Virus record (IMG/VR): IMGVR_UViG_3300025128_004324
Span: 1 to 25,452 of that record
Reading direction: 5' to 3' (one strand)
DNA length: 25,452 nt
DNA from: a virus
In this document: one piece after another, positions 1 to 25,452 of the stretch
Position numbering within the stretch: position 1 is the first letter of the stretch
How the letters are laid out: the number at the start of each line of letters is the position of its first letter
Notes under the pieces: generated by a model
Seen by the model: the letters and a program-made list of their open reading frames with translations, nothing else
Told to the model about the DNA's origin: nothing
The model's database searches: none
Position numbers and translations under genes: made by a program

Positions 1-1
1 T

Positions 2-232
2 TCAGTAGCAGCCGGTGGTGTTTCTATGCCACCTGATGCAGTTCATGATAAAAAGAAAAAGCTACGAACCCGTGAGGGAAAGGTAATTGATGGTAGGACA
101 AAATCATATAGAGAACACCGCAAAAAACTAGAGGCCGCACGGTTGCGTAGATTAGAAAGTAAGAAGAAAAGTACCTATGTAGAAAGTGTAGTTTCTAAAA
201 TGGAAGAGTTCTCTACAGATGAAAAGATTTAA
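2..232 (+). CDS. Unknown basic phage protein, C-terminal part
   Basis: The frame is open to the left edge, so this is the C-terminal ~76 residues of a longer protein. The Met at position 26 is probably internal because the same frame reads SVAAGGVSM before it. The sequence is very rich in Lys and Arg, with a KKKK run and a REHRKKLEAARLRRLESKKK stretch likely to be helical, then an acidic C-terminus. Its stop overlaps the start of the next gene by 14 nt, which suggests co-translation with the PAP2/fibre gene and membership of the structural block. No function is recognised. Confidence 0.65.
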   Translation, partial: SVAAGGVSMPPDAVHDKKKKLRTREGKVIDGRTKSYREHRKKLEAARLRRLESKKKSTYVESVVSKMEEFSTDEKI

Positions 233-1451
233 GAATACTGTCAGTGCGCCTAAAAAATCACAACGATCTGATGACCTTCAAGTATTACGAGAAGCAGGGT
301 TATTGGAAGAAGATAGCGTAGCGCTATCTACTCCTAGAAAAGAAGATTTGGATATTCTTCAAGCAGCAGGACTGTTAGAAGAAAAACCAAAATCACCCAA
401 AATTGTTTCCATAGTAAAAGAAGATAAGTCTGACGATATTACTAAAAAACAACTCAATGATATTGAGAAGTATGCAGATAAAATATTTCGTGCAGTAGGT
501 ATTGATGTAGAATTTACTCGACATTTTCTTGACCGTGTAAATGATTCACGAAACAAAAAACAAATCACTCCCGCTGAACTCGTTAGACTGTTCAAACAAT
601 CCTATAAAAAATACGGCAAGAAGATTTCTAAACTTGGTGCAGAAGCCCAAGCAGTAATCAATGATATGCGTACAGATATCAATATGCCTTTTGTACTGGA
701 ACCCAAAGGAAATGAATTAGAACTTATTGCTAAGACTGTAATGAGAAAGAAGGATTTTAAAACATCAAATCCTAAGTTGTCATTTGAGTCTTATACTAAG
801 GGCGATACTGTTACCACTGATGATGCTTTGGTTCTTAAAGAAGAAAGTTTGGATGATTTTAAACATCCTAAGATAGAAGATAGACCAGTAGAACATGTTG
901 AGGGAGATTGGAAGAATTTAGCAGTACCCTCACCTTCTCCTAATAGTAGTGAGGACACATTAAAAGAACTTCTACTATCACAAAAATTAGGGGTAAGTAG
1001 AACAGAGGAGCAAGAGAAGAGTGTTCTTAATCATGACAGCAGTGCTGCTTATGCTGTTAAACAGTATATGGATGCTAATAAATTATCATATGATAAAAAG
1101 GAATTTGATAAGGTTATAGAGGCTGGTCGAGGAGTTGGACGTTTTTATAAGAATATGTTCCAACGCCCCCGTCCTTGGGAACTTGCAGAAAAGTTAAATA
1201 TTAATATTCATCATATGGAGTTTCCTTCTGACAGTATGGATTCTCCAGCATATCCAAGTAATCATAGTTTACAGTCAAGGTTGGTTGCAGAGTATTATGC
1301 TCAAATGTATCCTCAACATAGGGCACAATTAATTAAAGCCGCAGAAGAAAGTGGTGTTGGTAGAGTTAGAGCTGGGTGGCATTATAATTCAGATCAAGGT
1401 TGGTTGCAGAGTATTATGCTAAAATACATCCTCAACATAGGACACAATTAA
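219..1451 (+). CDS. PAP2-motif domain protein, N-terminal part of a frame-broken fibre gene
   Basis: The N-terminal ~200 residues contain a conserved-looking block around FTRHFLDRVNDSRN and DMRTDINMPFVLEP that resembles domains in marine T4-like phage structural proteins. Residues 311-392 carry the full three-part PAP2/haloperoxidase signature: K311-x6-R318-P319, then P346-S-N-H349, then R382-x5-H388-x3-D392. These residues form the phosphohydrolase site in that superfamily; activity here is inferred. After D392 the frame enters the second copy of a 119-bp tandem duplication and ends in 18 unrelated residues. Removing one copy fuses this frame to the following one, giving a 1462-residue protein with a PAP2-like domain ahead of a repeat fibre. 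The last 18 residues should not be treated as real protein. Confidence 0.75.
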   Translation: MKRFKNTVSAPKKSQRSDDLQVLREAGLLEEDSVALSTPRKEDLDILQAAGLLEEKPKSPKIVSIVKEDKSDDITKKQLNDIEKYADKIFRAVGIDVEFTRHFLDRVNDSRNKKQITPAELVRLFKQSYKKYGKKISKLGAEAQAVINDMRTDINMPFVLEPKGNELELIAKTVMRKKDFKTSNPKLSFESYTKGDTVTTDDALVLKEESLDDFKHPKIEDRPVEHVEGDWKNLAVPSPSPNSSEDTLKELLLSQKLGVSRTEEQEKSVLNHDSSAAYAVKQYMDANKLSYDKKEFDKVIEAGRGVGRFYKNMFQRPRPWELAEKLNINIHHMEFPSDSMDSPAYPSNHSLQSRLVAEYYAQMYPQHRAQLIKAAEESGVGRVRAGWHYNSDQGWLQSIMLKYILNIGHN

Positions 1452-1512
1452 TTAAAGCCGCAGAAGAAAGTGGTGTTGGTAGAGTTAGAGCTGGGTGGCA
1501 TTATAATTCAGA
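1275..1512 (+). repeat. 119-bp imperfect tandem duplication, left edge of fibre segment
   Basis: Copy 1 is 1275-1393 and copy 2 is 1394-1512, with no spacer. I count four substitutions, near 1301-1308 and 1324 in copy 1. At protein level AQMYPQHRAQ becomes AKIHPQHRTQ. Because 119 is not a multiple of three, the duplication breaks the reading frame. The unit encodes the third PAP2 motif. Two near-identical abutting copies with strain-like substitutions look like an unmerged contig overlap, although a true duplication is possible. Confidence 0.95.
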
Positions 1513-4500
1513 CCATAAAGCAGGGGTTACTCTTGCTGAACAATTGGTCAAGATGATTAATATCAAAACCAAATCGACTGAAGAATTTACAAATATTCTT
1601 GAAAATTACCAAGAGGTTTTGGAAGACGCAAAAGAAAAGGAATTTAATTATAAGTTGGAAACTGGTTTAAAAACTTTGGAACAACGAGAAATAAAGAAAG
1701 CAGCTTCCTTTATTACAGAAGGTGCTCCACCCAAAGAACCAGAAAAATCAACCGAAGAAAAATTACAAGAACAAATCGAATCACTATCTAATCTAAAACG
1801 TGATTTACCGAATATGATGGCAACTACCGCTGGTGGTGGTTCTATCTTTTTGTATGATTTAGATGATGTAGATGAATCTACTAGACAGGACGGTTATTTC
1901 TTAAAGTATAGAGCATCAGACCAAAAATTTATTGGTGAGGCTTCTGCTGTATCCAGTGAAACCATTCAAGATGTTGTTGGGAATATGGTTACATCAAATA
2001 CCGAAACAGGTATGACGGTAACATATGAAGATGGCGATGGTACATTAGATTTTGTAATTGGTACACTTAATCAAGATACCACAGGAAACGCTGCAACTGC
2101 GACAACTCTTGCTACTGCTAGAACAATTGGTGGTACAAGTTTTGATGGTTCTGCTAATATTGCAGTAGCACTTTCTGCTACAACAACAGCACTTGCAAAT
2201 GCAAGAACTATTGGTGGTGTATCTTTTGACGGTACTGCTAATATTAATTTGCCAGGCGTAAATACTTCTGGTAATCAAGACACTAGTGGGACTGCTTCAA
2301 AGGCTACAGTTTCAGACAGTACTGCAAATACAAACTTCCCTGTTGTTTTCCATGATGAATCAAATGGACTGTTAGATGACACAGGTGCATTACGATATAA
2401 CCCAAGTACAGGTGAACTACTTGTACCAAATCTTACTGTAGCAGGCACAACCACACAAGTTGATACTGTTACCATGAACGCACAGAACGCAGTTATTTTT
2501 GAGGGCGCAACTGCTGATGCACATGAAACAACATTAACTGTTACAGACCCAACTACTGACCGTACTATTACGTTGCCCAATGCAACAGGTACAGTTGCAT
2601 TAACTTCTAGTGATATCACAGGTAATGCTGCAACTGCCACAGCACTTGCAACGGCCAGAACTATAGGTGGAACCTCCTTTGATGGTACAGCAAATATTGC
2701 TGTTGCTCTATCTGCTACCGCTACTGCACTTGCTACGGGTAGAACTATCGGAATGACAGGTGATGTTGTTTGGACTTCTGCTTCCTTTGATGGTACTGGA
2801 AATGTCACTGGTTCTGCCACAATTCAAGCAAATTCCGTAGACGGTACTATGATTGCAGTTGGTTCTGATGCCTCAGGTGACATACTGTATTATGATGGTA
2901 CTAATTATGTGCGTCTTGGTAAGGGTGACGATGACCAAGTATTAACTCTCTCTTCTGGTGTTCCTTCTTGGGCCGCAGCTGGTGGTACTTCTGATGAATC
3001 CATTCAAGATGTTGTCGGTGCAATGTTTAGTTCTAATACTGAAACTGGTATTACTGCGACATATCAAGATGGTGACGGTACAATAGATTTGGTTGTAGGA
3101 ACTCTTAATCAGGATACTACTGGACTTGCTGCAACTGCTACTGCACTTGCTACTGCTAGAACAATAGGTGGAACTTCATTCGATGGTACTGCGAACATTG
3201 CTGTCGCCCTTGCGGCAACCGCAACTGCTCTTGCTAGTGCAAGAACTATTCATGGTGTTAGTTTTGATGGGACTGCAAATATAGATTTAACTGAAGTCGT
3301 ACAAGATACAGTTGGTGCTATGTTTAGCTCCAATACTGAAACTGGTATTACTGTATCGTATGAAGATGGTGATGGAACCATAGACCTTGTAGTTGGTACA
3401 TTAAACCAAGATACTACTGGAACTGCTGCAATTGCAACAACAGTTACTATAACTGACAATGAATCCACAAATGAAAACAATGCTCTTATCTTTACAGCTG
3501 GTGGGGATGTTGATGGTGGTAATCTTGGATTAGAATCAGATGGTACATTAACATACAATCCTAGTACTGGTAAAATAACCGCTACTGGATTTATAGGTGC
3601 ATTAACAGGTGATGTTACAGGCGATGTAACAGGTAATGTGAGTGGCACGGCCGCAACAGTTACAACTGCAGCTCAATCTAATATAACCTCATTGGGTACA
3701 CTGACTACTCTTACAGTTGATAATATTATTATCAATGGAACGAATATAGGACATACTTCTGATACAGATGCAATTGCAATTGCCTCTGATGGTAAGGTTA
3801 CATTTACACAAGAAATTATTGCAACATCATTAGATATTTCTGGCGATGTAGATGTTGATGGTACATTAGAAACAGATGCATTAACAATTGGTGGCACTAC
3901 ACTTGCAGAAACTATTGCTGATACAGTTGGTGCAATGGTTGGTAGTAATACTGAAACGGGTATTACAGTAACTTATCAAGATGGCGATAACACGTTAGAC
4001 TTTGCTGTTGGAACTCTAAACCAAGATACTACAGGAAGTGCTGCAACTTTAACAACTGCAAGAAGTATCGCAATGTCAGGTGATGTTGTGTGGAGTGTAT
4101 CATTTGATGGTAGTGGTAATGTAACTGCTGCTGGAACCATACAAAGTGGCGCAGTAGAAACGGGAATGATTGCTGCTGACGCAATAACTGCTGCAAAGAT
4201 TGCTGATGATGTTATAAATAGTGAACATATCGTAGCTGATTCAATTGATGCAGAACACTATGCTGCTGGAAGTGTTGATACAACAGCACTTGCCGTTAAT
4301 GCGGTAACTGTGAGTAAGATTAATGGTGATGCGGTAACAGGTGCAAAGATTGCTGATGATTCTATTGACAGTGAACATTATGTAGATGGTTCGATTGATA
4401 CTGCTCACATTGCTGATTCTCAAATAACTTCTGCTAAAATTGCAGATGGAACTATTGTTGCTGGAGACATTGCCGATCAGGCTATAAATTCTAATAAAAT

Positions 4501-4726
4501 TCTTGATGGAGCTATTGTGTCAGGCGATTTAGCTGACAATGCTGTAACAACTCTGAAGATAAATAATGATGCAGTAACAGGTGCAAAGATTGCTGACGAT
4601 ACAGTTGCAGAAGCAAATATGGCAGATGATGCAATTGGTTCTGCTCAACTTAAAACATTATCCACATTATTAATTAAAAATTCTGGTGGAACTACATTAA
4701 AAACTGTACATGGAGCAGGAGCATGA
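1400..4726 (+). CDS. Repeat-rich phage tail fibre or adhesin, C-terminal part
   Basis: This 1108-residue frame opens inside duplication copy 2, with TTG as the first possible start, so it is best seen as the continuation of the gene beginning at 219. It first repeats the end of the PAP2 motif and then has a charged, probably coiled-coil segment. Next comes a DLDDVDESTRQDGYFLKY-type block found in marine T4-like fibre proteins. The bulk consists of degenerate repeats: ARTIGGTSFDGTANI units, and four SNTETGITVTYEDGDGT...GTLNQDTTG blocks near 1971-2085, 3001-3125, 3301-3420 and 3911-4033. The last ~190 residues repeat AKIADDSIDSEHY-like motifs. Such low-complexity beta-type repeats suit a trimeric virion fibre that recognises the host surface. 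The stop overlaps the first copy of the next gene's start. Confidence 0.8.
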   Translation: MVAEYYAKIHPQHRTQLIKAAEESGVGRVRAGWHYNSDHKAGVTLAEQLVKMINIKTKSTEEFTNILENYQEVLEDAKEKEFNYKLETGLKTLEQREIKKAASFITEGAPPKEPEKSTEEKLQEQIESLSNLKRDLPNMMATTAGGGSIFLYDLDDVDESTRQDGYFLKYRASDQKFIGEASAVSSETIQDVVGNMVTSNTETGMTVTYEDGDGTLDFVIGTLNQDTTGNAATATTLATARTIGGTSFDGSANIAVALSATTTALANARTIGGVSFDGTANINLPGVNTSGNQDTSGTASKATVSDSTANTNFPVVFHDESNGLLDDTGALRYNPSTGELLVPNLTVAGTTTQVDTVTMNAQNAVIFEGATADAHETTLTVTDPTTDRTITLPNATGTVALTSSDITGNAATATALATARTIGGTSFDGTANIAVALSATATALATGRTIGMTGDVVWTSASFDGTGNVTGSATIQANSVDGTMIAVGSDASGDILYYDGTNYVRLGKGDDDQVLTLSSGVPSWAAAGGTSDESIQDVVGAMFSSNTETGITATYQDGDGTIDLVVGTLNQDTTGLAATATALATARTIGGTSFDGTANIAVALAATATALASARTIHGVSFDGTANIDLTEVVQDTVGAMFSSNTETGITVSYEDGDGTIDLVVGTLNQDTTGTAAIATTVTITDNESTNENNALIFTAGGDVDGGNLGLESDGTLTYNPSTGKITATGFIGALTGDVTGDVTGNVSGTAATVTTAAQSNITSLGTLTTLTVDNIIINGTNIGHTSDTDAIAIASDGKVTFTQEIIATSLDISGDVDVDGTLETDALTIGGTTLAETIADTVGAMVGSNTETGITVTYQDGDNTLDFAVGTLNQDTTGSAATLTTARSIAMSGDVVWSVSFDGSGNVTAAGTIQSGAVETGMIAADAITAAKIADDVINSEHIVADSIDAEHYAAGSVDTTALAVNAVTVSKINGDAVTGAKIADDSIDSEHYVDGSIDTAHIADSQITSAKIADGTIVAGDIADQAINSNKILDGAIVSGDLADNAVTTLKINNDAVTGAKIADDTVAEANMADDAIGSAQLKTLSTLLIKNSGGTTLKTVHGAGA

Positions 4727-4889
4727 TGAAGATATACATATTAGTAGTTGTTATGGGTCTTGTTGGCCCAACTTAAAACATTATCCACATTATTAATTAA
4801 AAATTCTGGAGGAACTACATTAAAAACTGTACATGGAGCAGGAGCATGATGAAGATATACATATTAGTAGTTGTTATGGGTCTTGTTGG
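4643..4889 (+). repeat. 123-bp imperfect tandem duplication, right edge of fibre segment
   Basis: Copy 1 is about 4643-4765 and copy 2 about 4766-4889. They abut directly and differ at 4645/4768 (T/C) and at one T/A in the ggtgga/ggagga stretch. The unit holds the last codons of the fibre gene and the first codons of the spanin-like gene. Only copy 2 leads into an intact downstream gene. With the 119-bp duplication it brackets exactly the fibre segment, which suggests scaffolded contigs whose overlaps were not collapsed. Confidence 0.95.
4726..4776 (+). pseudogene. Broken duplicate start of the i-spanin-like gene
   Basis: This 16-codon frame starts with the same residues as the intact gene at 4849 (MKIYILVVVMGLVG) and then ends at a stop created by the junction of the 123-bp duplication. 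It has no independent coding value and is probably an assembly by-product. Confidence 0.85.
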
Positions 4890-5250
4890 TGGTGTTGTGT
4901 ATGGTGGATACTATTATTACAAAGACACACAAGAACGCATTGGTATTCTTACAGAGAACAATGCAAAGATGGTGGTTGCTAAACAAGCACAAGATAATAC
5001 CATCAATACATTGATTGCAGATAGGGATAAATTTCAATCTTTGAATAATGAATTGCAAACTAAATTAGATGATGCACATGTGTATAGAGATACACTTATA
5101 GATAAATTACGCAAACATGACTTGGCAAAATTATCTTTACAAAAGCCAGGATTAGTGGAGACTAGAATAAACAATGGAACGAAAAGGTTATTTAGAGAAT
5201 TGGAAGAACTTAGCGGTTCTAAGCCTGATCCCGTTACTGTTACTAAGTAG
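4849..5250 (+). CDS. Probable i-spanin (Rz-like) inner-membrane protein
   Basis: The protein has an uncleaved N-terminal hydrophobic segment (residues ~3-20), then a long polar helical region with coiled-coil character (~25-95). This is the usual Rz/i-spanin layout: an inner-membrane anchor with a periplasmic coiled coil. Such proteins pair with an outer-membrane lipoprotein to disrupt the outer membrane at lysis. I chose the second of two adjacent ATGs because the CAGGAG at 4839-4844 is too close to 4846. The lipoprotein gene begins inside its 3' end, in another frame, with a 77-nt overlap, as in classical Rz/Rz1 pairs. There is no sequence-level proof of function, but size, topology and the partner all agree. 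Confidence 0.6.
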   Translation: MKIYILVVVMGLVGGVVYGGYYYYKDTQERIGILTENNAKMVVAKQAQDNTINTLIADRDKFQSLNNELQTKLDDAHVYRDTLIDKLRKHDLAKLSLQKPGLVETRINNGTKRLFRELEELSGSKPDPVTVTK

Positions 5251-5578
5251 CGGTTGTAGTCAGTTTAGAAAAGTACTTCCAGTTGAAGTAAAAACAGTTG
5301 AGGTTGAAAGGAAGATTCCTGTACAGAATCGGCCCAAACCCGTAAGCTTAAATGATATTTATTTTTATGTGGTTACAGAACAAAACTTTGAAGAATTCAA
5401 ATCCAAGTTTGTAAAAGAGAATGGTGATTTGGTGGGATATGTATTAAGTGTACGAGACTATGAAACTCTTGCATTAAATATGGCTGAACTTAGGCGGTTT
5501 CTACAACAACAAAAAGAAGTTATAATTTACTATGAAAAAGCAGTAACACCTACGCCAGTAGAGACAGGGAAGGAATAA
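5174..5578 (+). CDS. Probable o-spanin (Rz1-like) outer-membrane lipoprotein
   Basis: The N-terminus has a basic segment, a hydrophobic core and a lipobox ending LLLLSSGC, which predicts lipoprotein processing at that Cys (about residue 28) and outer-membrane anchoring. The mature part is ~106 residues, longer than lambda Rz1, with a V-E-V-K-T-V-E-V-E-R stretch followed by a mixed region. The gene starts 77 nt inside the preceding coiled-coil membrane gene, the arrangement typical of an embedded or overlapping o-spanin. The lipoprotein call is strong. The spanin role is inferred from the pairing and from the phage context. Confidence 0.6.
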   Translation: MERKGYLENWKNLAVLSLIPLLLLSSGCSQFRKVLPVEVKTVEVERKIPVQNRPKPVSLNDIYFYVVTEQNFEEFKSKFVKENGDLVGYVLSVRDYETLALNMAELRRFLQQQKEVIIYYEKAVTPTPVETGKE

Positions 5579-5584
5579 AAGTAA

Positions 5585-6043
5585 ATGGGAGAATTTAATA
5601 ATAAAATTAGTGCGGAGTTTACTCCACCTAAAACATGGGTATTGGAAAAATCATTATCATTTATTACGGAAGATTTAACAGAATCAGAAATTAATTGTTT
5701 GAAAGAAGTTGGTGCGAATATCGCAGATACAGGTAGGATTACTTGTAGGAAAGGTATGGTAACAGACCTTGCTTCTGTTCCAAGGATTGTGTGGAATGTT
5801 ATTGCCCCTTGGGATGTAGCACGTGCCGCAGTTATTCATGACCATTTATATGCAGTATTACGAAAGTATTATCATTCGGGTGGAATGAGTAAAGAGACAT
5901 GGAAACGTGGAAGAGAATTATCAGACAAAGTTTTTCTATTGGGTATGCAAGCAGCAGAACCTAAAGTTTCCAGTTTTAAAATGTATTCTGCTTATTATTC
6001 AGTTCGTATGTTCGGGCGCTGGCCCGCAAGTGCAAAGGCATAA
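5585..6043 (+). CDS. DUF1353 family phage protein
   Basis: The middle contains TDLASVPRIVWNVIAPW followed by ARAAVIHDHLY, the hallmark motifs of the DUF1353 family common in phages and prophages. The conserved Asp and His residues suggest a metal or hydrolase-type site, but no activity is established in my knowledge. It lies 6 nt after the lipoprotein gene, next to the lysis-like pair, with an AAGGA-type ribosome site in the end of that gene. The length (152 residues) is normal for the family. A peptidoglycan or virion role has been guessed from neighbourhoods only. Confidence 0.8.
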   Translation: MGEFNNKISAEFTPPKTWVLEKSLSFITEDLTESEINCLKEVGANIADTGRITCRKGMVTDLASVPRIVWNVIAPWDVARAAVIHDHLYAVLRKYYHSGGMSKETWKRGRELSDKVFLLGMQAAEPKVSSFKMYSAYYSVRMFGRWPASAKA

Positions 6044-6045
6044 AT

Positions 6046-6192
6046 ATGGCTAAAGGAACTATTAATCTTTATAATCAAAAACCACCTAAAAAATCAAGTC
6101 AGGGTGGAAATCATAGTATGATAAAAACATCCTCTATGAGTAAAGCAAGAAGGCGTTCGTATAAGAAATACAGAGGACAAGGAAAACGATAG
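6046..6192 (+). CDS. Small basic phage protein (48 aa)
   Basis: The product begins MAKGTINLYNQKPPKKSS and ends RRRSYKKYRGQGKR. It is strongly basic and rich in Lys, Arg, Gly and Ser, with no membrane segment. Similar short basic proteins occur in marine T4-like phages. It starts 2 nt after the DUF1353 stop, and its stop overlaps the AGGAG ribosome site of the next small gene. Nucleic-acid binding is plausible from composition but not shown. Confidence 0.6.
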   Translation: MAKGTINLYNQKPPKKSSQGGNHSMIKTSSMSKARRRSYKKYRGQGKR

Positions 6193-6201
6193 GAGAGTAT
6201 C

Positions 6202-6315
6202 ATGGTCGGTATCGACTGTAATAACGAAGAATGTCAAAATCCACTTTGTACTTGTGACCCCTGTGATTGTACAGAAGAAGACCCATGCCATTGTTGCATT
6301 AGTCCACCAGAGTAA
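6202..6315 (+). CDS. Cysteine-rich acidic mini-protein (37 aa)
   Basis: Nine of 37 residues are Cys (positions 6, 11, 16, 18, 21, 23, 29, 31 and 32), mostly in CxC, CxxC and CC spacings, on an acidic background. A clear AGGAG ribosome site sits at 6191-6195, just before the ATG, supporting translation. The pattern suggests metal binding, metallothionein- or zinc-knot-like, but no known family is assigned. It lies between two other small genes of the structural/envelope block with 9-nt and 2-nt gaps. Confidence 0.6.
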   Translation: MVGIDCNNEECQNPLCTCDPCDCTEEDPCHCCISPPE

Positions 6316-6317
6316 AT

Positions 6318-6590
6318 ATGTGGTTTTTTATAATTTCTAGTATAGCAGGGAGCATCCTTGGAAGTGCTGCAGATAGTTGGTTTGCTGATACTCGCATGGG
6401 CCGTTGGTTTTATAGGAAAACCGATGAACTAGCCACTTGGGCTACAAAGAAACTAAATATTAAGATACTAAAAGATGAGGATAACTGGAAAACTAAATAT
6501 CCCAATGTTTCTAATAAAATGGATGAATTAGAAGCACGAATAAAAGAAATGGAAGATCGTTATCTAAGAAATTTAGATGATGGTAAATAG
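6318..6590 (+). CDS. Membrane-anchored phage protein with C-terminal coiled coil
   Basis: The product is 90 residues. It starts with a hydrophobic Gly/Ser-rich segment (MWFFIISSIAGSILGSAAD), continues with an aromatic stretch around WFADTRMGRWFYRK, and ends with a charged helical part (MDELEARIKEMEDRYLRN). The N-terminus could be a membrane anchor or a weak signal. No family is recognised. The start follows the previous stop by 2 nt with only a weak ribosome site. Confidence 0.65.
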   Translation: MWFFIISSIAGSILGSAADSWFADTRMGRWFYRKTDELATWATKKLNIKILKDEDNWKTKYPNVSNKMDELEARIKEMEDRYLRNLDDGK

Positions 6591-6599
6591 GAGATAAAA

Positions 6600-6899
6600 A
6601 TGGCTGTTAAACGTACTGTTACTAAAACAAGACCAAATACTGGTGTTAACTTTGAAACATTAGATTCTAGTACAAGTAATTACATTACAACTAATTATAT
6701 TAATACTAGTAAACAAACAGCCTTTAATAAATCGCTGTCAGGAGATCAATTAACTTTGACAGTTGAAAGGACTTTTGCTAATGCAACAGCAAAAGATGAA
6801 TTTGAAGCGGACTCTACACTTAGAACAAGTAGAAAATCTAAAAGAGATACAATGACTGGCAATGGAATTTCGGTTTCTAAGTCAATTACCGAAGTCTAA
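6600..6899 (+). CDS. Unknown 99-aa soluble phage protein
   Basis: The product is rich in Thr, Ser, Asn and Lys with no hydrophobic segment or signal peptide, and is probably beta-rich. An AGGAG site at 6590-6594 supports the start. It lies between a membrane protein and an exported barrel-like protein. The ending (KSITEV) is encoded by the first of two matching ~23-bp leader-like repeats. No function is recognised; a small virion or decoration role would be a guess. Confidence 0.6.
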   Translation: MAVKRTVTKTRPNTGVNFETLDSSTSNYITTNYINTSKQTAFNKSLSGDQLTLTVERTFANATAKDEFEADSTLRTSRKSKRDTMTGNGISVSKSITEV

Positions 6900-7314
6900 A
6901 AAAGGAGAACTATATGACTAAAACAATCATCGCTTTTGCGGTAGCGATAGGTCTGTCCACTAGTGTACTAGCGGCAGAGAAAAAAGTACCGCCTGTTAAT
7001 CCAGTAAGTGGGATTGATCTTGCAATTGTTTCTGATACAGAATACAATATTGATGCAGAAACAACTAACACCGAATTTGGTGTGACTGCTGGAACTAACG
7101 GGTTTACATTGTCACTACTGCCAAATTATGATTGGGACAATAAAGAAGTAGATAATATTCAATTCGGACTAAGTTATGATTTGGATATTAGTGATTCTTT
7201 AACTGTAATGCCTTACGGTGAATATAATGTCGATAATGATTTTGAAGAAAAAAATAAAATTATCGGTCTTAAAACAAAATATAAGTTTTAATTTACCGAA
7301 GACAAAAAGGAGAA
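6886..7314 (+). repeat. Pair of ~23-bp direct repeats flanking the barrel-like gene
   Basis: The copy at 6886-6909 and the copy at 7293-7314 both read TTACCGAAG, then 2-3 variable bases, then an A-run and GGAGAA. Each copy provides the ribosome site of the gene that follows it. The repeats flank the gene at 6914-7291, as would be left by insertion or exchange of one gene cassette through short homology. Chance similarity around ribosome sites is possible. Confidence 0.4.
6914..7291 (+). CDS. Exported small outer-membrane-barrel-like protein
   Basis: A clear signal peptide (MTKTIIAFAVAIGLSTSVLA, cleavage before AEKK) precedes ~105 mature residues. The mature part shows alternating beta-type stretches such as TEFGVTAGTNGFTLSLLPNY and LTVMPYGEYNV, and ends in KTKYKF. 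A terminal Phe after an alternating strand is the usual outer-membrane-barrel insertion signal. About six strands would fit, which is small for a closed barrel, so it could be a truncated barrel or an oligomeric strand donor. The phage might use it to alter the infected cell surface, for example against superinfection; that is inference. A strong AAAGGAG site precedes the ATG. Confidence 0.6.
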   Translation: MTKTIIAFAVAIGLSTSVLAAEKKVPPVNPVSGIDLAIVSDTEYNIDAETTNTEFGVTAGTNGFTLSLLPNYDWDNKEVDNIQFGLSYDLDISDSLTVMPYGEYNVDNDFEEKNKIIGLKTKYKF

Positions 7315-7319
7315 ATTAA

Positions 7320-7481
7320 ATGGGATGGATTAAAGATAGACTTTGTGAACGTACATCATGGGACGGCGGAGCAATGATTGCCGTTGGATTGGTTGTACTA
7401 TTTTTGGGGCCATTTGCAAAGTACGCCGCTATGGGTGCAATTGCATGGGGCGTAATTACACTTTTGAAATCTGAAGACTAA
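7320..7481 (+). CDS. Small two-segment membrane protein (53 aa)
   Basis: After a polar N-terminus (MGWIKDRLCERTSWDGG) come one long or two short hydrophobic segments, about residues 19-33 and 35-49, ending KSED. An AAGGAG at 7307-7312 gives a good start context. Size and topology are compatible with a holin or other small phage membrane protein. Nothing in the sequence proves lysis timing. Confidence 0.6.
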   Translation: MGWIKDRLCERTSWDGGAMIAVGLVVLFLGPFAKYAAMGAIAWGVITLLKSED

Positions 7482-7483
7482 TC

Positions 7484-7918
7484 ATGCCAGAATTGGAAAC
7501 AGAGGTTGAACTTCTCAAAAAAGAGTTACATGACCAAAAAAGAATTCATGATAGACTTGATATAGCAATCGAGAAGCTTACCGATGTTTCCAATTCTATT
7601 CATCGTATGCTCGCTGTTCATGAGGAAAAAATTGCAAGACAAGAAGAAGCAATCTTTGAGGCAGAACAGAAAATAGAAATTCGCAGAGGCGAACTCCTAG
7701 TTAAAATAGACGAACTCCATTCTCGTATTACCACAAATACTAAAGAAATTATGACTGCTGCTACTGCTCAGCATGAAACGCAGAATAAAGAAATCCAGAA
7801 AATCAGAGATGATATAAACAATAGAGTTGGCGTCCTAGAAAGATGGCGCTATGTGATTATTGGTGGCTCTATTGTTGCTGGATTCCTATTGCACAAATTT
7901 GTGCAAATTGGTACTTGA
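7484..7918 (+). CDS. Coiled-coil protein with C-terminal membrane anchor
   Basis: Residues ~1-118 are almost entirely charged heptad-like helix (VELLKKELHDQ, IEKLTDVSNSI, ARQEEAIFEAE). A single hydrophobic segment follows (YVIIGGSIVAGFLLHKF) at the C-terminus. This resembles tail-anchored XhlA-like phage proteins found next to holin-like genes, and the preceding gene is a small membrane protein; the lysis link is inferred. Its last codons contain an 18-bp perfect palindrome, and its stop codon overlaps the -35 element of the primase promoter. Confidence 0.7.
   Translation: MPELETEVELLKKELHDQKRIHDRLDIAIEKLTDVSNSIHRMLAVHEEKIARQEEAIFEAEQKIEIRRGELLVKIDELHSRITTNTKEIMTAATAQHETQNKEIQKIRDDINNRVGVLERWRYVIIGGSIVAGFLLHKFVQIGT
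7889..7906. promoter_or_regulatory. 18-bp perfect palindrome, candidate operator
   Basis: TTGCACAAATTTGTGCAA is self-complementary over all 18 bases. It lies 8 bp upstream of the -35 box of the primase promoter, inside the end of the previous coding region. The symmetric form fits a dimeric repressor or activator site. It has no following U-tract, so a terminator is unlikely. Function is inferred. Confidence 0.45.
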
Positions 7919-7943
7919 CTTTAATTGAAAATTAGTATATTAT
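7915..7943 (+). promoter_or_regulatory. Sigma70-type promoter for the replication block
   Basis: TTGACT and TATTAT are separated by 17 bp. The primase ATG at 7953 lies only 9 nt beyond the -10 box and has no Shine-Dalgarno sequence, so the transcript would be leaderless or nearly so. The promoter would read into the primase and ribonucleotide reductase genes. Confidence 0.6.
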
Positions 7944-7952
7944 GTTTAAACT

Positions 7953-8981
7953 ATGGATGCATACATTGATATTAAATATCTCAACCTAATTCAAAGCTCC
8001 CTTCCGATGTTCAAGAAGAAGGGAGATTTTCTATGGAATTTTCGCTGTCCTTACTGTGGTGACTCTAAACGGTCACGCACAAAGGCTCGTGGTTTCGTAT
8101 ACCGTAAGAAGAATGACCTATTTTTTAAGTGTCATAATTGTGGTGTTGGCACTACTTTAGGGAAACTTATAAAATATGTTGACTCAAAAACTTACGATGA
8201 CTATATACTAGAACGATACAGAAAAGGGGTTAAGTCCAACAACCCTGAGCCGGAGTTTAAATTTAATGAACCAGTGTTTCGCACAAAGGGTGTTCTCAAA
8301 AGTCTTGACCCTATTTCAGAATTACCAGAGAACCATCCAGCGAAACAAATCATTGAAAAACGGTGTTTACCACCAAAGTCTCTCTCCGACTTGTATCTAT
8401 GCAAGTCTTTTTATAAATTCACGAATTCGCTAGTTCCTAATAAGTTCCCATCTTTAGATGGGGATCATCCAAGGCTTGTGATTCCTTTTCGTGATGAGAA
8501 TGGTAAAATTTTTGCGTATCAAGGAAGAGCATTTGGAAAGGAACAACCGAAATATATTACAATTATTTTAGACCATAACAAAGATAAAGTTTTTGGTTTA
8601 GATACTGTTACTAAAGATAAACCTGTTCTAGTTGTCGAAGGCCCGTTAGATAGTTTATTTCTAGATAATTGTATTGCTGTTGCTGGTGCTAGTTTTAGAA
8701 GTCCTTTATCAATTAAAGGGAGACTTATGCAGAATGGTGAATTGACAATTATATTTGACAACGAACCAAGAAATAAGGAGATATGTAAACAAATAGAACG
8801 GTCTATTAATCAGGGACAAAGAGTTGTACTCTGGCCTGATGCAATAAAAGAAAAAGATATTAACGATATGATTTTGTCTGGTATGACGAAAGAGGACATA
8901 CAGGATATAATAAGAAACAATACCTTTAGTGGTGCAGAGGCACAATTGAGGTTCGCAGAATGGAGAAAAATAAATGTCTGA
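7953..8981 (+). CDS. DNA primase, T4 gp61-like
   Basis: The N-terminus has a zinc ribbon, C32-x2-C35 and C60-x2-C63. The central region ends in a TOPRIM core with VLVVEGPLDS (E229) and a downstream IIFDNEP acidic motif, then a DINDM segment. This is the DnaG-type layout used by phages to make RNA primers at the fork, working with a replicative helicase that is not in this window. The length of 342 residues matches T4 gp61. It heads the block behind a sigma70-like promoter, and its last 8 nt overlap the reductase gene. Assignment to the TOPRIM primase family is firm; the exact subfamily is less certain. Confidence 0.85.
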   Translation: MDAYIDIKYLNLIQSSLPMFKKKGDFLWNFRCPYCGDSKRSRTKARGFVYRKKNDLFFKCHNCGVGTTLGKLIKYVDSKTYDDYILERYRKGVKSNNPEPEFKFNEPVFRTKGVLKSLDPISELPENHPAKQIIEKRCLPPKSLSDLYLCKSFYKFTNSLVPNKFPSLDGDHPRLVIPFRDENGKIFAYQGRAFGKEQPKYITIILDHNKDKVFGLDTVTKDKPVLVVEGPLDSLFLDNCIAVAGASFRSPLSIKGRLMQNGELTIIFDNEPRNKEICKQIERSINQGQRVVLWPDAIKEKDINDMILSGMTKEDIQDIIRNNTFSGAEAQLRFAEWRKINV

Positions 8982-10950
8982 ACTAAACGGTAATAACTAC
9001 CTACCAACACCCTATCAAGAATTCATTCACTTGTCAAGATATTCACGATGGTTAGCAGAAGAAGGAAGGCGAGAAACTTGGCCTGAAACAGTTTCACGAT
9101 ACTTTACATTTTTTGATGAACATCTTATGGATATGCATCAATACAAATTACCAAGTACGTTGCGTAAAGAAATAGAAGAAGCAGTATTAGATTTGAAGGT
9201 TATGCCTTCCATGCGTTGTATTATGACTGCTGGAGAGGCATTGAAACGAGAGAACATTGCTGGATACAATTGTTCTTATGTTGCAATCAATCGCCCTCAA
9301 GCATTTGATGAAGTGCTTTATATTCTTATGAATGGAACTGGTGTTGGTTTCAGTGTAGAACGTCAATTTGTAAATGAACTTCCTCGTATTGCCGAGGAAT
9401 TTTTTATTACAGATACCGTAATTACCGTTGCAGATAGTAAACTTGGATGGGCAAAAGCGTTCAAAGAACTCGTTGGAATGTTGTATATTGGACAGATACC
9501 TAGATGGGACGTATCTAAAGTTAGACCCGCTGGCGCTCCTCTAAAGACGTTTGGCGGTAGGGCTAGTGGGCCAGAACCGCTCGAAGCACTTTTTAATTTT
9601 ACAGTTAATATCTTTCAGAACTCAGCAGGACGTAAGTTATCTTCTATTGAAGCACACGATATTGTATGTAAAATTGCAGAAATTGTTGTGGTTGGTGGTG
9701 TTCGCCGTTCTGCATTGATTAGTCTATCGAATTTGTCTGATGACCGTATGCGAGCTGCAAAACATGGTCAGTGGTGGGATAATAATCCTCAACGTGCTCT
9801 TGCAAACAATAGTGCATGTTATTCAGAGAAGCCTGATATTGGTGTATTCATGGACGAATGGAAAGCTCTTTATGAGTCTAAGTCTGGTGAACGTGGTATT
9901 TTCAATCGTGAAAGTGCTGTCAAGATGGCAGAACGAAACGGTAGACGGGATGTAAGTCATGAGTTTGGTACAAACCCATGTTCAGAGATTATTTTACGGG
10001 ACAGGGAATTCTGCAATCTTTCAGAGGTGGTAGTACGAGTTACCGATACAGTAGAAACATTAAAATCAAAAGCTCGTCTTGCTGCAATCTTAGGTACACT
10101 TCAATCAACACTTACAAACTTTAAGTATGTATCTGCTGGTTGGAAAAAGAATTGTGAAGAGGAACGTCTACTTGGTGTGTCTCTTACAGGTATTATGGAT
10201 TCGCCTCTTACTAATGGTTCTGAAGGAGACTTAGGTAAACTTTTGGATGAATTGCGTGAAATTGTTGTCGCAACAAACAAATCATTTTCTTCCAAAATTG
10301 GTATTAATCAATCTACTGCAACAACCTGTGTTAAACCTTCTGGTACAGTATCACAGTTGACAGATGCAGCTTCTGGTATTCATGCTCGTCATAATCCTTT
10401 TTATATTCGTACAGTGCGTGGAGATAAGAAAGACCCACTTACAAAGATGATGACTGATGTTGGTTTTCCTGTAGAGGATGACCATCTTAATCCTACACAT
10501 ACTGCTGTTTTTTCCTTTCCTATGAAGGTAGAGAAGGGTGCTGTATTTCGTACAGATAAAACTGCAATTGAACAGTTGGAACTTTGGAAAGCATATCAAG
10601 AACATTGGTGTGAACACAAACCTTCTGTTACTATTTCTGTTAAAGAACATGAATGGATGACAGTCGGTGCATGGGTATATGATAATTTCGATTATATGTC
10701 TGGCGTGAGTTTCCTGCCTTTTTCGGAACATACATATAAGCAAGCACCTTATCAGGATATAGAAAAACAAGATTACGAAGACCTTCTGACTAAGATGCCT
10801 AAAAATGTGGATTGGACTAAATTGGCTGAGTATGAAAGTGTAGATATGACAGTAGGTTCTCAAGAACTTGCTTGCACTGCTGGTGTTTGTGAAGTAGTAG
10901 ATTTAGTACCTACAATAGAACCACAAGAAGCAGTGGAAATTAGCGCTTAA
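8974..10950 (+). CDS. nrdJ: Adenosylcobalamin-dependent (class II) ribonucleoside-triphosphate reductase
   Basis: The enzyme reduces ribonucleotides to deoxyribonucleotides using a cobalamin-generated thiyl radical. The family's functional residues can be placed by spacing: C100 in YNCSYV (partner of the redox pair), N334-P-C336-S-E338 (thiyl radical Cys with Asn and Glu), C347 eleven residues later (second redox Cys), and the C-terminal shuttle pair C634-x4-C639. The pattern matches the Lactobacillus-type monomeric enzyme, at 658 residues versus ~739 there. There is no small radical-generating subunit in the window, consistent with class II. A GGAG at 8962-8965 sets the start. It would supply dNTPs for phage replication, provided the host has B12. 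Confidence 0.92.
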   Translation: MSELNGNNYLPTPYQEFIHLSRYSRWLAEEGRRETWPETVSRYFTFFDEHLMDMHQYKLPSTLRKEIEEAVLDLKVMPSMRCIMTAGEALKRENIAGYNCSYVAINRPQAFDEVLYILMNGTGVGFSVERQFVNELPRIAEEFFITDTVITVADSKLGWAKAFKELVGMLYIGQIPRWDVSKVRPAGAPLKTFGGRASGPEPLEALFNFTVNIFQNSAGRKLSSIEAHDIVCKIAEIVVVGGVRRSALISLSNLSDDRMRAAKHGQWWDNNPQRALANNSACYSEKPDIGVFMDEWKALYESKSGERGIFNRESAVKMAERNGRRDVSHEFGTNPCSEIILRDREFCNLSEVVVRVTDTVETLKSKARLAAILGTLQSTLTNFKYVSAGWKKNCEEERLLGVSLTGIMDSPLTNGSEGDLGKLLDELREIVVATNKSFSSKIGINQSTATTCVKPSGTVSQLTDAASGIHARHNPFYIRTVRGDKKDPLTKMMTDVGFPVEDDHLNPTHTAVFSFPMKVEKGAVFRTDKTAIEQLELWKAYQEHWCEHKPSVTISVKEHEWMTVGAWVYDNFDYMSGVSFLPFSEHTYKQAPYQDIEKQDYEDLLTKMPKNVDWTKLAEYESVDMTVGSQELACTAGVCEVVDLVPTIEPQEAVEISA

Positions 10951-11102
10951 TGAAATTAATAGTCTGCGAAAGTTGCGAAGCAGAGTTTAAAATAAGACAC
11001 AGTATGGACGAGGGATATTATCATTTATCCTTCTGTCCGTTCTGTGGCGAAGACTTAAATGAAGAATTGGAAGATGAGGTAGAATGGGAAGATGATGAAT
11101 AA
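10950..11102 (+). CDS. Small zinc-ribbon acidic protein (50 aa)
   Basis: Two CxxC knuckles (VCESCEAEF and FCPFCGEDL) form a likely zinc ribbon, followed by a very acidic tail (EELEDEVEWEDDE). The ATG shares one base with the reductase stop, so it is translationally coupled. Comparable mini-proteins occur in marine T4-like phages. A DNA- or protein-binding adaptor is plausible; no function is known to me. Confidence 0.65.
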   Translation: MKLIVCESCEAEFKIRHSMDEGYYHLSFCPFCGEDLNEELEDEVEWEDDE

Positions 11103-11193
11103 TCCTTGGTATATTTGGGTTGCTTGTGGCGGCGTTGTAGCTGCGGCAACTCTATTAGTTTATTTAAAACTTAGCGGGTTTACAATAGGATGA
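11095..11193 (+). CDS. Single-span membrane mini-protein (32 aa)
   Basis: The ATG overlaps the end of the zinc-ribbon gene and the stop overlaps the next ATG, which supports coupling. The product is mostly one hydrophobic helix (WYIWVACGGVVAAATLLVYL) with short ends. An ATG 3 nt earlier is an equally possible start. It is too short for family assignment. Confidence 0.45.
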   Translation: MNNPWYIWVACGGVVAAATLLVYLKLSGFTIG

Positions 11194-11369
11194 CCGCAAT
11201 GTGGTATAAGTGGTATTGCCACCTAAGAAGCAAAGGCTATAATCCTTTTACTTCATTATACTGTGCATGGTATAACACAAAAATATCTCCACCTTATTGG
11301 ACTAAGGAGCATGGATATGATGTGCCACAACGGTGGGTAGATAATAGGGACAAATATTATAGAGGATGA
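11190..11369 (+). CDS. Aromatic-rich small phage protein (59 aa)
   Basis: The start overlaps the preceding stop (ATGA). The product is unusually rich in Trp and Tyr (MWYKWYCHLRSKGYNPF, CAWYNTK, PPYWTKEHGYD), with no membrane segment. An internal ATG at 11199 could also be used. It ends 3 nt before the radical SAM gene. No family is recognised. Confidence 0.5.
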   Translation: MTAMWYKWYCHLRSKGYNPFTSLYCAWYNTKISPPYWTKEHGYDVPQRWVDNRDKYYRG

Positions 11370-11372
11370 TTA

Positions 11373-12896
11373 ATGGACTTTATACTATTTACACCATTTG
11401 ATCGGTCTAGATTTTTAGGTGCATACAGAATAGCTAGAATTTTAAGAGATGAAGGATATTCTGTAATAGTAGTTGATTTTATGCAACAAATGTTAGAAGA
11501 TTCTTCTGAATTACTATTGTGGTTACAAAAACACGTTCATGATAATACCGTTTTCGGATTTTCTGGTACTTTCATGAGTTTTGCTATAGTAGATGATGAT
11601 TTTGGTGAAAAAAGTTCCCTTCCAGATGACCGTAAATTCAAAAGATATTCGAGAACTTTAGCACGAAGAAAATTTGCTGCAGAAGCTGGAAGAAGCGTTC
11701 GGCCCGAAGTGGTAGAATTTCTTGATGATTTAAAAATGGATTTCCCCGATAACAAAATAGTAATCGGCGGCGCTGGATTCATTGCTGAATTTATGTTTAG
11801 AAGTTTACCCATAGACCATTTGTTCATGGGATATAGTGAAGAAACAGCAACAAGGGAACTTGTTGATATTTACAAGGGAAAGGATGTAACGGATGTAATA
11901 CATCAAGACCCCTTTGAATTAACCTTTGATTTTCATAATACAGGCAATACTTTTGATGCCGAAGATATTATATTTCCCAATGAAGTTTTACCTTTAGAAA
12001 TAAGTAGGGGGTGTAGATTTGCATGTAAGTTTTGTGGTTGGGCTTTGACAGGAAGAAAAATGTCTGATAAGTATATTAGACATAAAGATAAAATTTTCAA
12101 TGAACTGATGCATAACTATGAACTTTTTGGAACATCAAATTACAATATGATGTGCGATACATTCAATGAGTCAAATGAAAAACTTTTAATGTTGAAGGGA
12201 ATATTTGATGAATTTAATAAACTTACGGGAGAAAGACTACGATTCAATTCATACCTTAGATTAGAGCTAATGAAAAGATTTCCAGAACAAATTAATATAT
12301 TACGAGACATGGGAATTATCGCTACTAATTTAGGAATAGAAACCTTACATTACCCCTCTGCAAAAGCAATAGGTAAGGGGATTCTTCCCGAAGACGTTTA
12401 TAATACAGTTAGTAAAATGAGAGAATCGTGGGGTGAAGAGGCTAGACTACATTCTGGTTTTATTATTGGTTTACCTTATGAAACAAAGGAAACTGCGACA
12501 AAGTGGTTGACTAGTTTATATAATAAAGAACTAGATTTAACAAGTTGGAAACTATCGCCGTTGAGAATTAACACAAATAGGGCAAGTGAATTTACTAGTC
12601 CATTTGATAGAGAAACCGATAAATATGGTTATAGAATGTCTTCAACTAAGTGGAAGCCTGAATCTTGGATAAATGCCCCCGATGGTTCTGAAGTATGGGA
12701 AAATGAACATTGGGATTATTATGAGTGTGATGAATTAGTAGCAGAATGGACTAAGAAATTTAATAACGATGGTATTGTAAAATTTGCAGATCATCCTTGG
12801 GGATATTTAAACTATAAACATGGAATTATTAAAGGACAGCGAGGTAGACCAAGCAAAGATGTTGTCCAAAAATATCGTGATAGGTTATTACAATGA
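11373..12896 (+). CDS. Radical SAM protein with B12-binding-like N-terminal domain
   Basis: Residues 214-221 carry the CxxxCxxC cluster motif (C214, C218, C221) that binds the [4Fe-4S] cluster cleaving S-adenosylmethionine, followed by a radical SAM barrel (GIETLHYPSAKAIGKG, GFIIGLPYET). The N-terminal ~190 residues look like the Rossmann fold of B12-binding radical SAM enzymes (MDFILFTPFDRSRFLGAYRI, KIVIGGAGF), but I see no DxHxxG cobalamin ligand motif. The substrate is unknown. Candidates include methylation or modification of nucleic acid or protein, or a hopanoid- or anaerobic-type reaction, none supported here. It overlaps the following nuclease gene by 4 nt. The Arg/Lys-rich C-terminus (KGQRGRPSKD) might contact nucleic acid. 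Confidence 0.8.
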   Translation: MDFILFTPFDRSRFLGAYRIARILRDEGYSVIVVDFMQQMLEDSSELLLWLQKHVHDNTVFGFSGTFMSFAIVDDDFGEKSSLPDDRKFKRYSRTLARRKFAAEAGRSVRPEVVEFLDDLKMDFPDNKIVIGGAGFIAEFMFRSLPIDHLFMGYSEETATRELVDIYKGKDVTDVIHQDPFELTFDFHNTGNTFDAEDIIFPNEVLPLEISRGCRFACKFCGWALTGRKMSDKYIRHKDKIFNELMHNYELFGTSNYNMMCDTFNESNEKLLMLKGIFDEFNKLTGERLRFNSYLRLELMKRFPEQINILRDMGIIATNLGIETLHYPSAKAIGKGILPEDVYNTVSKMRESWGEEARLHSGFIIGLPYETKETATKWLTSLYNKELDLTSWKLSPLRINTNRASEFTSPFDRETDKYGYRMSSTKWKPESWINAPDGSEVWENEHWDYYECDELVAEWTKKFNNDGIVKFADHPWGYLNYKHGIIKGQRGRPSKDVVQKYRDRLLQ

Positions 12897-13234
12897 AAAC
12901 GCAAAGTGCAAAAGCAAAGGGTAGACGATTACAACAATGGTTTCGTGACCTTCTTATAGAAAAATTAGAAGTTCATCCAGAGGATATTGAATCTCGTAGT
13001 ATGGGTGCAGGCGGTGAAGACCTTATCATGGCCCGTGCTGCAAGAAAGAAATTTCCCTACTCTATAGAGTGTAAGAATCAAGAAAGTATTAATGTCTGGA
13101 AATCGTATGAACAGGCACAAGAAAATTCGGGTGACTACGAACCTATCGTAGTATTGAAACGCAATAAATCAAAACCTCTTGTTTTGGTGGATGCAGATTA
13201 TTTTGTGAGATTGCATAATGAATTGGTGGATTGA
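12893..13234 (+). CDS. PD-(D/E)XK nuclease-like phage protein
   Basis: SMGAGGEDLIM followed by FPYSIECKN supplies the nuclease-fold core: D43, E59 and K61, the ExK pair on a strand after the acidic residue. This is the compact catalytic arrangement of Holliday-junction resolvase-like and VRR/VSR-like endonucleases. At 113 residues it is a single-domain protein found widely in marine T4-like phages. Its ATG overlaps the radical SAM stop and its end overlaps the methyltransferase start by 17 nt. The DNA structure it cuts is not evident. An N-terminal basic patch (KAKGRRLQQWFR) would suit DNA contact. Confidence 0.75.
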   Translation: MKTQSAKAKGRRLQQWFRDLLIEKLEVHPEDIESRSMGAGGEDLIMARAARKKFPYSIECKNQESINVWKSYEQAQENSGDYEPIVVLKRNKSKPLVLVDADYFVRLHNELVD

Positions 13235-13781
13235 AGAGTACAAGAAATATCATGCAGATAAGGATACAAATTATCCAGGCAATAATCTAAAACCACAACT
13301 ACACCATATTATTGATTTGGTCAAAGATACCAAATCAGAAACTTTATTAGACTATGGTTGTGGTAAAGGATTGCAATATACGAAGTGGAAACATCAGGAA
13401 GAAATTGGTGTGATGCCCTCATTGTATGACCCTGCTGTACCAGAACATCAAGAACTTCCAGATGGGCCTTTTGATGGTATATATTCTACAGATGTTATGG
13501 AACATATACCGAAAGAACAACTTCCAGAAACCTTTAATAACATATTTTCTAGAGCAGAGAAGTTCGTATTTCTTGCAATATGTACTAAACCAGCAATTGC
13601 AGTTCTTCCAAGTGGAGAAAATGCACATTGTACCGTTGAACCAATTGGATTTTGGAAAACAATGGTAGAAAAATATGCGCCAAAACGGGTATATACTCAC
13701 ATAAAAACCTATGGTAATTGTAATAATTATACTATTCTTAATGAAGACCTGTATCTAGAATGGTATCTATCAAATATTTAA
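13218..13781 (+). CDS. Class I SAM-dependent methyltransferase-like protein
   Basis: TLLDYGCGKG (residues 42-51) is the SAM-binding motif I, and DGIYSTDVMEHIPKEQLP is a typical motif of small-molecule or lipid-type class I methyltransferases. At 187 residues it is a minimal catalytic domain without a DNA target-recognition domain. The NPPY and PC motifs of DNA methylases are not seen, so DNA methylation is not supported. It overlaps the nuclease gene by 17 nt and ends the replication/nucleotide block. The substrate is unknown. Confidence 0.75.
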   Translation: MNWWIEEYKKYHADKDTNYPGNNLKPQLHHIIDLVKDTKSETLLDYGCGKGLQYTKWKHQEEIGVMPSLYDPAVPEHQELPDGPFDGIYSTDVMEHIPKEQLPETFNNIFSRAEKFVFLAICTKPAIAVLPSGENAHCTVEPIGFWKTMVEKYAPKRVYTHIKTYGNCNNYTILNEDLYLEWYLSNI

Positions 13782-13802
13782 ATCTTTAATTATAACAATT
13801 CC

Positions 13803-13810
13803 CTAAATAA
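13803..13810 (+). promoter_or_regulatory. Possible T4-type late promoter
   Basis: CTAAATAA lies in the only real gap of this region (13782-13830), about 20 bp before the next ATG. It resembles the TATAAATA late -10 element used by T4-like phages. No -35 box is visible, as expected for a sigma-gp55-type late promoter. It would drive the whole 13831-20626 run. A GGGAG ribosome site follows at 13819-13823. The match is short and could be chance in AT-rich DNA. Confidence 0.3.
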
Positions 13811-13830
13811 TCCCATATAGGGAGAACCAA

Positions 13831-14109
13831 ATGGAAGCATTTAAGCTAATTGCTGATCTTGGTTTTTCTATCGCAGCATTGTTTGGCGGTGGATTCTTTA
13901 TTATTCTACTTTTGAAATATATTCTGGAGTCTGTAGTAAGTAAGGCTCAAGGACTAAATGGTATGATTAGTGCGTTGGACAATAGGGTAAAAACTATTAA
14001 CAACGAAATCGTCCGTTTAGATGCATTAATATGCCATGCGTTGGGTGTTAAACCAGATACCCGAAGATTATCTGCTGCCGATGGAAAAGAAGACGCAAGG
14101 AAAGATTGA
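13831..14109 (+). CDS. N-terminal membrane segment plus coiled-coil protein A
   Basis: A hydrophobic segment (IAALFGGGFFIILLLKYIL, about residues 14-32) is followed by a helical region with heptad spacing (ISALDNRVKTINNEIVRLDALI). It then has a polar tail rich in Arg and Asp. It resembles the next gene product in layout, and both contain a (D/N)x(I/M)xRLD segment, suggesting a related pair. This is the first gene of the run that leads into the curli-like genes. A holin-like or membrane-scaffold role is possible but unproved. Confidence 0.65.
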   Translation: MEAFKLIADLGFSIAALFGGGFFIILLLKYILESVVSKAQGLNGMISALDNRVKTINNEIVRLDALICHALGVKPDTRRLSAADGKEDARKD

Positions 14110-14441
14110 TGCAAGAATTTATTAATGCAGTTAATCAGTATGGTGTGCCAACCGTAACAGCGGTGGGTATGGCCTATTTTATATATTTTATATGGAAGTT
14201 TGTTACAACCACAATTCTTCCATCACTTAATCAAGCTTCAACTACATTAGTTGCTCTCATAGATAGAGTGAGGATGCTTGATAATGATATGATACGATTA
14301 GACCAAAAGATTAATACTATAATTGAAATTCAAGACCAGCAAAATGACCCATTTGAGAAAGCACAAAAAATAAGAGATGAACAGCAAGATAAAAAGATAA
14401 ATAGCAATTCGGCAACTATTAAAAAATTAAAGGAGAAATAA
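14109..14441 (+). CDS. N-terminal membrane segment plus coiled-coil protein B
   Basis: One hydrophobic segment (VTAVGMAYFIYFIWKFVTTT, about residues 15-34) precedes a helical region (LIDRVRMLDNDMIRLDQKIN) and a charged Lys-rich end. I place the start at the ATG whose first base is the last base of the previous stop; a TTG one codon earlier is also possible. The layout matches the preceding protein, and similar proteins occur in marine T4-like phages. Its last base is shared with the ATG of the oxygenase gene, so the genes are coupled. Confidence 0.65.
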   Translation: MQEFINAVNQYGVPTVTAVGMAYFIYFIWKFVTTTILPSLNQASTTLVALIDRVRMLDNDMIRLDQKINTIIEIQDQQNDPFEKAQKIRDEQQDKKINSNSATIKKLKEK

Positions 14442-15019
14442 TGAATGTGCGTGATTTTATACAGTATTTTCCAGATACACTAAATGAAGAAATATGTGAT
14501 AATATAATTTTTGATTTAAAGAAAAAGTTGCCAGAAACAGATTTATTACCTCGTTTCTTAGATAAGATATCTGAAGAGGATAAAGAGTATAAATGTCTAT
14601 CTGAAGCGGTTAAGGAAATAAAACAAAAATATTTACAGGTAATACCTGATTATGTTAAAAATTATCATGATGTATCAGGAGAGGATTTTAATATAAAAGA
14701 AGCTATACATAAAAAGCTAAGAGTACATTATTATCCTACAGGGGGAAATGTAGGTATTCATATTGATAATACTGGAGCAAGAAAAAGATATATGAAAAAA
14801 AATAAAAGCTTACCAAACACTGAACGTAATTTTGCTCAGTTGTCTTGTTTAGTATTTTTAAATGATAATTATGAAGGGGGTGAATTTGTAGTTGCAGATC
14901 AAGAATATGAAACATCAAAAGGGTCTGCTTTAATTTTTCCAGCAAACTTTATGTTCCCCCATAAAGTTAAGGAAGTTACCAAGGGAGAGCGCTGGAGTAT
15001 TGGCGCATTTTTAAGATGA
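14441..15019 (+). CDS. 2-oxoglutarate/Fe(II)-dependent oxygenase, prolyl-hydroxylase-like
   Basis: The metal-binding triad is visible as H107-x-D109 (in NVGIHIDNTG) and H174 (FPHKV), with the 2-oxoglutarate-binding Arg ten residues later at R184 (ERWSIG). GGEFVV and SALIFPANFMFPHKV are typical of the prolyl-4-hydroxylase-like group. These enzymes hydroxylate a protein side chain, nucleic acid or small molecule while consuming 2-oxoglutarate. Marine T4-like phages carry many, mostly with unknown substrates. Its stop overlaps the csgF ATG (ATGA), so it is probably translated together with the curli-like genes and might modify one of their products. No signal peptide, so it acts in the cytoplasm. 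Confidence 0.85.
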   Translation: MNVRDFIQYFPDTLNEEICDNIIFDLKKKLPETDLLPRFLDKISEEDKEYKCLSEAVKEIKQKYLQVIPDYVKNYHDVSGEDFNIKEAIHKKLRVHYYPTGGNVGIHIDNTGARKRYMKKNKSLPNTERNFAQLSCLVFLNDNYEGGEFVVADQEYETSKGSALIFPANFMFPHKVKEVTKGERWSIGAFLR

Positions 15020-15480
15020 ATAATACTAAATATATTTTCGTTGGAATTTTAACATGTATGATATATGTAATGTATATTGATTCAGTTAATGCTGGGCAAT
15101 TAACACACCAGTTTAAATCTCCGGCTTTTAATGGTCAGGGATATAGCGCACATGTGTTGACGATTGAGAACCAAGAGTTTTCTCGTAAAAAAGCAATTAG
15201 AGAAAAAAGAGAAGCAGCAGAAAGACAAGCAGCAAGAGATGCCGCAAATACAAACCTTTCCAAATTTATGAAAAATGTGGAAAGCAGGATTTATGCTCAG
15301 CTTTCAAAACAATTAGTAGACAGTATGTTTGGAGAAGATTCTGGTACATCAGGTACAGTAACTTTTGAAGGTACTACAATTAGTTATGTTAAAGATTCTC
15401 AAAACGTAACTTTAACAATAGTGGATGCAAATGGTAGTGAAACGGTTATTACAGTTCCTATCGGCGATTTTACTTTTTAG
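15016..15480 (+). CDS. csgF: Curli assembly factor CsgF-like protein
   Basis: CsgF caps the CsgG outer-membrane pore and guides curli nucleation at the cell surface. A signal peptide ends ...VNA at residue 26. The mature start, GQLTHQFKSPAFNG, has the same form as E. coli mature CsgF (G..T.QF..P.F.G), the segment that inserts into the CsgG channel. An extended charged helix follows (RKKAIREKREAAERQAARD), then FMKNVESRIYAQLSKQLV and a beta-rich tail (TLTIVDANGSETVITVPIG), matching the known fold order. At 154 residues it is slightly longer than E. coli CsgF (138). It overlaps csgG by 56 nt in another frame, which strongly couples the two. Confidence 0.88.
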   Translation: MNNTKYIFVGILTCMIYVMYIDSVNAGQLTHQFKSPAFNGQGYSAHVLTIENQEFSRKKAIREKREAAERQAARDAANTNLSKFMKNVESRIYAQLSKQLVDSMFGEDSGTSGTVTFEGTTISYVKDSQNVTLTIVDANGSETVITVPIGDFTF

Positions 15481-16225
15481 TGCGGCGGGATGCCAAACGA
15501 TTCCTACAGAGGAACCCAAGGTATCTTCTGCACCACTAGTAAATCAACTAGAAATATTAACACCTCCCGTAAGGAAGGTGCCGATAGCTGTTTATCAATT
15601 TGGTGATTTAACAGGTCAAAGAAAACCAAGTGAAACTCTTGCCTCCTTTAGTACTGCTGTAACTCAAGGAGCTCATGTAATGTTAATTCAGGCCTTGAAA
15701 AAAGCAGGGAATGGAGAGTGGTTTCAAGTAGTAGAAAGAGTAGGATTAGATAATTTATTAAAAGAACGACAAATCATACGAAATACCAGAGAACAATTTG
15801 AAGGTAAAGATGCTAAAAAACTTAAAGGTCTATTATTTGCTGGAGTTTTACTTGAAGGTGGTGTTGTCGGGTATGATACTAATATTGAGACAGGTGGTGT
15901 GGGAGCAAGATATCTTGGACTAGGTATACATGATGAATATCGCAGAGATATAGTATCAGTAGGTATAAGACTTATATCAGTACAAACAGGTGAGGTTCTA
16001 TTGGCGATAAGTACTCACAAAACAATATTGAGTACAAAAGTTGGACTTAATGTTTTTAGATTTTTAGATATGGGAACAAAACTTTTAGAGACTGAAATAG
16101 GATTTACACAAAATGAATCCATAACTTATGCAGTACGAAAAGCAATAGAAACTTCTGTTGTAGAATTAGTAAAAAAAGGTGAAAAGAATAAGTTATGGGA
16201 ATTTAAAAAGGAGGAAGAAAAATGA
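15425..16225 (+). CDS. csgG: Curli secretion pore lipoprotein CsgG-like
   Basis: CsgG forms the outer-membrane oligomeric channel that exports curli subunits. The lipobox ends LFSAAGC with C23 as the lipid-bearing residue. Diagnostic segments are FSTAVTQGAHVMLIQAL, ERVGLDNLLKERQIIR, GGVGARYLGLG, STHKTIL and FRFLDMGTKLLETEIGFT, all in the same order as E. coli CsgG. The full family length is present (266 residues), with no truncation. In the constriction loop the E. coli Tyr51/Asn55/Phe56 set appears as a one-residue-longer loop ending S74-F75, so only the Phe is kept. An ATG two codons later is an alternative start. The signal peptide is encoded inside the end of csgF. Confidence 0.93.
   Translation: MQMVVKRLLQFLSAILLFSAAGCQTIPTEEPKVSSAPLVNQLEILTPPVRKVPIAVYQFGDLTGQRKPSETLASFSTAVTQGAHVMLIQALKKAGNGEWFQVVERVGLDNLLKERQIIRNTREQFEGKDAKKLKGLLFAGVLLEGGVVGYDTNIETGGVGARYLGLGIHDEYRRDIVSVGIRLISVQTGEVLLAISTHKTILSTKVGLNVFRFLDMGTKLLETEIGFTQNESITYAVRKAIETSVVELVKKGEKNKLWEFKKEEEK
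16208..16214 (+). promoter_or_regulatory. Strong ribosome binding site before the first curlin gene
   Basis: AAGGAGG lies 7 nt before the ATG of the first curlin-repeat gene. It is the strongest Shine-Dalgarno match I see within the curli-like operon. This is consistent with the amyloid subunit being made in larger amounts than the pore, although expression level is inferred. Confidence 0.6.
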
Positions 16226-16905
16226 GAATAAGCATACTTACATTCCTAGCGGTCTTTGTTATGAGTGGTGTGAGCTATGCTAGTGATGTTTACATAACAC
16301 AGTCAGGCGCAAGTTTTACTGCGAATATAAATCAGGATGGACAGACAAACAAGTACGGACAATCAGGTGCAGTTGCAACACATACAGGTGATAATCAAAC
16401 TTTGGATATTGACCAAATTGGTAACACCAATACAATCGCTGCAACTGTTGTAGGTGCTGATCAAACAATAACTCTTAGACAAGAAGGTAATAGTAATACA
16501 TCTACAGTAACAGTTGGTTCAAACTCCGCTGCCGCAGACAATAGTATAATACAAACACTAACTGGTAGTTCTAATACAACTACGGTAAATGTTGGTACAT
16601 CTGCTGCTTCTGGTGACGCTGATATTGATCTTGTTGCAACAGGTGATAGCAATACTGTTACTATTAATGAAAATAGTACCGCAACAATGATTGGCGATGA
16701 TAAGAAAGTAACAAGTATAACTTTAAGTGGAAGTAGCAATACAGTTACATCAACACATACGGGTGCTGGAGATCACGATACCACATTAGCACATACTGGT
16801 TCCTCTGGAACTTTTAGTATCACTCAAGGTGGTGCTCATGATTCTAGTGTTGTCATGACAACCAGTGGGGCTGGACATAATGTTACGGTTACTCTTGACG
16901 ATTAG
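16222..16905 (+). CDS. Curlin-repeat amyloid candidate 1 (CsgA/CsgB-like)
   Basis: A signal peptide (20 residues, ending VSYA) is followed by SDVYITQSG and then degenerate curlin repeats of roughly 22-24 residues: INQDGQTN, IDQIGNTN, LRQEGNSN, LTGSSN, VATGDSN, LSGSSN. The Q-x-G-x2-N core is the hallmark of curlins, in which each repeat forms one strand-turn-strand rung of a cross-beta fibre. Later repeats lose the Gln but keep the G-x-S-N turn. The composition is dominated by Thr, Ser, Asn, Gly, Asp and Val, and I see no Cys. The gene sits directly after csgG with a 4-nt overlap, so it is the obvious export substrate. It could be a minor rather than major subunit, or a phage-specific amyloid. 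Confidence 0.8.
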   Translation: MRISILTFLAVFVMSGVSYASDVYITQSGASFTANINQDGQTNKYGQSGAVATHTGDNQTLDIDQIGNTNTIAATVVGADQTITLRQEGNSNTSTVTVGSNSAAADNSIIQTLTGSSNTTTVNVGTSAASGDADIDLVATGDSNTVTINENSTATMIGDDKKVTSITLSGSSNTVTSTHTGAGDHDTTLAHTGSSGTFSITQGGAHDSSVVMTTSGAGHNVTVTLDD

Positions 16906-17950
16906 TTTTATGATATTTGCCACTACATCATATGCTAGAATTGGAAATGTAATAGAACACAGGGGAAACGCTTCTGTTGAACGGAGTGGCGAAAAGTCCG
17001 TTCTGAAGAATGGTTCTGATGTTGAGTTTAAAGATAATGTCAGAACAGGCGATGGCGATGTTGGTATCAAATTTGTTGATGAAACTAATGTTGCCGTTAG
17101 TCCACATAGTTCTCTGATAATAGATGAGTTCATCTATGACCCGAATTCACGTTCTGGTTCTAAGTTGGTGATGAATATTGCGTTGGGTACTGTTCGTTAT
17201 GCGAGTGGTAATATTGCAAAACTTAATAGACAGAATGTTGATATACGAACGCCAACAGCAAGAATAGGTGTTAGGGGCACGGCTTTCAGCATGACGGTGG
17301 ATGAAATAGGTAAGTCTCTTGTAATTCTACTGCCTAATGCTGATGGGACAGTAGGTGAGATTTCAGTGGAGAGTGGTGCTGGTGTAGTGATTATGAATCA
17401 GGCATTTCAAGCAACTACAGTTGGTGTTGCAGAAGGTAAACCATCTAATCCAGTGATACTTGATTTGACGTTAGACCAGATAAACAATTTATTAATAATA
17501 AAACCACCAAAGGAGAAGTTGGTAGAGTTAGTAAAAGATTCAAAAAATTCTATGAATTTGTTAGATATTGATTTATTAGAATTTAAAGACTTGGATGAAA
17601 ATAAATTAGATAAAGATGAATTAGATTTTGGCCTGTTGGATATTAACGAGCTAGATATTGATTTACTTGCAAATATTTTAGATAAACTTACAACCGCATT
17701 AGATAAGAAGAAAGATACAGAACATCTTGATGGCAGAACATCAGGGTTTAATAAAGAAACAGGTGTAAATACTATAATAGATGGAAATTTTTTAGAGATT
17801 ATTCGGTATTCGGGTAGCAGTGCGGTTTGGTTGACATTAAATGGTGATTACGGATATAAAATAGATTTAACACAGGAAGGAATACCTGTGCCGGAGTTTA
17901 CAACAAATGATTCGATTGATAACAATATTACTATCTATCAGTCTGAGTAG
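16880..17950 (+). CDS. Exported FecR-domain protein
   Basis: I start at the ATG giving MLRLLLTISFMIFATTSYA as signal peptide; a GTG 15 nt upstream is an alternative. The FecR domain spans about residues 20-170 with T126-A-R-I-G-V-R-G-T134, the family's signature. Unlike classic FecR anti-sigma factors there is no cytoplasmic N-terminal region and no sigma factor gene nearby, so it is periplasmic and not an anti-sigma factor. Residues ~227-270 form an acidic Leu/Asp repeat (DIDLLEF, DELDFGLLDINELDID). The C-terminal ~60 residues appear beta-rich. It overlaps the first curlin gene by 26 nt and the second by 44 nt. A link between amyloid sensing and the downstream sensor cyclase is a reasonable guess. 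Confidence 0.82.
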   Translation: MLRLLLTISFMIFATTSYARIGNVIEHRGNASVERSGEKSVLKNGSDVEFKDNVRTGDGDVGIKFVDETNVAVSPHSSLIIDEFIYDPNSRSGSKLVMNIALGTVRYASGNIAKLNRQNVDIRTPTARIGVRGTAFSMTVDEIGKSLVILLPNADGTVGEISVESGAGVVIMNQAFQATTVGVAEGKPSNPVILDLTLDQINNLLIIKPPKEKLVELVKDSKNSMNLLDIDLLEFKDLDENKLDKDELDFGLLDINELDIDLLANILDKLTTALDKKKDTEHLDGRTSGFNKETGVNTIIDGNFLEIIRYSGSSAVWLTLNGDYGYKIDLTQEGIPVPEFTTNDSIDNNITIYQSE

Positions 17951-18629
17951 TATAGCATATGCCAATGAGGTTTATATTACACAGTCTGGTGACGATTTAA
18001 ATGTAAATATATCACAAGATGGTAGGAACAATACCATTACCAAAAACATATGGACTGTAGCATATGATTGGGAGGGTGATGATAATACATTTGATTTGAG
18101 ACAAAAAAATACACGAAATAATTCGTCAGATTCCAATTATCAAGGATTTCATATTGATGGGAATAATAACACTGTCAGAGTTGGGCAGGGATATGCAGAT
18201 TATGGAAGTCTGGCGACAGCAGGAAACCAATCTTGGGCAACAGATAATTGGGAAGGTGGTAATAATACAGCGATGGTAGATATTCATGGTGATAACAATA
18301 TTCTTAATATTGGTCAGAGAAATGGCCATCTAGGAAATTTTAATGGACATGATGCAACAGTAAATATATACGGTGATGATAACACAGCAAGGTCAGTACA
18401 GGTACATGATGGAGCAAAGGACTTGACATTGACACTTAATGGCGATGACCATACAGTTTATACAGAACAAAGAAATGCTGGTGCTCATAATGCAACAATT
18501 AGTTTAACAAATGGTAGTGATGCATATTCGCTTTCACTATCACAAAATTCTACAACAGCTCAAAATTATTCAATGACAGGTACATGTTACACTAGTGGAG
18601 GTTGCTCGGTTTCGGTGACACAGAATTGA
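17907..18629 (+). CDS. Curlin-repeat amyloid candidate 2
   Basis: The signal peptide (MIRLITILLSISLSSIAYA) leads into NEVYITQSGDD, almost the same mature start as the first curlin-like protein (SDVYITQSGAS). This suggests paralogues that share an export or nucleation signal. Repeats include ISQDGRNN, LRQKNTRNN, HIDGNNNTVRVGQG, DIHGDNNILNIGQRN, NIYGDDNTA and TLNGDDHTVYTEQRN, i.e. G-x-N-N turns with Gln in the following strand. Spacing is looser than in E. coli CsgA. The end has a Cys pair (GTCYTSGGC) and finishes VSVTQN. The signal peptide is mostly encoded within the end of the FecR gene. The pair could act as major subunit and nucleator, as CsgA and CsgB do. Confidence 0.75.
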   Translation: MIRLITILLSISLSSIAYANEVYITQSGDDLNVNISQDGRNNTITKNIWTVAYDWEGDDNTFDLRQKNTRNNSSDSNYQGFHIDGNNNTVRVGQGYADYGSLATAGNQSWATDNWEGGNNTAMVDIHGDNNILNIGQRNGHLGNFNGHDATVNIYGDDNTARSVQVHDGAKDLTLTLNGDDHTVYTEQRNAGAHNATISLTNGSDAYSLSLSQNSTTAQNYSMTGTCYTSGGCSVSVTQN

Positions 18630-18630
18630 T

Positions 18631-20478
18631 ATGAAAAAATGGATTGTCTCTACCTTAGTTATCTTAATTTTATCTGGTATTCACTTTTCAAACCCGTGGT
18701 TCCTCGACATGGTGCGAATGAAAGCACTAGACCAACATCAACGCAATCAAGAGATACAATCTCTTTCAAATTTAGTAACAGTAGAAATCAACAATGAAAC
18801 AATCAAGAAAAAAGGACAGTGGCCTTGGGATAGAAACACACTGTCAAATGAAATTATCAAACTCTATCAGCAAGGTGCTGGTTTGGTTGTACTTCCCATC
18901 CTTTTTGCAGACAAGGATAGATTCGGAAAAGATGAAGCCTTAGCAAGAACACTCAAAAGAACACCCACAATTATAGGCCAAATACCCACTACAGATGATA
19001 GCAATTCTGGTGTAACCCGTGGAGTTGCAAAGGTAGGTTCGCCTTGGTATGGATGGTTAAATCAATATCAGGGAGCATTGGGCCCTATACCAGAACTAGC
19101 AAAGAGTGCTAATGGTGTAGGTATGTTGATTATTTCACCAGAAGGTGATGGTGTAGTTAGACGTATGCCTTTAGTAGTTGCAGTTGGAGATGAAGTATAT
19201 CCTGCTATTAGTTTAGAAGTTCTACGCATGGCAGCGGGTGATATATCCTACCAGATGAAAACTGGTATCGCTGGTGTGGAAGCAATAAGAATACCGAAGT
19301 ATAAAATCATAAAGACAGACCCACATGGTAACATATGGCTTGATTTCAAATGGAAAACACCTGTTTATGCCTTACATGAGAAGCTACCAGATATCAAAGG
19401 AAAAATAGTTATACTGAGTATTACTGCTACAGGGTTGAATAATCCTGTTACGACTCCTGTAGGAGTTATTCATTCCCACGATTTAATTGGTTCATCTCTT
19501 GCAACGATGATGACAGGAAGAAACATCACACGCCCATATTGGACTAATTTTGCTGAACTTGGTGCTTCAATGGGACTTGCCTTTTTACTCATGATTGTGG
19601 TATTATTATTACCGTGGTATTTCGGCGCAGTATTGATGCCCACCACAGTAGTAGGATTATTTTATGGGAGTTCACATTTATTTACTAAATATGATTTACT
19701 GGTGGATTGGAGTTACCCTGTACTTACTGTATTTGTCGCATGGGCAATTGCTGCATTTCTTAGGTTCATGGAAGAGTTCAAGTTGCGTCAACAAATCAAG
19801 AAACAGTTTGAACACTATCTGGCACCAGAGATGGTCAAGAGATTACAGAAGAATCCAGAACTATTACAGTTGGGTGGTGAACGTAGAGAGATGAGTTTTC
19901 TTTTTATGGACATAGTGGGCTTTACGCCCATAAGTGAGTACTATAAGAATAATGATGATCCAGAAGGACTAGTAGAATGTATTAATGATTATCTTAATCG
20001 TATGACTAAAATAGTTTTAAAGAACGGTGGGACGGTGGATAAATATATGGGCGACTGTATTATGGCATTTTGGAACGCTCCACTAGATTGTGAAAATCAT
20101 GCAGAAATGGCAGTACGAACTTCTGTTGAATGTGCAGTAGAAACAGAAGCATTAAAACAGTCATTTAAAGATAAAGGACTGCCAGAGATAAATATAGGTA
20201 GTGGAGTAAATACTGGAACATGTATCGTAGGTAATATGGGCAGTGATTCCAGATTTGATTATTCTGTTATAGGTGATGCAGTAAACCTTGCTGCAAGGCT
20301 TGAAGCAGCAACTCGTAACTATAAAAAAGATGATGGTGGTATTGTGAATACCCTCTATTCGTCATATACGCAAGATCAACTCCCCGAAGAACTAAGAGGG
20401 GAAGAGATTGATAAAATCAAGGTGAAGGGAAAGGAAGAATTAGTTACCATATACAAACCAAGAGATAAAAATGAATAA
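18631..20478 (+). CDS. CHASE2-domain class III adenylate cyclase
   Basis: The layout is an N-terminal membrane segment (~4-20), a CHASE2 extracytoplasmic sensor (~25-300, with VTVEINNETIKKKGQWPWDR and DIKGKIVILS), about three membrane segments (~308-392), then a cytoplasmic class III cyclase domain (~420-590). Metal-binding Asp residues are D427 (FMDIVGFT) and D475 (KYMGDCIMAF). Transition-state N552 and R556 are in VNLAAR. K471 and S545 sit at the purine-selecting positions; a Lys with Thr/Ser is typical of class IIIb adenylate cyclases. All catalytic residues are present, so it should be active as a homodimer making cAMP. It starts one base after the second curlin gene. A signalling cyclase is unusual for a phage; the ligand sensed is unknown. 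Confidence 0.9.
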   Translation: MKKWIVSTLVILILSGIHFSNPWFLDMVRMKALDQHQRNQEIQSLSNLVTVEINNETIKKKGQWPWDRNTLSNEIIKLYQQGAGLVVLPILFADKDRFGKDEALARTLKRTPTIIGQIPTTDDSNSGVTRGVAKVGSPWYGWLNQYQGALGPIPELAKSANGVGMLIISPEGDGVVRRMPLVVAVGDEVYPAISLEVLRMAAGDISYQMKTGIAGVEAIRIPKYKIIKTDPHGNIWLDFKWKTPVYALHEKLPDIKGKIVILSITATGLNNPVTTPVGVIHSHDLIGSSLATMMTGRNITRPYWTNFAELGASMGLAFLLMIVVLLLPWYFGAVLMPTTVVGLFYGSSHLFTKYDLLVDWSYPVLTVFVAWAIAAFLRFMEEFKLRQQIKKQFEHYLAPEMVKRLQKNPELLQLGGERREMSFLFMDIVGFTPISEYYKNNDDPEGLVECINDYLNRMTKIVLKNGGTVDKYMGDCIMAFWNAPLDCENHAEMAVRTSVECAVETEALKQSFKDKGLPEINIGSGVNTGTCIVGNMGSDSRFDYSVIGDAVNLAARLEAATRNYKKDDGGIVNTLYSSYTQDQLPEELRGEEIDKIKVKGKEELVTIYKPRDKNE

Positions 20479-20626
20479 ACCTAGAAACTATTTCCCCCTC
20501 AAAACAGGACATATCCCGTCTGATATATATTTTAAGCATCAAGCTCTATACTGTGATTCTGAACTATTTAAAGGCGTAGTTTTAGCCTTTATTTTTGGAT
20601 TTATATTAGGAATTGCCGTAATTTAG
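20471..20626 (+). CDS. Small protein with C-terminal membrane helix (51 aa)
   Basis: The ATG lies inside the end of the cyclase gene (8-nt overlap). The polar N-terminal half (MNKPRNYFPLKTGHIPSD) is followed by a hydrophobic end (GVVLAFIFGFILGIAVI), so it is tail-anchored. It is the last gene of the overlapping run that includes the curli-like genes and stops just before the next promoter. No family is recognised. Confidence 0.55.
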   Translation: MNKPRNYFPLKTGHIPSDIYFKHQALYCDSELFKGVVLAFIFGFILGIAVI

Positions 20627-20629
20627 TAC

Positions 20630-20658
20630 TTGACAAATGATGTTTTTTAATGTATACT
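20630..20658 (+). promoter_or_regulatory. Consensus sigma70-type promoter
   Basis: TTGACA and TATACT are separated by 17 bp, one base short of full consensus overall. It sits in the 60-bp gap between the curli-containing run and the bS21 block and would drive the genes from 20687 on. An AAGAGG ribosome site follows. It implies that this block is read early by host RNA polymerase. Confidence 0.8.
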
Positions 20659-20686
20659 GATTAAGTAAATAAAAAAGAGGTTAGAT

Positions 20687-20905
20687 ATGGATGTATATAC
20701 ACATACGCTTATTGCTACAGGATGTATGATGATATCATATTTCGCTGGAAGATATATGGCAAGAATGTCAATATTTAATTCAATTGTTGAGGCTACGTTA
20801 GACCGCTTAGAAGCAGATGGGTTTATTCGTGCTGTGACTAATAATAAGGGCGAAAAAGAAATTATACGCATTGATGATATTGTCAATGAAGCCCTAAATA
20901 AATGA
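20687..20905 (+). CDS. Small N-terminally anchored phage protein (72 aa)
   Basis: Residues ~5-25 form a hydrophobic segment (LIATGCMMISYFAGRYMA). The rest is soluble, with a short VEATLDRLEADGFI helix and an Ile/Asp-rich end. AAGAGG at 20675-20680 precedes the ATG by 6 nt. It is the first gene after the promoter and lies 7 nt before bS21. It resembles small conserved proteins of marine T4-like phages; function unknown. Confidence 0.65.
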   Translation: MDVYTHTLIATGCMMISYFAGRYMARMSIFNSIVEATLDRLEADGFIRAVTNNKGEKEIIRIDDIVNEALNK

Positions 20906-20912
20906 GGTAATT

Positions 20913-21116
20913 ATGAGAGTTGAAGTTCGTAACAATGATATAAATGGAGCATTGCGTGTGCTCAAGAAGAAATTACAAGCAGATAATATTTTTAATGAAT
21001 TGAGAAGGAAAGAGTTTCATGAAACCAGAGGTGAAAAACGCCGTAGGGATCGAAACGCTGCAAAACGAAGACAACAACGTGAACTTGCTAAACGAAAAAC
21101 AGAACTTGGATACTGA
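20913..21116 (+). CDS. rpsU: Phage-encoded ribosomal protein bS21
   Basis: The small-subunit protein bS21 helps the 30S subunit engage mRNA start regions. The sequence matches the family end to end: VEVRNNDINGALRVLKKKLQ, then LRRKEFHETRGEKRRRDRNAAKRR and a basic C-terminus, at 67 residues versus 71 in E. coli. Phage-borne bS21 is known, including in pelagiphages. It could replace host bS21 and bias ribosomes toward phage mRNAs. An unrelated membrane-protein gene starts inside its second half in another frame. Confidence 0.9.
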   Translation: MRVEVRNNDINGALRVLKKKLQADNIFNELRRKEFHETRGEKRRRDRNAAKRRQQRELAKRKTELGY

Positions 21117-21423
21117 AGGTCAGGCGCTTTATAAAGCACTAAAGGCTTATGAAAATCCAAGTAAGACCCTTACTCCAAAGAAAGAACACCATCCATTTTC
21201 ATGGTGGTTAAAATGGGCATCTTCTATAATTTTAATTTTTGCTATGATAATGACAACGCATAATCTATATCCATACAACATGTTTTTACAATTACTAGGT
21301 GTTGCTGGTTGGTTATGGGTTTCTGTCATTTGGAACGATAGAGCACTTATCGTAGTTAATGCTGTCGCAGTTGCAATATTCCTAAATGGAATATTTGGTT
21401 ACTATTTAAATAATGTCACATGA
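21019..21423 (+). CDS. Membrane protein with three or so C-terminal helices
   Basis: The N-terminal ~60 residues are polar (QALYKALKAYENPSKTL). They are followed by hydrophobic segments WASSIILIFAMIMTT, FLQLLGVAGWLWVSVIW and ALIVVNAVAVAIFLNGIFGYY. Proteins of this form are frequent in marine T4-like phages, but no role is known to me. The ATG at 21019 has a GGAAAGAG ribosome site and lies 98 nt inside bS21. A later non-ATG start would shorten the overlap, and the conserved part begins around QALYKALKAYE. Confidence 0.7.
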   Translation: MKPEVKNAVGIETLQNEDNNVNLLNEKQNLDTEGQALYKALKAYENPSKTLTPKKEHHPFSWWLKWASSIILIFAMIMTTHNLYPYNMFLQLLGVAGWLWVSVIWNDRALIVVNAVAVAIFLNGIFGYYLNNVT

Positions 21424-21430
21424 GGTAAAA

Positions 21431-22063
21431 ATGGCAAAACGTAAAGTACAAGTCGAAACAGATAATTCTGGATGGAAAGCACCAAAGAAAAGACGTAAAC
21501 CCCGAAAACCTATGTCTGAGGAGCAACGTATTGCTGCTGCAGAACGTCTAGAGAAAGCAAGGGAAGCACGTGCTGAGAAAAATCCTGATTATGGTAAATC
21601 TGGACTTGCGGTATCTATTCGGGATTTACCTGATGAGCATATGCTTTCTCCTAAGAAAGTAAAGCAATGGATTAAGACCCAAAAGGATTTACTCAAGTCT
21701 GAAAAGGCGAATGTTAGATTAAAACTTAAAGGTGCAGAAGCCAGAGCAGCAAGTCATCAAGGATATATTCGTTCTCTGGAACGCTATTTGCGTGATGGTG
21801 ATTGGACAGATATGTTCTATGGTGAATATCAAGAAAAGAAAATGTCGAGGCGATGTATTGCTCAGGCATATTATTGGCAGGGGCCTAAAAAAGGTCAACC
21901 AAAATTCGATGTTGGTGTATACTACCCATTGTTAGGAGCAGTTTATACACAAGAGATGTTAAACGAAGAAACAAGAGAAGAGAGGGAAGTCAATGTCAGC
22001 AGAGGAAAAAGACGGAAACGTAATAAAAGGGCCGTGGAAAAAAAGACCCGTAAAAATCCCTAG
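21431..22063 (+). CDS. Conserved basic phage protein (210 aa)
   Basis: I take the ATG at 21431 because GAGGT lies 4 nt upstream; an in-frame ATG at 21413 overlaps the previous gene. The N-terminus is Lys/Arg-rich (KAPKKRRKPRKPMSEEQR), the middle is helical (MLSPKKVKQWIKTQKDLL), and a compact region follows around YIRSLERYLRDGDWTDMFYG and AYYWQGPKKGQPKFDVGVYY. It ends in another basic stretch. The overlap with the next gene is 71 nt. It resembles conserved unknown proteins of marine T4-like phages near replication genes. Nucleic-acid association is plausible from charge. Confidence 0.7.
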   Translation: MAKRKVQVETDNSGWKAPKKRRKPRKPMSEEQRIAAAERLEKAREARAEKNPDYGKSGLAVSIRDLPDEHMLSPKKVKQWIKTQKDLLKSEKANVRLKLKGAEARAASHQGYIRSLERYLRDGDWTDMFYGEYQEKKMSRRCIAQAYYWQGPKKGQPKFDVGVYYPLLGAVYTQEMLNEETREEREVNVSRGKRRKRNKRAVEKKTRKNP

Positions 22064-22400
22064 CACTGATGAGATTGAAAAAATAGAAGATGATATTGCT
22101 TTTATTGAAGAACTTGGTGAAGGGGTTCTTATGCAAATGATATATACTATGCGTGAGAACGGTATAGATATATCAAAGACGGACTTTATGAGAGATGTTG
22201 GGTTTATATCAGAAAGCATTAAAAGTGCTTTATATAGACAGTTTAACATGGGGCATCCAATATCTAAGTTTGTTGAAAGAATATCAGAAGTGAAAACTGA
22301 AAAAGATGAACTTACTGGCGAAGAACAAGTGATAACACATTTTAGTGTTTCTAAGTTAGATGAACTAGTAGAAATTATGGAAAACACAGAAGAAGAGTGA
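21993..22400 (+). CDS. Conserved unknown phage protein (135 aa)
   Basis: The protein starts with a charged segment (VIKGPWKKRPVKIPSTDE), then an acidic helical region (EKIEDDIAFIEELGEG) and GFISESIKSALYRQFNMGHP. It has no membrane segment or known motif. It starts 71 nt inside the preceding gene and ends 3 nt before the 5' nuclease gene, so it belongs to the same replication-linked transcript. Function not recognised. Confidence 0.65.
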   Translation: MSAEEKDGNVIKGPWKKRPVKIPSTDEIEKIEDDIAFIEELGEGVLMQMIYTMRENGIDISKTDFMRDVGFISESIKSALYRQFNMGHPISKFVERISEVKTEKDELTGEEQVITHFSVSKLDELVEIMENTEEE

Positions 22401-22403
22401 TAA

Positions 22404-23258
22404 ATGATTTTAGTTGATATGAACCAGATTAGTCTGGCAAATGTGATGATGCATTTGAACATGAATAAAAAAACTGAACCTGATAAAGCTATGGTTCGAC
22501 ATATGATATACAATTCTCTTAGAATGTATCGTTCAAGATTTGTTGAAGAATTCGGCGAGATGATTATCTGTTATGATTCCAAATCATACTGGCGTAGAGA
22601 AATATTTCCCCAATATAAAGCCAGTCGTAGGAAGGGTAGAGAACAATCTAGTCTAGATTGGGATTCTATTTTTGAATGTTTAAATGAAGTCAAATCAGAA
22701 CTAACAGAATATTTCCCCTACAAAGTATTAGAAGTATTTGGTGCAGAAGCCGATGATATTATCGCTGTACTATGTGGCGAGCTTGAATATGATAATGGAA
22801 AGACCCTTATTGTATCTGGTGATAAAGATTTTATACAGTTACAGAAGTATAAGAATGTAACACAATACAGCCCTATTACTAAGAAATTTGTCAATGGTGA
22901 AGACCCTGTACGATATCTACAGGAACATATTCTAAAAGGTGATGCTAGTGACGGTGTACCTAATGTACTGTCGCCAGATAATACTTTTGTGGATGGATTG
23001 CGTCAGCGTCCACTAGGTAAGAAAAAGATTGATGCATGGGTAGACAATGATATTCATGATGTTCTACCGAATGATGAAACGATTAGAAACTATCAACGAA
23101 ACAAGAAGTTAATTGATTTAGACCAATCGCCAAAAGAATTGTTTGCTGATATTTTAGTACAATATCACAAAGCACCAGAAGGTGACCGTAGCAAACTACT
23201 AAATTACTTTATACAAAAGAGATTGAATAATCTCATTGAATCTATAGGAGACTTTTAA
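22404..23258 (+). CDS. 5'-3' nuclease, T4 RNase H-like
   Basis: Acidic metal-binding residues of the FEN/5'-nuclease family are in place: D5 (MILVDMN), D58 (CYDSKSYWRR), E115/D117/D118 (GAEADDIIAVL), D140 and D142 (VSGDKDFIQL), and D180/D183 (GDASDGVPNV), the last leading into the helix-hairpin-helix region. In T4 this enzyme removes RNA primers and trims flaps on the lagging strand. The length (284 residues) is close to T4 RNase H (305). It pairs functionally with the primase earlier in the window. The stop shares a base with the next ATG. Confidence 0.88.
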   Translation: MILVDMNQISLANVMMHLNMNKKTEPDKAMVRHMIYNSLRMYRSRFVEEFGEMIICYDSKSYWRREIFPQYKASRRKGREQSSLDWDSIFECLNEVKSELTEYFPYKVLEVFGAEADDIIAVLCGELEYDNGKTLIVSGDKDFIQLQKYKNVTQYSPITKKFVNGEDPVRYLQEHILKGDASDGVPNVLSPDNTFVDGLRQRPLGKKKIDAWVDNDIHDVLPNDETIRNYQRNKKLIDLDQSPKELFADILVQYHKAPEGDRSKLLNYFIQKRLNNLIESIGDF

Positions 23259-23752
23259 TGCCTGATAATTATCAACCACTATTTTCTGAAATTCTTGAAA
23301 AGGTGGCTAAACTAAAAACCAAAAAAGAGAAGGTTGCACATTTGCAACACCATAATACTGATGCTTTACGCATGGTAATCAAATCTTCATTTGACCCCAA
23401 TATTATATGGGATTTACCAGAAGGTAGCGTTCCTTTTGTTGCAAATGAAGTTCCAGAAGGAACTGAGCATACCATGCTTATTAGTGAAGCACGTAAGTTA
23501 TATCATTTCATTAAAGGTGGTAATAACCAAATCACACGCAATAAACGGGAAGCAATGTTTGTACAGATGTTAGAGGGCTTGCATGAAAGTGAAGCACATC
23601 TTCTAGTTGCTGCAAAGGACAAGAAACTTCATCAAAAATATAAAGGACTTTCCAAGAACGTAGTTGTAGAAGCGTTCAATTGGGATGAAAACTTTATGGT
23701 TGTGGAACATGAACAATATCCACAAAGGGCTGGGTCTGCTTCGGGGGTATAA
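23258..23752 (+). CDS. Conserved phage protein, probably DUF6433-like
   Basis: The 164-residue product has LKTKKEKVAHLQHHNTDALRMVIKSSF, LPEGSVPFVANEVPEGTEH, EARKLYHFIKGGNNQI and MLEGLHESEAHLLVAAKDKK. This order recalls a family of unknown function common in marine T4-like phages, which I think is DUF6433. It is soluble and mostly helical. One base is shared with the nuclease stop, and guaC follows with no gap. Co-occurrence with replication genes suggests a DNA metabolism link, not proven. Confidence 0.7.
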   Translation: MPDNYQPLFSEILEKVAKLKTKKEKVAHLQHHNTDALRMVIKSSFDPNIIWDLPEGSVPFVANEVPEGTEHTMLISEARKLYHFIKGGNNQITRNKREAMFVQMLEGLHESEAHLLVAAKDKKLHQKYKGLSKNVVVEAFNWDENFMVVEHEQYPQRAGSASGV

Positions 23753-24790
23753 ATGCTTATAGAAGATGATGTTAAGTTTGACTATTCGGATGTACTAATT
23801 CGTCCCAAAAGGTCAACAATTACTTCACGATTCGATGTTGAATTAGAACGAACATATACCTTCTACCATAGTCAAAAAGAATGGACGGGTGTTCCTATTG
23901 CTGCTAGTAATATGGATACTACTGGCACATTTGAAATGCACAAGGCATTACGAGAACACAAGATGGTTACTTGTATTGCCCGACATTACAATAAACTAGA
24001 TAATGATTGGTTATCTCTTGAAGATGAGCAATACGAACATTCTTGTGTTATGTCTGGTGTATCTAAACAAGAACTTATAGAACTCATTCATATCGCTAAA
24101 ATGTTTCCTGTATCATTTGTGGGACTAGACGTTGCAAATGGATATACGAAGAACTTTGTAGATGCGGTTAGTCATGTACGAAAGGAACTTCCTGATGCAA
24201 CGATTATTGCTGGTAATGTAGTTACCCGTGATATGACAGCAGAACTTATTATGGCTGGTGCTGATATTGTAAAAGTGGGCGTTGGGCCTGGTTCTGTATG
24301 TACTACTCGTATTAAGACAGGTATCGGATATCCACAGTTGAGTGCGGTCATAGAATGTGCAGATGCAGCACATGGTATGGGTGCTCACATTATTGCAGAT
24401 GGTGGTTGTACATCGTCTGGTGATATTGTGAAAGCATTTGCTGGTGGTGCTGATTTTGTTATGATTGGTGGTATGCTTGCTGGTCATGATGAGTGCGATG
24501 GCGAGTATGTATTTGAGGATGATGTAGAAGAGCCCGTAGGTATGAAATTCTATGGCATGGCATCAAATACGGCTATGGAACGTCATGGCCACCCGAATCG
24601 TGAATACCGTGGTGAAGAAGGTAAGACAGTTACCGTACCATATCGTGGTAAGGTAAAATATGCTGTATTAGACATTCTAGGTGGTATTCGTTCTGCTTGT
24701 ACTTATGTAGGAGCAAAACGATTAAAGGACTTGACAAAATGTGCGACATTTGTTAAAGTACATAGTACACACAATAAAATCTTTGAATAA
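23753..24790 (+). CDS. guaC: GMP reductase
   Basis: GMP reductase converts GMP to IMP and ammonia with NADPH, feeding guanine nucleotides back to adenine nucleotides. The protein follows E. coli GuaC almost throughout: [77 protein letters not shown] with catalytic C183, [15 protein letters not shown] and [20 protein letters not shown]. The length is 345 residues versus 347, and it lacks the CBS insert of most IMP dehydrogenases. It starts directly after the previous stop. In a phage it would rebalance purine pools made available by host nucleic acid turnover. Confidence 0.93.
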
Positions 24791-24799
24791 GGAGTATGT

Positions 24800-25003
24800 A
24801 TGAGTTTATTAAATGCATTAAAACGAAGGTATGAAGCAGATATAGCATGTGCGAAAGCAAACATTCAAGTCTATATTGACCATCCTACAGCAATAGGTGA
24901 CCATCCAGATTTGGTCAGTGCAATGGATAGTGAGGTCGCAAAACTGTGCGAAGCAGAGGATAAATTGAAGGCCTTAGACCAACATTTTGGCAAACCCTTT
25001 TAA
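24800..25003 (+). CDS. Small conserved phage protein (67 aa)
   Basis: A helical protein (LNALKRRYEADIACAKANIQVY, then HPDLVSAMDSEVAKLCEAEDKLKAL), likely two antiparallel helices, preceded by a clear AAGGAG. Comparable short proteins recur in marine T4-like phages next to replication genes. It ends the bS21-guaC transcript just before a new promoter. Function unknown. Confidence 0.7.
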   Translation: MSLLNALKRRYEADIACAKANIQVYIDHPTAIGDHPDLVSAMDSEVAKLCEAEDKLKALDQHFGKPF

Positions 25004-25032
25004 AATCAATAACTTATAGCCAAAAATAATGC

Positions 25033-25061
25033 TTGACAAACCTTGTTTCATATAGTATACT
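25033..25061 (+). promoter_or_regulatory. Consensus sigma70-type promoter
   Basis: TTGACA and TATACT are separated by 17 bp, with a second overlapping TATACT at 25061-25066. The arrangement matches the promoter at 20630. It lies in the 87-bp gap before the last gene, about 30 nt upstream of its ATG. The downstream AAGGA ribosome site supports use. Confidence 0.8.
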
Positions 25062-25090
25062 ATACTAGTAATTGAGATTAAGGACAAATT

Positions 25091-25452
25091 ATGTATTGCT
25101 TTGATGAAAACACCCTCTCCGATCTTCATAAAGATGCTCGTGGGTTTCGTCCTCGTTCAGAATCCTTCTGGAACGAGTGGACTACATCTACAGACGATGG
25201 TAAACAGTCCATATGGGATGGACTCGTTACTGAGATGGAACGCCGATGTGCTGATGAAAAAGAAGCAGAAGAACGTGCTGTGGTATCCTTCCTTGCCGAG
25301 ATGAATCAGTTCATCAAATACGGTGCTGGAGACAGGGAAACCGCTCTACGGTGGATGACCGATGGTGAAACATTCTATACTAGTCAGTGCGTAGAGGGAT
25401 GGCTCTATAATCGGGGTATCCTATTCACTAATTATGGTCGGGATTTAGTCAA
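25091..25452 (+). CDS. Unknown soluble phage protein, C-terminus cut by window edge
   Basis: The frame runs from an ATG preceded by AAGGA to the right edge without a stop, giving at least 120 residues. It reads MYCFDENTLSDLHKDARGFR, then SFWNEWTTSTDDGKQSIWDG and ERRCADEKEAEERAVVSFLA. A Trp- and Glu-rich helical protein of this form occurs in several T4-like phages as an early gene. No function is recognised. Its own promoter suggests early expression. Confidence 0.75.
   Translation, partial: MYCFDENTLSDLHKDARGFRPRSESFWNEWTTSTDDGKQSIWDGLVTEMERRCADEKEAEERAVVSFLAEMNQFIKYGAGDRETALRWMTDGETFYTSQCVEGWLYNRGILFTNYGRDLV

Follow-up and report, generated by a model that had tools for sequence, protein, structure and literature searches.

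A further member of the phage-encoded curli module of marine T4-like phages, with a FecR-domain protein that may anchor its fibres

What does a phage gain from carrying a curli-type secretion pore, two curlin-repeat proteins, a FecR-domain protein and a sensing cyclase side by side? The question is raised by the window, meaning here the whole 25,452-nucleotide stretch of IMG/VR record IMGVR_UViG_3300025128_004324 that was analysed. Its locus is another member of the curli (type VIII secretion) module that marine T4-like phages encode, and earlier work on viruses infecting SAR11 and OM43 bacteria has already described this gene set. The sequence-only reading, which knew of no full cassette with two curlins, FecR and a cyclase, is not supported on this point, as the cultured phages HTVC008M and Melnitz both carry the cassette and Wittmers et al. 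2022 (PMC9599517) had reported the order CsgF-CsgG-CsgA/B-FecR-CsgA/B-cyclase in pelagiphages worldwide, with metatranscriptomes showing the module to be expressed. The superinfection block and cell aggregation suggested as its benefits are likewise hypotheses already in print. This work adds a census of gene order extending to contigs of 250-340 kb, the contrast with bacterial loci, the architecture of the FecR protein, and a survey of the cyclase and of cNMP-binding proteins. The features of the locus are as follows, with E-values for the Pfam (PF) and PHROGs (phrog) matches.

13831-14109, + strand: tm1, 92 aa, one predicted TM segment and a coiled coil (phrog_18771, 1.4e-23)
14106-14441, + strand: tm2, 111 aa, paralogue of tm1 (phrog_18771, 6.3e-30)
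14441-15019, + strand: 2OG-Fe(II) oxygenase (PF13640, 5e-14; phrog_61, 1.3e-26)
15016-15480, + strand: CsgF, secreted (PF10614, 3e-20)
15425-16225, + strand: CsgG, outer-membrane pore lipoprotein (PF03783, 5.6e-56)
16222-16905, + strand: curlin 1, 227 aa (PF07012, 7.7e-4)
16880-17950, + strand: FecR-domain protein (PF04773, about 5.6e-7 to 5.8e-7); a GTG start at 16865 is possible
17907-18629, + strand: curlin 2, 240 aa (PF07012, 1.4e-7)
18631-20478, + strand: CHASE2-TM-class III adenylate cyclase (PF05226, 1.1e-35; PF00211, 1.5e-16)
20471-20626, + strand: 51-aa ORF with one hydrophobic segment, read by eye, overlapping the cyclase stop codon; possibly the final gene of the cassette
20630-20658, + strand: sigma-70-like promoter TTGACA-17-TATACT (consensus scan, 11/12), immediately past the cassette

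The Pfam matches and coordinates bear out the earlier description of six contiguous same-strand genes, each overlapping or abutting the next from csgF at 15016 to the end of the cyclase at 20478, as well as the presence of phage genes to either side (primase, class II RNR, rnh-type exonuclease, DUF6433 and tail fibre). However, csgF had been placed at 14441, which is the start of the oxygenase, and the sensing/cAMP module had been called fused to the cassette, which is wrong in the protein sense, as these are separate neighbouring genes. The conserved unit also extends further upstream than the locus first noted, since tm1 and tm2 (13831-14441) are part of it: a tm-tm pair lies directly 5' of csgF in 72 of the 73 related loci where this could be tested. 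The oxygenase is inserted between tm2 and csgF, and among the loci scanned a homologue occupies that place only in this contig. The sigma-70-like site just 3' of the cassette suggests that the downstream genes may be separately transcribed, although the scan overall found fewer sites than in shuffled sequences. The T4 late promoter TATAAATA occurs at one site in the window, below chance expectation and not near the cassette, and an Rfam search returned no match.

How firmly these genes belong together was apparent from a census of 86 loci, with each gene counted only where the contig extended far enough. The order tm-tm-CsgF-CsgG-curlin-FecR-curlin-cyclase held wherever the contig reached (curlin 1 in 75/75, FecR in 60/60, curlin 2 in 54/54, cyclase in 33/33), including on 250-340 kb contigs carrying T4 gp23. 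The eight-gene unit is thus preserved intact across phages whose genomes differ widely in size, a pattern that favours a single machine over a set of loose genes.

Several parts of the cassette appear to have been mislabelled. CsgG matches the E. coli CsgG structure 3x2r (E 9.6e-53), and has the lipobox AAGC with a Cys23 that is invariant in the alignment, which together with its Pfam match identifies it as the lipoprotein pore of a curli (type VIII) secretion system. Phage CsgG proteins form one clade, on one side of a 100/100 branch from 19 bacterial CsgGs. In mature CsgF the N-terminal segment, GQLTHQFKSPAFNG, is conserved, with P36, F38 and G40 invariant across 17 phage CsgFs; a single-sequence search of the PDB with CsgF gave no match. 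Curlin 1 has a signal peptide, weak curlin repeats and no Cys pair; its PF07012 match is just under the Pfam curated cut-off, which curlin 2 exceeds, and its profile is related to the curlin 2 family at 99.6% probability. Curlin 2 combines a signal peptide and curlin repeats with a C-terminal Cys pair, GTCYTSGGCSVSVTQN, present in all 59 complete homologues. Both therefore correspond to the secreted curlin-repeat subunits of such a system, through PF07012 in curlin 2 and the profile relationship of curlin 1. Structure prediction gave a beta-strand model for curlin 2 (pTM 0.78), with which Foldseek found nothing significant (best E 0.01).

The FecR-domain protein begins with a signal peptide. 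In an AlphaFold2 model its FecR domain (about residues 20-200) is joined by a linker predicted to be disordered (204-283) to a beta domain at the C-terminus, which ends ITIYQSE. An anti-sigma regulator pairs a cytoplasmic anti-sigma domain with a partner sigma factor; here there is no N-terminal cytoplasmic anti-sigma domain, as the FecR domain begins directly after the signal peptide, and neither a sigma factor gene nor a TonB receptor gene lies beside it. The C-terminal motif [IVL]x[IVLM]xQ was present in 22 of 23 non-redundant FecRs, with Ile352 and Gln354 invariant, against 17 of 665 windows taken from other parts of these proteins and 0 of 329 non-cassette ORFs. Profile matches between this tail and the curlins were weak (8.5% and 26% probability), both aligning end to end at the C-terminus. 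On these features, the phage protein most likely nucleates and anchors the fibre, and is most likely not a regulator of iron. This reading is weakened by the strongest fold match being the anti-sigma protein PupR (Z 15.8), by the middling Z of the match to the adhesin domain 5ix9, and by the weak tail-curlin profile match.

In the cyclase, all residues expected of a class III adenylate cyclase are present: the metal-binding Asp427 and Asp475, the adenine-binding Lys471 and Asp543, and the transition-state Asn552 and Arg556. The metal, Lys and Arg residues are kept in 46/46 homologues, and the enzyme matches CyaB 3r5g at 6.5e-32, with catalytic domains swapped between phages. However, a search for cNMP-binding proteins found none in HTVC008M, Melnitz and three phage contigs, and none in 40 of 41 SAR11-family genomes. 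Hence cAMP would be made without a canonical receiver, and the proposal that a cAMP signal is tied to the amyloid is doubtful as ordinary signalling.

These components can be combined into an explanation that we consider slightly more probable than not. During infection, the cassette proteins would cross the inner membrane via Sec, and CsgG and CsgF would assemble into an outer-membrane pore through which both curlins leave, to form a predicted amyloid on the cell surface. The FecR protein would keep its FecR domain folded as a periplasmic plug and thread its disordered linker through the CsgG channel, so that its C-terminal curlin-like strand could start the fibre outside, as if CsgB were combined with the retention domain of an adhesin. 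Through its sensor domain, the CHASE2 cyclase would probably respond to the state of the periplasm, with cytoplasmic cAMP as its product. The phage would probably benefit from an altered infected-cell surface, with competing phages blocked or sister cells held close. The absence of CsgE and CsgC from the phage unit weakens this explanation, as do the marginal Pfam score of curlin 1 and the missing cAMP receptor, and the Melnitz cultures, in which neither clumping nor fibres were seen (PMC9004378), count against it. A bolder version is rather doubtful: that FecR is a new type of curli anchor-nucleator, with periplasmic plug, channel-threading linker and curlin-like seeding strand, producing a tethered amyloid unlike CsgB-based curli, and that cAMP also acts by an unknown route in hosts without a known cAMP receptor.

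The lack of clumping in the Melnitz cultures favours the proposal made for that phage (PMC9004378), that CsgGF helps to time lysis as a gated pore or a pinholin, the curlins being relics. In its favour, too, CsgG by itself can be a pore, and the cassette is consistently preceded by a pair of small TM proteins with no assigned function, whose matches to holins are weak (YvrJ in 3/26, best E 0.093). However, both curlins and FecR are kept wherever a contig reaches, as is the Cys pair of curlin 2; csgA/B were claimed missing in the same paper, yet Melnitz has two curlin-repeat genes; and a pore in the outer membrane leaves the inner one closed. We regard a lysis function as improbable. Still less probable is that the pore mainly imports nutrients or cofactors, with FecR and the cyclase regulating uptake (raised in PMC7029224 and PMC9599517). 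FecR domains do occur in iron-regulating anti-sigma proteins such as PupR, but the signal peptide, missing anti-sigma domain and gene neighbourhood of the phage protein do not fit this role, and two curlins are left unexplained. There is a slightly smaller chance that the curlin products are adhesive decorations of the virion rather than the cell, as the unit adjoins tail and baseplate genes in HTVC008M and Melnitz, and in HTVC008M curlin 2 is extended N-terminally by about 200 aa; yet virion assembly is cytoplasmic, whereas signal peptides on all the cassette structural proteins and a dedicated outer-membrane exporter fit export from the cell. Finally, nothing beyond the bacterial ancestry of CsgG favours a contig chimera at 14.4-20.6 kb or a bacterial operon in a viral bin, and both were rejected with near certainty, since the cassette recurs on independent contigs with the same phage genes around it, two complete phage genomes (HTVC008M and Melnitz) carry it in this order, and at 70 bacterial csg loci neither FecR, cyclase nor tm genes lie within reach of csgG. 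The full phage order was also found in bacterial MAG loci (L078-L083, L087, L092, L095 and L116), of which L087 and L095 carry T4 gp23 and hence are binned phage contigs, the others being on shorter contigs. The phage-carried module of the sequence-only reading is thus upheld, and surface amyloid remains the explanation we prefer.

The hosts of curli-carrying phages are among the most abundant bacteria in the sea, and are published as having no curli themselves. Should surface amyloid prove to be the product of the machine, planktonic cells would bear an extracellular matrix built by a virus. With the FecR architecture and the missing cAMP receptor, loose ideas about function become directly testable.

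Comparison with known systems places the window closest to other phages. With csgF, csgG and a curlin-repeat gene adjoining one another in a phage genome, then FecR after curlin 1, followed by curlin 2 and an adenylate cyclase, it shares the order of the T8SS partner-AMG module of HTVC023P-type podophages and pelagimyophages (PMC9599517). That paper described one or two genes before csgF, labelled histidine kinase, whereas the genes here encode 92-111 aa TM and coiled-coil proteins, and no histidine-kinase domain (HisKA/HATPase) was matched in 26 tm family members; the paper's genes were compared by label only. HTVC008M (KC465899), a founding member, has the same small TM and coiled-coil genes, and its curli module, like the pelagimyophage 'curli operon' (Zaragoza-Solas 2020, PMC7029224), shares order and strand with the window throughout, from tm-tm to the CHASE2 cyclase. 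The window differs in its oxygenase, in its shorter curlin 2, and in a CsgG only about 54% identical. The OM43 phage Melnitz (MZ577097; Buchholz 2022, PMC9004378) has the same genes in the same order, with a cyclase catalytic domain of the other of two types, with Ser at the Asn site.

More distant systems resemble parts of the machine. Bacterial curli, in Alphaproteobacteria and the E. coli csg system, have CsgF, CsgG and curlin-repeat proteins in common with the phage unit, whereas FecR, cyclase and tm genes were absent near csgG at the 70 bacterial loci. The periplasmic domain of FecR/PupR anti-sigma proteins (6ovk, 4m0n) shares its fold with residues 49-208 of the phage FecR (Z 15.8 and 14.6), to which the phage protein adds the linker and C-terminal beta domain, in place of a cytoplasmic part. 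In an RTX ice-binding adhesin, the domain that anchors it to the cell surface (5ix9) aligns with residues 18-114 of the phage FecR over 73 of 76 residues, at 30% identity (Z 7.6); the phage protein lacks RTX repeats, and its pore is CsgG rather than a type I system.

The window, an IMG/VR virus record of 25,452 bases, contains a run of genes from 13831 to 20626, all on the + strand, in which two small TM and coiled-coil genes (tm1 and tm2) are followed by these Pfam-assigned features:

14441-15019, + strand: 2OG-Fe(II) oxygenase
15016-15480, + strand: CsgF
15425-16225, + strand: CsgG
16222-16905, + strand: curlin 1, a curlin-repeat protein
end at 17950, + strand: FecR-domain protein
17907-18629, + strand: curlin 2
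18631-20478, + strand: CHASE2-class III cyclase

The sequence-only reading, whose interval began at 14441, had taken csgF as its first gene, a place that belongs to the oxygenase. This insertion between tm2 and csgF is found in the window only, among the scanned loci, the unit otherwise being constant; the two loci nearest to the window in gene order, L014 and L015, both lack it. Phage genes do lie on either flank, as had been claimed: tail fibre, primase, class II ribonucleotide reductase, DUF6433, and an rnh-type exonuclease with its nearest relative in phage Melnitz. Elsewhere in the window, a Radical SAM/B12-binding protein (11373-12896) has zero PHROGs matches, and a near-identical stretch (VAEYYA..HRxQLIKAAEESGVGRVRAGWHYNSD) is shared by a PAP2-like gene at its end (1-1451) and the tail-fibre frame at its start (1400-4726), which suggests a local duplication.

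Viral loci were collected by CsgG similarity (n = 74), and cassette members sought with profile HMMs made from the window proteins. The order detected across loci was tm-tm-CsgF-CsgG-curlin-FecR-curlin-cyclase, with loci that lack a member being cut by the contig end near it. Counting only loci whose contig reaches far enough, the tm pair was present in 72/73 (the exception being L017), curlin 1 in 75/75, FecR in 60/60, curlin 2 in 54/54 and the cyclase in 33/33, although these are not independent events, as the loci are related and were found via CsgG similarity. In two contigs, of 250 kb (L018) and 340 kb (L020), the cassette is accompanied by a gene for the T4 gp23 capsid protein (E about 1e-81), and jumbo-size phages are therefore also among the carriers of the module; no paper reporting this was found in the literature searched. 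L020 has three extra genes between curlin 2 and the cyclase, two of the three being cytochrome- or copper-monooxygenase-like by eye.

A genome scan of bacteria returned 80 loci, ten of them with the phage order, full or truncated, including two with gp23 on their contigs (L087 and L095). The phage-type cassettes of L078-L083, L092 and L116, whose contigs belong to Flavobacteriaceae, Rhodobacteraceae and Pelagibacter MAGs in GTDB, are probably misbinned phage DNA. The other 70 loci, Alphaproteobacteria almost throughout, had CsgF in 68 and curlins in 67, and the phage profiles, of which that for FecR could miss very distant FecRs, found no FecR, cyclase or tm genes at any of them. In a maximum-likelihood tree, phage CsgGs formed one side of a branch with 100/100 support. 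Hence the alternative that this gene order exists in bacterial chromosomes only is not borne out by these loci.

In CsgG the lipobox Cys is retained and residues 11-265 align with E. coli CsgG, and CsgF conserves its mature N-terminal segment, the part by which CsgF sits in the CsgG barrel. Curlin 2 carries a C-terminal Cys pair, C-x(3-8)-C, in 59/59 complete proteins (28/28 non-redundant), a feature of 0/77 curlin 1 proteins; its AlphaFold2 model is all beta (pLDDT 74, pTM 0.78), with no significant match in the PDB. HTVC008M curlin 2 (L002:10638-11960) is extended at its N-terminus by about 200 aa, a region with the look of an adhesin domain (PA14-like by eye). A published "histidine kinase" label would be doubtful if meant for the tm genes, because 0/26 members have a Pfam kinase domain.

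All 19 FecRs scanned had a Pfam FecR match. The model comprises a signal-peptide helix, FecR domain, disordered segment (204-283) and C-terminal beta domain, its fold resembling that of periplasmic domains from anti-sigma proteins (Z 14.5-15.8 over 137-140 residues). Residues 18-114 match the cell-surface anchoring domain 5ix9 (Z 7.6, 73/76 residues, 30% identity; profile E 0.07). The motif [IVL]x[IVLM]xQ falls within the last ten residues of 22/23 non-redundant FecRs, with Ile352 and Gln354 invariant; its rate is 2.6% in windows taken from other parts of these proteins, and 0/329 in non-cassette ORFs. Curlin C-termini have the same ending, and hhalign aligned the FecR tail end-to-end with both, at low probability. 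We infer, with low confidence, that FecR acts as a plug, linker and nucleator.

All 46 cyclase homologues keep the metal Asp, Lys and Arg; in 16/46, Ser stands in place of the adenine Asp and the transition-state Asn, and the window cyclase has the full catalytic residue set. One catalytic type combines Asn to Ser with a C-terminal extension. The window protein is 35% identical to that of HTVC008M in CHASE2 and 77% in the cyclase domain, whereas the values are opposite against L007 (72% and 36%); therefore sensor and output move separately. Catalytic domains are exchanged among phages, with CHASE2 lineage-specific (window 18631-20478; L002, L003, L007, L014, L017, L019 and L040). Searches for a cNMP-binding domain protein found none in HTVC008M, in Melnitz, in three phage contigs or in 40/41 genomes from the family that a Pelagibacter MAG belongs to; those 40 also had no class III cyclase, and the single genome with matches is a 1.6 Mb outlier. 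If the window host were SAR11-like, which is an assumption, cAMP would have no canonical receiver.

PHROGs already has the phage protein families (phrog_35372, 20175, 37870 and 35576), and the cultured Pelagibacter phage HTVC008M and the OM43 phage Melnitz match the window cassette in gene content and order. A pelagimyophage curli operon was reported with a proposal of sibling capture (Zaragoza-Solas et al. 2020, PMC7029224); the Melnitz curli genes were described with a proposal of a lysis-timing pore and with csgA/B stated as missing (Buchholz et al. 2022, PMC9004378); and CsgF-CsgG-CsgA/B-FecR-CsgA/B-AC was described in podophages and myophages, the module being present at 65/65 GOV2.0 stations, with expression (Wittmers et al. 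2022, PMC9599517). The initial belief that the full cassette was unreported was therefore wrong. The FecR architecture, cAMP gap, domain swapping and jumbo-size carriers seem worth pursuit, and the window cassette is another example of the phage curli module already described.

Follow-up and report, generated by a model that had tools for sequence, protein, structure and literature searches.

The 25,452-nucleotide stretch of DNA analysed here (the window; a 25-kb virus record from a marine T4-like phage) encodes a CHASE2 sensor adenylate cyclase, whose gene stands last in the phage's curli (type VIII secretion) module, the order being csgF-csgG-curlin-fecR-curlin-AC. We give an even chance to a model whereby the cyclase is the sensor arm of this module, reading FecR or curlin and making cAMP. 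Since homologues in the cultured HTVC008M and Melnitz phages and two earlier reports (PMC7029224; PMC9599517) place the gene in an already published kind, it is ordinary and expected for this phage group and not in itself new. Three features appear to be unreported: the swapping of gene halves at the linker, a second type of cyclase head, and the adjacency of FecR genes to the closest bacterial CHASE2 cyclases.

The cyclase gene (18631-20478, plus strand) is a single uninterrupted reading frame of 615 amino acids. Pfam placed CHASE2 at residues 12-320 (E 1.1e-35, 123.8 bits against a cut-off of 26.3) and Guanylate_cyc at residues 420-606 (E 1.5e-16, 60.9 bits against a cut-off of 21.9), so that both domains of a CHASE2 class III adenylate cyclase are present above curated cut-offs. 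The initial annotation had described a complete sensor cyclase at this position, with an extracytoplasmic CHASE2 domain, membrane helices and six named catalytic residues, and each of these points was borne out. Indeed, D427, K471, D475, S545, N552 and R556 were all found with exactly the numbering given, providing the two metal-binding Asp residues, the purine Lys and Ser/Thr, and the transition-state Asn and Arg. In a 75-row alignment of the window protein with full-length phage relatives, one row of which duplicates the window's own locus, D427, K471, D475 and R556 are invariant, and N552 and S545 are kept in 72 and 71 rows, respectively. An AlphaFold2 model built from 45 window and locus sequences (mean pLDDT 88.2, pTM 0.63) gave a confident fold. 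The predicted order is an N-terminal helix (TM1, residues 2-20), an extracytoplasmic alpha/beta domain corresponding to CHASE2 (about 23-298), three membrane helices (304-326, 329-354 and 361-393), a linker helix and, last, the cyclase fold (417-609). The cyclase part of the model matched the crystal structures of P. aeruginosa CyaB and Spirulina CyaC in Foldseek.

At the position aligned with K471, CyaB has Lys and Cya2, a guanylyl cyclase, has Glu, which makes ATP the likely substrate of the window enzyme. Judged by these residues, the enzyme is probably ATP-specific and its likely product is cAMP. Among close phage pairs, dN/dS was mostly 0.02-0.09 for the cyclase half and mostly 0.08-0.28 for the sensor half. 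The cyclase gene is therefore under strong purifying selection across phages, and both halves look functional, with faster divergence in the sensor.

Key context missing from the initial annotation was a curli module directly upstream of the cyclase. The cluster, all on the plus strand, starts with two small paralogues matching phrog_18771, at 13831-14109 (a predicted membrane helix was read from the sequence) and 14106-14441 (likewise a small membrane-helix protein); the former gene type is the conserved start of the module in phage relatives. They are followed by a 2OG-Fe(II) oxygenase (14441-15019; Pfam 2OG-FeII_Oxy_3, 5e-14), which was not seen at the corresponding place in the relatives' loci, the curli chaperone CsgF (15016-15480; Pfam CsgF, 3e-20) and the outer-membrane curli pore CsgG (15425-16225; Pfam CsgG, 5.6e-56). 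Next come a first curlin-like protein (16222-16905), whose Curlin_rpt match (7.7e-4) lies just below the gathering score and whose position is conserved in phage loci, and a FecR-domain protein (16865-17950; Pfam FecR, 5.8e-7; phrog_37870, 1.5e-87), which we propose to be the partner of the CHASE2 sensor in the periplasm. A second curlin-repeat protein (17907-18629; Pfam Curlin_rpt, 1.4e-7) directly precedes the cyclase, in which the cluster ends. Thus, csgF, csgG, curlin and fecR stand with the cyclase in the conserved order of the pelagiphage module. The two phrog_18771 proteins occupy the spot of the 'histidine kinase' of PMC9599517 and, going by position, are presumably equivalent to it; their lengths of 92 and 111 amino acids and the lack of any Pfam match at E 1 exclude ordinary histidine kinases. 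The T4-type late promoter TATAAATA occurs once in the window, at 4213, which is fewer than expected by chance and not near the module, and a sigma-70 scan of the window gave fewer sites than in shuffles.

The core genes of the window are nearest to those of phages of OM43, SAR11 and SAR116 bacteria. For its primase and RNase H the closest counterparts are in the T4-like Melnitz phages of OM43, and its B12-dependent ribonucleotide reductase (8974-10950) is nearest to that of the SAR116 phage HMO-2011 (64%), standing in an otherwise Melnitz-like replication region. Elsewhere in the window, the product of 23753-24790 scores above the cut-off of NCBIfam PRK05096 and is a phage GMP reductase. The end of the ORF at 219-1451 and the start of the ORF at 1400-4726 share a near-identical peptide (VAEYYA...RVRAGWHYNSD, around 1400-1530), suggesting a duplication or a frame break around a PAP2-like domain.

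A survey of related phages, as proposed in the initial annotation, had already been published (PMC9599517), and the gene is widespread. Relatives of the cyclase are encoded on at least 599 IMG/VR stretches and by two cultured phage groups, HTVC008M and Melnitz, in which annotated homologues lie in the same place, and the gene is clearly phage-encoded, as had been claimed. Of the retrieved phage loci, all 38 that extend at least 6 kb upstream from the cyclase gene contain CsgF, CsgG and FecR. At one locus (L057) the cyclase lies upstream of the remaining curli genes, unlike in all other long loci. The Pelagibacter phage HTVC008M adenylate/guanylyl cyclase (KC465899, 11972-13807) has the same domain layout as the window protein and the same place, at the end of csgF-csgG-curlin-ORF-ORF; its cyclase domain is 81% identical to that of the window, but its sensor only 38%. 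The Melnitz cyclase (MZ577097), from phages with OM43 hosts, shares the module and the CHASE2 layout but differs in its cyclase domain (36% identity), in having Ser for N552 and Asp for S545, and in a longer C-terminus. A curli cluster was reported in pelagimyophages (PMC7029224), and a study of 2022 described the cyclase and FecR together with curli genes in podo- and myovirus pelagiphages, in a module that, like that of the window, comprises CsgF, CsgG, CsgA/B, FecR, a second curlin and AC (PMC9599517). Its authors proposed an alphaproteobacterial origin and a role in regulating the T8SS, and in their surveys the cyclase was not always present in phage curli regions. The main text of that paper differs from the present account in that it does not name CHASE2 or CRP or report sensor/cyclase mosaicism. 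Cyclase matches in an Acinetobacter 'phage' were set aside as a phage parallel, because the contig carries bacterial housekeeping genes (mfd, hscA and rpsT).

The sensor and cyclase halves of the gene differ in history, and they recombine between phages at the linker. The window and a second locus, L012, are 79% identical in the sensor and 35% in the cyclase; L012 and Melnitz, conversely, are 38% and 87% identical. HTVC008M and Melnitz, two cultured phages with complete genomes, share 60% of sensor and 37% of cyclase residues. A ten-member sensor clade that includes the window had support of 100/99 on sensor data and was rejected on cyclase data (AU p = 5.5e-28), and the Melnitz-type head clade was rejected on sensor data (p = 3e-5); these p-values are somewhat flattered because the groups were noticed before testing, but the differences in log-likelihood (399 and 202) are substantial. 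The changeover between the two histories falls around residues 380-420. Since the pattern is seen in complete genomes of cultured phages, metagenomic chimaeras are insufficient as its cause. Unequal rates were also rejected as an explanation, because some pairs combine high sensor with low cyclase identity and others the reverse. Over 35 phage loci, FecR distances correlate with sensor distances at r 0.90 and with cyclase distances at 0.42, and for the other module genes, too, the agreement is far closer with sensor than with cyclase distances; the locus pairs are interdependent, and linkage could by itself produce this pattern.

A second type of cyclase head was found in Melnitz and in at least 158 contigs; in Melnitz and the 80 contigs compared (L003 and L189-L268), position 552 is Ser and position 545 is Asp in 81 of 81 cases. 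These heads retain the metal Asp residues, the Lys and the Arg. They are 81-99% identical to that of Melnitz, with sensors ranging from 31 to 92%. None of 80 bacterial relatives (the best 80 of at least 580, chosen by similarity to the window protein) has Ser at the 552 position, and these 80 have Lys and Ser/Thr at the purine positions. The Asn stabilises the transition state, so the Ser heads may have a lower rate, a different substrate or a need for a partner.

Evidence bearing on the input came from the bacterial relatives. A scan of 84,980 species genomes gave at least 580 matching stretches, and the best 80 were examined. These are mainly alphaproteobacterial, with at most 36% identity to the window protein over the best segment. 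No CsgF, CsgG or curlin gene was found in the flanks of the 80 loci (up to 10 kb, many shorter). In contrast, these flanks held 26 FecR genes, of which 15 lay within 400 nt of the cyclase; the probability of at least 15 such cases by random placement is about 3e-6, an approximate figure that assumes a rate and about a dozen neighbouring genes. Three of five FecR proteins scanned from beside bacterial cyclases have cadherin-like domains, two of these also having RTX repeats, an architecture that resembles surface adhesins. CHASE2 cyclases are known to cluster with FecR in Campylobacterota (PMC9239204), and in S. meliloti the FecR-domain gene SMc02177, which is dispensable for plant signal perception, is numbered adjacent to cyaD1 (SMc02176) (PMC5498481). 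Both systems share with the phages the pairing of a CHASE2 class III cyclase with an envelope protein that has a FecR domain; the FecR-linked bacterial cyclases among the best 80 loci differ in their sequence divergence and in having no curli genes nearby. Transfer of the whole module from bacteria as one block was rejected, as five alphaproteobacterial csgF loci had neither FecR nor a cyclase in roughly 10 kb. Most simply, FecR and the CHASE2 cyclase would be an old bacterial pair to which curli was added, either among the phages or in a donor that has not been sampled. Since these 80 bacterial CHASE2 cyclases often adjoin FecR and never curli, the input of the sensor is likely to be FecR or exported curlin. 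Contact between FecR and CHASE2 is putative, the sensor-FecR correlation may reflect linkage only, and the dispensability of SMc02177 in S. meliloti counts against this input.

These observations suggest how the sensor arm might work. The N-terminal helix and CHASE2 would lie at the periplasmic face of the inner membrane, where they would sense the state of the periplasmic FecR protein encoded by the phage, or of exported curlin. Through the next three membrane helices and the linker helix, that state would be relayed to a dimeric class III cyclase, which would make cAMP from ATP inside the infected cell. In the known hosts, the cAMP would then act on something other than a CRP regulator.

This last step departs from the initial annotation, in which cAMP could act through a host CRP-like protein and redirect carbon metabolism or surface gene expression. 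An intact phage membrane sensor cyclase, probably specific for ATP, stands from that interpretation; the CRP-mediated part found no support in our host survey. SAR11-order genomes were found with the 16S probe SAR11-441R; the two genomes it identified, which we take to be SAR11, match three further SAR11 probes as well. In this order, to which the host of HTVC008M belongs, PF00027, the canonical cNMP-binding domain, was present in 7 of 117 genomes, compared with 141 of 190 Alphaproteobacteria and 117 of 120 Methylophilaceae. Six of these matches fall within a frame of 870 amino acids; the seventh sits in a 372-aa frame at the edge of a contig. The protein of about 870 amino acids (L178-L184) was, in the one match examined, fused to an acyltransferase domain, and is a candidate cAMP receptor in some SAR11-order genomes. 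No CRP-like regulator was seen among the 117 genomes (one of the seven PF00027 matches being examined), and none of the 117 encoded a class III cyclase (PF00211). Twenty Methylophilaceae genomes of 1.2-1.3 Mb, which we call OM43-sized and which may not be OM43, had one PF00027 match each: 19 were frames of 396-431 amino acids and the twentieth was an FNR-type regulator. Three of the frames (among L270-L288) were typed as BrkB-domain membrane proteins with a C-terminal cNMP domain. None of eight phage records encoded a PF00027 protein. The survey covered receptors with PF00027 and class III cyclases with PF00211, in genomes that may be incomplete; a literature search on cAMP or CRP in SAR11 found nothing useful. 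A CRP-type transcription factor was thus not found for the known hosts, the SAR11 order and OM43-sized Methylophilaceae, and the cAMP-CRP route is unsupported there.

A model in which host CRP binds the cAMP and reprogrammes host transcription and carbon metabolism is accordingly unlikely. The intact ATP-type residues fit it, as does the presence of PF00027 proteins in most Alphaproteobacteria, and the surveyed hosts may not be the window phage's own, given its SAR116-phage-like ribonucleotide reductase and OM43-phage-like primase and RNase H. However, apart from the scarcity of suitable regulators in both host groups, the cyclase is tied to curli genes and not to metabolism genes. To the same small degree we entertain a private phage cyclic-nucleotide circuit in hosts that lack class III cyclases and CRP, with swappable CHASE2 sensors and at least two heads, the Ser/Asp head being tuned to another product or receptor, such as the BrkB-cNMP protein of OM43-sized genomes.

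A role for the product in conflict between phage and host or between phages, for example as a cyclic-nucleotide defence decoy or in superinfection exclusion, in place of a regulatory signal, is improbable. PADLOC PycC models did match the cyclase domain (1.2e-24), but bacterial CHASE2 cyclases scored the same or better, so that the match reflects generic class III homology and identity as a Pycsar cyclase was rejected. No Pycsar effector was seen among the upstream neighbours of the cyclase, which are curlin and FecR (small ORFs lie downstream), and K471 and S545 do not indicate pyrimidine specificity. Less probable still is a cyclase that is a mere passenger of the curli module with no role of its own. 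Its location at the 3' end of the module, and its absence from some curli regions, would fit, but the low dN/dS argues strongly against it, as do the nearly invariant catalytic residues and the gene's presence on hundreds of contigs. Misassembly or host contamination, conceivable for a single 25-kb metagenomic contig, is refuted in practice, because phage genes flank the cyclase region on both sides and the gene order recurs in two groups of cultured phages with complete genomes, as well as in dozens of separate contigs.

The preferred model, the cyclase as the sensor arm of the curli module, leaves a puzzle at the output: in a lytic phage, strong selection maintains a second-messenger enzyme whose product has no visible receptor of a standard kind in SAR11, which also lacks a visible class III cyclase. 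The pairing of FecR with CHASE2 and the swapped heads provide testable handles on input and output, and the missing SAR11 receptor merits pursuit, as do the exchanged halves and the Ser head. Either the most abundant marine bacteria have a hitherto unrecognised cAMP receptor, or the phage puts the molecule to a novel use.
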